Positions 1 to 64,000 of a stretch of DNA of 64,000 nt are shown one piece after another. The first letter of the stretch is position 1; every line of letters starts with the position of its first letter. Source of the stretch: Mycolicibacterium rutilum (GTDB taxonomy: Bacteria; Actinomycetota; Actinomycetes; Mycobacteriales; Mycobacteriaceae); contig NZ_LT629971.1 of the NCBI RefSeq assembly GCF_900108565.1, forward strand, positions 4,402,001-4,466,000. Reading direction: 5' to 3'. A program made the position numbers and the translations under genes. The notes under the pieces are model-generated. The model saw only the letters and a program-made list of their open reading frames with translations. It made no database searches and was not told where the DNA came from.

Positions 1-788
1 TTCTGCACCGGCCAGCCGTACGGCGCCGAGTCGAAGATCTCTCCGGCCGCTTCGAGCTTGCCGTTGCTCTGCTTGATCGCGTATGAGGTCACCGGCGAAT
101 CCGCCGACATGGCGTCGGCCTGACCCAGCACCACCGCGTTGGTGGCGGCGTCCTGGCCGTCGAACGGCACGATCTCGATCGCCGGCTTGCCCCCGTCGGT
201 GCACGCCTTGCTCTTGGCGGGCAGTTCCTCGGTCTCCTGGGTGGTGGTCGCCTGCACCGCCACCTTCTTGCCGCAGGCGTTGTTCGGGTCGATCGGCGAA
301 CCCGGCCGCTGCGCCCACAGCGTGCCCGCGTTGAAGTAGGTGACGAAGTCGACCGACTCCTCGCGCTCCTTGGTGTCGGTGAACGACGACATCCCGACGT
401 TGTAGGTACCGCCCTGGATGGACGGGATGATCTTGGCGAAGTCGGACTCGCGGTACTCCGGCGTCAGGCCCAGCGTGGCGCTGATCGCGTTCATCAGGTC
501 GACGTCAAAGCCGACGATCTTGCCGCTCGGGTCCTTGAACTCGTTGGGCGGGTACGGGATGTTCACGCCGATGATCAGCTTGCCGGACGACTTGATGGCC
601 TCGGGAACGGTATTGGCGATCTCGTCGACCTTCTCCGCCGAGGCGGCCGGAGGCGCACTGCTCGTCTCGCCGCCGCCCGAACCGCCGGTGTCGCTCGCGC
701 AGCCGGCCATGGCGAGCGCACCGGTCGCAGCAAAGACCGCGGCGAAGCGCCAGAATTTCCCTCGACGGTTGTGACAGTCACCTAACAC
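1..788 (-). CDS. Amino-acid-type ABC transporter substrate-binding lipoprotein (3' end outside window)
   Basis: About 262 residues are visible and the C-terminus lies beyond base 1. I start at GTG 788, which gives a short basic N-terminus, a hydrophobic stretch (FAAVFAATGALA) and the lipobox LAMAGC, so the mature protein should be a lipid-anchored extracytoplasmic protein beginning at the Cys. A Gly/Ser-rich linker follows, then the family 3 periplasmic binding core (GKLIIGVNIPYPPNEF, GFDVDLMNAI, FDGQDAATNAV). This family delivers polar amino acids such as glutamine or glutamate to an ABC permease. No permease or ATPase gene is visible here, so the substrate is an inference. The fold and lipobox are clear. 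Confidence 0.85.
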   Translation of the reverse strand, partial: MLGDCHNRRGKFWRFAAVFAATGALAMAGCASDTGGSGGGETSSAPPAASAEKVDEIANTVPEAIKSSGKLIIGVNIPYPPNEFKDPSGKIVGFDVDLMNAISATLGLTPEYRESDFAKIIPSIQGGTYNVGMSSFTDTKEREESVDFVTYFNAGTLWAQRPGSPIDPNNACGKKVAVQATTTQETEELPAKSKACTDGGKPAIEIVPFDGQDAATNAVVLGQADAMSADSPVTSYAIKQSNGKLEAAGEIFDSAPYGWPVQ

Positions 789-882
789 GTGTGCCTCTAC
801 TTTCTGCCTCGTGGAGCCGGTGCGAAGCACCGGTAACGGAACAGTAGTGGAGACCTAACGCGCTGGCTGAACTTCTGCGCTG

Positions 883-1239
883 CTACCCCACACCCCATAC
901 TTTGGGGCAGTACACGTAGACAGCACCTTCGACGAACGTCGAGGCTTCGGTCTGGGTCCAGCCGCCGGCGTGTTGCAGGTTGTAACCGGCCAGCCAATCC
1001 GGGTTTCCCTGCCGTACGGCGTCGACGCAGAACTCCTTGGCCATCCGGATCGCGGTGGTCTCGTTCTTGTACGGGACCCGCTTCTTGTCCAGGAAGTCGA
1101 TGAAGGTCTGATTCTTGTCTTCCTGCGCATGCGCGGGAGCGACCGCCACCGCTGCGCCGCCCATCGTCAGCAGAACAGCTGCCACCGCGGCGCCTGCGCC
1201 GCGCCACAAAGCGGTCGATGCCGTCGATGACATTGTCAC
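883..1239 (-). CDS. DUF732 family small secreted protein
   Basis: A 118-residue protein with a clear Sec signal peptide: a hydrophobic run (AAVAAVLLTMGGAAVAV) and an APAHAQ cleavage region near residue 39. The rest is the DUF732 domain, with TFIDFLDKKRVPY, AIRMAKEFCVDAV, and a C-terminal YVYCPK; the two Cys probably form a disulfide outside the membrane. DUF732 proteins are numerous in mycobacteria and have no known activity. The sequence AGGAG about 6 nt before the ATG supports this start, although an ATG two codons downstream is possible. It is divergent from the HdeD-like gene across 228 bp of relatively AT-rich DNA. Confidence 0.85.
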   Translation of the reverse strand: MTMSSTASTALWRGAGAAVAAVLLTMGGAAVAVAPAHAQEDKNQTFIDFLDKKRVPYKNETTAIRMAKEFCVDAVRQGNPDWLAGYNLQHAGGWTQTEASTFVEGAVYVYCPKVWGVG

Positions 1240-1467
1240 TCCTCGCCTGCCGGTGATTTGCCCGTTGCCGTGTACAGACTGTGCTCAGTCCGGGCTACGG
1301 AATTGTCATCGTACCGAACGATCAGAGCGTTACCGGTAATCGAGCGTCCCGCGGGCATTTCAAATATTTGCGCGCCAGTCGGGAAATTATTTGCGCTGCA
1401 TTCGGCACGAATCGAATCGATACCGAAATGCGACGGCATGTCCATTCTGCTGTGCCAAACTTCGGCC
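1240..1467. other. Divergent intergenic region with AT-rich centre
   Basis: This gap separates the divergent DUF732 and HdeD-like genes. It is less GC-rich than its surroundings around 1360-1420 (AAATATTTGC, AAATTATTTGC) and has short CGAATCGAATCGAT repeats near 1408-1421. It must hold the promoters of both genes, but I cannot identify a convincing -10 hexamer or operator. Confidence 0.4.
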
Positions 1468-2073
1468 ATGGAAATCACCGCACCGCCCAGCCTGCTGCAA
1501 CACCTCTGGAAGACCACGCTCGCCTCGGGAATCCTCGCGGTCGTTCTCGGCGCCCTGGTCTGGCTCTGGCCCGGAAAGACGATCGTCGTCGCGGCCATCT
1601 TCTTCGGCGCCTACCTGCTGGTCGCCGGCATCGCGCAGGTGATCTTCGCGTTCAGCCTGCACGTTTCCGCAGGCGGGCGCGTGCTGCTGTTCATCTCCGG
1701 CGCGGCGGCCCTGATCCTTGCCGTGCTGTGCTTCCGCAGTTTGCAGGAATCGATCCTGCTGTTGGCCATCTGGATCGGCATCGGCTTCATCTTCCGCGGC
1801 GTCGCGACCGCGGTGTCGGCGATCAGTGACCCGACCCTGCCCGGCCGCGCCTGGGAGATCTTCATCGGCGTGGTCAACCTGCTCGCCGGCGTGGTCATGC
1901 TCGCCGCGCCGTTCGAGTCGCTGGCCATCCTGACGGTGGTCGCCGGAATCGCGCTGGTCGTGCTCGGCCTGTTCGAGATCGTGTCCGCGTTCGCGATCCG
2001 CAAGGCTGCCAAGACCCCCGGTGAGCAGGCCGGACCGGCGCCCGAAACCGCCGACGAGACCCCGGTGAGCTAA
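1468..2073 (+). CDS. HdeD-like (DUF308) integral membrane protein
   Basis: The ATG at 1468 gives a 201-residue protein (MEITAPPSLLQHLWK...). The open frame extends further upstream but has no membrane-protein character there. Six or so hydrophobic helices follow each other in pairs (ILAVVLGALVWLWP, IVVAAIFFGAYLLVAGI, VLLFISGAAALILAVLC, ILLLAIWIGIGFIFRGV, IGVVNLLAGVVMLAAP, ILTVVAGIALVVLGLF), which is the repeated architecture of HdeD/DUF308 proteins. The C-terminus is short, charged and probably cytoplasmic. HdeD is linked to acid resistance in enterobacteria; the role here is unknown. It precedes cydA on the same strand with a 62-bp gap, as Rv1624c does in my memory of M. tuberculosis. Confidence 0.85.
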   Translation: MEITAPPSLLQHLWKTTLASGILAVVLGALVWLWPGKTIVVAAIFFGAYLLVAGIAQVIFAFSLHVSAGGRVLLFISGAAALILAVLCFRSLQESILLLAIWIGIGFIFRGVATAVSAISDPTLPGRAWEIFIGVVNLLAGVVMLAAPFESLAILTVVAGIALVVLGLFEIVSAFAIRKAAKTPGEQAGPAPETADETPVS

Positions 2074-2089
2074 CCCACACTGATATCTA

Positions 2090-2108
2090 CTACGCCCTGT
2101 CGTAGGCT
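2090..2108 (+). promoter_or_regulatory. Candidate cydA promoter with overlapping inverted repeat
   Basis: A short inverted repeat, CTACG-N6-CGTAG (2090-2105), overlaps a TANNNT hexamer TAGGCT (2103-2108) about 27 nt before the cydA ATG. A purine-rich AGAGGGG ribosome site follows just before the start. The repeat could be an operator for oxygen- or redox-responsive control of cytochrome bd, but the arms are only 5 bp and no regulator is identified. Confidence 0.4.
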
Positions 2109-2135
2109 GGTGCCACAGCCACGAAAGAGGGGCCG

Positions 2136-3572
2136 ATGGACGCACTCGATGTGTCGCGGTGGCAATTCGGGATCACCACCGTCTACCACTTCATCTTCGT
2201 CCCGCTGACCATCGGCCTGGCGCCGCTGATCGCCGGTATGCAGACCGCGTGGCTGGTCACGGGGAACACCGCCTGGTACCGGCTCACCCGGTTCTTCGGC
2301 AAGCTCTTCCTGATCAACTTCGCCCTCGGTGTGGCCACCGGGATCGTGCAGGAGTTCCAGTTCGGGCTCAACTGGTCTGAGTACTCGCGCTTCGTCGGCG
2401 ACGTGTTCGGTGCACCGCTCGCCATGGAGGGCCTGGCGGCCTTCTTCTTCGAGTCGACGTTCCTCGGGCTGTGGATCTTCGGCTGGACCCGGCTGCCGCG
2501 CCTCGTCCACCTGGCCTGCATCTGGGTCGTCGCGATCGCGGTGAACATGTCGGCGTTCTTCATCATCGCCGCGAACTCGTGGATGCAGCACCCGGTCGGC
2601 GCGCGCGTCAACCCCGAAACCGGCCGCGCCGAACTCACCAGCATCGTCGCGCTGTTCACCAACAACACCGCGATCGCGGCGTTCACCCACGCGGTGTTCG
2701 GGGCCTTCCTCACCGCGGGCGCCTTCGTCGCGGGCGTCTGCGCCTGGTGGATGGTGCGGGCGCACCGCGAGGCGCACACCATGTTCCGCCCCGCAGCGGT
2801 GATGGGCGCCCTCGTCGTGCTGGTGTCCGCGGTCGGGCTCGCCGTCACCGGCGACGTCCAGGGCAAGCTGATGTTCGAGCAGCAGCCGATGAAGATGGCG
2901 TCGGCCGAATCGTTGTGCCACAGCGAAACCGACCCCGACTTCTCGATCCTGACCGTCGGCACCCACAACAACTGCGACGGCGTCATCCACCTCATCGAGG
3001 TGCCCTACGTGCTGCCGTTCCTCGCCAAGGGCGAATTCGACGGCGTCCGCCTCGAGGGCGTGGAAGACCTGCAGGCGCAGTACGTCGAGAAGTTCGGCCC
3101 CGGCGACTACCGGCCCAACCTGTTCGTGACGTACTGGGCGTTCCGGGCGATGATCGGGTTGCTCGCGGTACCCGCACTGTTTGCCCTCGCCGTGCTGTGG
3201 CTGACCCGCGGTGGGCGAATCCCGCAGTCGCCTTGGTTCTCCCGGTTCGCGCTGGCGACGCTGCCCACCCCATTCCTGGCCAACAGCGCCGGCTGGGTGT
3301 TCACGGAAATGGGCCGCCAGCCGTGGGTGGTGGTCCCCAACCCGACCGGCGACCAGATGATCCGGCTCACCGTCGCCGACGGGGTGTCCGGTCATCCCGT
3401 CGGCATGGTGGTGCTGTCGCTGACGGTCTTCACCCTCATCTACGGCGTGCTCGCGGTCATCTGGTTCTGGCTCATCCGCCGCTACACCGTCGAGGGCCCG
3501 CAGGAACACGACTCCGAACCCGCCGCCCCGTTGCCGCCCGACGAGGTCGCGCCGCTCTCGTTCGCTTACTGA
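2136..3572 (+). CDS. cydA: Cytochrome bd ubiquinol oxidase subunit I
   Basis: A 478-residue haem-binding subunit of cytochrome bd oxidase, which oxidises quinol and reduces O2 to water in the cytoplasmic membrane with high oxygen affinity. The N-terminus carries the conserved RWQFGITTVYHF segment, whose His18 matches the haem b595 ligand. FGKLFLINFALGVATG and EGLAAFFFEST are family signatures. The Q-loop region is the short type, and GWVFTEMGRQPWVV near residue 390 is the hallmark GRQPW motif. Length is normal for a short-Q-loop CydA. It is followed after 16 bp by cydB, with AAAGGAG spanning the gap. It functions with CydB and needs CydDC for assembly. Confidence 0.97.
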   Translation: MDALDVSRWQFGITTVYHFIFVPLTIGLAPLIAGMQTAWLVTGNTAWYRLTRFFGKLFLINFALGVATGIVQEFQFGLNWSEYSRFVGDVFGAPLAMEGLAAFFFESTFLGLWIFGWTRLPRLVHLACIWVVAIAVNMSAFFIIAANSWMQHPVGARVNPETGRAELTSIVALFTNNTAIAAFTHAVFGAFLTAGAFVAGVCAWWMVRAHREAHTMFRPAAVMGALVVLVSAVGLAVTGDVQGKLMFEQQPMKMASAESLCHSETDPDFSILTVGTHNNCDGVIHLIEVPYVLPFLAKGEFDGVRLEGVEDLQAQYVEKFGPGDYRPNLFVTYWAFRAMIGLLAVPALFALAVLWLTRGGRIPQSPWFSRFALATLPTPFLANSAGWVFTEMGRQPWVVVPNPTGDQMIRLTVADGVSGHPVGMVVLSLTVFTLIYGVLAVIWFWLIRRYTVEGPQEHDSEPAAPLPPDEVAPLSFAY

Positions 3573-3588
3573 AAGGAGTTGAGAAGCA

Positions 3589-4626
3589 ATGGCATTACCG
3601 GATCTTTGGTTCGTCGTCATGGCGGGCCTGTTCCTCGGCTTCTTCATCCTCGAGGGCTTCGACTTCGGCGTCGGCATGCTCATGAGCTTCTTCGGCCGCG
3701 CGGCGGGCGCAGAGTCCGAGCGGCATCGCCGCGCCGCCCTCAACACCATCGGCCCGGTGTGGGACGGCAACGAGGTGTGGTTGATCACCGCGGGCGGCGC
3801 GATGTTCGCGGCCTTTCCGGACTGGTACGCGACGATGTTCTCCGGGCTGTTCCTGCCCCTGCTGCTGATCCTGGTGTCGATGATCCTGCGCGTGGTGGCC
3901 ATCGAATGGCGCGGCAAGGTCGACGACCCGCAGTGGCGGCGCTGGGCCGATCTCGGGATCGCCGCCGGGTCGTGGGTGCCGGCCGTGTTGTGGGGCATGG
4001 CGTTCGCGATGCTGGTGCAGGGCCTGCCGATCGACGCCGACAAGCAGGTGCGCGCATCGTTCGGTGACCTGATCAACGGCTACACGCTGCTCGGCGGGCT
4101 GACCACCGCGGGCCTGTTCCTGCTGCACGGGTCGGTGTTCGTCGCTCTGAAAACCGAAGGCGCCGTGCGCGATGACGCGTTGCGGTTCGCGAACAGGTTG
4201 GCGGTCCCGGTGACAGTGGTTCTTGCCACGTTCGCTCTGTGGACCCAGCTGTCGCATGGGAAGACGTGGACGTGGCTGGTGCTGATCGCCGGCGGGCTGG
4301 CCCAGTTCGCGGTGCTCACCCGCGTGTGGCGGCGCACCGGCGAGGGCTGGGCGTTCGCGTACACGACGGTGGTGGTGGCGTCGTTGGTGGTGCTGTACTT
4401 CGGCGCGCTGTACCCGAACCTGATGCCGTCGACGATCGACCCGGCCTACAACCTGACCGTCGCCAACGCGGCGTCGAGCCCCTACACGCTGACCATCATG
4501 AGCTGGGCGGCGCTGATCTTCGCCCCGCTCGTGCTGCTGTACCAGGGTTGGACGTACTGGGTGTTCCGGCAACGTATCTCGGCCGACCGGATACCCGACT
4601 CCATCGGACTGGCGCGCCGACGATGA
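3589..4626 (+). CDS. cydB: Cytochrome bd ubiquinol oxidase subunit II
   Basis: A 345-residue membrane subunit that partners CydA. The N-terminus has the family pattern LWFVVMAGLFLGFFILEGFDFGVG, and GPVWDGNEVWLITAGGAMFAAFP near residue 60 is the diagnostic CydB block. About eight hydrophobic helices follow. An AAAGGAG ribosome site lies about 11 nt before the ATG. The stop codon TGA overlaps the cydD ATG (ATGA), so translation of oxidase and transporter is probably coupled. Length is typical of actinobacterial CydB. Confidence 0.97.
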   Translation: MALPDLWFVVMAGLFLGFFILEGFDFGVGMLMSFFGRAAGAESERHRRAALNTIGPVWDGNEVWLITAGGAMFAAFPDWYATMFSGLFLPLLLILVSMILRVVAIEWRGKVDDPQWRRWADLGIAAGSWVPAVLWGMAFAMLVQGLPIDADKQVRASFGDLINGYTLLGGLTTAGLFLLHGSVFVALKTEGAVRDDALRFANRLAVPVTVVLATFALWTQLSHGKTWTWLVLIAGGLAQFAVLTRVWRRTGEGWAFAYTTVVVASLVVLYFGALYPNLMPSTIDPAYNLTVANAASSPYTLTIMSWAALIFAPLVLLYQGWTYWVFRQRISADRIPDSIGLARRR

Positions 4627-6200
4627 ACCTGTGGCGGGCATCGGCGGCCATGCGCCGGTATCTGGTGAAGGCGGTCGGTTGCGGCGTCCTGATCGCCGCC
4701 GCGACGATCGCGTCGGCCGTCGTGCTCGCCCAGATCGTCGCCGGGATCATCACCGACCCCGCTGCGTGGCGGTTGGAGCAGTGGGCGGGGCCGCTGGCCC
4801 TGCTGTCGGCGCTGTGGACGCTGCGCGCGGTGGCGCAGTGGTGCCAGGGAAGGCTCGCCTCGACCGGTGCCACGCAGGTCATCGCGGAGTTGGCCGGCCG
4901 CGTGCTGCGCACGGTCACCGCGCTGCCGACCCGGCGGCTCGCCGCCGAACGGGACACCGCCGCCGCGCTGATCACCCGCGGGCTCGACGGGTTGCGGCCG
5001 TTCTTGACCGCCTACCTGCCGGCGGCGTTCCTCGCCGGAATCCTCACCCCGGCAGCGGTTCTCGTGATCGCCGTGTACGACTGGCGCTCGGCGCTGATCG
5101 TGCTGGTGGCGCTTCCGCTGATCCCGATCTTCATGGTGCTGATCGGCCTGTTGACCAAGGACCGCACCGAAGCGTCGCTGGCGGCGATGACCACGCTGCA
5201 GTCGCGGCTGCTCGACCTGGTGGCCGGGATCCCGACGCTGCGGGCGCTGGGCCGGCTGGACGGCTCGGCCGAACGCATCGCCGATCTGGCCGCTGCGCAC
5301 CGCCGTTCGACGATGGCCACGTTGCGGATGGCGTTCCTGTCGGCGCTCGTGCTCGAACTGCTCGCCACGCTCGGTGTCGCCCTGGTCGCCGTCGGCATCG
5401 GGTTGCGACTGGTGTACGGCGAGATGACGCTGACCGCCGGGCTGACCGCGCTGCTGCTGGCCCCCGAGGTGTTCTGGCCGCTGCGCCGGGTCGGCGTCGA
5501 GTTCCACGCCGCGCAGGACGGCAGGGCCGCCGCCGACGCCGCGCTGCGGCTGCTCGACTCGCTCCCGCTGCGCGACAGCGGAACCCGCACGATCGCCGCG
5601 CGCGGAGCGACGATCCGGCTCGCGTCGCCGGCCGCCGACGTCCGGCCCGGCGAGGTGACGGTGCTGACCGGGCCCAACGGATCGGGCAAGACGACGGCGC
5701 TGCACACCGTGCTCGGACTGCACCCCGGCCGGGTCTGGGTCGACGGCGTCCCGCTCGACGACATCGACCTGCAGAGTTGGTGGCCGCAGATCGCGTGGCT
5801 GCCGCACCGCCCCGTGATCGTGCCGGGCAGCGTGCGGGAGAACCTGGAACTCTTCGGCCCGCTCCCCGACCTCGCGCTCGCGTGCCGGTCCGCGGGATTC
5901 GACGAAGTGCTCGCCTCGCTGCCGGACGGGCTGGAAACCATGCTCGGCCGCGACGGCGAAGGCCTGTCGCTCGGGCAGCGCCAGCGACTCGGGCTGGCGC
6001 GGGCGCTCGGCTCGGCAGCGCCGGTGCTGCTGCTCGACGAGCCGACGTCGCACCTCGACGCGGCCATGGAGGCCCGTGTGCTGGCCGCCATCGTCGCCCG
6101 CGCCCGCGTCGGCGCCACCGTGCTGGTCGTCGGTCACCGAGATCCGGTGCTGGCGATCGGCGATCAAATCGTTCGGCTGGGGAGCCTCACCCATGCGTGA
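4623..6200 (+). CDS. cydD: CydD subunit of the CydDC thiol/haem-linked ABC transporter
   Basis: A 525-residue half transporter with an N-terminal six-helix membrane domain (about 1-310) and a C-terminal ATPase. The ATPase shows Walker A GPNGSGKTT, signature LSLGQRQR, Walker B VLLLDEP and an H-loop GHRD. The segment where the Q-loop glutamine is expected reads IAWLPHRPVI, so that position appears to be His. In E. coli CydDC exports cysteine and glutathione and binds haem, and it is needed to assemble cytochrome bd. The start ATG overlaps the cydB stop by 4 bp; an upstream extension of the frame lies inside cydB and is not coding. The end overlaps cydC by 8 bp. Confidence 0.94.
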   Translation: MNLWRASAAMRRYLVKAVGCGVLIAAATIASAVVLAQIVAGIITDPAAWRLEQWAGPLALLSALWTLRAVAQWCQGRLASTGATQVIAELAGRVLRTVTALPTRRLAAERDTAAALITRGLDGLRPFLTAYLPAAFLAGILTPAAVLVIAVYDWRSALIVLVALPLIPIFMVLIGLLTKDRTEASLAAMTTLQSRLLDLVAGIPTLRALGRLDGSAERIADLAAAHRRSTMATLRMAFLSALVLELLATLGVALVAVGIGLRLVYGEMTLTAGLTALLLAPEVFWPLRRVGVEFHAAQDGRAAADAALRLLDSLPLRDSGTRTIAARGATIRLASPAADVRPGEVTVLTGPNGSGKTTALHTVLGLHPGRVWVDGVPLDDIDLQSWWPQIAWLPHRPVIVPGSVRENLELFGPLPDLALACRSAGFDEVLASLPDGLETMLGRDGEGLSLGQRQRLGLARALGSAAPVLLLDEPTSHLDAAMEARVLAAIVARARVGATVLVVGHRDPVLAIGDQIVRLGSLTHA

Positions 6201-7647
6201 GGTGTTGCGGGCTCGGCTCCCCCGGCTGGCACTGGCGGTGGTGCTCGGTGTGTTGTCGTTGGGCAGCGCGCTCGCACTGGCCGCGATCTCGGCGTGGCTG
6301 ATCACTCGGGCCTGGCAGATGCCGCCGGTGCTGCACCTGACCGTCGCCGTCGTCGCGGTGCGTGCGCTCGGCATCACCCGCGGTGTGCTCGGCTACTGCC
6401 AGCGCCTGGCCGCACACGACACGGCGTTGCGCTCGGCGGCCGACATCCGCGAAACCGTGTACCGGCGGCTGGCCGCGGCCCCCGCCGACACCCTGATGCG
6501 TCTTTCCGGCGGTGAACTCGTGGCGCGCGTCGGCGCATCGGTCGACGACCTGGCCGACGTCCTGGTGCGCGCCGTGCTGCCGATCGCGGTCGCCGCGGTG
6601 CTGGGCGTGATCGCGGTCGCGGCAATCGCGGTCATCTCTCCCGCTGCCGCGGGCGTGCTCGCGATCTGCCTGCTGGTCGCGGGCGTCCTCGCGCCGTGGT
6701 TGGCGGCACGTTCGGCTCGACAGGTCGAAGCCGTTGCCGCCGAGCATCATTCGGGCCGCGACGTGGCGGTGATGCTCGCGCTCGAACACGCACCGGAACT
6801 ACGCGTCGGCGGCCGCCTGGACGCCGTCCTCGCCGACGCCGAGAACCGGCACCACGAGTGGGGCACCGCCACCGACCGGGCGGCCAGGCCCGCAGCGACG
6901 GCGTCAGCCGTCGCGACACTGTCGATCGGTGTCAGCGTGCTCGGCGCGGTGATCGCGGCCGTGCTGATCGCCGACTCCGTCGCACCCACCACGCTCGCCA
7001 TCCTCATGCTGCTGCCGCTGTCGGCGTTCGAGGCGACGAGCGCGCTGCCCGCCGCGGCCGCCCAACTCACCCGCTCACGCATCGCCGCCCGCAGGATCGC
7101 CGAACTCACCGAACCGGCGCCATCGAACCGGGCTCGGCCCGACGTCGCGCCCGTCGTTCCGACGCCGGGTGAGCGGCGCGCGATCACCGGCCCGAGCGGA
7201 TCGGGCAAGACCACACAGTTGCTCAAGCTCGCCGAAAACTGCGACGGCGCAACGTTCTTCGCCGAGGACGCGCACGTGTTCGCGACCACCGTGCGCGACA
7301 ACCTGTTGGTCGCCAGGGGTGATGCCGACGACGACGAAATCCGGGCCGCCCTGCGCCGGGTCGGGCTCGGCGACTGGCTCGACGCGCTGCCCGACGGGTT
7401 GTCCACCGTGCTCGTCGGCGGCGCGGCCGCGGTGTCGGCCGGCCAGCGCAGGCGGCTGCTGCTGGCCCGCGCCCTGCTCAGCCCGGCCCCGATCGTGCTG
7501 CTCGACGAGCCCACCGAACACCTCGACGCCGACGACGGCCAACGGATCCTCACCGAACTGCTCACGCCCGGCGGGCTTTTCCCCGCCGACCGCACCGTGG
7601 TTATCGCCACCCATCACCTGCCGCTCGGAGTAACCTCACCGGCATGA
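6193..7647 (+). CDS. cydC: CydC subunit of the CydDC ABC transporter, compact ATPase domain
   Basis: A 484-residue half transporter that pairs with CydD. The membrane domain (about 1-315) is full-size: LALAAISAWLITRAWQMPP, GYCQRLAAHD and SGGELVARVG match CydC. The ATPase is unusually small, about 150 residues. Walker A GPSGSGKTT is followed after only about 20 residues by FFAEDAHVFATTVRDNL, so most of the region between Walker A and the Q-loop is missing and the Q-loop glutamine reads Glu. The signature VSAGQRRR, Walker B VLLDEPTEH and terminal HH of the H-loop remain. E. coli CydC has about 573 residues. The reading frame is intact, so this looks like domain reduction rather than a frameshift. 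Its stop overlaps the next gene (ATGA). Confidence 0.9.
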   Translation: MREVLRARLPRLALAVVLGVLSLGSALALAAISAWLITRAWQMPPVLHLTVAVVAVRALGITRGVLGYCQRLAAHDTALRSAADIRETVYRRLAAAPADTLMRLSGGELVARVGASVDDLADVLVRAVLPIAVAAVLGVIAVAAIAVISPAAAGVLAICLLVAGVLAPWLAARSARQVEAVAAEHHSGRDVAVMLALEHAPELRVGGRLDAVLADAENRHHEWGTATDRAARPAATASAVATLSIGVSVLGAVIAAVLIADSVAPTTLAILMLLPLSAFEATSALPAAAAQLTRSRIAARRIAELTEPAPSNRARPDVAPVVPTPGERRAITGPSGSGKTTQLLKLAENCDGATFFAEDAHVFATTVRDNLLVARGDADDDEIRAALRRVGLGDWLDALPDGLSTVLVGGAAAVSAGQRRRLLLARALLSPAPIVLLDEPTEHLDADDGQRILTELLTPGGLFPADRTVVIATHHLPLGVTSPA

Positions 7648-8156
7648 GCGAACCGGACCCGCCGCAGCAACAGCCGCAGTACGGGGCGTATCAGGGCGGC
7701 TATCCGCCGCCGCCGCCGCAAGGTGGTTATCCCCCGCCACCGCAGGGTTACCCGGCCTACCCGGGCTATCCGCCCGGACCGCCGGCGCCGAAGAACGGCC
7801 TCGGTATCGCGGCGCTGGTCGTCGCGATCGTCGCGCTGCTGTCCGTCTTCGGCGGCATCGTGCTGGGCCCCGTCGCGGTGGTCCTCGGCTTCCTGGGCTG
7901 GAACCGCGCCAAGCGCGGCGAAGCCAACAACGGGGGCATCGCGGTCGCCGGCATCGTGCTCGGCGTGCTGAGCATCATCGAGGCGATCGTGATGATCTGG
8001 CTCGCGGTGTGGGGCTTCAACGAGGTCGGCGGCACCGACTACATCGACTGCGTCTCCCGGGCCGGCAACGACCAGGAAGCCGTGCAGCAGTGCGCCGAGC
8101 AGTTCCAGCAGCGCATGGAAGACCAGTTCTCCGTCACCTTGACACCGACCCGCTGA
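7644..8156 (+). CDS. DUF4190 domain membrane protein with Pro/Tyr/Gly-rich N-terminus
   Basis: A 170-residue protein. Residues 1-50 are a Pro-, Gly-, Tyr- and Gln-rich low-complexity tail (repeats of GGYPPPP type). Two hydrophobic helices follow (LGIAALVVAIVALLSVF and IAVAGIVLGVLSIIEAIVM), separated by GFLGWNRAKRGEANNG, which is the typical DUF4190 arrangement. The C-terminus has two Cys (YIDCVSRAGN, AVQQCAEQF) in a probably external or soluble tail. The ATG overlaps the cydC stop, so it is probably co-translated with the bd operon, but no function is known. It converges on tesB with no gap. Confidence 0.85.
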   Translation: MSEPDPPQQQPQYGAYQGGYPPPPPQGGYPPPPQGYPAYPGYPPGPPAPKNGLGIAALVVAIVALLSVFGGIVLGPVAVVLGFLGWNRAKRGEANNGGIAVAGIVLGVLSIIEAIVMIWLAVWGFNEVGGTDYIDCVSRAGNDQEAVQQCAEQFQQRMEDQFSVTLTPTR

Positions 8157-9023
8157 TCAGCGCGCCGGGAAGTACTTGACGATGCCTTCCTGCACGACAC
8201 TGGCGATCGGCTGACCCGCCGCATCGAAGTAGTGGCCGGTGCTCAGACCGCGCGAATCCGCCGCCACCGGCGACGACGTCGAATACAGGACCCAGTCGTC
8301 GAAGCGCACCGGCCGGTGAAACCACACCGAGTGGTTCGTGGTGACCGCGAAGATCCGGTCGAACCCCCACGACAGCCCGTGCGTGGTGATAATCGAGTCC
8401 AGCACCGTGGTGTCCGACGAGTAGATCAGCGCCGCCGCGTGCAGCACCGGGTCGTCGGGCAGCTCGCCGAGCGCCTTCATCCAGACCCGGTTGTGCGTCA
8501 ACGTCTCGCCCTTACTGCGCATCACCCACGTCGGGTCGTTGGTGTAGCGCCAGTCGATGGGCCGCAGCGCGTTGACGAAGTGCGGCACGACATCCTCGTA
8601 GCCGCGCAGCAGGTCGTCGACCGGCGGGACCTCCAGCGGGCCGGACACCGGCGGCGGCTCGATGCCGTGTTCGAGGCTACGGCCGCCGGCCAGAAAGGAC
8701 ACCATCGCGGTGGTCAGCAGTGCGCCGTCCTGCATCACGTCGACGCGGCGGTTGGCGAACCGGCGCTCGTCGCGCAGCCGCACGACGTGGAACTCGAGGT
8801 CCTTCTCCGGGTCGCCGCCCGCGATGAAGTGCGCCGACATCGCGCTGGGCAACGTCGGATGGTTCAGGCTGCGGCTGGCCGCGACGAACGCCTGGGCCAT
8901 CATCTGCCCGCCGAAGGTGCGCACCGGGTTCTTGCTGGGATGCGACCCGACGTAGGTGGCGTCGTCGCTCTGGCGGAGGTCGAGTATCGCGAGCAGTTCG
9001 TCGAAGTCCCTCGAGCCGGCCAC
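8157..9023 (-). CDS. tesB: Acyl-CoA thioesterase II
   Basis: A 288-residue TesB-type thioesterase, hydrolysing medium- and long-chain acyl-CoA to free acid and CoA. It has the double hot-dog fold: N-terminal half with RTFGGQMMAQAFVAAS and HFIAGGDPEKDLEFHV, C-terminal half with LIYSSDTTVLDSII, HSVWFHRPVRFDDWVL and SRGLSTGHYFDAAGQPIASVVQEG, all TesB signatures. The GTG start follows the pyk stop by 13 bp, so it is the last gene of a gltBD-pyk-tesB run. The stop abuts the convergent DUF4190 gene. Length is normal for the family. Confidence 0.93.
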   Translation of the reverse strand: MAGSRDFDELLAILDLRQSDDATYVGSHPSKNPVRTFGGQMMAQAFVAASRSLNHPTLPSAMSAHFIAGGDPEKDLEFHVVRLRDERRFANRRVDVMQDGALLTTAMVSFLAGGRSLEHGIEPPPVSGPLEVPPVDDLLRGYEDVVPHFVNALRPIDWRYTNDPTWVMRSKGETLTHNRVWMKALGELPDDPVLHAAALIYSSDTTVLDSIITTHGLSWGFDRIFAVTTNHSVWFHRPVRFDDWVLYSTSSPVAADSRGLSTGHYFDAAGQPIASVVQEGIVKYFPAR

Positions 9024-9036
9024 CCGTTACCTCCTG

Positions 9037-10455
9037 CTAGACGTCGTCCTCCCCGATCCGGTGCACGTGGATCAGATTCGTCGACCCTACTGTGCCCGGC
9101 GGAATGCCCGCGATCACCACCACCAGGTCGCCGCGCTTGTAGCGACCGAGCTCGAGCAGCGACTTGTCGACCTGGCGGATCATCCCGTCCGTGGTCTGGA
9201 TGTGCGGCACGATGAACGTCTCGGTGCCCCAGCTCAGCGCCAACTGGCTGCGCACCTCGGGCAGCGAGGTGAACGCGAGCAGCGGCAGCGGGGTGTGCAA
9301 CCGCGCCAGCCTGCGCACCGTGTCGCCGGACTGCGTGTAGGCCACCAGCGCCTTGGCGTCGAGGCGCTCGCCGATGTCGCGGGCGGCGTACGAGATGACG
9401 CCACGCTTGGTGCGGGGGACATGGGTCAGCGGCGGCGCGGCCACCGAGTTCTCCTCGACCGCATGGATGATGCGCGCCATCGTCTTGACCGCTTCGAGCG
9501 GATACTTGCCGACCGACGTCTCACCGGACAGCATCACCGCGTCGGCGCCGTCGAGCACGGCGTTGGCGACGTCGGACGCCTCGGCACGGGTCGGCCGTGG
9601 CGCGTCGATCATCGACTCCAGCATCTGGGTCGCGACGATGACGGGTTTCGCGTTCTCCCTTGCCATCTGGATCGCACGCTTCTGCACCAGCGGCACCTCT
9701 TCGAGCGGCAACTCGACGCCGAGGTCACCGCGGGCGACCATGATCGCGTCGAAGGCCAGCACGACCGCTTCGAGGTTGTCGATGGCTTCGGGTTTTTCGA
9801 GTTTGGCGATGACGGGCACCCGCCTGCCGACGCGGTCCATCACCTCGTGCACGAGTTCGATGTCGGCCGGTGAGCGCACGAACGACAGTGCGATCAGGTC
9901 TACCCCGAGGGGCAACGCGAACTCGAGGTCGTCGACGTCCTTCTCCGACAGTGCCGGCGCCGAGACGTTCATCCCCGGCAGCGACATGCCCTTGTTGTTG
10001 CTGACCGGCCCGCCCTCGGTGACCGTGCAGATGACGTCGTTGCCTTCGATCCTGTCGACCACCAGGCCGACGTTGCCGTCGTCGACGAGCACCCGGTCGC
10101 CCGGTGAGGCGTCCTCGGCGAGCCGCTTGTAGGTCGTCGAGACCCGGTCGGCGGTGCCCTCGACATCGTCGATGGTGATCCGCACCGTCTCGCCGTTGGC
10201 CCAGAACGTCGGTCCGTCCTTGAACCGGCCGAGCCGGATCTTCGGTCCCTGCAGGTCGGCGAGGATGCCGACCGCGTGTCCGGTGGCGTCCGACGCCGCC
10301 CGGACTCTCTTGTAGTTGGCCTCGTGATCGGGGTAGTCGCCGTGGCTGAAGTTCAGCCGGGCGACGTCCATACCGGCTTCGACCAGCGCACGAACCGCCT
10401 CCTCCGAGGCGGTCGCCGGACCCAGGGTGCAGACGATCTTTCCGCGTCTATTCAC
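9037..10455 (-). CDS. pyk: Pyruvate kinase
   Basis: A 472-residue enzyme converting phosphoenolpyruvate and ADP to pyruvate and ATP. Start is GTG (MNRRGKIVCTLGPAT). Conserved blocks appear in order: MDVARLNFSHGDY, ADLQGPKIRLG, the B-domain, VIAKLEKPEAIDN (catalytic Lys), MVARGDLGVELP, and ATQMLESMIDAPRPTRAEASDVANAVLDG, DAVMLSGETSVGKYP. The C-terminal allosteric domain is present. It lies 27 bp after gltD and 13 bp before tesB on the same strand, suggesting one transcript that ties pyruvate supply to nitrogen assimilation. Confidence 0.97.
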   Translation of the reverse strand: MNRRGKIVCTLGPATASEEAVRALVEAGMDVARLNFSHGDYPDHEANYKRVRAASDATGHAVGILADLQGPKIRLGRFKDGPTFWANGETVRITIDDVEGTADRVSTTYKRLAEDASPGDRVLVDDGNVGLVVDRIEGNDVICTVTEGGPVSNNKGMSLPGMNVSAPALSEKDVDDLEFALPLGVDLIALSFVRSPADIELVHEVMDRVGRRVPVIAKLEKPEAIDNLEAVVLAFDAIMVARGDLGVELPLEEVPLVQKRAIQMARENAKPVIVATQMLESMIDAPRPTRAEASDVANAVLDGADAVMLSGETSVGKYPLEAVKTMARIIHAVEENSVAAPPLTHVPRTKRGVISYAARDIGERLDAKALVAYTQSGDTVRRLARLHTPLPLLAFTSLPEVRSQLALSWGTETFIVPHIQTTDGMIRQVDKSLLELGRYKRGDLVVVIAGIPPGTVGSTNLIHVHRIGEDDV

Positions 10456-10482
10456 GGGAACCGAGCATAGTCGTTAATCGAT

Positions 10483-11983
10483 TCAGACAACCGCTAGCGG
10501 AAGCGCACCCGGGATCACCGGCGCGGGCAGATCCGACTCCCCCATCAAGTACGCATCGACCGCGTGTGCCGCGCTGCGGCCCTCCGCGATCGCCCACACG
10601 ATCAACGACGCGCCGCGGTGCGCGTCCCCGCAGACGAACACGCCCGGCGCGTCGGTCTGCCAGTCCGAACCGCACGCCAGCGCGCCGCGCCGGTTCAGCG
10701 ACAGCCCGAGCCCGTCGAGCACCGGCATGTGCTCGACGCCCTCGAATCCGATGGCCAGCAGCGCCAGTTCGCACGGGATCTCGATCGGCTCCCCGACCGG
10801 GGTGATGACGCGGCGGCCCTCGGCGTCGCGTTCGACCTTCACCTCGGCGATCTCCAACGCCCGCAGGCGGCCGCGGTCGTCGCCGAGGAAGCGTTGCACG
10901 GCCACCTCGTAGCGACGCTCGCCGCCTTCGGCGTGCGCCGGCGAGAGCCGCGTGCGCAGCACCAGCGGCCACGTCGGCCACGGTGTGCGGGTGTCGTCGC
11001 GGACCTCCGGCGGTTCGGGGTTGTAGTCGAGCTGGGTGACCGACAGCGCGCCCTGCCGGTGCGCGGTGCCCAGGCAGTCCGCTCCGGTGTCGCCGCCGCC
11101 GATGATCACGACGTGCTTGCCCTTGGCCGAGATCGGGCTCGGCCCGTCACCCTCGCATTCCTTGTTGGCGGGCACCAGATGCTCCATCGCCAGGTGCACA
11201 CCCTTGAGGTGGCGGCCCTCGACGTCGTGGTCACGGGCACGCAGCGCGCCCACCGCGAGCACGATCGCGTCGTACTGCGCGCGGAGCTGGTCGATCGTCA
11301 CGTCGACGCCGACCTCGGTCTCGGTGACGAACCGCGTTCCCTCCGCCCGCATCTGGGCCAACCGCTGATCGAGGGTGGCCTTCTCGAGCTTGTACTCCGG
11401 GATGCCATAGCGCATCAGCCCGCCGATCCGGTCGTCCCGCTCGTAGACGGTGACGTCGTGACCGGCGCGGGTGAGTTGTTGTGCCGCAGCCAGTCCGGCG
11501 GGACCCGAGCCGACGATCGCGACCCGCTTGCCGGTGGCGATCGCCGCGGGCTGGGGTTCGACGATGCCGTCCATCCACGCCTGGTCGGCGATCGTTTGCT
11601 CGATGCGTTTGATCGTGACGCTGCCGCCGGTCTGCTCCTCGGAGATCGACAGCACGCACGCCGCCTCGCACGGCGCCGGACACAACCGGCCGGTGAATTC
11701 CGGGAAGTTGTTGGTCGCGTGCAGCCGGTCGCTGGCGGCGTCCCATCGGCCGCGGCGCACCAGGTCGTTCCACTCGGGAATCAGGTTGCCGAGCGGACAG
11801 CCGGCACTTCCGGAGTGGCAGAACGGGATTCCGCAGTCCATGCAACGGCGGGCCTGTTGGGACACTTCGCCGGCGCGCTGGTGCGGGTCGAGCTGTTCGT
11901 AGACCTCGCGCCAGTCGCCGACCCGCTCGTCGACGGGTCGTTTGGCGGCCTCGATTTTCGGGACTTTCAGAAATCCGGTGGGA

Positions 11984-11991
<8 letters not shown>
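10483..11991 (-). CDS. gltD: Glutamate synthase small subunit
   Basis: A 502-residue NADPH-dependent subunit of GOGAT. It oxidises NADPH and passes electrons through FeS centres to GltB. N-terminal FeS Cys cluster motifs are visible: [16 protein letters not shown], and [12 protein letters not shown]. Two nucleotide-binding folds follow: [13 protein letters not shown] for FAD (about residue 150) and GGGDTGADC for NADPH (about residue 290), with a C-terminal [20 protein letters not shown] start at GTG 11991, which overlaps the gltB end by 8 bp; the longer open frame upstream lies in gltB. Length fits the family (about 480-500). Confidence 0.95.
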
Positions 11992-16525
<4,534 letters not shown>

Positions 16526-16585
16526 CGAGGGGCACCTTCGCAGTCCGGAAGTGTTCATGTCCGGGACTGCACCGGCCCGTCGCCC

Positions 16586-16591
16586 AGTGTA
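16586..16591 (-). promoter_or_regulatory. Candidate gltB promoter -10 (TACACT)
   Basis: On the minus strand TACACT matches the mycobacterial TANNNT -10 pattern. Transcription would begin near 16579, giving a leader of about 20 nt to ATG 16558 or about 54 nt to ATG 16525. No clear -35 or operator is seen. Confidence 0.45.
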
Positions 16592-16608
16592 TCAGCGAGG
16601 TTGCTGGA

Positions 16609-17013
16609 TCACCCGTCGAGAACCGTCGGGGCCAGCGGGAATCCGGGCAGGTTACGAACGATCGTCCACGTGGCGACCGAGACGAAAATCACGACGATTG
16701 TCACGGTGTTCATCGCCGGTTTGCCCTGCCGGGACCTCAGGAACAGCCAGGCCAGTAGGACAGGCAGGCCGATGAGGACGAAGGCATTGTCGACGAAAGC
16801 CGCGGCGAGGTCACCGTGCAGCAGATCGTGCGTCATCCGGAGGCCGCCGCAGCCCGGGCAGTAGAGCCCGGTGAGGGCGTGGAACGGACACGGCGGGAAG
16901 ACGAAGCCGGGACCGTGCGGGTCGCCGATGCCGATGTAAGCCAGGGCACCAGCCAGTACCGCGCCCGCCCCGAGCGCCGGGTACAGGCGTTTGGTGGTGG
17001 TGCTAGGTGCCAT
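16609..17013 (-). CDS. DUF2752 membrane protein
   Basis: A 134-residue integral membrane protein. The diagnostic block FPPCPFHALTGLYCPGCGGLRM, here residues 40-61, is followed by THDLLHGDLAAAFVDNAFV, the standard DUF2752 signature with three Cys that could bind metal or form a disulfide. Three hydrophobic helices surround it. Function is unknown. It overlaps the preceding TM2 gene by 11 bp, so both are probably translated together. This pair corresponds in order to Rv1616 and Rv1615 as I remember. Confidence 0.88.
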   Translation of the reverse strand: MAPSTTTKRLYPALGAGAVLAGALAYIGIGDPHGPGFVFPPCPFHALTGLYCPGCGGLRMTHDLLHGDLAAAFVDNAFVLIGLPVLLAWLFLRSRQGKPAMNTVTIVVIFVSVATWTIVRNLPGFPLAPTVLDG

Positions 17014-17410
17014 CGCGCAGGGGCCGGCCCTGCGGGTCGCGAACCCGGTCGGTCAGCATCAGGATGGCGTCGATGATGCCCCAGATGATGGCGCCGACGC
17101 CGCACGTGAGCACTCCGACGACAAGCTGGGCGACGCCGAGTCCCGTGTAGCCGAGGTAGATGCGGCCGATGCCGACGATGCCGAACAGGCCGATCAGTTG
17201 CAGGAGCCCTGCGATGATCTTCGACTTCTCCGAGTAAGGCTCCCCCGTCATCGGGTGCCGGCCATACGGGGCGGTCGGGTCGCCGTAGGCCGAGGGGTAG
17301 CCGGTGGGCGGCGGAGGGTACTGCCCAGGTGGCGGCGGGTATGGCGGCTGCTGTGGCGGCGGCGGAGGCGTGCTGCCGTACTCGCTGCCACCGAACTGCG
17401 GCTCAGTCAT
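17003..17410 (-). CDS. TM2 domain membrane protein with Pro/Tyr-rich N-terminus
   Basis: A 135-residue protein with ATG 17410 (MTEPQFGGSEYG); ATG 17422 would add four residues. Residues 10-50 are Pro-, Tyr- and Gly-rich, a common mycobacterial cytoplasmic tail. The TM2 domain follows: IIAGLLQLIGLFGIVGIGRIYLG, then GVAQLVVGVLTCGVGAIIWGIIDAILML, with the DRVRDPQGRPLRDG end. TM2 proteins have a two-helix hairpin with the short GxGRxYxG turn. Function is unknown. The gene overlaps DUF2752 by 11 bp. Confidence 0.88.
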   Translation of the reverse strand: MTEPQFGGSEYGSTPPPPPQQPPYPPPPGQYPPPPTGYPSAYGDPTAPYGRHPMTGEPYSEKSKIIAGLLQLIGLFGIVGIGRIYLGYTGLGVAQLVVGVLTCGVGAIIWGIIDAILMLTDRVRDPQGRPLRDGT

Positions 17411-17570
17411 GATGCCCAGCATGCCAGACGGGTGTGCTCGCGGTAAGTAAGGAAAACCCGCCTTTTCGCATGCGGACATGACGATGCGCCCGCGAGCTCC
17501 GAATCCCGCTGCGGGCCATCGTCTATCAGGTGGTGGGGATTTCTGTGGTGCTGGGCTCAGCGCGTTCGTA

Positions 17571-17584
17571 GCCTCAACTGAGGC
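17571..17584. other. Short perfect hairpin downstream of the HNH gene remnant
   Basis: GCCTCA and TGAGGC form a 6-bp perfect stem with a 2-nt loop, 25 bp beyond the stop of the HNH gene fragment. There is no U-run. It may help end transcription, but it is weak and could be chance. Confidence 0.3.
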
Positions 17585-17608
17585 ACCGGGTTTCGTAGGC
17601 CGGCGTTG

Positions 17609-18506
17609 TCAGAAGGGTGGTGGTTCGTCGTTTCTGGCGAGTCGTTCGGCGATGAGTAGGTCTGTGCGGGTGATGCGTGCGGTGTTGTGTTGGCGTTCCA
17701 GGGCGATGCGGTAGGTCTTGTCTTCGGTGCGGGTGCGGCGGCGTCTGGGCATCATCGCGCCCCGGTGATCGTTGGGCGCTGCGCTTGGTGTGGTCAGGTC
17801 GATGACGCCGGTGGGTTGGGCCAGCGCGGCGAAGAACTCAGCCCCGGCCGGTGTGGTCGTGTACATCTTCCCGCTGGGGGCGCGCCAGATCACGGTGCCA
17901 TCGGGCAGTTGCAGGTCGCCCCACCCGGTGCGTCCGGTCCAAAACGTCTTCAACAGATGGTGAAACACGCACAGCAGCTTGAGGTTTGACGGATGGGTGG
18001 GCCCCATCGGGTAAGCGACCGTGTGGTCGATCTGACACGCCGACGCCGGGACGTCACACCCGGGGAACCGGCACGCCAAATCGCGGCACCGAATGAACCG
18101 GGCCAACGCCGCCGAGGGCCGGCAACCGGCCTCCGCACACGGCTCAGGCAACGTGAGCGGGCGCAGTTGGGCGGTGGCGGCGCGCTCGCGCAGCACCGCC
18201 GCCGGGATCGCCCCGTACCCCGGCAGATACCCGGGGTTATTGTTCGAGCCCTCCAGGGTGGCCTGCTCGGCGATCACATTGATCACCACCTGCGCCGCCG
18301 GCGCCACCGACCCACTATTCGGACAATCGGAGGCACCACAACCGCACACCAACCGCAGCTGGCCTTGCGAGATGGCCACCATCGCGTCCACCCGGCGCTG
18401 CTCGGCGGTGCGTGGATCCTCACGACAGACGGTGGCGGCGATCTCGTCGATGCGGGTATCGAAGGCGACGCCTTCGTCGAAGGCCAGCCGCGCCCACACC
18501 CCGACC
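17609..18506 (-). pseudogene. DUF222/HNH endonuclease-like (13E12-type) gene, 3' part, separated by IS3 insertion
   Basis: This is the C-terminal 298 codons of a 13E12/REP-type DUF222-HNH protein. It shows the end of DUF222 (DPRTAEQRRVDAMVAIS, CGCGASDCPN) and the HNH nuclease core CRFPGCDVPASACQIDH, TVAYPMGPTHPSNL and LLCVFHHLLKT, with the His and zinc Cys residues intact. The 5' part lies beyond the transposon at 19818-20356. Removing the element and one ACC repeat joins the two exactly in frame (MGGGMV then GVWARLAFDEG), restoring a 477-residue protein. A residual GTG start near 18499 could still express this fragment, but the protein would lack most of DUF222. Such genes are repeated in mycobacterial genomes and have no settled function. 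Confidence 0.92.
18504..18506. repeat. Target site duplication (ACC), left copy
   Basis: ACC directly precedes the left inverted repeat, and the same ACC directly follows the right inverted repeat at 19818-19820. A 3-bp duplication is normal for IS3-family insertions. Confidence 0.85.
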
Positions 18507-18529
18507 TGAACTACCCCAGGTTTTCTTCC
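18507..18529. repeat. IS3 left terminal inverted repeat
   Basis: Begins TGAACTACCCCAGG and ends TCTTCC. All 23 bases are mirrored exactly by 19795-19817. Confidence 0.95.
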
Positions 18530-18554
18530 GATCTCTATAGGAGGATTGGAAGTT

Positions 18555-18872
18555 ATGCCCCGTCAGTATTCGCCCGAGTTTCGGGTGCGTGCGTTGCGTT
18601 TGGTGGACACCACAATGGAGTCTGCGGAAGTGTCTGAGTTCGAGGCGATCAAGTCTGTTGCGAGCAAACTCGGGGTTGCCGAGGAGTCGGTGCGTCGGTG
18701 GCGGCGTAAGTCGCAGATCGATGCCGGCGAACGCCCTGGCGTGACGACCTCCGAGCACGCTGAGATTCGCCGCCTCAAGCGCGAGGTCGCCGAATTACGA
18801 AGAGCGAACGAGATTTTGAAGTCTGCGTCAGCGTTTTTCGCAGCGGAACTCGACCGCCCAGGAACGAAATGA
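18555..18872 (+). CDS. IS3-family transposase OrfA (helix-turn-helix)
   Basis: A 105-residue OrfA. The N-terminus PRQYSPEFRVRALRLVD and the AIKSVASKLGVAEESVRRWRRK segment form the HTH_Tnp_1 DNA-binding domain that recognises the terminal repeats. A leucine-zipper-like helix follows (EIRRLKREVAELRRANEILKSASAFFA) for multimerisation. I choose ATG 18555 because AGGAGG lies 10 nt upstream; a TTG at 18546 is too close to that site. The end overlaps orfB (ATGA). A TTTTTC run at 18834-18839 near the end could support -1 slippage to make OrfAB. Confidence 0.95.
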   Translation: MPRQYSPEFRVRALRLVDTTMESAEVSEFEAIKSVASKLGVAEESVRRWRRKSQIDAGERPGVTTSEHAEIRRLKREVAELRRANEILKSASAFFAAELDRPGTK

Positions 18873-19795
18873 TCGCCTACATCGATGCGCATCGCGATCA
18901 GTTCGGGGTCGAGTTCATCTGCCGTGTTCTGCGGGCAGCTATCCCTGGGTTTTTCACCTCCCGCGGTTACCGCGACGCCAAGACCCGCCCCCGCTGCGAC
19001 CGCGCTCTGCGCGATGAGCTGCTGATCGCCGAGCTGGCCACCGTGCACCGGGCGAACTACTCGGTCTACGGCGTCAAGAAAATGCAGCACGCCATGATCC
19101 GGCGTGGCTGGTCGATCGGACGCGAACAAACCCGCAGGTTAATGCACTTGGCTGGCCTGCGCGGTGTGCGGCGCGGCAAACCGGTATTCACCACAATCAC
19201 CGACCCCGCCGCGGCCCGACCGGCCGATCTGGTCAACCGGCAGTTCGCCACCAGCGCACCCAATCGGCTCTGGGTCGCCGACATCACCTACGTGCGGACC
19301 TGGCAGGGGTTCTGCTACACCGCGTTCGTCACCGATGCCTGCACTAAACGGATCGTCGGGTGGGCGGTGTCGCCCACGATGAGCACCGAAGACTTACCTC
19401 TTCAGGCGTTCAATCATGCTGTTTGGCAACAGAACTCAGATCTTTCTGAGTTGATCCATCATTCCGACCGCGGATCGCAATACCTATCGCTGACCTATAC
19501 CGAGCGGCTACTTGAGCTCGACATCGCGCCATCGGTGGGATCTCGCGGAGATAGCTATGACAACGCCCTGGCCGAAGCAGTCAACGCCGCCTACAAAACA
19601 GAACTGATCTACCGCGGCCGGCGCTGGCGCGGCGTCGACGACGTCGAACTGGCAACCGCTCAATGGGTGGCCTGGTACAACCAGGAACGCCTGCACGAAG
19701 CCCTCGGCTACCTCACCCCAGCCGAGTACGAGACCGCCCTCACCGCGGACTCACACCATGCGAGCCAGCCAGCCCCGGCCCTCGCAACCGCATAG
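18869..19795 (+). CDS. IS3-family transposase OrfB (DDE catalytic domain)
   Basis: A 308-residue catalytic subunit. The HTH_21 region includes VYGVKKMQHAMIRRGWSIGREQ. The integrase core has the first Asp in NRLWVADITYV, the second in LIHHSDRGSQYLS and the Glu in SYDNALAEAVNAAYK, spaced as in IS3 DDE enzymes. The C-terminus has WYNQERLHEALGYLTPAEYE, typical of the family. The ATG overlaps the orfA stop by 4 bp, so it could be made by reinitiation, or fused to OrfA by -1 frameshifting, which is how the active IS3 transposase is usually produced. No inactivating change is visible. Confidence 0.95.
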   Translation: MIAYIDAHRDQFGVEFICRVLRAAIPGFFTSRGYRDAKTRPRCDRALRDELLIAELATVHRANYSVYGVKKMQHAMIRRGWSIGREQTRRLMHLAGLRGVRRGKPVFTTITDPAAARPADLVNRQFATSAPNRLWVADITYVRTWQGFCYTAFVTDACTKRIVGWAVSPTMSTEDLPLQAFNHAVWQQNSDLSELIHHSDRGSQYLSLTYTERLLELDIAPSVGSRGDSYDNALAEAVNAAYKTELIYRGRRWRGVDDVELATAQWVAWYNQERLHEALGYLTPAEYETALTADSHHASQPAPALATA

Positions 19796-19817
19796 GAAGA
19801 AAACCTGGGGTAGTTCA
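19795..19817. repeat. IS3 right terminal inverted repeat
   Basis: Begins GGAAGAAAACC and ends GGGGTAGTTCA, the exact complement of 18507-18529. It starts on the last base of the orfB stop codon. Confidence 0.95.
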
Positions 19818-19820
19818 ACC
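19818..19820. repeat. Target site duplication (ACC), right copy
   Basis: Matches 18504-18506 and marks the right junction of the insertion sequence. Confidence 0.85.
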
Positions 19821-20356
19821 ATCCCGCCGCCCATCGGCGCAACGTGCACATAGCGGTCATCGCGTTCCGGTGTGGGTTCACGCACCCCGGCCGGGTCGAA
19901 CTTTTCGACCCACATGTCGATGCGCTCACCAAGTTTGGGCCCCGACAGGTTCATCCACTTCGGGGCCCGGCGGGCGAACTCGGCGTCCAGGCGGGCCAGC
20001 AGCTCAGGGTCTTCGACGTTGCTGCTGCGATTGACCAGCGCGATCACCATCCGGTAGTCGATGTCCCCGGCGGCGAACACCTCCCCGACGTTGGGCAGGC
20101 GCTCGCGCAGGTCGATCGCCACATCCAGCCGGCTCGCCGCCCGCCCACGGCTGATATTGAGTGCCGCCGAGATCTCGGCGACCACGTTGGCATGCCCGTC
20201 AACCGCCCACGTCAGTCGCTCGTCCTCGTCCTCGGGCGCCCGACGGGCATAGAGCTCACCAATGGCGCGCATCTCTTGACCGCACGCCGCGTTCTGCGCA
20301 CGCGACGCCGCAGCGATGGCCTCCACCACCGCCACATCATCCGCCTGCTCGAACAT
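19818..20356 (-). pseudogene. DUF222/HNH endonuclease-like (13E12-type) gene, 5' part, truncated by IS3 insertion
   Basis: This holds the first 179 codons of the interrupted gene: MFEQADDVAVVEAI, then DERLTWAVDGHANVVAEIS, ALNISRGRAASRLDVAIDLRERLP and VGEVFAAGDIDYRMVIALVNRS, all DUF222 features. The open frame runs on into the transposon to 19751, adding foreign residues and a stop. With the 3' part at 17609-18506 and the element removed, the frame is continuous. ATG 20356 is preceded 7 nt upstream by TAATAT, which fits a leaderless start. Confidence 0.92.
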
Positions 20357-20363
20357 GTGTTCG

Positions 20364-20369
20364 ATATTA
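20364..20369 (-). promoter_or_regulatory. Candidate leaderless -10 (TAATAT) for the HNH gene
   Basis: TAATAT on the minus strand ends 7 nt before ATG 20356. This matches TANNNT with transcription starting on the start codon. No Shine-Dalgarno sequence is present. Confidence 0.5.
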
Positions 20370-20389
20370 CCCGCGGGGTCGGACGTTGG

Positions 20390-20408
20390 GGCGAAGAAAA
20401 ACTTCGCC
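20390..20408 (-). terminator. Hairpin after lgt, probable terminator of the trp-lgt operon
   Basis: On the minus strand GGCGAAG and CTTCGCC form a perfect 7-bp stem around a 5-nt loop, 22 nt after the lgt stop. There is no U-tract, but mycobacterial terminators often lack one. It lies between lgt and the HNH gene promoter, the right place to separate the two units. Confidence 0.55.
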
Positions 20409-20430
20409 TGTGGATAACTCGAGATTCGTT

Positions 20431-23130
20431 CTAGCGATTACGTCGGGCGCGCAGCCAGCGACGAACGCGACCACCAGACTCGGCGGTGGATTGTGCAGCG
20501 GGAGTTACGGTTTCGGAGGTGTCAGCGCCTGTCTGATCAACAGCTGACTCGCGAGCCCCCGACTCGTCGGCTGGGGCGTCGTCTGCCTCCTCGCCCTCGA
20601 CAGCGCCCAGATCGGCTTCGGCTTCGTCTGCGTCGCCGGCCTCGGCTTCGTTGGCAGCTTCGGCTTCCTCGGCCAGCTCGGCGGCCTCGGCTTCGCCTCC
20701 TACGGCGGCGTCGTGGGCCTCGGACGCACCGGCCAAGGCGTCGGAGGCTTCCTCACCCTCGACCGCGCCCAACCCGGCTTCGGCCTCTGCGGCTTCGCCG
20801 GCTTCGGCGAACTCCTCAGCCTCCGCGATCTCCTCGGCAGGCGCCGCGGCCACCTCATCGGCCAGTTCTTCAGCCTCCGCGACAGCCTCGGGCGTCTCAT
20901 CGCCGGAGCTGGCCTCCTCAGCCACCTCGGCGGCCTCGGCTTCGCCTTCTACGGCGGCGTCGTGGGCCTCGGACGCATCGGCCAAGGCTTCGGACGCTTC
21001 CTCACCCTCGACGGCGCCAAGCCCAGCTTCGGCATCCGCGGCGTCACCGGCATCGGCGAACTCCTCAGCCTCCGCGATTTCCTCGGGCGTTTCCTCGTCG
21101 GTACTGGCCTCCTCAGCCACCTCGGTGGCTTCAGCTTCGCCGTCGACGGCAGCGTCGTGGGCCTCAGATGCGTCGGCCAAGGCGTCGGAGGCTTCCTCAC
21201 CCTCGACAGCGCCAAGCCCAGCCTCCGCCTCTGCGGGTTCGTCGGCGGCGCTGGCTTCCTCGGCCAGCTCGGCGGCCTCAGCTTCGCCGTCGACGGCAGC
21301 GTCGTGGGCCTCAGATGCGTCGGCCAAGGCGTCGGAGGCTTCCTCACCCTCGACAGCGCCAAGCCCAGCCTCGGCCTCTGCGGCTTCGCCGGCTTCGGCG
21401 AACTCCTCAGCCTCCGCGATCTCCTCGGCAGGCGCCGCGGCCACCTCATCGGCCAGTTCTTCAGCCTCGGCGACAGCCTCGGGCGTCTCCTCGGCGGCGC
21501 TGGCTTCCTCGGCCAGCTCGGCGGCCTCAGCTTCGCCCTCGACGGCAGCGTCGTGGGCCTCAGATGCGTCGGCCAAGGCGTCGGAGGCTTCCTCACCCTC
21601 AACAGCGCCAAGCCCGGCCTCCGCCTCTGCGGGTTCCTCGGCGGCGCTGGCTTCTTCGGCCAGCTCGGCGGCTTCAGCTTCGCCCTCAACAGCCGCGTCG
21701 TGGGCCTCAGATGCGTCGGCCAAGGCGTCGGAGGCTTCCTCACCCTCAACAGCGCCAAGGCCGGCCTCCGCCTCTGCGGGTTCCTCACCGGAGCTGGCTT
21801 CCTCGGCCAGCTCGGCGGCCTCCGCCTCGCCCTCAACAGCCGCGTCGTGCGCTTCAGCCGCATCCGCCAAGGCGTCGGACGCTTCCTCACCCTCAACGGC
21901 GCCGAGCCCAGCTTCGGCATCCGCGGCTTCACCGGCTTCGGCGAACTCCTCAGCCTCCAGGATTTCCTCGGCAGGTGCGACGGCCACGTCGTCGGCGAGT
22001 TCCTCTGCCTCCGCGACGGCTTCCGCGGTGTCGGACGTGGCTTCGGGGTCGTCGCCCTCCAGCGCGAACTCCTCGGCTTCCTCCAGATCGTCGGCGGGCA
22101 CACCGGCGACGTCGGCGCCGAAGTCTTCGGCCGCGATCTCTCGAGTCGCCTCGTCCTCGGCGGCCTTGAGATCCTCTTCCTCATCGGCCGCAGCAGCTTT
22201 CGCCGCGGCCACAACACCCGCAGTAGCGCCGACAGCCGCGAGTTCTTCGGTCAGGTCCTCGGCGCGATCGTCGCCCTGGAGTGTGGCCGGGTCTTCACGA
22301 CCCTTCGGCGCGACCATGATGTACACCACGGCGCCGATGAACACGAATGTCGACGTGAACGAGTTGATCCGGACGCCGTCGATCAACGTGGCGTCGTCGA
22401 CCCGCAGCAGTTCGATCCAGAACCGGCCCAGGCAGTAACCCGCCACATACATCGCGAACAGCCGGCCGTGGCCGAACTTGAAGCGCCGGTCGACGTAGAT
22501 GAGCACCGCGAAAACCAGCAGGTTCCACAGCAGTTCGTAGAGGAACGTCGGATGGACGAGGTGCACCACCTCGCCGGTCGACACACCGTTGAGGTTGTCG
22601 AGCGCACCCGAGGCGTCGCGCCGCTCATAGATCTCCAGCGCCCACGGCAGCGTCGTCGGGGCGCCCCACAGCTCCTGGTTGAAGTAGTTGCCGATGCGCC
22701 CGATCGCCTGCGCCAGCACGATTCCCGGCGCGATCGCGTCCCCGAACGCGGGCAGCGGTATCCCCCGCCGCCGACAGGCGATCCATGCGCCGACGCCACC
22801 GAGCGCGACCGCTCCCCAGATTCCGAGACCGCCGTCCCAGATCCGGAAGACCCCGGCCAGCCCGGCTCCGTTCTCGCCGAAGTACCGCCACCAATCGGTC
22901 ATCACGTGGTACAGCCGGCCACCGATCAGACCGAACGGCACCGCCCACAACGCGATGTCGTAGATGACGCCCCGCTCACCGCCACGCGCCTCCCACCGGC
23001 GGTCGCCGATGACGAGTGCCGCGATGATGCCGACGATGATGAACAACGCGTACGCCCGCAGCGGAACCGGCCCGATGTGCCAGACGCCCTGCGCGGGGCT
23101 GGGGATCGCCGCCAAGAAGGTCGTCGTCAC
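20431..23130 (-). CDS. lgt: Prolipoprotein diacylglyceryl transferase with giant acidic repeat tail
   Basis: An 899-residue protein. Residues 1-275 are a normal Lgt, the membrane enzyme that transfers diacylglycerol from phosphatidylglycerol to the lipobox Cys of prolipoproteins. The Lgt signature IGRIGNYFNQELWGAPT is present, with WDGGLGIWG, HPTFLYELLWNLLVF and several membrane helices. Residues 276-899 are a tail made almost only of Ala, Glu, Asp, Val, Gly and Ser. It contains eight copies of a unit with core GAVEGEEASDALADASEAHD. The tail should lie in the cytoplasm after the last helix and be disordered or helical. E. coli Lgt has 291 residues and no tail; the M. tuberculosis protein has a shorter one, as I recall. 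The ATG overlaps the trpA stop by 4 bp. Confidence 0.95.
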   Translation of the reverse strand: MTTTFLAAIPSPAQGVWHIGPVPLRAYALFIIVGIIAALVIGDRRWEARGGERGVIYDIALWAVPFGLIGGRLYHVMTDWWRYFGENGAGLAGVFRIWDGGLGIWGAVALGGVGAWIACRRRGIPLPAFGDAIAPGIVLAQAIGRIGNYFNQELWGAPTTLPWALEIYERRDASGALDNLNGVSTGEVVHLVHPTFLYELLWNLLVFAVLIYVDRRFKFGHGRLFAMYVAGYCLGRFWIELLRVDDATLIDGVRINSFTSTFVFIGAVVYIMVAPKGREDPATLQGDDRAEDLTEELAAVGATAGVVAAAKAAAADEEEDLKAAEDEATREIAAEDFGADVAGVPADDLEEAEEFALEGDDPEATSDTAEAVAEAEELADDVAVAPAEEILEAEEFAEAGEAADAEAGLGAVEGEEASDALADAAEAHDAAVEGEAEAAELAEEASSGEEPAEAEAGLGAVEGEEASDALADASEAHDAAVEGEAEAAELAEEASAAEEPAEAEAGLGAVEGEEASDALADASEAHDAAVEGEAEAAELAEEASAAEETPEAVAEAEELADEVAAAPAEEIAEAEEFAEAGEAAEAEAGLGAVEGEEASDALADASEAHDAAVDGEAEAAELAEEASAADEPAEAEAGLGAVEGEEASDALADASEAHDAAVDGEAEATEVAEEASTDEETPEEIAEAEEFADAGDAADAEAGLGAVEGEEASEALADASEAHDAAVEGEAEAAEVAEEASSGDETPEAVAEAEELADEVAAAPAEEIAEAEEFAEAGEAAEAEAGLGAVEGEEASDALAGASEAHDAAVGGEAEAAELAEEAEAANEAEAGDADEAEADLGAVEGEEADDAPADESGARESAVDQTGADTSETVTPAAQSTAESGGRVRRWLRARRNR
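20540..21930 (-). repeat. Tandem coding repeats in lgt (eight copies, approximate bounds)
   Basis: The core GAVEGEE is encoded eight times, at about 21895, 21750, 21600, 21355, 21205, 21010, 20755 and 20590 on the plus-strand scale. Successive copies are about 145-250 bp apart. Copies 3, 5 and 6 carry an extra TPEAVAEAEELADE-type or EEIAEAEEFA-type block, which accounts for the longer spacings. The last copy is degenerate. Many adjacent copies are nearly identical at the DNA level, which points to recent duplication or gene conversion. The bounds are estimates. Confidence 0.9.
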
Positions 23131-23915
23131 GCAGAGATCCTCTGCCGAACTCCGTCAGCGAGTTCCGCGGTCAGCGCCGCGACCGCGTCGAGGCCGGTCT
23201 GCAGCGCCGACACCAAAGCCGAACCCACGATGACCCCGTCGGCGTACGCGCCGATCTGCGCGGCCTGTTCGGCCGACCTGACGCCCAGGCCCACGCCGAC
23301 CGGGATGTCCGAGACCTCTTTGACCCGTCGCACCAATTCCGGTGCCGCGTTGGACACCGCATCGCGCGCGCCAGTGACTCCCATCGTCGAGGCGGCGTAG
23401 ACGAAGCCGCGCGACGCGTTGACCGTCATCGCCAGCCGCTCCGGCGTCGACGACGGCGCCACCAGGAAGATCCGGTCCAGATCGTGCGTCTCCGATGCTG
23501 CCATCCACTCGTCGGCCTCTTCGGGGATCAGGTCCGGCGTGATCAGGCCGAGGCCGCCGGCCGCCGCCAGGTCCCGCGCGAAAGCGTCGATGCCCCACTT
23601 CAGTACGGGATTCCAGTACGTCATCACGACGGCGCGTCCGCCCGCGTTGCTGATCGCCTCGACCGCTGCCAGCGCGTCCCGCACCCGCACACCACCGCGC
23701 AACGCGACATCCGTCGCCGCCGCGATGACCGGGCCGTCCATGCCGGGGTCGGAATACGCGATCCCGACTTCCACGACGTCGCAACCGTTTTCGACGAGGG
23801 TGGTCATCGCGGAGATGGAAGTCGGCACGTCCGGGAAGCCGGTCGGCAGGTAGCCGATGAACGTGGAGCGTTCTTCGGCACGGCAGGCGTCGAACATCGG
23901 TCCCAACCGGCTCAC
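23127..23915 (-). CDS. trpA: Tryptophan synthase alpha subunit
   Basis: About 262 residues; it cleaves indole-3-glycerol phosphate to indole and glyceraldehyde 3-phosphate and hands indole to TrpB. Family blocks are [28 protein letters not shown] (catalytic Glu and Asp), [45 protein letters not shown] and [16 protein letters not shown] favour GTG 23915 because GTGA overlaps the trpB stop by 4 bp. ATG 23942, 31 bp inside trpB, is an alternative that adds nine residues. The stop overlaps lgt. Confidence 0.95.
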
Positions 23916-25171
23916 GGCGCACCGTCCAGCAACCCGAACCATTTCGCGGCGGTTTCGACGTCCTTGTCCCCGCGGCCCGACAGGTTCACCAACACGATCG
24001 AACCGCGGCCGAGCTCGCGACCCAGCTTCAGTGCGCCCGCGAGGCCGTGCGCGGATTCGATCGCCGGGATGATCCCCTCGGTGCGGCAGAGCAACGAGAA
24101 CGCGTCCATCGCCTCGCTGTCGGTGATGGGACGGTACTCCGCGCGACCGGTGTCCTTGAGGAACGCGTGCTCGGGACCGACGCCCGGATAATCCAAACCC
24201 GCTGAGATCGAATGCGATTCGATGGTCTGGCCGTCGTCGTCCTGCAGCAGGTAGGAGAACGAACCCTGGAACGCCCCGGGTGAACCACCCGTGAAAGTCG
24301 CTGCGTGCCGGCCGGTTTCGACCCCGTCACCGGCGGCCTCGTATCCGACGAGCCGCACGTTGGGATCGTCGATGAAAGCGTGGAAGATCCCGATCGCGTT
24401 CGACCCGCCGCCGATGCACGCGGTCACCGCGTCGGGCAACCGCCCCGCCTGCGCCAGGATCTGCGCGCGCGCCTCCAGCCCGATCACGCGTTGGAAATCG
24501 CGCACCATCGTCGGGAACGGATGCGGTCCGGCGGCGGTGCCGAAGCAGTAGTAGGTGTTGTCGGCGTTGGTGACCCAGTCGCGGAACGCCTCGTTGATGG
24601 CGTCCTTGAGCGTCTTCGATCCGGCCTCGACCGAGACGACCGTCGCGCCCAGCAGTCGCATCCGCGCCACGTTGAGCGCCTGGCGCGCGGTGTCCACAGC
24701 GCCCATGTAGATGACGCACTCGAGCCCCAGCAGCGCGCACGCCGTCGCGGTCGCCACACCGTGCTGTCCGGCGCCGGTCTCGGCGATCACCCGGGTCTTG
24801 CCCATCTGCCGCGCCAGCAGCGCCTGGCCCAGGACGTTGTTGATCTTGTGGGATCCGGTGTGGTTGAGATCTTCTCGCTTCAGGAAGATCCGGGCTTCCC
24901 CGGCGTGCTCCGACAGCCGCTCGGCCTCGTACAGCGGCGAGGGGCGGCCGCTGTAGTGCTGCTGCAGCCGGTCCAGTTCGTCGAGGAACGTCTGATCGCC
25001 GCGGGCCTTCTCGTACGCCGAGGTGACCTCCTCGATCACCGCCATCAGCGCCTCGGCGACCAGGCGGCCGCCGTAGACACCGAAGTGGCCGCGCTCGTCG
25101 GGGTCATGCGGGGTCGGCTCGGCCACGGCCGCACTGGAACGGGGCAGTTCAGGCCCGGCGTTGTCGGCCAC
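23912..25171 (-). CDS. trpB: Tryptophan synthase beta subunit
   Basis: A 419-residue PLP enzyme that condenses indole with serine. The PLP lysine is in [19 protein letters not shown], and [23 protein letters not shown], the phosphate-binding GGGSNAIG, and [17 protein letters not shown] match the family. The N-terminal [15 protein letters not shown] block is typical. It lies 3 bp after trpC and overlaps trpA by 4 bp. Length is normal. Confidence 0.97.
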
Positions 25172-25174
25172 GGC

Positions 25175-25993
25175 TCACCGCGAGGGCTTGGGGCACGACG
25201 GATGCGTGCCTGCGGTGACGAGATCGGCGACGGCGGTGCGGGGATCACCGCTGGTGACCAGTCCCTCGCCGACGAGTACCGCGTCGGCACCGGCGCCGGC
25301 GTAGGCGAGCAGGTCTGCCGTCCCCCGCACACCGGACTCCGCCACGCGGATGACGCCGGACGGCAGGCCCGGCGCGATCCGCGCGAAGCAGTCCCGGTCG
25401 ACGCTGAGGGTCTTCAGATCGCGGGCGTTGACGCCGATCACGGTGGCACCGGCGGACAGCGCCCGGTCGGCCTCCTCCTCGGTGTGCACCTCGACGAGCG
25501 CGGTCATGCCCAGCGACTCGGTGCGCTCCAGCAGCGATTCGAGCACCGGCTGCTCCAGCGCCGCGACGATCAACAGCAGCATGTCTGCGCCGTGGGCACG
25601 CGCCTCGTGGATCTGGTACGGCCGCACGATGAAATCCTTGCGCAGCACCGGGATTGACACCGCGGCGCGCACGGCGTCGAGGTCGGCGAGCGAGCCGTTG
25701 AACCGGCGCTGTTCGGTCAGCACGCTGATCACCCGCGCGCCGCCGCTCTCGTAGGCGCGGGCCAGATCCGCGGGGTCGGCGATGGCGGCCAGTTCACCGC
25801 GCGACGGGCTGGCGCGCTTGACTTCGGCGATCACCGCGATGCCCGGTGCACGCAGCGCCGCCATCACGTCCAGCGGCGGCGGTGCGTCCTTGGCCTTGGC
25901 CTTGATCTCGGCGAGCGGGATGAGCTCTTCGCGGGCAGCGACGTCGGCACGAACTCCCTCGATGATCGAGTCGAGCACGGTTGCCGAACTCAT
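25175..25993 (-). CDS. trpC: Indole-3-glycerol phosphate synthase
   Basis: A 272-residue TIM-barrel enzyme that closes the indole ring. The motifs are [15 protein letters not shown] (catalytic Lys), [51 protein letters not shown] and [13 protein letters not shown]. It stands 77 bp after the Trp-associated membrane gene and 3 bp before trpB. It uses the product of phosphoribosyl anthranilate isomerase. No trpF is present in this operon, so that step is probably done by the PriA-type HisA encoded at 32201-32941. Confidence 0.96.
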
Positions 25994-26070
25994 GAGTGCC
26001 GCTTTCCTTCCCCCGACATGACCGGACGATCTTCAACCACGAAGGGTAGTCGCCACCACAGCATCGGCGA

Positions 26071-26667
26071 TCACCGGCCCTTGTTGTCTGGATCGGTCGG
26101 ATCCCGGGTCGGATCGGAGCCCTCGTCGAGGGCGTCCCAGATGGCCCGCTCGGACATCGCCTCGGCCGGATCGTCCTGGCGCGCGGCGGTGCTGCGGCGG
26201 CTGTACCGGGCGGCGCCGGACGGGTCGCTGCGGGCCGCCCGCACCATCAGCACCGCGCAGGCCAGCGTGAGCACCGCGGCGACGACGGTGATCACCGCGC
26301 CGGCGTAGTGACGTTGGGTGCCGACGATGTCGGCGACCGGGGCTTCGGCGAGGTGCGACGCCCGCACCGCGACGTCGTCGATCACCCACAGGCTGACGGC
26401 CAAGTACCCGGTCCCGGCGCTGGTCAGGGCGACCAGCACGGCCAGCGCCCGCAGCGGCCAGCCGCGCACCGCGAGCGCCGCGACCGCCGCGGCCAGCAGC
26501 AGAACTGCGAGCGGGACCAGCGCCGTCGACCACGTGCCACCGGACAGCGCGACCGTCTTGGGCTGGCCCAGACCGTCGAACGACGTCACGTCGACCCACG
26601 TCAGCCTCGACGCGCCCCACAGCGCCGCGGCGGCGAGCACGAGTCCCAGCTGCGCGGCCCTGATCAT
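26071..26667 (-). CDS. Trp operon-associated membrane protein (TIGR02234 type)
   Basis: A 198-residue protein with four hydrophobic helices ([75 protein letters not shown]) and a charged cytoplasmic tail ([29 protein letters not shown]). Actinobacterial trp operons carry this small membrane protein between trpE and trpC; its role is not established. The ATG overlaps the trpE stop by 4 bp. The longer upstream open frame is trpE antisense-frame noise. Confidence 0.88.
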
Positions 26668-28193
26668 GGCTCGGTCAGGGTCTCGGCCGCGGCGATGGCG
26701 TTGAGCACCGCGCGCGCCTTGTTGGACGCCTCGGTGTACTCGTAGGGGCCGTTCGAATCGGCGACGACGCCGCCGCCGGCCTGCACGTAGGCGGTGCCGT
26801 TGCGCATCAGCGCGGTGCGGATGGCGATCGCGAAGTCGGCGTTGCCGGCGAAGTCGAGATAGCCCAGCACACCGCCGTAGAGCCCGCGACGGGTCTTCTC
26901 GACCTCCTCGATCAACTCCATCGCGCGCACCTTCGGCGCACCGGAGAGCGTGCCCGCCGGGAAGCATGCGGTCACCGCGTCGAGCGCGGTCCTGCCCTCG
27001 GCCAGCAAGCCGGTGACCGTCGACACGAGATGCATGACGTGGCTGTAGCGCTCGATGTGGCTGTAGTCCTCGACGCGCACCGTGCCGGGCTGGCAGACCC
27101 GGCCGAGATCGTTGCGGCCGAGGTCGACCAGCATCAGGTGTTCGGCGCGTTCCTTCTCGTCGCTCTGCAGCTCCTTCTCGAGCAGCAGGTCTTCCTCCTC
27201 GGTCGCGCCGCGCCACCGGGTGCCCGCGATCGGGTGCGTGGTGGCCCGACCGTCCTTGACGGTCACCAGCGCCTCGGGGCTGGAGCCGACGATCGAGAAG
27301 TCCAGACCGCCGGCGGCGTCGGGCACGTTGAGCAGATACATGTACGGGCTGGGGTTGGACACCCGCAGCATCCGGTACACGTCGAGCGGGTCGGCGCTGG
27401 TGTCCATCTCGAAGCGCTGCGAGGGCACCACCTGGAACGCCTCGCCGGCTTCGATGTCGCGTACGAGTTTCTCGACGATCGCGCCGTACTCCTCGACCGT
27501 GCGCTGCGCCCGGTGGGTGGGTTCGGGTCGGCTGAACGTCGCGACCGTCGACGGCAGGTGCTCGCCGAGCGCGGCGGTCATCACGTCGAGGCGGGCCACG
27601 GCGTCGTCGTAGGCCCAGTCGACCCGTTCGTCGGTGCCGTTCCAGTTGACCGCGTTGGCGATCAGCGTGATCGTGCCCTCGTGGTGGTCGACGGCGGCGA
27701 TGTCGGTGGCCAGCAGCAGCAGCATGTCCGGCAGGTGCAGGTCGTCGACGGCCAGCGTCGGCAGTTTCTCCAGCCGGCGCACCATGTCGTAGGCGAAGAA
27801 GCCGACCAGCCCGCTCGACAGCGGCGGCAGGCCCGGCACGGGTTCGGTCTTGAGCAGTTCCAGCGTCGCGCGCAGCGCCTGCAGCGGGTCTCCGCCGCTG
27901 GGCGCGTCCTGGGGCGTCGTCCCCAGCCACCCCGCCTCGCCGTCACGCACGGTCAACGCCGACGGGGCGCCGGCGCCGATGAACGACCAGCGCGACCACG
28001 ACCGGCCGTTCTCGGCGGACTCGAGCAGGAACGTTCCGGGCCGGTTGGCCGCCAGCTTGCGGTACGCCGACAACGGGGTCTCGCTGTCGGCGAGCACCTT
28101 GCGGGTCACCGGCACCACGCGGTGGCCTGCGGCCAGCGCGCGGAAGTCCTCACGCGAGGTGGTTATCGCCAGCGGGTTGGCGGTTGTCTGCAC
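26664..28193 (-). CDS. trpE: Anthranilate synthase component I
   Basis: A 509-residue chorismate-utilising enzyme making anthranilate with a TrpG partner that is not in this window. The N-terminal LLES-type feedback segment is [19 protein letters not shown], consistent with tryptophan inhibition. The catalytic half has [97 protein letters not shown] and [14 protein letters not shown] use GTG 28193. Its first 31 bp overlap the end of the PhyH-like gene. I do not see a leader peptide with Trp codons. Confidence 0.95.
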
Positions 28194-28864
28194 CCGTCAA
28201 GTGTCCCAGACGCGGTCAGCATCACCGGCGACTGCGCCATGAACCGCGGTGTGCTGCCCCGATGCTCGTCGGCTGCGTGCGCGGTGAACGGGTGCAGCAG
28301 ATACATGTCGCCCGGCGCGCCGGTGGCGTAGATCACCGGACGCGACGCGCTCGCCTCGTCGACGAGGCGGCCCATCTCGGCGAGTTCGACCGGTTCGGGC
28401 CCCAGCACCTGGGCGACATCGCGGTGCGATCCGACCCTGATGCGGGTCGGCGCGTCGTCGGGACCGACCTCGGAGAGCAGCGTGAGCAGCAGGACGGTGT
28501 GTGGGCGTCCGGTCACCGCCCAGGAACCGTCGGGCAGCGGGGTGTTGGCGTCGATGTGCCAGCCGCGGTCCTCGGCGGGCCGCGACACCGGGAAGCGCAC
28601 CGGGATGTTGCCGAGCGATCCCCGCGGCGTCCAGCCGCCGACACCGCAGATCTGATCCAGTGCCGCAGCGAGTTTCGGGCTGCGGACCAGCTCACCGAAC
28701 GGGCCTTCGCCGGTCATGTCGGCCGCCCAGCGCACCGGCTCGGTCCAGGACTCGGGCGCGTCGGGTGAGAGCCCTAGCTGGCGCCACAGCACCGCCCGCG
28801 CCGCGTCGGCCACCGCACGCGGCGCCGCCTGTTCGATCTTGAGGTATCCGTCGGTCGCGAACAT
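28163..28864 (-). CDS. PhyH-like Fe(II)/2-oxoglutarate dioxygenase family protein
   Basis: A 233-residue protein (ATG 28864, [12 protein letters not shown]). The metal-binding pattern of the phytanoyl-CoA dioxygenase family is visible: [12 protein letters not shown] supplies His-X-Asp, and [15 protein letters not shown] supplies the distal His, with a following Arg in TPRFMAQS that could bind 2-oxoglutarate. It may hydroxylate a small molecule or lipid; the substrate is unknown. Its 3' end overlaps the trpE start by 31 bp on the same strand, so the two genes may be co-transcribed. It is divergent from the peroxiredoxin gene. Confidence 0.8.
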
Positions 28865-28985
28865 CGTCACGAGGTTCGCATGCAGGCGACCATCGGCACC
28901 AACGGTTTTCCGTCCTCGAAACCGACGCAATGGTCGATCTGGCGGCCTTGAACCAACCAAAACGTCGGTCTGGGCGTGCGCGGCG

Positions 28986-28991
28986 TAGCGT
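28986..28991 (+). promoter_or_regulatory. Candidate -10 (TAGCGT) for the peroxiredoxin gene
   Basis: TAGCGT ends 8 nt before ATG 29000, so a transcript could begin at or within two bases of the start codon. No ribosome site is present, which agrees with a leaderless mRNA. Confidence 0.45.
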
Positions 28992-28999
28992 GGTCGATC

Positions 29000-29458
29000 A
29001 TGAAGCAGGGTGACAGCGTTGCCGATTTCCAGCTGCCGGACCAGACGGGTGCGGTCCGCTCGCTCACCGAGTTGCTCGCCGACGGGCCGATCGTGTTGTT
29101 CTTCTACCCGGCGGCGATGACGCCGGGCTGCACGAAGGAAGCCTGCCACTTCCGGGATCTGGCTTCCGAATTCGCGGCCGTCGGCGCCAGCCGGGTGGGC
29201 ATCAGCACCGACGCGGTCGACAAGCAGGCCGAGTTCGCGACCAAACAGAACTTCGACTATCCACTGCTGTCGGACGCCGACGGGACGGTGGCCGCCCAGT
29301 TCGGCGTCAAGCGGGGTCTGCTGGGCAAGTTCATGCCGGTCAAACGGACCACGTTCGTGATCGACACGGATCGCACCGTGCTGGCGGTCATCGCCTCGGA
29401 GATCAACATGGACGGCCACGCGGATAAGGCACTCGAGGTGCTGCGGCAACGCGTATGA
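29000..29458 (+). CDS. bcp: Peroxiredoxin, Bcp/PrxQ type
   Basis: A 152-residue thiol peroxidase that reduces hydrogen peroxide and organic hydroperoxides. The active site is YPAAMTPGCTKEACHFRD, with the peroxidatic Cys in TPGC and a second Cys five residues later, the atypical two-Cys PrxQ arrangement. The conserved region VGISTDAVDKQAEFATKQNF and RTTFVIDTDRTV follow. I choose ATG 29000 (MKQGDSVADFQLPDQTG); the frame upstream has no family features. The stop overlaps the following ABC ATPase (ATGA). Confidence 0.93.
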   Translation: MKQGDSVADFQLPDQTGAVRSLTELLADGPIVLFFYPAAMTPGCTKEACHFRDLASEFAAVGASRVGISTDAVDKQAEFATKQNFDYPLLSDADGTVAAQFGVKRGLLGKFMPVKRTTFVIDTDRTVLAVIASEINMDGHADKALEVLRQRV

Positions 29459-30255
29459 CACCGGTTCTCGAACTCGCCGACGTGACGTTTCGCCGCGACG
29501 GCAAACAAATCATCGACGGCATCTCGTTGAGCGTGCACGCGGGTGAACACTGGACGCTGCTCGGCCCGAACGGCGCGGGCAAGAGCACGCTGCTCGGGTT
29601 CTGCGCCGCGGTGCAGTTCCCCAGCAGCGGTACGGTGCGCATCCTCGGCGAGCAGATGGGCCGGGTCGACCTGGCCCGACTGCGCCACTCGATCGGCCAC
29701 GTCAACCCGCGGCACCGGCTGCAGTACTCGCTGACTGTCCGTGAGGTCGTGCTGACCGGCATCACGGCGACCATCGACATCCCGATGCGGTGGACGCCGA
29801 GCGCCGCGGAGATCGCGCGCGCCGAGGCGATGATCGACGCAGTGGGCTTGACGCACAAGGCGACTGATGGGTGGGCGACGCTGTCGCAGGGCGAGCGGGG
29901 ACGGACGTTGATCGCGCGGGCACTGGTGGCCGAGCCGAAGCTGCTGTTGCTCGACGAACCGACGACGGGGCTCGACGTGGCCGCCCGCGAGCAGTTGCTG
30001 GAGACGCTGGACTCGCTCGACGAGACGCACCCCGACGTGGCCTCGATCCTGGTCACCCATCACCTCGAGGAACTGCCGACGACGACGACGCACGCCCTGC
30101 TGATCGCCGAGGGACGCACGGTCGCAGCGGGTCCGGCGCGGGAGACGGTGACCACCGACAACGTCAGCGCCGCGTTCGCCCACCCGGTTGTGGTCGGTTA
30201 CGACGAGGGTCGATGGACCGCGCGCGCGAAAGCCACCCGCATCATCGACGTCTGA
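29455..30255 (+). CDS. Stand-alone ABC transporter ATP-binding protein
   Basis: A 266-residue ATPase with Walker A LGPNGAGKSTLL, signature LSQGERGR, Walker B LLLLDEPTTGLD and H-loop VTHHLEELP. The segment at the Q-loop reads GHVNPRHRLQ, so the canonical Gln appears displaced. The overall pattern resembles the iron-complex/molybdate-type and YlmA-like ATPases. No permease or binding protein is adjacent, so its partner is unknown; it could be a regulatory or repair ABC protein rather than a transporter part. Translation is coupled to bcp by a 4-bp overlap, which hints at a redox-related role. It converges on hisI with a 3-bp gap. Confidence 0.88.
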   Translation: MTPVLELADVTFRRDGKQIIDGISLSVHAGEHWTLLGPNGAGKSTLLGFCAAVQFPSSGTVRILGEQMGRVDLARLRHSIGHVNPRHRLQYSLTVREVVLTGITATIDIPMRWTPSAAEIARAEAMIDAVGLTHKATDGWATLSQGERGRTLIARALVAEPKLLLLDEPTTGLDVAAREQLLETLDSLDETHPDVASILVTHHLEELPTTTTHALLIAEGRTVAAGPARETVTTDNVSAAFAHPVVVGYDEGRWTARAKATRIIDV

Positions 30256-30258
30256 CGT

Positions 30259-30606
30259 TCACTGCTCCGGAGCGAGCAACTGGTCGGCGTCGAAGCAGGT
30301 GTGGTCGCCGGTGTGGCAGGCGCCGTCGACCTGGTCGACCTCGAGCAGCACCGTGTCGCCGTCGCAGTCCAGCCGCACCGAGTGCACATACTGCGTGTGC
30401 CCGGAGGTCTCGCCCTTGACCCAGTGCTGCTGGCGGGACCGCGAAAAGTACGTCGCCCGACGGGTTTCCAGGGTGCGGGCGAGCGCGATGTCGTCCATCC
30501 ACGCGACCATCAGCACCTGACCGGTGCCGCGTTCCTGCACGACGGCGGTGATCAGCCCGTTGCCGTCGCGCTTGAGCCGCGACGCGATCGACGCATCAAG
30601 TGTCAT
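30259..30606 (-). CDS. hisI: Phosphoribosyl-AMP cyclohydrolase
   Basis: A 115-residue enzyme of histidine synthesis that opens the purine ring of PR-AMP. The family motifs are [35 protein letters not shown], and the metal-binding [16 protein letters not shown], with Cys residues in [11 protein letters not shown]. It lacks the HisE pyrophosphohydrolase domain, as in other actinobacteria. It is the last gene of the his run; its ATG overlaps the hisF stop by 4 bp. Confidence 0.95.
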
Positions 30607-31385
30607 CGGACGGTGATCCCTTCGGCCGCCATCGCCGCCTTCACCTGACCGATCGTCAGTTCGCGGAAGTGGAACACGCTGGCGGCCAGCACCGCGTCCG
30701 CACCCGCGCCGACCGCGGGCGCGAAATGCTCGGGCGCACCCGCACCACCGCTGGCGATCACCGGGACGTTCACCGCGCCGCGCACCGCCTTGATCATCGG
30801 CAGGTCGAAACCGGCCTTGGTGCCGTCGAAATCCATCGAGTTCAGCAGGATCTCACCGACACCGAGTTCGGCTCCGCGGGTGGCCCATTCGACCGCGTCG
30901 ATACCGGTCCCCCGCCGCCCGCCGTGCGTGGTGACCTCCCATCCCGACGCCGTGGGCTCCTGGTCCTGGGGCACCGTGCGCGCGTCCACCGACAGCACGA
31001 TGCACTGCGAGCCGAACTGCCGCGACAACTCGGCCAGCAGTTCCGGGCGCGCGATCGCGGCGGTGTTGACCGCCACCTTGTCGGCGCCGGCGCGCAGCAG
31101 CACGTCGACGTCAGCCACCGACCGCACCCCACCGCCGACGGTCAACGGGATGAACACCTGCTCGGCGGTCCGCTTGACCACCTCGAGCATCGTGGCCCGG
31201 CCCGATGACGACGCGGTGACGTCCAGAAACGTCAACTCGTCGGCGCCCTCGGCGTCGTAGGCGGCGGCCAACTCCACGGGATCGCCTGCGTCGCGCAGGT
31301 TTTCAAAGTTGACGCCCTTGACCACCCGGCCGTCGTCGACGTCCAGGCAGGGAATGATCCGCACCGCCAGGTCTTTCGGGTTCAT
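30603..31385 (-). CDS. hisF: Imidazole glycerol phosphate synthase subunit HisF
   Basis: A 260-residue cyclase half of IGP synthase, forming imidazole glycerol phosphate and AICAR with ammonia from HisH. The barrel ends carry the catalytic Asp residues in [18 protein letters not shown] and [15 protein letters not shown], with phosphate-binding [17 protein letters not shown] and [16 protein letters not shown] 31385 overlaps the impC stop by one base (TGATG). Length is normal. Confidence 0.96.
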
Positions 31386-32200
31386 CAGAAGTCCCGGGGG
31401 TCGCCGACCGCGCGCAGCAGATCGAGCAGCTGTTCGTGGGTGCCGGGCACCCCGGCGAGCGCCGACGGCGACCGGACGGTCCAGTCGTTGCCCATCAGAT
31501 CCGTCACCACACCGCCGGCAGCGCGGATCAGCGCCACCCCGGCGGCGTGATCCCACACGTGCCCGCCGAAACTGATTGCTCCGCCGAGGATTCCGGCCGC
31601 CGTGTAGGCGAGGTCGATGCCGGTGGCGCCGTGCATGCGCATCCGCGAGCACTGCCTGCTCAGGCTCTCGATCACCGCGAGGCGGTAGCGGCCCGGCACC
31701 TTGCCGCGGGAGTCGACGTTGAACGTGCTGACCCCGACGATCGACTCCGACAGGTCCGCGCGCGTCACCCCGGGTTGTTCGACGCCGTTGCTGCGCAGCG
31801 GTCCCCCGACGACCGCGGTGAACCGCTCGCCGGTGAACGGCACCCACGTCAGCCCGGCCACGGGTTCGCCGTTGCGCACCAGGCCCAACAGGATCGCCGC
31901 CATCGGGGAACCCGCGGCGTAGTTGAACGTGCCGTCGATCGGGTCGAGCACCCACACCAGCGGCGACTCGAGGTCCTCGCCCCCGAACTCCTCCCCGTGC
32001 ACGCCGATACCGGTGCTGCGGGTCAGCGCCTCGACCACCTGGCGTTCGATCGCCAGGTCCACCTCGGTCGCGAAGTCGTTGCCCTTCTTCTGCACGGCGC
32101 TGTCCGCGCGGTGGCCCTCGATGAAGGGGGTGGATGCGGTCTCGAGGATCTGGGCGGCCTCGGCGACCAACGCGTCGAGGTCGGCGGTGTCCAGCGCCAT
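31385..32200 (-). CDS. impC: Inositol monophosphatase family protein (ImpC-like)
   Basis: A 271-residue Mg-dependent phosphatase. The signature blocks are [47 protein letters not shown] (DPIDGT is the metal site) and [18 protein letters not shown] (the WDxAAG motif). In mycobacteria such enzymes act on inositol 1-phosphate or related sugar phosphates. Its place between hisA and hisF would also suit a histidinol-phosphate phosphatase, but mycobacterial HisN is a separate gene as I recall, so that remains open. It abuts hisA with no gap and overlaps hisF by one base. Confidence 0.9.
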
Positions 32201-32941
32201 CTACCGCTCCACCGCGGCGAGCGCCTCGGGAAGCGTGAAGCGCCCCGCGTACAGCGCCTTTCCGACGATCGCGCCCTCCACGCCGCGGTCGGTCAGGGTC
32301 GCGATGGCCCGCAGGTCGTCGAGGCTGGACACCCCGCCGGAGGCGATCACCGGCGCGTCGGTGCGGTCGGTGACCTTTGCGAGCAGGTCCAGGTTGGGCC
32401 CGTTGAGCGTGCCGTCCTTGGTGACGTCGGTGACGACGAAGCGCGAACACCCCTCGCGGTCAAGCCGATCCAGCACGTCCCACAGGTCGCCGCCGTCGGT
32501 CTCCCAGCCGCGGCCGCGCAGCCGGTGCTCGCCGTCGGAGATCTTGACGTCCAGGCCGACCGCGACCTTGTCGCCGTGTTCGGCGACCACTTTGGCGCAC
32601 CACTGCGGGTTCTCCAGCGCCGCGGTGCCCAGGTTCACCCGGGCGCAGCCGGTGGCCAGCGCCGCCGACAGCGAGTCGTCATCGCGGATGCCGCCGGACA
32701 ATTCGACTGCGACGTCGAGCTTGCCGACCACCTCGGCCAGCAGTTCGCGGTTGCTGCCCCGGCCGAACGCGGCGTCGAGGTCGACGAGGTGGATCCACTC
32801 CGCCCCGTCGCGCTGCCAGGTCAGCGCCGCGTCGAGTGCGGAGCCGTACTCGGTTTCGCTGCCCGCCTGTCCCTGCACGAGGCGCACGGCGCGGCCGTCG
32901 ACCACGTCGACGGCGGGAAGAAGAATCAGTCGTTGCGGCAC
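32201..32941 (-). CDS. hisA: Phosphoribosyl isomerase (HisA, probable dual-function PriA)
   Basis: A 246-residue TIM barrel, with [23 protein letters not shown] at residues 5-27 carrying the catalytic Asp, [48 protein letters not shown] (second catalytic Asp) and [13 protein letters not shown]. It isomerises ProFAR in histidine synthesis. In actinobacteria without trpF the same enzyme (PriA) also isomerises phosphoribosyl anthranilate. No trpF occurs in this window's trp operon, so dual function is likely. The GTG start has GAGGAG about 9 nt upstream and lies 38 bp after hisH. Confidence 0.95.
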
Positions 32942-32979
32942 TGTGGTGGTCTCCTCTTCGCGCGAGCGCTCATCGGTGG

Positions 32980-33596
32980 TCAACCTAATGCCTTCACCCA
33001 GTTTGCGAGTAATGCGGCACCGGCATCGCCGCTCTTCTCGGGGTGGAACTGCGTCGCCGACAGGGGCCCGTCCTCGACGGCGGCGAGGAACGGCACGTGG
33101 TGGGTGGCCCAGGTGAGCTTGGCGGCCGGATCGCCTTCCCACTGCTGGGCGGCGTAGGAGTGCACGAAGTAGAAGCGGGTGCCCGCCTCCATCCCGGCGA
33201 ACAGCGTGCTGCCCTGCGGGCTGTCGACGACGTTCCATCCCATGTGCGGGATCACCGGCGCGTCGAGTCGCACCACCGAGCCGGGCCACTGGCCGCAGCC
33301 GGTGGTCTCCACCCCGAATTCGACGCCGCGCGAGAACAGGATCTGCATGCCCACGCAGACGCCGAGCACGGGCCGGCCCGCGGCCACCCGGTCGGCGATC
33401 AGCTTGGCCCCGTCGATCTTGCGCAGCCCGGTCATGCAGGCTTCGAATGCGCCGACCCCGGGCACCACCAGGCCGTCGGCGTTCATCGCCGCGTCCGCGT
33501 CGGCGGTCACCTCGACGTCGACGCCGACGCGTTCCAGTGCCCGCTGCGCGGAGCGCAGATTGCCCGAACCGTAATCCAGGATGACGACTTTGTTTG

Positions 33597-33600
<4 letters not shown>
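32980..33600 (-). CDS. hisH: Imidazole glycerol phosphate synthase subunit HisH
   Basis: A 206-residue class I glutamine amidotransferase that supplies ammonia to HisF. The nucleophile Cys is in [13 protein letters not shown], and the His-Glu pair is in [11 protein letters not shown]. The N-terminus [18 protein letters not shown] and PHMGWNVV are family features. The GTG start overlaps the hisB stop by 4 bp (GTGA). Confidence 0.96.
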
Positions 33601-36724
<3,124 letters not shown>

Positions 36725-36726
36725 TC

Positions 36727-37137
36727 ATGCGAGCCAGCGAGCACCCCAACAACGCTCCCGGCGTGCCCATGGTGTTCCCGCCGTGGTTCGAGAATCTGCA
36801 GGTCAAATACCTCAACAAGATGGTCCGCCCGTTGGCGAAGGTGATGCCGGGGCTGTCGACGGTCATTCATCGCGGCCGCAAATCCGGCAAGCAGTACGAG
36901 ACGATCGTCACTGCCTATCGCGACGGCGATACCGTCGCCGTGGCGCTCGGCCACGGCAAGACCGACTGGGTGAGGAACGTGCTGGCCGCCGGCGAGGCCG
37001 ACCTGCGGCTCGGCCGGCGCGAGCTGCACCTGGTCAATCCCCGGATCGTGCCGGCAGGCGGCGACGGCACCGGGCTGCCGCGGATGGCCCGGATGCAGGT
37101 CGGCCGGATGGCGATCTTCGTCGCCGACGTCGCCTGA
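36727..37137 (+). CDS. DUF385 / F420-dependent nitroreductase-family protein
   Basis: A 136-residue protein of the deazaflavin-dependent (DUF385) split-barrel family. It has [42 protein letters not shown] (the RxxGKxxxTP-like phosphate segment), [24 protein letters not shown] and a short C-terminus. Family members bind coenzyme F420 and reduce quinones or nitro compounds. The substrate here is unknown. GGAGG lies a few bases before ATG 36727. It corresponds in place and length to Rv1598c as I recall. It converges on the alcohol dehydrogenase with 1 bp between stops. Confidence 0.88.
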
Positions 37138-37138
37138 G

Positions 37139-38164
37139 CTACGCGCGGGTGAACACCGTCTTGCCGGTCATCGCCGGCCACGCCGACGGCGCCTCTTCCC
37201 ACGGCACCACCCTTTCGACGACCGACGAAATAGCCTGTCCCGCAAGTAGATCAAGTACGTCCGGCAGTGCCGCGCGGGCGTTGACGCGTCCGGTGACCAG
37301 GCGGACGCCCCGGGTGTACATGGACAGCATCGGCAGGGAAACCGCCCCCTCGGCGTAGATGCCGGTGTCGGTGCACACCCCGTCCGGCCAGGTGACGCGC
37401 AGCGTGGCGGCCAGCACCGCGGGGTCCGCGGTGGTGTGCACAGTCACCGGGTACGGCTTCGCCGACTTGTCGGGCTTGTCCCGGTCGTGCACGGTCGCGC
37501 CGAGCTTCTCGGCGACCGCGAGGCGGTTCGGGTCGGTGTCGACGTAGTCGACGGGCACGCCCAGCGCCACCGCCGTCGCCGCTGCATACAGGCCGATGGA
37601 CAGCCGGCCCAGCACCAGGACGCGCCGGTCGCCGGGCGGCAGCGCCTCGAGTTCGCGGCGGTAGGGACCGACGCCGCGCCAGCCGTCCGGCACGTTGTCC
37701 GACATCGACGCCACGGCTACCGGGTCGGCGCCGTCGGGCACCGCCACCAGCATCGCGTCGGCGTAGGGCACCAGCACGAGGTCGGCCATGAAACCGCCGC
37801 CGTCGAAGCCGGCCAACGGCGCCATCCCGTACATCGCCATCAGCGGGAGCGAAGCGCAGGACCCGGTCACTCCGCGCACGCACGCTGCGCAGTGCCCGCA
37901 ACTGATCTGAAACGGCACGACGACGCGATCACCGACGGACACGGCCCGCACGTCGTCGCCGATTGCGACCACTTCGGCGACTCCCTCGTGGCCGACCGCG
38001 TGCCACGACGGCATCGGCAACCGGCCCTGCGCCACCGCCACGTCGAGATCGCAGCACGCCACCGCCAGCGGCCGCACGATCGCCTGCTTGGGGTCGCTGA
38101 GTTCCGGGTCGGGCGCCTCGCGCCAGGCGTAGCTTCCCGCGGCTTCGAACATGAGCTGCTGCAT
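37139..38164 (-). CDS. Zinc-dependent alcohol dehydrogenase family protein
   Basis: A 341-residue medium-chain dehydrogenase. The catalytic zinc region shows [12 protein letters not shown] and [15 protein letters not shown], and the structural zinc lobe has [16 protein letters not shown] Rossmann segment is around [21 protein letters not shown], and its glycine motif is weaker than usual. It may oxidise or reduce an alcohol or aldehyde with NAD(P). The substrate is unknown. It is divergent from a TetR regulator, and a strong palindrome lies between them, so it is probably the target of that repressor. An AAGGG sequence lies about 11 nt before the ATG. Confidence 0.9.
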
Positions 38165-38186
38165 CGCGGCGGCACCCTTCTTTAGT

Positions 38187-38212
38187 GGTCGCTCAACTAT
38201 TCTTGAGTGACC
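38187..38212. promoter_or_regulatory. Palindromic operator between the alcohol dehydrogenase and TetR genes
   Basis: GGTCGCTCAA, six bases, TTGAGTGACC: the arms match at 9 of 10 positions over 26 bp. It lies in the 67-bp divergent intergenic gap just upstream of the TetR -10 hexamer at 38220, an ideal place to repress both genes. It is the probable binding site of the adjacent TetR protein. Confidence 0.8.
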
Positions 38213-38219
38213 TTTCTAG

Positions 38220-38225
38220 TAAAGT
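38220..38225 (+). promoter_or_regulatory. Candidate leaderless -10 (TAAAGT) for the TetR gene
   Basis: TAAAGT ends 6 nt before ATG 38232, placing transcription start on the A of the ATG. The upstream palindrome covers the -35 region, so autoregulation is likely. Confidence 0.6.
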
Positions 38226-38231
38226 CAAGGG

Positions 38232-38813
38232 ATGCCTCGCCCCGACCGCAGCCGCAGCGCACTCGTCGATACCGCGGCCGTGCTGTTCCGCAGGCAGGGC
38301 TACGCCGCGACCGGGGTCAACCAGATCCTCGAGGACGCCGGGGTCAAGGCCGGATCGCTGTATCACCACTTCCCCGACGGCAAACAGCAGCTGGCGGCCG
38401 CGGTGGTCGAGCGCGTGGGCTCCGACATCGAGCGGCGGCTGCGCGAGGTGCTGGCCACCGAACTGCCGGTGACCGACATCGTCGACGGCTGGATCGACCT
38501 GATGGCCGCGGGTCTGGCCGACGATCAGCGCGACGGCTGCCCGATCGAGCCGATCGCCACGGAGTCGGTCAACGCCAGCGCCGAGGTCCGGACGGCCTCG
38601 GCCGCGGTGTTCGACAGCTGGCGACGGGCGATCACCGACCGGTTGCGCGCCGACGGCTGGCCGCAGGCCGATGCGGACCGGACCGGGCTCGCGCTGATCG
38701 CGTTGGTCGAGGGCGCGCTGCTGTTGTCGCGCATCGCCGGGGACTCCGCCGCGCTGGACGCGGCCAAGACGGCCGCGCGCACGCTGCTGGCGCCTACTTA
38801 CACAGCTCGGTGA
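38232..38813 (+). CDS. TetR/AcrR family transcriptional regulator
   Basis: A 193-residue regulator. The N-terminal helix-turn-helix reads ALVDTAAVLFRRQGYAATGVNQILEDAGVKAGSLYHHFPDGKQQL, here residues 11-55, a textbook TetR domain. The ligand domain resembles the LmrA/YxaF group (DGCPIEPIATESVN, GLALIALVEGALLLSRI). The ligand is unknown, perhaps an aldehyde or alcohol given the divergent dehydrogenase. The last 20 bp overlap the end of the convergent 161-residue gene. The promoter is probably leaderless. Confidence 0.93.
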   Translation: MPRPDRSRSALVDTAAVLFRRQGYAATGVNQILEDAGVKAGSLYHHFPDGKQQLAAAVVERVGSDIERRLREVLATELPVTDIVDGWIDLMAAGLADDQRDGCPIEPIATESVNASAEVRTASAAVFDSWRRAITDRLRADGWPQADADRTGLALIALVEGALLLSRIAGDSAALDAAKTAARTLLAPTYTAR

Positions 38814-39279
38814 TCGTCGTGTTGGCCGCATCGGCGTCGGTCAGCCGTTTCGCTTGCGCCGGTTCGTCGTTGGGCACCCCGGCCGTAGCGTTCGCGCCGA
38901 TGTCCATCAGGTTGTTGGCGAATTCGCGAACCTTGTCGGCGAGCTGAGCCGGCGTCGCCGGATCGATGCGCTCCAGCAGGTACTGGCCGCCGTCGTACAG
39001 CGAGATCCTGGCATTGGCCGCGACGGCCTGCGCGCCGGTGACGTCCTGCGGACCGCCCGCCGGGGCCAGGTTGGTGTTGATCGAGATGCCGCGGCGCACG
39101 ACGTCGGCCGCACCGCAGACCCGGCCCTTGGCGTCGGCGATCTGCGTCGGGTCGTACTCGGTCTTGCTGAACTCCGTCTTGTACAGCGTCCACCCGGCCA
39201 CACCCAGCGCCACCACGGCGATGATCAGCGAGATGATGGTCAGCAAACTGAAGCGGCGCGGCTCGTCGTCGTCGTACAC
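38794..39279 (-). CDS. Membrane-anchored protein of unknown function
   Basis: A 161-residue protein from GTG 39279 (MYDDDEPRRFS). A charged N-terminus precedes one hydrophobic helix (LLTIISLIIAVVALGVAGWTLY), and the remaining 125 residues should lie outside the membrane. That part has two Cys (GRVCGAADVV and the terminal ELCK) that could form a disulfide. I do not recognise a family with certainty. It follows nadC by 47 bp on the same strand, so it may be the last gene of the nad operon. Its end overlaps the convergent TetR gene by 20 bp. Confidence 0.75.
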   Translation of the reverse strand: MYDDDEPRRFSLLTIISLIIAVVALGVAGWTLYKTEFSKTEYDPTQIADAKGRVCGAADVVRRGISINTNLAPAGGPQDVTGAQAVAANARISLYDGGQYLLERIDPATPAQLADKVREFANNLMDIGANATAGVPNDEPAQAKRLTDADAANTTITELCK

Positions 39280-39326
39280 GCAAGCGATCGTAGCGGCCCG
39301 GCGCCGACGCGAACGGTAGCGGCGCG

Positions 39327-40184
39327 CTAAACGTCCAACCCGATGTCGAGAACGCGCACCGAGTGGGTGAGCGCTCCGACTGCGAGGAAGTCGACGCCGG
39401 TACCGGCGTATTCGGCCGCGCTGTCGAGAGAAAGCCCGCCCGATGATTCCAGTTTCGTCCCCGGCGCCCGGGCATCGCGGCGCTGCACCGCGATCTGTGT
39501 CTGCCACACCGGGAAGTTGTCCAGCAGCACCAGTTCGACGTTCTCGGCGAGGACCTCGTCGAGTTGCTCGAGCGAATCGACCTCGACCTCGCACTCGATG
39601 TCGGGGGCCGCGGCCCGGACCGCGCGCAACGCCGCGACGACGGATCCGGCCGCCGCGACGTGGTTGTCCTTGATCAGGGCGGCGTCCCCGAGGCCCATCC
39701 GGTGGTTGACGCCCCCGCCGACGCGCACGGCGTACTTCTGCAGCGCCCGCAGGCCGGGCAGCGTCTTGCGGGTGTCGCGGATCTTGGCGGAGGTGCCGTC
39801 GACCGCGTCGACCCAAGCCGCGGTCGCGGTCGCGATGCCCGACAGGTGGCACACCAGGTTCAAAGTGGTGCGCTCGGCGGTCAGCAACCCCTGCGTCGGC
39901 GCCTCGACGGTCAGCACCACGCCGCCGGGCTCCAGGCGGGTGCCGTCCTCGACGCGGTCCTTGACCAGGTAGCCGTCCGGGCCCAGCACCTCGTCGAGCG
40001 TCAGCAGTGCGATGTCGACGCCGGCGATCACCCCGGGTTCGCGGACCACCATCGAGGCCGTCGTGCGCGCCTCGGAATCCACCGTCGCGAGCGTGGTGAC
40101 ATCGGGCCCGTAGCGCAGGTCTTCCTCCAGCGCGCGGGCGATGACCCGGCGCGCCTCGGTGAGTTCGTCGGCGGTCAGTTTCAT
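39327..40184 (-). CDS. nadC: Nicotinate-nucleotide pyrophosphorylase (carboxylating)
   Basis: A 285-residue quinolinate phosphoribosyltransferase making nicotinate mononucleotide, CO2 and pyrophosphate. Motifs include LEEDLRYGPDVTTLATVD, AERTTLNLVCHLSGIATATAAWVD, IRDTRKTLPGLRALQKYAVRVGGGVNHRMGLGDAALIKDNH in blocks, VELVLLDNF and ESSGGLSLD. ATG 40184 overlaps the nadB stop by one base. Length equals the usual mycobacterial form. Confidence 0.96.
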   Translation of the reverse strand: MKLTADELTEARRVIARALEEDLRYGPDVTTLATVDSEARTTASMVVREPGVIAGVDIALLTLDEVLGPDGYLVKDRVEDGTRLEPGGVVLTVEAPTQGLLTAERTTLNLVCHLSGIATATAAWVDAVDGTSAKIRDTRKTLPGLRALQKYAVRVGGGVNHRMGLGDAALIKDNHVAAAGSVVAALRAVRAAAPDIECEVEVDSLEQLDEVLAENVELVLLDNFPVWQTQIAVQRRDARAPGTKLESSGGLSLDSAAEYAGTGVDFLAVGALTHSVRVLDIGLDV

Positions 40185-41761
40185 CAGCAGCACGCTCCCG
40201 CGGCGATCAGGCTGCGCGCGAACTGCCCTTCGGCGTCGGGGAAGTCGCTCCGGTGATGGCAGCCGCGTGACTCGGTGCGCGCCATGGCGGCTGCGGCAAC
40301 ACCCGTGGCAACCGTCGTCAGCGCGACGTCTTCGAATGTGGCCCGGGAGTCGATCGGCCGCGGCCGAGCGGTGTCCAGTTCCTTCGCCAACAGCCGCAAT
40401 CCGTCGGCATCGCGCACCACGCCGGCGTGTTTGGTCATGGCCCGCTGCAGATCGCGGCGCGGCAGCGCGCGTCGCACAGCCGGTTCCGGCGGCGCTGCGG
40501 TCACGGGCCCGGCGTCGAGCGCATGCGCGACGGCGGCCTTGCCCGCCCGCACGCCGACGACCAGACCCTCGAGCAGGCTGTTGGACGCCAGCCGGTTGGC
40601 GCCGTGCATGCCGGTGCGGGCGACCTCCCCCGCGGCGAACAGGCCCGCCAGTTCGGTACGGCCGTGCACGTCGGTGAGCACCCCGCCGCAGCTGTAGTGC
40701 GCGCCGGGGACCACCGGAATGGCCTCGAGCAGCGGGTCTATCCCGGCCGCCCGGCACGCGGCGGTCACGGTCGGGAAGCGGGTCGCGAACCCGTCGATAC
40801 CGCGCGCGTCGAGGAACACGCACGGCGCGCCGGTCTCCTCGAGGCGGGCGTGGATGGCGGCGGCCACCACGTCACGGGGTGCGAGGTCTCCCATCGGGTG
40901 GACGCCGGCGGTAACTGAACGACCTTGAGAGTCAACGAGTCTGGCGCCCTCACCGCGGACCGCCTCGGTGATCAACGGACGCCTGCCTGCGTTGTCGCCG
41001 TCGAACAACATGGTCGGGTGGAACTGGATGAACTCGAGATCGCTGACCGCCACGCCGGCCCACATCGCCAGCGCCACCCCGTCACCGGTCGAGCCGTCGG
41101 GGTTGGTGGTGGCCGAATACAGGTGGCCCAGACCGCCGGACGCCAGGATCACCGACGGCGCGTGCACGACACCGGGGCCGTCCTCGTTGAGCACGAGGAC
41201 GCCGGTGACCGCACCGGCCTCATGCAACAGCTCGACGGCGACGTGGTTGTGCCGGATGTCCAGCGTGGTGGCCGCGCCGTTGAGTGCCCGCTGCACCTCG
41301 GCGCCGGTGGCGTCACCGCCGGCGTGGATGATCCGGCGCCGGGAGTGGCCGCCCTCGCGGGTCAACGCCCACGACCCGCTCGCCGACTCGTCGAAGCGGG
41401 CACCCTCGTCGACCAGTTCGCGCACGGCGCGGTAACCGTCGGAGACGATCGACCGCACGGCGTCGGGATCGCACAGGCCTGCACCCGCGGCGAGCGTGTC
41501 GGCGACATGGGCGTCCACCGAGTCCCCGGCGTCGCGCAGCGCGTCCGGCAGCACCACCGCGATGCCACCCTGGGCGTAGAACGTCGCGGTGTCGCCGGTC
41601 TTGCTCAGCACCACCACCTTGCGGCCGCGCCGGTGCGCGGCCAGCGCCGCCACCAGACCCGCGACGCCCGTGCCGATGACGACGACGTCCGCGCGCTGCT
41701 GCCAGTGCCCGGCCCACCGGCCGGACCCGCAGGCCGGCCGATTGCCCATGGCGCGCGTCAT
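40184..41761 (-). CDS. nadB: L-aspartate oxidase
   Basis: A 525-residue flavoprotein oxidising aspartate to iminoaspartate. The FAD fold is [17 protein letters not shown]; substrate and flavin regions are [56 protein letters not shown] and [27 protein letters not shown] 41761 overlaps the nadA stop by 4 bp. Reading begins with a short tail ([13 protein letters not shown]) before the core, so a later start is possible but not needed. Confidence 0.95.
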
Positions 41762-42801
41762 TCGCCGCCGCCGGGTTGGCCGATCTCGATCATCCGCTGC
41801 ACGCTGGCGCGGGCCAGGCGGGCGGTCTCGGGATCGACGTCGACGACGTCGTTGCCGTCGACCAAGCACCGCAGCAGGGCCGCGGGGGTGATCATCTTCA
41901 TGTACTTGCAGGAGGCCCGGTCGTTGACCGCCATGAACTCGACGTCCGGTGCGGCCCTGCGTAACTGGTGCAGCATGCCGACCTCGGTGGCGACCAGCAC
42001 CTGACGGGCACCGGTTTCGCGCGCGGCGTCGAGCATGCCGCCGGTGGACAGGATCTTCACCCGCTCCTCGGGCACCGCGCCCTCACCGGCGAGGTACAAC
42101 GCCGAAGTAGCGCAACCGCATTCGGGGTGGACGAAGAGCTCGGCGTCGGGATGCGCACGGGCCTGGTCGGCGAGCTCGTCGCCGTTGATCCCGGCGTGTA
42201 CGTGGCATTCGCCGGCCCACACGTGCATGTTCGTCCGGCCCGTCACCCGGCGCACGTGGGCGCCGAGGAACTGGTCCGGGCAGAACAGCACCTCGCGGTC
42301 CTCAGGGATCGAGGCGACCACCTCGACGGCATTCGAGGAGGTGCAGCAGATGTCGGTCTCGGCCTTCACCGCCGCGGTGGTGTTGACGTAGGAGACCACC
42401 ACCGCGCCGGGATGGTCGGCCTTCCAGGCGCGCAGGTCGTCGGCGCTGATGGAGTCGGCCAGCGAGCAGCCGGCCCGCTGGTCCGGGATCAGCACGGTCT
42501 TGTCCGGCGACAGGATCTTGGCGGTCTCGGCCATGAAGTGCACGCCGCAGAACACGATCGTGTCCTCGGGTGCCTCGGCCGCAATCCGCGACAGCGCCAG
42601 CGAGTCGCCGACGTGGTCGGCGACGTCCTGGATGGCGGGCAGTTGGTAGTTGTGCGCGAGCAGCGTCGCGCCGCGCAGATCGGCGAGCCTGCGCACCTCC
42701 GCGGCCCACCACTCGTCGCCGTCAACTCCGGAAAAGCCGGCCGGACCGTCGGTGATCCGGCCCGTCAGATCGTCCGCGGGCATACGGTCGAGAACCGTCA
42801 T
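41758..42801 (-). CDS. nadA: Quinolinate synthase
   Basis: A 347-residue 4Fe-4S enzyme condensing iminoaspartate with dihydroxyacetone phosphate to quinolinate. Cluster Cys candidates are in [32 protein letters not shown] and [14 protein letters not shown], and [19 protein letters not shown] is a family block. ATG 42801 is chosen because AAGGAGG lies 5 nt upstream; ATG 42816 would place that site inside the coding region. It is the first gene of nadABC and divergent from nrtR, whose operator overlaps its promoter. Confidence 0.96.
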
Positions 42802-42825
42802 GGCCGCCTCCTTCATCCCGTTGGA

Positions 42826-42848
42826 GTTTTCGACTTATAATCGAAAAC
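42826..42848. promoter_or_regulatory. NrtR-type operator over the shared nadA / nrtR promoter
   Basis: GTTTTCGA, 7 bases, TCGAAAAC is a perfect 8-bp inverted repeat over 23 bp. Its centre contains TATAAT (42836-42841), a consensus -10 for nrtR that ends 7 nt before the ATG, and on the other strand TATAAG (42834-42839) for nadA, with a start near 42827. A repressor bound here would block both promoters. The adjacent Nudix-fold regulator is the obvious binder. Confidence 0.85.
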
Positions 42849-43541
42849 ATGGCACATACTAGCACCGCGCACGAGGTGCTCGCCGCTGTGTTCCAGGTTC
42901 GGGCGGTCGCGTCGGGAAAACCGGCACTTCACGTGCTGTTGTGGCAGCGGGCGCTCGATCCCGAGCGTGGCAAGTGGTCGCTGCCGGGCGGCCGACTCGG
43001 CGACGACGAGGACATGACCAGCTCGGTACGACGCCAACTCGCCGAGAAGGTCGACCTCCGTGAAGTTGCTCACCTCGAACAACTCGCCGTGTTCTCCGAT
43101 CCGGCGCGGGTGCCCGGCGTGCGCACCATCGCCTCGACCTTCCTCGGGCTGGTGCCCTCCCCCGCCACCCCGGAACTGCCGCCCGACACCCGCTGGCATC
43201 CGGTGAGCGACCTGCCGCCGATGGCGTTCGACCACGGCACGATGGTCGAGCATGCTCGCACCAGGCTGGTCGCCAAACTGTCCTACACCAACATCGGATA
43301 CGCCTTGGCGCCAACGGAGTTCGCCCTGTCGGCGCTGCGCGACATCTACAGCGCGGCGCTCGGACACCACGTCGACGCGACCAACCTGCAGCGCGTGCTG
43401 GAGCGACGCAAGGTGATCACCAGGACCGGCACCACGGCGCGGTCGGGCCGCAGCGGCGGTCGGCCCGCGGCGCTGTTCCGGTTCACCGAATCGCGTTATC
43501 GGGTCACCGACGAGTTCGCCGCATTGCGCCCGCCCGGGTGA
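42849..43541 (+). CDS. nrtR: Nudix-related transcriptional regulator of NAD synthesis
   Basis: A 230-residue NrtR-type protein. The N-terminal Nudix fold (about 10-140) includes WSLPGGRLGDDEDMTSSVRRQLAEKVDL, where the catalytic REUXEE of real Nudix enzymes reads RQLAEK, so pyrophosphatase activity is probably lost. The C-terminal winged helix (about 145-225) has FALSALRDIYSAALGHHVDATNLQRVLERR and GRPAALFRFTESRY, typical of NrtR. NrtR proteins repress NAD genes and are released by ADP-ribose. The gene is divergent from nadABC, and the operator abuts its ATG, with no ribosome site, so the mRNA is probably leaderless and self-repressed. Confidence 0.92.
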   Translation: MAHTSTAHEVLAAVFQVRAVASGKPALHVLLWQRALDPERGKWSLPGGRLGDDEDMTSSVRRQLAEKVDLREVAHLEQLAVFSDPARVPGVRTIASTFLGLVPSPATPELPPDTRWHPVSDLPPMAFDHGTMVEHARTRLVAKLSYTNIGYALAPTEFALSALRDIYSAALGHHVDATNLQRVLERRKVITRTGTTARSGRSGGRPAALFRFTESRYRVTDEFAALRPPG

Positions 43542-43553
43542 GTCGACTGGATT

Positions 43554-43570
43554 CTTAAGACTTCCTTAAG
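43554..43570. promoter_or_regulatory. Paired TTAAG repeats upstream of the lipase gene
   Basis: CTTAAG occurs at 43554-43559 and 43565-43570, 11 bp apart, each itself a palindrome, in an otherwise GC-rich region 13 bp before the lipase ATG. One helical turn spacing would suit a dimeric regulator, or the AT-rich block may be part of the promoter. Confidence 0.35.
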
Positions 43571-43583
43571 TAACAATGGCCGG

Positions 43584-44921
43584 ATGACTTCGGGCAACGC
43601 CGCGCCGGCCTCCGGTGCCGACTGGATCGGTCAGACACCCCACGAGGACCTGATCCGCGGCGCGCGCCCGCAGCTGCCCGCCGACGACCCGTTCTATGAG
43701 CCGCCGAGCGGTTTCCAGCACGCCGAACCCGGCACGGTGCTGCGCAGCCGCGACGTGGAGCTGGCGTTTCTCGGGCTGATCCCGCAGAAGTTCACCGCCA
43801 CTCAGCTGCTGTACCGCACCACGGACATGACCGGCGCACCGGAGGCCACCGTCACCACGGTGATCGCTCCCGCGGACCGGACCAACCGGCCCGTCGTCCC
43901 GGTCATCTCCTACCAGTGCGCGATCGACGCGGTGACCTCGCGTTGCTTCCCGTCCTACGCACTGCGGCGCAAGGCGCTGGCTCCCGGGGCCCTGGCCCAG
44001 TTCGAGTTCCTGCTGATCGCCGCCGCACTGGCGGAGGGGTGGGCGGTCTCGGTGCCCGACCACGAGGGTCTGCAGGGGTTGTGGGGCACGCCGTACGAGC
44101 CCGGATACCGCATTCTCGACGGCCTGCGGGCCGCGCTGGGCTGTGAACGGCTCGGGCTGAGCGAGTCGGCGCCGATCGGACTGTGGGGGTATTCGGGCGG
44201 TGGACTGGCCTCCGCGTGGGCGGCCGAGATGCACAACCAGTACGCGCCCGAACTCAACATCGTCGGGGCGGTGCTCGGGTCGCCGGTCGGCGATCTCGGC
44301 CACGCCTACCGCCGGCTCAACGGCAGCCTGTACTCCGGGCTGCCCGCGATGGTGGTGGCGGCGCTGACCCACGTCTATCCCGAGCTGCACCGCGTCATCC
44401 AGGAGCACGCGACCGAGGCGGGCAAGGCGATGCTGCTGCGGGTGGAGAACATGACCACCGCGCACGCGGTGCTGCGGTTCGCGGGCATGGACATGGGCAA
44501 GCTGGTCGACCGGCCGCTCAACGAGATCCTCGACATGCCCGAGGTCAAGCACGTCTTCGACAGCATCAAGCTGGGCACCGCGGTGCCGACGCCGCCGGTG
44601 CTCATCGTGCAGGCCGTGCACGACAAGATCGTCTCGGTCGACGACATCGACGAACTGACCGAGACGTACCGCTCCGGCGGGGCGGCCGTGACCTATCACC
44701 GCGACCTGTTCAGCGAGCACATGCTGCTGCATCCGATGTCGGCCCCGATGGCGCTGCGCTGGCTGATCGACCGGTTCGACGGCAAGCCCGTCTCGGAGCA
44801 CATCGTGCGCACGACCTGGCCGACGCTGCTGAACCCGATGACCTACGTCGGGATGACCCGGCTGGTCAAGATCGCGGTCAAGGTGATGACGGGCCGGCGG
44901 GTGGAGCGGACTCCGCTGTAA
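43584..44921 (+). CDS. LIP-family lipase / alpha-beta hydrolase (Rv1592c-like)
   Basis: A 445-residue alpha/beta hydrolase of the secretory lipase (LIP) family. The nucleophile elbow is [18 protein letters not shown] near residue 205; the acid is probably the Asp in [13 protein letters not shown] near residue 350, and the His is in SEHMLLHP. The oxyanion region [17 protein letters not shown] is typical. There is no obvious signal peptide, so it may act in the cytoplasm or be exported by another route. It probably cleaves acylglycerols or related esters. It stands alone, 42 bp after nrtR, and is followed by the AraC remnant. Confidence 0.88.
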
Positions 44922-44943
44922 CGGGCGGCTACCGTCGGGGGTG

Positions 44944-45667
44944 ATGCGATACCGCCGGGTGGCGCCGGCACCGCCGCTGCGCGCGACGGTGGCGTACCTC
45001 TGGTGCCTGAGCGACGGACCCACCCACCCACGGGAACGCATCTTGCCGACCGGCAGCGCCGAGTTGGTGATCAACCTGGGCGCCGACGAGATCAGCATCC
45101 GCGACGAGACGCGCGACGCCCGCTACTCCGGGGCGGTCTTCACCGGCCCGTACACCCGTGCGTTCGACATCGACGCCGCGGCGCACCGCACGATGGTGGG
45201 TGTGCACTTCAAACCCGGTGGCGCACAGGCTTTTCTGTCCGTCCCGCTGGGTGAGCTCGCGGACACGCACGTCGACCTCGAGAACCTCTGGGGCACGCGG
45301 ACGCTGCGGCCGCAGATGTGCGAGGCCGCCTCGGACGCCGAGCGCCGTCCGCGGCTTGGCCGACGGCGCCTCACGGGTCGGCGACATCGCCGCACTGACA
45401 GGACTCAGCCACCGCAGATTCACCGACGTGTTCAGCGCCGGCGTCGGTATGACCCCCAAGCGGTTCGCGCGGCTGCGCCGCTTCCGGCGCGCGCTGGACT
45501 GCATCGGAGCGGCGCGAGGGTGGGCCGAGTTCGCGGCCGCGCACGGGTTCTCCGATCAGGCTCACATGATCCGCGAGTTTCAGGCGTTCTCCGGGCTGAC
45601 CCCCGTCGAACACGTCGTCGGGCGGTCCCATCCGGCCAAGGACGACCACATCGCGCTGGTCAGCTGA
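44944..45667 (+). pseudogene. AraC-family regulator inactivated by a frameshifting deletion
   Basis: The first about 130 codons encode an AraC-type sensor domain (YRRVAPAPPLRATVAYLW, ILPTGSAELVINLG, VGVHFKPGGAQAFLSVPLGEL). The helix-turn-helix is in another frame after about 45345: VGDIAALTGLSHRRFTDVFSAGVGMTPKRFARLRRFRRAL, with AEFAAAHGFSDQAHMIREFQAFSGLTPVEH and a stop at 45667. At the junction the sensor ends at AASDAER and the next frame resumes at AVRGLADG, and roughly 20 residues usual in this linker appear missing, so a deletion not divisible by three is likely. The first frame runs on to 45720 as nonsense. Both halves are well preserved, so the loss is recent. Confidence 0.85.
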
Positions 45668-45716
45668 CTTCGCTTTTGTTCAATGCAACGCCGTCCGCGG
45701 CGCGCACACTCGACCC

Positions 45717-46172
45717 GTGAGCGAATTCCGTGCGGGCGCCGTCCGCTACCTGGTCACCGACCTCGAGCGGTCCGTCGACTTCTACACCGGCATCGGTTTC
45801 CTGCTGGTCCAGCAGCGCGGACCGGTCGCGATTCTCACAAACGCGGCGCTGACACTGTGGCTCAGCGGACCGGGCAGTTCCGGCTCCCGACCCCTACCGG
45901 ACGGCCGCAGCCAGAGACCCGGCGGATCCAACCGCCTGGTGCTCGAGGTGTCCGAGATCGAGTCGCGGATCGCCGAACTGGAGCGACGAGGGGTGCCGTT
46001 CCGGAACACGCTCGAGGTCGGGCCGGGCGGCAAGCAGGTTCAGGTCGAGGATCCCGACGGCAACCCGATCGAATTGTTCGAGCCGGCCTCGGGCGGCGGA
46101 TTCCACGCCGCATCCGCCGGCGGCCAGGCGCCCAGATCGTCGCGCGCGGTCGACACCGCGATCAGCGAGTAG
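45717..46172 (+). CDS. VOC (glyoxalase/bleomycin resistance) superfamily protein
   Basis: A 151-residue protein from GTG 45717. The paired beta-alpha-beta-beta-beta modules show VRYLVTDLERSVDFYTGIGFLLVQQ, LVLEVSEIESRIAELERRGV and the hallmark VQVEDPDGNPIELFEPAS. Family members bind a metal in the Glu/His sites and act on diverse substrates. No partner gives the substrate. Residues after about 125 have no VOC character and lie over the end of the convergent DUF2567 gene, so a stop may have been lost, extending this protein by about 25 residues. Confidence 0.85.
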   Translation: MSEFRAGAVRYLVTDLERSVDFYTGIGFLLVQQRGPVAILTNAALTLWLSGPGSSGSRPLPDGRSQRPGGSNRLVLEVSEIESRIAELERRGVPFRNTLEVGPGGKQVQVEDPDGNPIELFEPASGGGFHAASAGGQAPRSSRAVDTAISE

Positions 46173-46687
46173 ACCAACGCCGCGATGGCGGCGGGAAACA
46201 GGATTGTCAGCGCCGCCTGCAGCGGGGAGTGCCCGAAGAACACTGCCGGCGCCTCCGTCACGTAGTGCACCCGATGTTCCTCGGAGACCGGCGCGGCGGC
46301 CACGTCGATGCTGCCGTAGCGCAGATGCACGAGCAGCGCCCCCACCCCGGCCGCGGCGCCCGCGGCCGCCATGGCGCCGACGGTCAGCGCGGCCATCATC
46401 GTCGGGCCGCGATGCGGCTGCCACTGCCACACCAGCACGGCCGCGACCATCGCGACCACGCACAGCAGGCCGACGAGCAGAAACGCGGCGACGAAGAAGT
46501 TGTCCCCCTCGTTGCCCAGGTAGGCGCGGATCCGGTCGCCGTCGCGCGCGAGTGCCACCACCCCGTGCACGGGCGGCGCCAGCCATGCCCACAGCGCACC
46601 CGAAAGGACGCCGGTGAGCGCCAGCCCGACGATCACGGTCAGCGCGGCACGTCGGCGCGAATACCGCGGAGCGGCAACGTCGTTCAT
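46040..46687 (-). CDS. DUF2567 integral membrane protein
   Basis: A 215-residue protein with four hydrophobic helices (LTVIVGLALTGVLSGALWAWL, FFVAAFLLVGLLCVVAMVAAVLV, MAALTVGAMAAAGAAAGVGALLV, ALTILFPAAIAALVYSLIAV) and a helix-turn between, matching actinobacterial DUF2567. The external loop has GDNFFVAAF and EEHRVHYVTEAP. Function is unknown. It directly follows bsaP with no gap, so it probably belongs to the bioB-bsaP transcript. The last about 44 codons lie antisense to the VOC gene. Confidence 0.85.
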   Translation of the reverse strand: MNDVAAPRYSRRRAALTVIVGLALTGVLSGALWAWLAPPVHGVVALARDGDRIRAYLGNEGDNFFVAAFLLVGLLCVVAMVAAVLVWQWQPHRGPTMMAALTVGAMAAAGAAAGVGALLVHLRYGSIDVAAAPVSEEHRVHYVTEAPAVFFGHSPLQAALTILFPAAIAALVYSLIAVSTARDDLGAWPPADAAWNPPPEAGSNNSIGLPSGSST

Positions 46688-46879
46688 CTAGCGCTGCTCC
46701 AGATCTTTGGAGTCGGTCATACCGTGCCGCGAGCAGGACGCCGACCACCCGTCGGGGCGTACCTGCACCACCATCCGGCGCCCGCACTCCGCGCAGAACC
46801 GCGGCGGTTCCAGACCCAGGCTCGCCGCGGTGGGCACGGCGGTGCCGTCGGGCTCGCCGGTGTAGACGTTGAACGCCAT
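46688..46879 (-). CDS. bsaP: Biotin synthase auxiliary protein (BsaP type)
   Basis: A 63-residue protein just after bioB (24-bp gap). It has a Cys/His motif, [19 protein letters not shown], then SASCSRHGM, consistent with binding a metal or FeS centre. In mycobacteria a protein at this place (Rv1590) has been reported as an auxiliary factor that biotin synthase needs. The size, the CAECG motif and the position support that assignment; I cannot align it here. It abuts the DUF2567 gene. Confidence 0.85.
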
Positions 46880-46903
46880 ATACGGAGTATCTACGGCCGG
46901 TGC

Positions 46904-48517
<1,614 letters not shown>

Positions 48518-48531
<14 letters not shown>

Positions 48532-49051
48532 TCGGATGTTCGACGCGGTTGTTGCCGTCCCAGTGGCGCAGCCCGACGATCCGGCCGGACAGGTCGCGGC
48601 CCACGGATCTCAGTGACAGCGCGGTGGCGAGCTGTTCGGGCGGTAGCCGCCGCGCCAGCGTGACATGCGGTGTCCAGTGACCCGGATCCGCGTGCGGCAG
48701 CGCCCCTTTCGGCATGTGTGGCAGGCAGGCCTCGTGCACCTGGGTGTGCAGCGCCAGCAGGTCGGCCGACGGCACCACCAGCCGCACGAGCGTGAAAACC
48801 CGGCCGCCGAACAGCATCGGCGCGCCGATCGTGCACGGCAGCGGTAGCCGGTCGAGCACCGGCACCAGCGCGTCGTCGACCGTGTCGGCCATCTCCTCGG
48901 CGACGGTGAGCGTCACGTGCGGCCGGTTGCTCGGCGAGGTGTGCCCGGCCTGGCTGCGAACGCCTGCGCGCATGAGGTCGTCCCAGCAGCGGCGGACGGC
49001 GGCATCGGTGGCCTCGTCGAACACCAGCTCCACCGAGTGCACCATCGTCAC
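48518..49051 (-). CDS. 2'-5' RNA ligase / cyclic phosphodiesterase (2H) family protein
   Basis: A 177-residue 2H phosphoesterase. Two HxTx motifs, [10 protein letters not shown] near residue 44 and [10 protein letters not shown] near residue 126, are the catalytic His pairs of this family, which joins or cleaves 2'-5' and 2',3'-cyclic phosphates. ATG 49051 overlaps the bioD stop by 4 bp, so it is probably the last cistron of bioA-F-D. Why it is linked to biotin genes is unknown. Its end overlaps the convergent bioQ by 14 bp. Confidence 0.85.
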
Positions 49052-49713
49052 ACCAGGCTTGCGACCCAGTCGGCGTCGAACACCGCCGCGCTCATCGCCT
49101 CGAACTCACCGCCGCTCGATCCCCCGGCCCCCGCAGGCAGGACCGCGCGCACCGGCGCCAGGTCGGCGAGCGCCTCGCGGTTGCCCTGTTCGGCCACACC
49201 CGGCTGGGCCGGCCACGCGCCGATCACCAAGCCGGCGCACGGAATACCCTGTCCGGCAAGTGCTTCCAGCGTCAACGCGGTGTGGTTGAGGGTGCCCAGC
49301 CCGGGGCCCACCACCACCAGTACCGGCGCCGAGAGGTCGAGCGCCAGGTCGCGCAGCGTGGTGCCCGCGCCGATCTCGACGAGCAGGCCCCCGGCGCCCT
49401 CGACCAGGGTCAGCTCCGCGTCCACGTCCCGCACTGAGCTCACCAGTTCCGCCCGGGTGGGCAGCGTCAGGCCCGCCCGTTCGGCGGCCGCGCGGGGCGC
49501 GAGCGGTTCCGGGTACCGCCAGTGACCGGACAGTTTCGTGACGCCGGACAGCCTGGCGACGTCGGCGAGGTCGTCGTCCTGCGGGCTGCCGGTCTGCACC
49601 GGTTTGCTCACCGCCACATCGATCCCGGCCAGCCGCGCGTGGCACGCCAGTGCGGCGGTCGCCACCGTCTTGCCGACGCCGGTGTTGGTCCCGGTGACGA
49701 TCAGGACGCTCAC
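49048..49713 (-). CDS. bioD: Dethiobiotin synthetase
   Basis: A 221-residue ATP-dependent carboxylase closing the ureido ring. Walker-type [39 protein letters not shown] and [19 protein letters not shown] are family blocks. GTG 49713 overlaps the bioF stop by 4 bp (GTGA). The upstream open frame lies in bioF. Length is typical. Confidence 0.95.
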
Positions 49714-50855
49714 GCGAGCGCGGACAGCGCGTCGGTGAGAACCGCACGCGCCAAGGTCATTTCGTCGCCGGTGAGCGACGCGCGCGCCGTCAGCCGCAGC
49801 CGCGACGTGCCCACGGGCACCGTCGGCGGCCGGAAGCACCCGACCCGCAGCCCCCGGTCCAGACAGGCCAGCGCCGCGCCGAACGCCACCTCGGGCTCGC
49901 CCAGGATCACCGACACCACCGCCGACTCCGGACGTTCGTCGACCGCGCACACCGACGCCAGTTCGGCCGCGCGGTCGAGGACGGCCTGCGCCCGCCACGG
50001 TTCGGCGATCAGCACCTCGAGAGCCGCCCACGCCGCGCCGACCGCGGCGGGCGCCAACCCGGTGTCGAAGATGAACGGCCGGGCCGCGTCGATGAGGTGG
50101 TCGCGCACCACCGTCGGGCCCAGCACCACACCGCCCTGGCTGCCGAGCGCCTTGGACAACGTCGTCGTCATCACGACATCGGGCGCACCGGCCAGGCCGA
50201 CCTCGTGCAGCAGCCCGCGGCCACCGTCACCACGCACCCCGAGGCCGTGCGCCTCGTCGACGATCAGCAGGGCGCCGTGCCGACGGCACACGTCGTGCAG
50301 CGCTCGCATCGGCGCCAGCACCCCGTCGGCCGAGAACACCGAATCGGTCAGCACGACCGCCCGCTCCTCGGTGCGCGCGGCCAGCGCCGCCTCCACTGCG
50401 GCGACGTCGCGATGCGGGGTGACGACGACCCGCGCCCGCGACAACCGGCAGGCGTCCACCAGCGACGCGTGGGTGAGCGCATCGGACACCAGCAGCGAAC
50501 CCGCACCCGAGAGCGCCACCACCGCACCGAGATTGGCGGTGTACCCCGACGAGAAGACCAGCGCGGACTCGGCGCCGACGAACTCCGCGAGCGCGCGTTC
50601 GAAACCCTCGTGCAGTTCGGTGTTGCCGGTGACCAGCCGTGACCCGGTCGACCCGGCACCCCAGGTCCGCAGCGCCGACACGCCGCCCTCGATCACCGCG
50701 GGATGCTGCGACAGGCCCAGGTAGTCGTTGGAGGCGAGGTCGAGTTCGGCGCCGACGGGCGTGCGGGTCCGCAGTGAGCGGCGCAGGCCGTCGGCGCGCC
50801 GCTGACGCTCGACCTCGTCGAGCCAGGCCAGCGGGGAAAGACCTGCGCGGGTCAT
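49710..50855 (-). CDS. bioF: 8-amino-7-oxononanoate synthase
   Basis: A 381-residue PLP enzyme condensing alanine with pimeloyl thioester. Motifs are [74 protein letters not shown], and the PLP lysine in [21 protein letters not shown] is 4 nt before ATG 50855. A BioQ box and a TAACCT hexamer lie upstream at the end of bioA, so bioF-bioD can be transcribed separately from bioA. Confidence 0.95.
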
Positions 50856-50870
50856 GGCGCCTCCGTAACT

Positions 50871-50883
50871 TGAACGGTGTTCA
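50871..50883. promoter_or_regulatory. BioQ operator in front of bioF
   Basis: TGAACGGTGTTCA, the same core as the bioB/bioQ box in the other orientation. Both boxes are followed by GGTTA, giving the same TAACCT -10 on the minus strand (50883-50888). The box covers the bioA stop codon, 15 bp before bioF. Confidence 0.88.
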
Positions 50884-52176
50884 GGTTAGCAGTGCGCGCG
50901 CCACGCCGACCATTCCCGAACCGATCGCCGCGATCTCCTCGGGTGTGCAGATGTACGGCGGCATCGCATAGATGAGGTTGCGGAACGGCCGCAGCCACAG
51001 ACCGTGCTCCAGCGCGGCGGGGGTGGCCACCCGCAGGTCGACCGGGCGGTCCAGCTCGATGACGCCGATCGCGCCGAGCACCCGGACATCGGCGACGCCC
51101 GGTATCTTTGCGGCCGGCGCCAGGTGCTCGCGCAGGCCGGTCTCGATGCCGTGCACCGTCGACCGCCAGTCCCCGCCGAGGAGCACCTCGACCGAGGCCA
51201 CCCCGACCGCGCACGCCAGCGCGTTGGCCATGAACGTCGGGCCGTGCATCAGCGCACCCGGCTCGCGCGTGCTGATCGTCTCGGCGATCTCCCCGGTGCA
51301 CAGCGTCGCGGCCAGCGTGATGTAGCCGCCGGTGAGCGCCTTGCCCACGCACATGATGTCCGGACAGACCCCGACGTGGTCGGCGGCGAACAACTCCCCG
51401 GTGCGGCCGAACCCGGTGGCGATTTCGTCGAAGATCAGCAGAACGCCGTGGCGCGAACACATTTCGCGCAGGTCGGTCAGATACCGCGGGTCGTGGAACC
51501 GCATCCCGCCCGCGCCCTGCACGACGGGCTCGACGATCACCGCGGCCAGTTCGGCGGCGTGCTCGGCGAGTTGGCGTTCGAAGGCTTCGATGTAGGCGAC
51601 GTCGTAATCGCGCGGCACCGCCGCCGCGAACTCCTGGGCCACCAGCACGTCGGTCCACAACTCGTGCATGCCGCCGTCGGGGTCGCACACGCTCATCGGG
51701 GTGAACGTGTCGCCGTGATAGCCGCCGCGCCAGGTCATCAGCCGGTGCTTCTCGCCGCGGCCCAGGCTGCGCCAGTACTGCAGCGCCATCTTGACCGCCA
51801 CCTCGACCGACACCGAACCCGAGTCGCTGAAGAACACCGTGTCCAGGCCGTCGGGGGTGATGTCGACGAGCAACTGCGCCAACCGGGCCGCCGGTTCGTG
51901 AGTCAGCCCACCGAACATGACGTGATTCATGGTCGCGAGTTGCGTCGTGATCGCCGCGTCGAGCACCGGGTGCCCGTGCCCGTGGATCGCGGTCCACCAG
52001 GACGCCATCGCGTCGAGAACCCACAGCTCACGGCCCTCATGGTGCACGGTCAACCACGCTCCGCCGGCTCCGACCGCGACCACCGGCGGCAGGGCTTCCG
52101 CACCGATCGTGCTGTACGGATGCCAGACGTGGGCGGCGTCGACGGCGCTGATCTCGGCGGGCGTCATGGCTGGCAC
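50881..52176 (-). CDS. bioA: Adenosylmethionine-8-amino-7-oxononanoate aminotransferase
   Basis: A 431-residue class III aminotransferase using S-adenosylmethionine as amino donor. Family blocks are [91 protein letters not shown] and the PLP lysine in [24 protein letters not shown] lies about 9 nt before ATG 52176. The end overlaps the BioQ box. It is divergent from the acyltransferase gene. Confidence 0.95.
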
Positions 52177-52182
52177 CTTCGG

Positions 52183-52190
52183 TAGATTAT
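52183..52190. promoter_or_regulatory. Candidate bidirectional promoter core between bioA and the acyltransferase
   Basis: TAGATTAT on the plus strand gives TAGATT for the acyltransferase gene (ATG 12 bases further), and its complement gives TAATCT for bioA. The gap between the genes is only 23 bp, so the two promoters must share this AT-rich core. Confidence 0.5.
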
Positions 52191-52199
52191 CGGTCGACC

Positions 52200-54376
52200 A
52201 TGATGACCCTCGCCCCTCCCCGGCCGGCGCCCGTCACCGATCGGGGTTCACCGTCGCGCGCCGCGAAAGCCCTCAGCGGCACCCGCGGCACGGCGGCCTA
52301 CCGGCACGATCTCGACGGTCTGCGCGGTATCGCGATCGCGCTCGTCGCGGTGTTCCACGTGTGGTTCGGCCGGGTCTCCGGCGGTGTCGACGTGTTCCTG
52401 GCGCTGTCGGGCTTCTTCTTCGGCGGGCGTCTGCTGCGGACCGCGATGACGCCGGGCGCCTCGCTGTGGCCGGTCCCCGAGGTCAAGCGGCTGATCCGCC
52501 GGCTGCTGCCCGCCCTGGTGGTGGTGCTCGCCGCGGGCGCCGTGCTGACCATCCTGATCCAGCCCGAGACGCGGTGGGAGACGTACGCCGACCAGAGCCT
52601 GGCCAGCCTCGGCTACTTCCAGAACTGGGAGCTGGCCAACTCCGCGTCGAACTACCTGCGGGCGGGCGAGGCGGTCAGCCCACTGCAGCACATCTGGTCG
52701 ATGTCGGTGCAGGGGCAGTTCTACATCGCGTTCCTGGCGCTGATCTTCGGCACCGCGGTGCTGTTCCGGCGCGTGTTCGGTACCCACATGCGGCTGGCGT
52801 TCGTGCTGCTGCTCAGCGTGCTGACCATCGCCTCGTTCGTGTACGCGATCATCGCCCACGACGCCGACCAGGCCACCGCCTACTACAACAGCTTCGCGCG
52901 GGCGTGGGAACTGCTGCTGGGCGCGCTGGCCGGTGCGTTCGTCTCGCACCTGCGCATGCCGATGTGGCTGCGCACGACGGTGGCGTTCGTCGCGCTGGCT
53001 GCGATCCTCGCGTGCGGCGCGCTGATCGACGGCGTCAAGGAGTTCCCCGGCCCGTGGGCGCTGGTTCCGGTCGGCGCGACCGTGCTGTTCATCCTGTCGG
53101 CAGCCAACCGCGTTGCCGACCCCCACACCGCCGGCCGGATGCCGCTGCCCAACCGGCTGCTCGCCACCAAGCCGTTCGTGTCGCTGGGCTCGATGGCGTA
53201 CTCGCTGTACCTGTGGCACTGGCCCCTGCTGATCTTCTGGCTGTCCTACACCGGGCACACCCGCGCCAGCTTCCTCGACGGCGCCGGCGTGCTGCTGGTC
53301 TCCGGTGTGCTGGCGTGGCTGACCACCCGCTACATCGAGAACCCGCTGCGCTACCGGTCGCCGGCCACACCGACGGCGACTGTGCCGGTGCGCAGGCGAC
53401 TGCGCAGGCCGACGATGGTGCTCGGTTCGGTGGTCGCGCTGCTCGGCGTGGCGCTGACCGCGACGTCGTTCACCTGGCGCGAGCACGTCATCGTGCAACG
53501 CGCCAACGGCGAGGAACTCGCCGGGCTGTCCACCCAGGACTACCCGGGCGCTGCGGCGCTGCTGAGCAAGGCCAAGGTGCCGAAGCTGCCGATGCGCCCG
53601 ACGGTGCTCGAGGCCAAGAACGACCTGCCGCAGACCACCGAGGACGGCTGCATCAGCGATTTCGACAACGTCGACGTGATCAAGTGCACCTACGGCGACC
53701 CGAACGCCACCCGCACCATCGCGCTGGCGGGCGGCTCGCACGCCGAGCACTGGATCACCGCACTCGATCTGCTCGGCAGGCAACACCGTTTCAAGGTGAC
53801 CACCTATCTGAAGATGGGCTGCCCGCTGACCACCGAAGAGGTGCCGCTGGTGATGGGCGACAACCGTCCGTACCCGAAGTGCCACGAGTGGAACCAGCGC
53901 GTGATGAGCGAGATCATCGCCGACCGGCCCGACTACGTGTTCACCACCTCGACGCGGCCGTGGAACATCAGGGCGGGCGACGTCATGCCGGGCACCTATG
54001 TCGGGATCTGGCGGGAGTTGTCCGACAACGACATTCCGATCCTGGCCATGCGCGACACCCCGTGGCTGGTGCGCAACGGCGAACCGTTCTTCGCCGCCGA
54101 CTGCCTGGCCGACGGCGGCGACGCGATCTCCTGCGGAACCCGGCGATCCGACGTACTGTCAGAGCACAACCCCACACTCGACTTCGTCAAGCAGTTCCCG
54201 TTGCTCAAGCCGCTCGACATGAGTGATGCGGTGTGCCGCAAGGACATCTGCCGCGCGGTGGAGGGAAATGTGTTGCTGTATCACGACGCTCACCACATCT
54301 CGAAGACCTACATGCGCACCATGGCGCCCGAACTGGGCCGCCAGATCGCCGACGCCACCGGTTGGTGGGTTGGCTG

Positions 54377-54377
<1 letters not shown>
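52200..54377 (+). CDS. OafA/YrhL-type membrane acyltransferase with SGNH domain
   Basis: A 725-residue protein. Residues about 40-400 are an acyltransferase-3 membrane domain: [40 protein letters not shown] with the catalytic His, then about ten helices. A C-terminal SGNH-like domain (about 450-725) includes [17 protein letters not shown], where the usual GDSH reads GGSH, and a final [12 protein letters not shown] that supplies Asp and His. Such enzymes move acyl groups onto surface glycans. It lies just before treX with a one-base overlap, so it may acylate a trehalose- or glucan-related product. The target is unproven. Confidence 0.9.
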
Positions 54378-56527
<2,150 letters not shown>

Positions 56528-56535
56528 GTGCCGTG

Positions 56536-58824
56536 ATGTCGCCGCTGTCGACCTACCGCCTCCAAATGCGCGGGGACGCTTTCACTTTCGCCGATGCGCA
56601 GAAGCTGCTCGACTACTTCGCCGCGCTGGGCGTGTCACATCTGTACCTGTCGCCGATCCTGACCGCCGCCGAGGGCTCCACGCACGGCTACGACGTCACC
56701 GACCCGACCACGATCTCACCGGAACTGGGCGGGCGCGACGGCTTCGAACAACTGTCCCGGGCCGCCCGCGACAAGGGCCTCGGCCTCATCGTCGACATCG
56801 TGCCCAACCACGTCGGGGTGGAAAAACCGCGGGAGAACCCGTGGTGGTGGGACGTCCTCAAGCACGGCCGCTCGTCGGCGTACGCGTCCTACTTTGACAT
56901 CGACTGGGAGCTCGACGGCGGGCGTGTGGTGCTGCCCGTGCTCGGATCCGACGGCGACGCAGACGATCTCGTCGTCGACGACAGCGGCGAGGAGCCGGTG
57001 CTGCGTCTGGGCGATCTCGTCTACCCCATCGCGCCGGGCACCGCCGACGGCACCGGACCGCAGGTGCACGACCGTCAGCACTACCACCTGATCGGCTGGC
57101 GGAACGGGATCTGCGGCTACCGCCGATTCTTCTCGATCACCTCGCTGGCCGGCCTGCGTCAGGAGGACCGCGCCGTCTTCGACGCCACCCACGTCGAGGT
57201 CAAGCGGTGGTTCACCGAGGGGCTCGTCGACGGCGTGCGCATCGACCATCCCGACGGGCTGTCCAACCCCGCCGAATACCTGAACTGGTTGCGCGAGATC
57301 ACCGGCCCGGACGCGTGGATCGTGATCGAGAAGATCCTCGCCGCCGACGAACCGCTGGAACCCACCCTGCCGGTCGCGGGCACCACCGGATACGACGCCA
57401 TGCGCGAGATCGGCGGCGTGTTCATCGACCCCAGCGGCGAGCGGGCGCTGACCGAGCTGTTCGAGTCGACCGGGGTCGACTATCACGCCCTCGGCGAGTC
57501 CGCGCGCACGTTGAAGGCCAACGCGGTGACCGACACACTCGGCAGCGAGCTGGCCCGCCTGCGGCGCACCGTGGCCGCCGCGGCGGGCACGGACCACGAC
57601 GACCTGCCTGCCGCGATCGCCGCCCTGCTGAGCCGCATCGGTGTCTACCGGTCCGACTATCTGTCGCTGTCCGGCGTGCTGCCCGCGGCGATCGGCGAAA
57701 CCGCGTCGCAGCGGCCCGATCTCGCAGCTGCACTGGCGGTACTGGCGAGCGCGCTGGCGCACGGACCCGAAACCGGGGTGCGCCTGCAGCAGCTGTGCGG
57801 CGCGGCGACGGCCAAGTCGATGGAGGACTGCCTGTTCTATCGCGACGCCCGGCTGGTGTCGCTCAACGAGGTCGGCTCCGAACCCCACCACTTCGGCGTG
57901 TCCGTCGCCGAACTGCACCACCGCGCGGCGGTGCGGGCGCAGTTGTGGCCGCACGCCATGGTGTCCCTGTCGACCCACGACACCAAACGCGGCGAGGACG
58001 TCCGTGCCCGCATCGGGGTGCTCTCCCAGGTCCCGTCGCTGTGGGCCGAACTGATCGGCAAGTGGACCCTCGCGGCGCCTCCCCCGGACGCCGGAACCGG
58101 ACTGTTCTTGTGGCAGAACATCTTCGGGGTTTGGCCCGCCGACGGCGAGATCAGCGACGACCTGCGGCAGCGGTTGCACGCCTACGCCGAGAAGGCGATC
58201 CGTGAGGCCGGTGCCCACACCTCGTGGAACGAACCGGACACCGCGTTCGAGTCCGGGGTGCACGGGTGGATTGACGCGGCGCTGGACGGCCCGGTGGCCG
58301 CGGAGATGAGCTCACTGGTCGCCCGTCTGGACCTGCATGCCCGCAGCGACGCGCTGGGCCAGAAGCTGTTGTCGCTCACCGTGCCCGGGGTACCGGACGT
58401 CTATCAGGGCACAGAACTGTGGGAGGACAGCCTGGTCGACCCGGACAACCGTCGGCCGGTCGATTATGCGGCGCACCGCGACGCGCTCGCCGCAGGCAGG
58501 CACCCGAAGCTGCGGGTGGTCACCGCCGCGCTGGCCCTGCGCCGAGACCGGCCCGCGGCGTTCGCCGGCGGCTATCTGCCGGTGTTGGCCGACGGGCCCG
58601 CCGCCGACCATGCCGTCGCTTTTCAGCGCGGCGACGACGTGCTCACCGCGGTGACCCGGCACTCGGTGCGGCTGTCCGAAACCGGCTGGGGCGACACGTC
58701 GCTCACGCTGCCCGCCGGCAGGTGGACCGACCGCATCAGCGGCCGCAGCCACCGCGGCAACGTGCCGGTCGCCGAACTGTTCACCGAGCTGCCCGTCGCA
58801 CTGCTGGAGCGCGCCGATGACTGA
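56536..58824 (+). CDS. treY: Malto-oligosyltrehalose synthase
   Basis: A 762-residue GH13 enzyme turning the terminal alpha-1,4 bond of maltodextrin into alpha,alpha-1,1 (trehalose). Its start STYRLQMRGDAFTFADAQKLLDYF, then SHLYLSPILTAAEGSTHGYDVTDP, LIVDIVPNHVGVEKPRENPWWWDVL, VDGVRIDHPDGLSNP (nucleophile Asp) and IVIEKILAADEPL (Glu) are diagnostic. ATG 56536 lies 8 bp after treX; GTG 56533 is possible. Its end overlaps treZ by 8 bp. Confidence 0.95.
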   Translation: MSPLSTYRLQMRGDAFTFADAQKLLDYFAALGVSHLYLSPILTAAEGSTHGYDVTDPTTISPELGGRDGFEQLSRAARDKGLGLIVDIVPNHVGVEKPRENPWWWDVLKHGRSSAYASYFDIDWELDGGRVVLPVLGSDGDADDLVVDDSGEEPVLRLGDLVYPIAPGTADGTGPQVHDRQHYHLIGWRNGICGYRRFFSITSLAGLRQEDRAVFDATHVEVKRWFTEGLVDGVRIDHPDGLSNPAEYLNWLREITGPDAWIVIEKILAADEPLEPTLPVAGTTGYDAMREIGGVFIDPSGERALTELFESTGVDYHALGESARTLKANAVTDTLGSELARLRRTVAAAAGTDHDDLPAAIAALLSRIGVYRSDYLSLSGVLPAAIGETASQRPDLAAALAVLASALAHGPETGVRLQQLCGAATAKSMEDCLFYRDARLVSLNEVGSEPHHFGVSVAELHHRAAVRAQLWPHAMVSLSTHDTKRGEDVRARIGVLSQVPSLWAELIGKWTLAAPPPDAGTGLFLWQNIFGVWPADGEISDDLRQRLHAYAEKAIREAGAHTSWNEPDTAFESGVHGWIDAALDGPVAAEMSSLVARLDLHARSDALGQKLLSLTVPGVPDVYQGTELWEDSLVDPDNRRPVDYAAHRDALAAGRHPKLRVVTAALALRRDRPAAFAGGYLPVLADGPAADHAVAFQRGDDVLTAVTRHSVRLSETGWGDTSLTLPAGRWTDRISGRSHRGNVPVAELFTELPVALLERADD

Positions 58825-60553
58825 ATTCGCGGTGTGGGCGCCGCGCCCGGACCGGGTGCGACTCGACGTCGAGGGCACGCTGCATGACATGGCCCGTTCC
58901 GATGACGGCTGGTGGCGCGCCGACGTCGACGCGGCCGGCGACGCCCGGTACGGGTTCGTCCTCGACGACGACCCGACGGTGCTGCCCGATCCGCGGTCAG
59001 CGCGCCAGCCGGACGGCGTGCACGCCAGATCCCAGCTGTGGCAACCGGATCCGCAGGCGTGGACCGACGGCGAGTGGGCCGGCCGCTCGATCGAGGGTGC
59101 AGTGATCTACGAGCTGCATGTCGGCACCTTCACCCCCGAGGGCACCTTCGACGCCGCGATCGACAAGCTCGACTACCTCGTCGACCTCGGTGTCGACTTC
59201 GTCGAGCTGATGCCGGTCAACGCGTTCGGCGGCACGCACGGCTGGGGTTACGACGGGGTGCTCTGGTACGCGGTGCACGAACCGTACGGCGGCCCGGACG
59301 CCCTGGTCCGGCTGATCGACGCCTGCCACGCGCGCGGCCTCGGCGTGCTGATCGACGCGGTGTTCAACCATCTCGGCCCGTCGGGCAACTATCTGCCGAA
59401 GTTCGGGCCGTACCTGTCCACCGGCAGCAACCCGTGGGGCGAGTCGATCAACATCGCCGACGCCGATGCCGACGAGGTCCGCCGCTACATCCTGGACTGC
59501 GCGCTGCGCTGGATGAGCGACTTCCACGCCGACGGGTTGCGGCTCGACGCGGTGCACGCGCTGGTCGACACCACCGCGATCCACATCCTCGAGGAGTTGT
59601 CGGCCGAAACCGACGCGCTGGCAGAGCGGTTGGGCCGCCCGCTGTCGCTGATCGCCGAGAGCGACCTCAACGATCCGCGGCTGATCACGCCGCGGGATCA
59701 GGGCGGTCTGGGGATGACCGCACAGTGGGACGACGACATCCACCACGCCATCCACTCCGCGGTCTCCGGTGAAAGACAGGGCTATTACGGCGATTTCGGC
59801 ACCGTCGAGGCGCTGGCCACCACGCTGAAGCACGGCTACTTTCACGCGGGCACCTACTCGTCGTTCCGCCACCGCAGGCATGGGCGCCCGCTGGACACCG
59901 CGACCATCCCGGGGACCCGCCTGCTGGCATACACCCTGACGCACGATCAGGTCGGCAACCGCGCCGTCGGCGACCGCCCGTCGCAGAACCTGACGTTCGG
60001 CCAGCTCGCGGTCAAGGCCGCGCTCGCACTCGGGTCCCCCTACACCGCAATGCTTTTCATGGGTGAGGAGTGGGGTTCGTCCTCACCGTTCCAGTTCTTC
60101 AGCTCGCACCCGGAGCCCGAGCTCGCGCGGGCCACCGCCGAGGGACGCAAGCGTGAGTTCGCCGAACACGGCTGGGACGCCGACGAGATCCCCGACCCGC
60201 AGGACCCCGAGACGTTCCGGCGTTCGAAGCTGAAGTGGGACGAGGTCGACGACGGCGAACACGGCCGGCTGCTCGGGGTGTACCGGGCGCTGATCGAGTT
60301 GCGGCACAGCGAGCCCGATCTGGCAGATCCGTGGCTGGACAACCTGCAGGTCGACTTCGACGAGGACGCGCGGTGGATCGTCATGCGCCGCGGCGCGTTC
60401 GCGATCGCGTGCAACCTGGGCCAGGACGCGGCGGAGGTACCGGTCACCGGTGACGTGGTGCTGGCCTGGGGCGAGCCCGCCGCGACCGCAGGGGGCACCC
60501 GGCTCGACGGGCACTCCTTCGCCGTTGTCAAGTCGCCATCCACAACCGGCTGA
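58817..60553 (+). CDS. treZ: Malto-oligosyltrehalose trehalohydrolase
   Basis: A 578-residue GH13 enzyme releasing free trehalose from the TreY product. Blocks are EFAVWAPRPDRVRLDVEG (N-terminal CBM48), IYELHVGTFTPEGTFDAAI, GVLIDAVFNHLGPSGNYL, DGLRLDAVHALVD (nucleophile Asp), SLIAESDLNDPRLI (Glu), YTLTHDQVGNRAVGDR and MLFMGEEWGSSSPFQFFS. ATG 58817 overlaps the treY stop. Length is normal. The treX-Y-Z order makes trehalose from glycogen. Confidence 0.95.
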   Translation: MTEFAVWAPRPDRVRLDVEGTLHDMARSDDGWWRADVDAAGDARYGFVLDDDPTVLPDPRSARQPDGVHARSQLWQPDPQAWTDGEWAGRSIEGAVIYELHVGTFTPEGTFDAAIDKLDYLVDLGVDFVELMPVNAFGGTHGWGYDGVLWYAVHEPYGGPDALVRLIDACHARGLGVLIDAVFNHLGPSGNYLPKFGPYLSTGSNPWGESINIADADADEVRRYILDCALRWMSDFHADGLRLDAVHALVDTTAIHILEELSAETDALAERLGRPLSLIAESDLNDPRLITPRDQGGLGMTAQWDDDIHHAIHSAVSGERQGYYGDFGTVEALATTLKHGYFHAGTYSSFRHRRHGRPLDTATIPGTRLLAYTLTHDQVGNRAVGDRPSQNLTFGQLAVKAALALGSPYTAMLFMGEEWGSSSPFQFFSSHPEPELARATAEGRKREFAEHGWDADEIPDPQDPETFRRSKLKWDEVDDGEHGRLLGVYRALIELRHSEPDLADPWLDNLQVDFDEDARWIVMRRGAFAIACNLGQDAAEVPVTGDVVLAWGEPAATAGGTRLDGHSFAVVKSPSTTG

Positions 60554-60606
60554 CCTGTGGATAACTGATTACCGCCGGGCGCCCCAACGGGGTGATGCTC
60601 GGAGGC

Positions 60607-61044
60607 ATGACACATCCGTACCGGCCGCCGCCGATCGAAACAGCGACCGATCCGATCCACTCACCGGCCGACATGGGCCAGCGCTGGCGGGCTCTGATGG
60701 GCGAACTGGGCTTCGACCTGCGGCTGCTGTGGGTCGGCTTCGTCGGACCCGACCGCCGAATGATCAAGGCGCTCAGTCAAGTCGAGCTGCGGGCCACCGC
60801 CGATGCCGGCCTCGCCGACGAGGTGATGGCCGGCTGCCGCGACGTCCTGGCCGACTTCCCCGACGGCACCACGGTGGCACTGCTGCTCACCCGGCCGGGC
60901 GTCGGGCCGGTGTCGCGACTGGACCGGCAGTGGGCGGAACTGCTCACCGCAGCCGCCCGCGAGCACGACGTCGTCATCGAGCCGATCTTCCGGGCCCACG
61001 ACGAGTCGCTGGACCTGCTACAGCAGGTAGCGGTAGGCCGGTGA
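60607..61044 (+). CDS. Small conserved protein of unknown function
   Basis: A 145-residue soluble protein, which I start at ATG 60607 (MTHPYRPPPIETATDP); GTG 60592 and ATG 60595 in frame are possible, since GGAGG sits only one base before 60607. There are no membrane segments or Cys. The C-terminal half has GTTVALLLTRPGVGPVSRLDRQWAELLTAAAREHDVVIEP, an alpha/beta pattern. I do not recognise a family. It follows treZ by 53 bp on the same strand. The last 27 bp overlap the convergent ilvA. Confidence 0.7.
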   Translation: MTHPYRPPPIETATDPIHSPADMGQRWRALMGELGFDLRLLWVGFVGPDRRMIKALSQVELRATADAGLADEVMAGCRDVLADFPDGTTVALLLTRPGVGPVSRLDRQWAELLTAAAREHDVVIEPIFRAHDESLDLLQQVAVGR

Positions 61045-62298
61045 ATCGGGCGCGAGCGCCTCGACGTGGATGTCGGAGGCGCGCATCCGCTGCAGCAGGC
61101 CGTCGAAGTCGGCCGCCGAGCCGAGCTCGATACCCACCAGCGCCTCACCGGTCTCGCGGTTGTTGCGTTTGACGTACTCGAACAGCGTGATGTCGTCGTT
61201 CGGGCCGAGCACCTGGTCGAGGAAGCGGCGCAGCGCGCCGGGCTCCTGCGGGAAGTCGACCAGGAAGTAGTGCTTCAGACCGAGGTGCACCAGCGACCGT
61301 TCCAGCACCTCGCCGTAGCGGGAGACGTCGTTGTTGCCGCCGGAGATGACGCACACCACGGTGGAGCCCGGTTCGACGTCGGCCTCCATCAGCGCGGCCA
61401 CCGACAGCGCGCCGGCGGGTTCGGCGATGATGCCCTCGTTCTGGTACAGGTCGAGCATCGCGGTGCACACCGCGCCCTCGTCGACCGTGATGAGCGACAC
61501 CATGTCCCCCGCGGCGGCCAGCACCTGATACGGCAGCGAGCCCGCGCGGTTCACCGCGGCGCCGTCGACGAACTGATCGACCTCGTCGAGCACCACCGGC
61601 TCGCCGGCGCTCAGCGCCGCCATCATCGACGCCGCGCCCGCCGGCTCGACGCCCAGCACCGAGGTGTTGGTGGTCTTCTCCGCGAGATAGGTGGTGATGC
61701 CCGAGATGCAGCCGCCGCCGCCGACCGGGACGATCACCACATCGGGTTCGTCGTCGAGCTGGTCGAGGATCTCGGCGGCGATGGTGCCCTGTCCGGCCAT
61801 CGTGCGCAGGTCGTCGTAGGGCGGCACCAGCGTGGCGCCCGTGCGCGCGACGTCGTCCAGCGCGGCCGCCGCGGCCTCGTCATAGGTCCGGCCGACGACG
61901 ATGAGCTCGATGAACTCGCCGCCGTGGTACCGGATGCGGTCACGCTTCTGCTTGGGCGTCTTGCCGGGCACGTACACCCGGCCGCGCACCCCCATCGACC
62001 GGCAGGCCATCGCGAAGCCCTGGGCGTGGTTGCCCGCCGAGGAGCAGACCACGCCGGCGGCGAGCTCGTCGGCGGACAGCTGCATCAGGAGGTTGTGCGC
62101 GCCGCGCAGCTTGTACGACCGGACCGGCTGCAGGTCCTCGCGCTTGAGATAGACCGTCGCGCCGGTGACGCCGGACAGCCGGTCGCTGATCTGCAGCGGG
62201 GTGCGCAGCACCACGCCGGCAATTCGCTGAGCGGCCTCGTCGACATCGGCCGCGGACAGCGGCGACAATCTCCGGGTCTGGCTCAGTTCAGCGGACAC
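61018..62298 (-). CDS. ilvA: Threonine ammonia-lyase (threonine deaminase)
   Basis: A 426-residue PLP enzyme forming 2-oxobutyrate for isoleucine synthesis. The PLP lysine is in YLKREDLQPVRSYKLRGAHN, and CSSAGNHAQGFAMACRSMGV and VIVPVGGGGCISGITTYLAE are typical. A C-terminal ACT-like regulatory domain (about 340-426) includes KHYFLVDFPQEPGALRRFLDQVLG and GEALVGIELGSAADFDGLL, so isoleucine control is likely. It stands alone and converges on the small protein gene with a 27-bp overlap. Confidence 0.95.
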   Translation of the reverse strand: MSAELSQTRRLSPLSAADVDEAAQRIAGVVLRTPLQISDRLSGVTGATVYLKREDLQPVRSYKLRGAHNLLMQLSADELAAGVVCSSAGNHAQGFAMACRSMGVRGRVYVPGKTPKQKRDRIRYHGGEFIELIVVGRTYDEAAAAALDDVARTGATLVPPYDDLRTMAGQGTIAAEILDQLDDEPDVVIVPVGGGGCISGITTYLAEKTTNTSVLGVEPAGAASMMAALSAGEPVVLDEVDQFVDGAAVNRAGSLPYQVLAAAGDMVSLITVDEGAVCTAMLDLYQNEGIIAEPAGALSVAALMEADVEPGSTVVCVISGGNNDVSRYGEVLERSLVHLGLKHYFLVDFPQEPGALRRFLDQVLGPNDDITLFEYVKRNNRETGEALVGIELGSAADFDGLLQRMRASDIHVEALAPDSPAYRYLL

Positions 62299-62344
62299 CG
62301 GTCAATAGTGCCACCAACCTGCCCGTTCCTCTGAATCGGACCGG

Positions 62345-62782
62345 TCAGCCGACCGGGGTCAGCACGAACACCGGGATCTGGCGGTCGGTCTTGGTCTGGT
62401 ACTCGGCGTAGTCCGGCCACGCCTCGACGGCCCGCTCCCACCACACGGCCTTTTCCTCGCCGAACACCTCGCGGGCGTCGTACTCCTTGGTCACCGGGCC
62501 GTCCTGCAGTTCCACCCGCGGATGAGCCTTGACGTTGTAGTACCAGACCGGGTTCTTCGGCGCCCCGCCCAGCGAGGCGACGACCGCGTACTCGCCGTCG
62601 TGCTCGACCCGCATCAGCGGCGTCCTGCGGATCTTGCCCGACTTGGCGCCGACCGTGGTCAGCAGGATGAGCGGCTTGCCCTTCAGGTCGATGCCCTCGG
62701 TGCTGCCCGACTCCACGATCTTGTCGGCGTGTTCCCGCACCCAGTCCCACGGGCTCGGTTCATACTCTCCGGAAAGCGGCAT
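62345..62782 (-). CDS. DUF385 / F420-dependent nitroreductase-family protein
   Basis: A 145-residue deazaflavin-dependent split-barrel protein. It has [42 protein letters not shown] (GxKSGxxRxTPL), [31 protein letters not shown], and [12 protein letters not shown]. Members include Ddn, which reduces quinones with F420H2. The ATG is preceded by TAGTCT and six bases, so a leaderless mRNA is likely. It stands 46 bp beyond ilvA on the same strand. Confidence 0.9.
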
Positions 62783-62788
62783 GCGACC

Positions 62789-62794
62789 AGACTA
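62789..62794 (-). promoter_or_regulatory. Candidate leaderless -10 (TAGTCT) for the DUF385 gene
   Basis: TAGTCT on the minus strand ends six bases before ATG 62782, so transcription should begin on the start codon. No ribosome site is seen. Confidence 0.55.
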
Positions 62795-62838
62795 AACCGC
62801 TGATCATCTGACAGACCTGAACCGGTGTTTCGGGTGGC

Positions 62839-62848
62839 CGAAATTTCG
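62839..62848. promoter_or_regulatory. Short perfect palindrome near the small membrane gene promoter
   Basis: CGAAATTTCG, 10 bp, lies about where the -35 region of the plus-strand promoter at 62858 would be. It may be a regulator site, but it is short. Confidence 0.25.
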
Positions 62849-62857
62849 ATTACGAGC

Positions 62858-62863
62858 TATCGT
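62858..62863 (+). promoter_or_regulatory. Candidate leaderless -10 (TATCGT)
   Basis: TATCGT ends six bases before ATG 62870, the same spacing as at bioQ and the TetR gene. No ribosome site is present. Confidence 0.55.
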
Positions 62864-62869
62864 CGTGCT

Positions 62870-63100
62870 ATGACCACCGCAGGCAACTTTCGCACCACGG
62901 CCGCCCGCGCGGCCTGCGACGTCAGTGTTGCCGGTGTGCCGTGGCCGGCCTACAAGTTGATCGCCCTCGTGCTGGGCGCGGTGGTGGCGCTCGTGGTCGG
63001 TGTCGCGACCGCGACGGCGGCCACCGCGGTGCTCGCCGGGGCGGCAGTCGGCACCGTCACGTGGGTGGTCTTCAGCGCGTACTGCTCCTCGAGTCGCTGA
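62870..63100 (+). CDS. Small two-helix membrane protein
   Basis: A 76-residue protein from ATG 62870 (MTTAGNFRTTAARAACDVSV). Two hydrophobic segments, YKLIALVLGAVVALVVGVATA and TAVLAGAAVGTVTWVVFSAY, are linked by a very short turn. Cys residues lie at 16 and near the end. I do not recognise a family. The in-frame start at 62825 would add 15 residues with no support, while the -10 hexamer favours 62870. It converges on the SRPBCC gene with a 10-bp gap. Confidence 0.7.
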   Translation: MTTAGNFRTTAARAACDVSVAGVPWPAYKLIALVLGAVVALVVGVATATAATAVLAGAAVGTVTWVVFSAYCSSSR

Positions 63101-63110
63101 GCGGCGCCGG

Positions 63111-63518
63111 TCAGCTCTCCAGCAGACCCCGCAGCGTCGCCAGATCGGCGGCGACGGCCGCGACGTCGGCGTCGAACTCGTCGTCGCCCATCCCGGGCCT
63201 GCGCCGCACCGCGAACACGACCTCGCAGCCGGATTCGTCGCCGGGCGGTCCGCCGGGTTGGACCCGCATCGGGTTGTAGACCTCCTCCCCCGACGGCAGG
63301 CGCACGATGTGGTCGAGCACCCCGAACTCGTTGGGAGGCGCCAGCTCGACGCGCACCTGGCCCATCGGCGAGTCGGCTACCCACCCGTCGGCGGTCCGGC
63401 GCAGCCCGCCCTCGGCCAGTCCGGCGGCCCACGACGGCCACGTCTGCAGGTCGGCGGCGAACTCGTAGACCGCTTCGGCGCGGGCGGTTATCCATACGCT
63501 GACGTGTCGTGACTCCAT
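63111..63518 (-). CDS. SRPBCC (START-like) family protein
   Basis: A 135-residue protein from ATG 63518. The start SRHVSVWITARAEAVYEFAADLQTWPSWAAGL is typical of polyketide-cyclase-like SRPBCC proteins, which fold around a hydrophobic cavity. GEEVYNPMRVQPGGPPGDESGCEVVFAVRRRPGMGDDEFDADVAAVAADLATLR completes the barrel and the C-terminal helix. The ligand is unknown. It is divergent from the membrane protein that follows, with only 9 bp between. Confidence 0.85.
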   Translation of the reverse strand: MESRHVSVWITARAEAVYEFAADLQTWPSWAAGLAEGGLRRTADGWVADSPMGQVRVELAPPNEFGVLDHIVRLPSGEEVYNPMRVQPGGPPGDESGCEVVFAVRRRPGMGDDEFDADVAAVAADLATLRGLLES

Positions 63519-63527
63519 CCGGCCATC

Positions 63528-64000
63528 ATGGCCCACCAGACTGACACCATGGCCCTCCCGCGGCGCCACCCCGAGAGCACGCTGCCGGTACTGACCGCGC
63601 TGCTCATCGCGATGGCGCTTCAACTCGCAATCCCGAAGAGCTACACGTTGGTTCCGCGCTGGCCGCTGCTCGTGCTCGAAGGGCTGCTGCTGCTCGCCCT
63701 GCTGGCCATCAACCCGCTCGTCATGTCGCGGCGCACCCGGTTCGGCCGGTACGCCACCCTGGTGCTGCTGACCGCGATCACCGTCGACAACACGCTCTCG
63801 GCGCTGGTGCTCGACATCGGAATCTTGTCCGGGGACGAGAGCAAGGATGCGGCCGTGCTGCTGGGCAGCGGTGCGTCGATCATCATCACGAACGTCATCG
63901 TGTTCGGGATCTGGTACTGGGAACTCGACCGCGGCGGCCCGTTCGCGCGACACGCCGGCGAGCGCGCGTACCCGGACTTCCTGTTCCCGCAGATGACCAC
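63528..64000 (+). CDS. Integral membrane protein of unknown function (3' end outside window)
   Basis: At least 157 residues are visible. The start is ATG 63528 or, seven codons later, ATG 63549; neither has a ribosome site. Hydrophobic helices are LPVLTALLIAMALQLAI, WPLLVLEGLLLLALLAINPLV, TLVLLTAITVDNTLSALVL and GSGASIIITNVIVFGIWY. The last helix is followed by YWELDRGGPFARHAG and PDFLFPQMT, a pattern I have met in a family of bacterial membrane proteins without known function. The C-terminal end is not in the window. Confidence 0.8.
   Translation, partial: MAHQTDTMALPRRHPESTLPVLTALLIAMALQLAIPKSYTLVPRWPLLVLEGLLLLALLAINPLVMSRRTRFGRYATLVLLTAITVDNTLSALVLDIGILSGDESKDAAVLLGSGASIIITNVIVFGIWYWELDRGGPFARHAGERAYPDFLFPQMT

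Follow-up and report, generated by a model that had tools for sequence, protein, structure and literature searches.

Selection on a histidine-containing repeat unit and conservation of a cationic tip in the acidic tail of Lgt from Mycolicibacterium rutilum

The lipoprotein-modifying enzyme Lgt of Mycolicibacterium rutilum continues after its membrane-embedded part into a long, acidic and repetitive tail, and the locus raises the question of whether this tail is maintained for a function and, if so, for which one. The window, that is the whole stretch of 64,000 nucleotides that was analysed, belongs to a genome assembled as one 5.99-Mb contig, in which a single lgt copy is present. The gene and its two main parts are located as follows.

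20431..23130, minus strand: lgt gene, 899 aa, GTG start at 23130
22291..23130, minus strand: membrane core, residues 1-280, with seven predicted membrane helices
20434..22290, minus strand: acidic C-terminal tail, residues 281-899 (619 aa), 34% D/E and 2% K/R

The product was confirmed as Lgt, the identity given to it in the original prediction. LGT (PF01790) is the sole Pfam domain in the 899-aa product and covers residues 16-272 (E 1e-63, 215 bits against a cut-off of 24.9), and the score for TIGR00544 is above its cut-off (140.9 and 118.9, respectively). The actinobacterial Lgt equivalog NF009611, which models part of the M. tuberculosis Lgt extension, aligns with residues 4-455 and scores 583.6 bits, below the curated cut-off of 636, probably because the tail is divergent; the protein is therefore described here only as related to this equivalog. 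The signature G-R-x-G-N-[FY]-[IF]-N-x-E is present as GRIGNYFNQE at residue 144, and Y27, R145, N148, E153 and R236 correspond to the catalytic positions Y26, R143, N146, E151 and R239 of E. coli Lgt (comparison with PMC13251419). W105 occupies the place of E. coli H103, in agreement with the W described at this position in Actinobacteria (PMC13251419). Judged from the sequence, M. rutilum possesses an active-type Lgt, with the expected active-site residues present.

A fold search retrieved 5azb as the sole significant match (E 1.5e-6); the superposition is poor (rmsd 8.4), and the model used for it has low confidence. E. coli Lgt (5azb/5azc) is the one relative with a known structure, and the model of M. 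rutilum Lgt has seven helices, as in the seven-helix fold of that enzyme. The N-terminus of E. coli Lgt lies on the periplasmic side. With seven predicted helices and the same periplasmic start, the tail of M. rutilum Lgt is predicted to be cytoplasmic, the side on which it had been placed originally. Lgt had also been called essential, and this applies to part of the genus: lgt is reportedly essential in M. tuberculosis, whereas an M. smegmatis deletion mutant is said to be viable.

The expectation of an acidic, repetitive tail of about 620 residues after the last membrane helix was borne out by 619 residues, which include 211 D/E and 12 K/R, with seven K/R among the last 30. Recurring 8-mers make up 52% of the tail and 0% of shuffled tails. 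TRF detected in-frame periods of 147, 195 and 396 bp, with scores up to 1242, and the main repeat periods are all multiples of three. Eight copies of a GAVEGEEA core were found, at residues 410, 459, 508, 591, 640, 705, 788 and 842, and the tail is built from the following units, spacer modules and end peptide.

21913..22038, minus strand: spacer module AEAVAEAEELADDV..APAEEILEAEEFAEAGEA copy 1, residues 365-406, with similar modules in relatives
21790..21912, minus strand: repeat unit 1, residues 407-447, predicted helix 416-446
21643..21765, minus strand: repeat unit 2, residues 456-496, helix unresolved in the model
21496..21618, minus strand: repeat unit 3, residues 505-545, predicted helix 515-544
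21370..21486, minus strand: spacer module copy 2, residues 549-587
21247..21369, minus strand: repeat unit 4, residues 588-628, predicted helix 598-628
21100..21222, minus strand: repeat unit 5, residues 637-677, predicted helix 645-676
21028..21090, minus strand: spacer module, shortened copy, residues 681-701
20905..21027, minus strand: repeat unit 6, residues 702-742, predicted helix 710-741
20779..20895, minus strand: spacer module copy 3, residues 746-784
20656..20778, minus strand: repeat unit 7, residues 785-825, predicted helix 793-831
20494..20616, minus strand: repeat unit 8, decayed, residues 839-879, without the histidine and the second half
20434..20475, minus strand: cationic C-terminal tip GGRVRRWLRARRNR, residues 886-899, predicted helix 888-898

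The sequence GAVEGEEASDALAD is exact in five copies, and copies 6 and 7 are each one residue off. Seven of the eight repeats announced as near-identical deserve that description, with pairwise identities of 80-98% in DNA and 85-100% in protein, for which "close to identical" in DNA was somewhat overstated; the eighth is decayed (41-49% amino-acid identity over the unit). The span initially given, 20431-21930, lies within lgt and corresponds to residues 401-899, which is part of the tail only. Longer spacers follow units 3, 5 and 6 and contain another module (..AEAEELADEVAAAPAEEIAEAEEFAEAGEA..), in shortened form after unit 5; a copy of it is also present upstream of unit 1.

The tail matched no families in Pfam and NCBIfam and had no significant match among PDB sequences, and the 43 unit pairs revealed no consistent family. 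The repeat was not detected outside Lgt in the genome of M. rutilum or in those of 30 relatives. The tip was also considered as a common C-terminal tag and was rejected as such, its DNA pattern occurring at 3 genome sites against 7 for a reversed control.

Selection appears to maintain the amino-acid sequence of the unit. Among copies 1-7, pS is 0.36 and pN is 0.045 (pN/pS about 0.11-0.12). On the sense strand, the coding frame has a ratio of 0.11, against 3.1 and 4.3 for the two alternative frames, and the variable columns at codon positions 1, 2 and 3 number 6, 3 and 25, respectively. Of the 42 distinct changes, 29 are synonymous, with 15.2 expected; 5000 permutations that scattered the observed base changes randomly over the unit never gave as many as 29. 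Gene conversion alone lowers silent and replacement changes alike, and the silent-site bias therefore indicates that the amino-acid sequence of the unit is maintained.

AlphaFold with 31 sequences modelled the core, a roughly 30-residue helix in most units (pLDDT about 65-90), flexible linkers and a final helix at residues 888-898. A two-unit model (43 sequences) contains two helices of 33-34 residues, with a block pLDDT up to 91, and no packing between units was confident in the models (pTM 0.31-0.36). Within the unit, hydrophobic residues recur with the period of a helix (P 0.005); conservation considered alone showed no significant helical periodicity (P 0.13). AlphaFold readily calls helices in Ala/Glu-rich sequence, and the unit helix is therefore treated as a prediction. 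On these models, each unit would fold as a single amphipathic helix that bears the fixed histidine and has an Ala/Val/Leu face, and flexible acidic linkers would join the helices. The hydrophobic moment of the tip is not above that of shuffles of the same residues, which suggests that charge and Trp are kept in the tip, rather than a strict amphipathic helix.

Lgt was identified in all 276 Mycobacterium genomes (completeness at least 90%, contamination at most 5%, from collections that hold one genome per species), mostly in stop-to-stop frames far longer than the core. The 98 complete tails range from 50 to 845 aa, with a median of 460. Seventeen of them are longer than the tail of M. rutilum, including one in an aberrant third copy (G150), and long acidic tails are the norm in the genus, contrary to the impression that a tail of this length and regularity is unusual. 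The D+E content of the 98 tails is 33.5% (sd 5) despite their diverged sequences, and K/R account for 2% of the body. At least five K/R within the last 20 residues were present in 84 of the 98 tails, 70 of which also possess Trp there. In a sample of 20 from other genera of the family, tails are shorter (20-360 aa), with a basic end in some. Four lineages (L138, L139, L178 and L179) have tails of 50-67 aa without the basic tip and represent natural tests of the need for the tail; two of these short tails, in L178 and L179, belong to reduced genomes of 3.3 Mb.

Draft contigs stop within or just beyond the Lgt tail in L082 (G107), L085 (G039), L086/L036 (G221) and L103 (G044), so that tail lengths from drafts are uncertain and their unit counts may be low. 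The complete genome G150:C1 harbours three full-length Lgt genes (L165, L166 and L167), one with a tail apparently frameshifted into basic sequence and another with the odd tail of 845 aa. In a one-contig genome (G045:C1:3400738-3401516), the Lgt core is distributed over three reading frames, which reflects either sequencing errors or a broken gene.

The unit V-E-G-[ED]-[ED]-x11-H is common to Lgts from many species within one large clade, with 206 units in 47 proteins and 12.9 in shuffled tails. These 47 proteins belong to one part of the core tree, save scattered single loose matches, and no repeat unit was found in slow growers apart from such matches. Histidine played no part in the choice of the anchor V[ED]G[ED][ED]. 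Of its occurrences, 195 have at least one H within 30 residues, and 191 of these carry H at +16; 52 more anchors have no H. For 157 of 202 units, a unit from the same genome is at least as close as any from elsewhere, and this preference for the own genome is a mark of concerted evolution.

Unit number varies from 1 to 11 among the relatives' Lgts, also between closely related species; the comparison is between species, whereas the original prediction of copy-number variation concerned strains. L081 and L082, with cores 98.8% identical, have 6 and 9 units, and L105 and L108, with core identity of 98.4-98.8%, have 7 and 5, although some of the close pairs compared include draft assemblies, in which exact unit counts may be low. 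In pairs with cores 98.4-98.8% identical, tails measure 596 and 752, 721 and 494, and 493 and 383 aa, while the last 14 residues are nearly unchanged. The tails of the complete or nearly complete L158 and L163 are also unequal (528 and 494 aa). Unit number turns over fast while the tip stays. The conserved cationic end and the unit with its histidine extend what had been predicted, as do the silent-site bias and the predicted unit helix.

We tentatively prefer, at somewhat short of an even chance, the reading that the tail is a cytoplasmic multivalent docking array, whose cationic tip binds back to an anionic surface, either the membrane or a partner. The cytoplasmic end of Lgt would have grown into a modular, flexible and strongly acidic array, with the units as repeated docking sites for a putative cytoplasmic or membrane-bound partner, possibly basic, which might belong to the export machinery or be a nearby enzyme of the envelope. 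Reach and avidity would come from the length of the chain, and the cationic tip could fold back on the inner leaflet or on the acidic chain of a neighbouring Lgt. As a result, Lgt would be held or clustered near its partner, with catalysis itself unchanged. The silent-site bias, the cross-species unit, the helical period, the kept acidity and tip, and the confinement of the repeat to Lgt are in agreement with a docking array. It is opposed by the lineages that live with tails of 50-67 aa and no basic tip, by slow growers lacking the unit bar loose matches, and by the lack of confident packing between units. Crowding sensing, a role also suggested originally for the tail, found no support here.

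A somewhat unlikely alternative is an entropic polyanion brush, in which charge and bulk alone matter and repeats are an easy route to a long acidic chain with no specific partner. Such a chain could, for example, space Lgt molecules, repel nucleic acid or other anionic material, or aid solubility. It would fit the kept composition (33.5% D/E, sd 5, and 2% K/R in the body), the acidic tails of slow growers without the unit, and the wide length range of 50-845 aa. However, an exact unit under selection (pN/pS 0.11), a histidine whose position is fixed in 191 of 195 units and a conserved basic tip go beyond bulk charge.

Mainly neutral growth, in which slippage and recombination lengthen an acidic, GC-rich stretch that is harmless at the end of the gene, would account for the fast turnover of unit number, for the homogenisation within genomes (157 of 202 units) and for the near absence of a tail in several lineages. 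We regard it as improbable in view of the synonymous excess, the frame that is intact to the conserved basic tip in 84 of the 98 complete tails, and the acidic composition retained across unrelated repeats.

Less probable still is that the cationic tip senses the membrane or its lipids, that the acidic chain behaves like an electrostatic spring, and that binding of phosphatidylglycerol or another anionic lipid tunes access to the lipid donor. Lgt uses phosphatidylglycerol, its established substrate, and an Arg/Trp-rich tip lies at the extreme end of the protein. A similar internal Arg/Trp-rich patch (e.g. RRRLRFWPKRGRK), tip-like in its make-up, is present in the tails of twelve close relatives (L081, L082, L084, L085, L032-L036, L040, L041 and L091) and absent from those of M. 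rutilum and L080. Nonetheless, the modification reaction occurs at the membrane's outer face, the tip moment is unremarkable and the tip is lost in some lineages.

A wrong copy number or frame through misassembly, which might be suspected because arrays trouble short-read assembly and contigs of draft relatives end in or just past the tail, is hardly credible given a one-contig genome, periods that are all multiples of three, many silent differences between copies, and similar arrays in other one-contig genomes, e.g. L084 (G065) and L117 (G054).

Lgt tails had been taken as known in mycobacteria, and a large C-terminal extension without known homologues is indeed on record for M. tuberculosis Lgt (PMC13251419). 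Similar to M. rutilum Lgt, that protein (Rv1614; NF009611 / PRK13108) extends far beyond its last membrane helix; in comparison with the M. tuberculosis sequence, which was not identified among the sampled genomes, the M. rutilum tail has 619 aa, seven to eight predicted-helix units and a fixed His. The tails of related rapid growers (L081, L082, L084, L034, L041, L089, L118, L124 and others) share the V-E-G unit and have a similar spacer module and a similar tip, but have 1-11 units and other linkers, and twelve possess the internal basic patch that M. rutilum lacks. A second mycobacterial Lgt paralogue, found as frames of about 264 aa that we take to be of the MSMEG_5408 type from their size and weaker score, shares the LGT domain but has no tail, and the M. 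rutilum genome lacks this second copy.

Works-like comparisons, for which no sequence relation is claimed, may be made with the acidic A domain of FtsY, a flexible acidic domain beside the translocon, and with the C-terminal membrane-targeting helices of FtsA and MinD, which are short end peptides on a flexible linker; in contrast to these proteins, Lgt already spans the membrane. In the open-licence papers searched, we came across no account of the repeat unit, the selection on it, the tip or the spread of tail lengths, and nothing relevant on tandem repeats or disordered tails in Lgt. The extension itself had already been reported, and the new elements are the unit, its selection and turnover, the predicted helix and the conserved tip.

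A broader form of the docking-array reading, which we consider unlikely, is that the Lgt tails of rapid growers constitute a previously undescribed class of multivalent scaffold, in which histidine-marked amphipathic helices form an evolvable array that ends in a cationic tip and recruits a specific partner from the cytoplasm, and recombination tunes the length of this array. If so, export or envelope-synthesis machinery, for example, could be brought to the lipoprotein-making enzyme. Models and alignments of Lgt, which has been proposed as a target for antibiotics, usually omit the mycobacterial extension as uninformative. The selection, modularity and conserved tip of the extension suggest a function that is now ignored; at stake is whether mycobacterial lipoprotein modification is organised from the cytoplasmic side.

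Around lgt, the gene start and the end of a trpA-like ORF (23127-23942) overlap by 4 bases, and by our reading of the ORFs the order on the minus strand is trpC-trpB-trpA-lgt. An 895-aa ORF is located antisense to lgt (20713-23400, plus strand). It was rejected as coding, with a pN/pS of 3.1 over the repeats (strand -1 frame 0) and no silent-site bias, and is probably mechanical. The simplest explanation for the pN/pS of 0.16 over the repeats in one antisense frame is that it mirrors the sense-strand third positions. Just downstream of lgt, an IS3-family-like element (18507-19817) encodes an HTH_Tnp_1 ORF and an rve ORF and possesses perfect 23-bp terminal inverted repeats (TGAACTACCCCAGGTTTTCTTCC) and a 3-bp target duplication, ACC, at 18504-18506 and 19818-19820. 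The element interrupts a 13E12-type DUF222 gene (17609-20356), the halves of which flank it.
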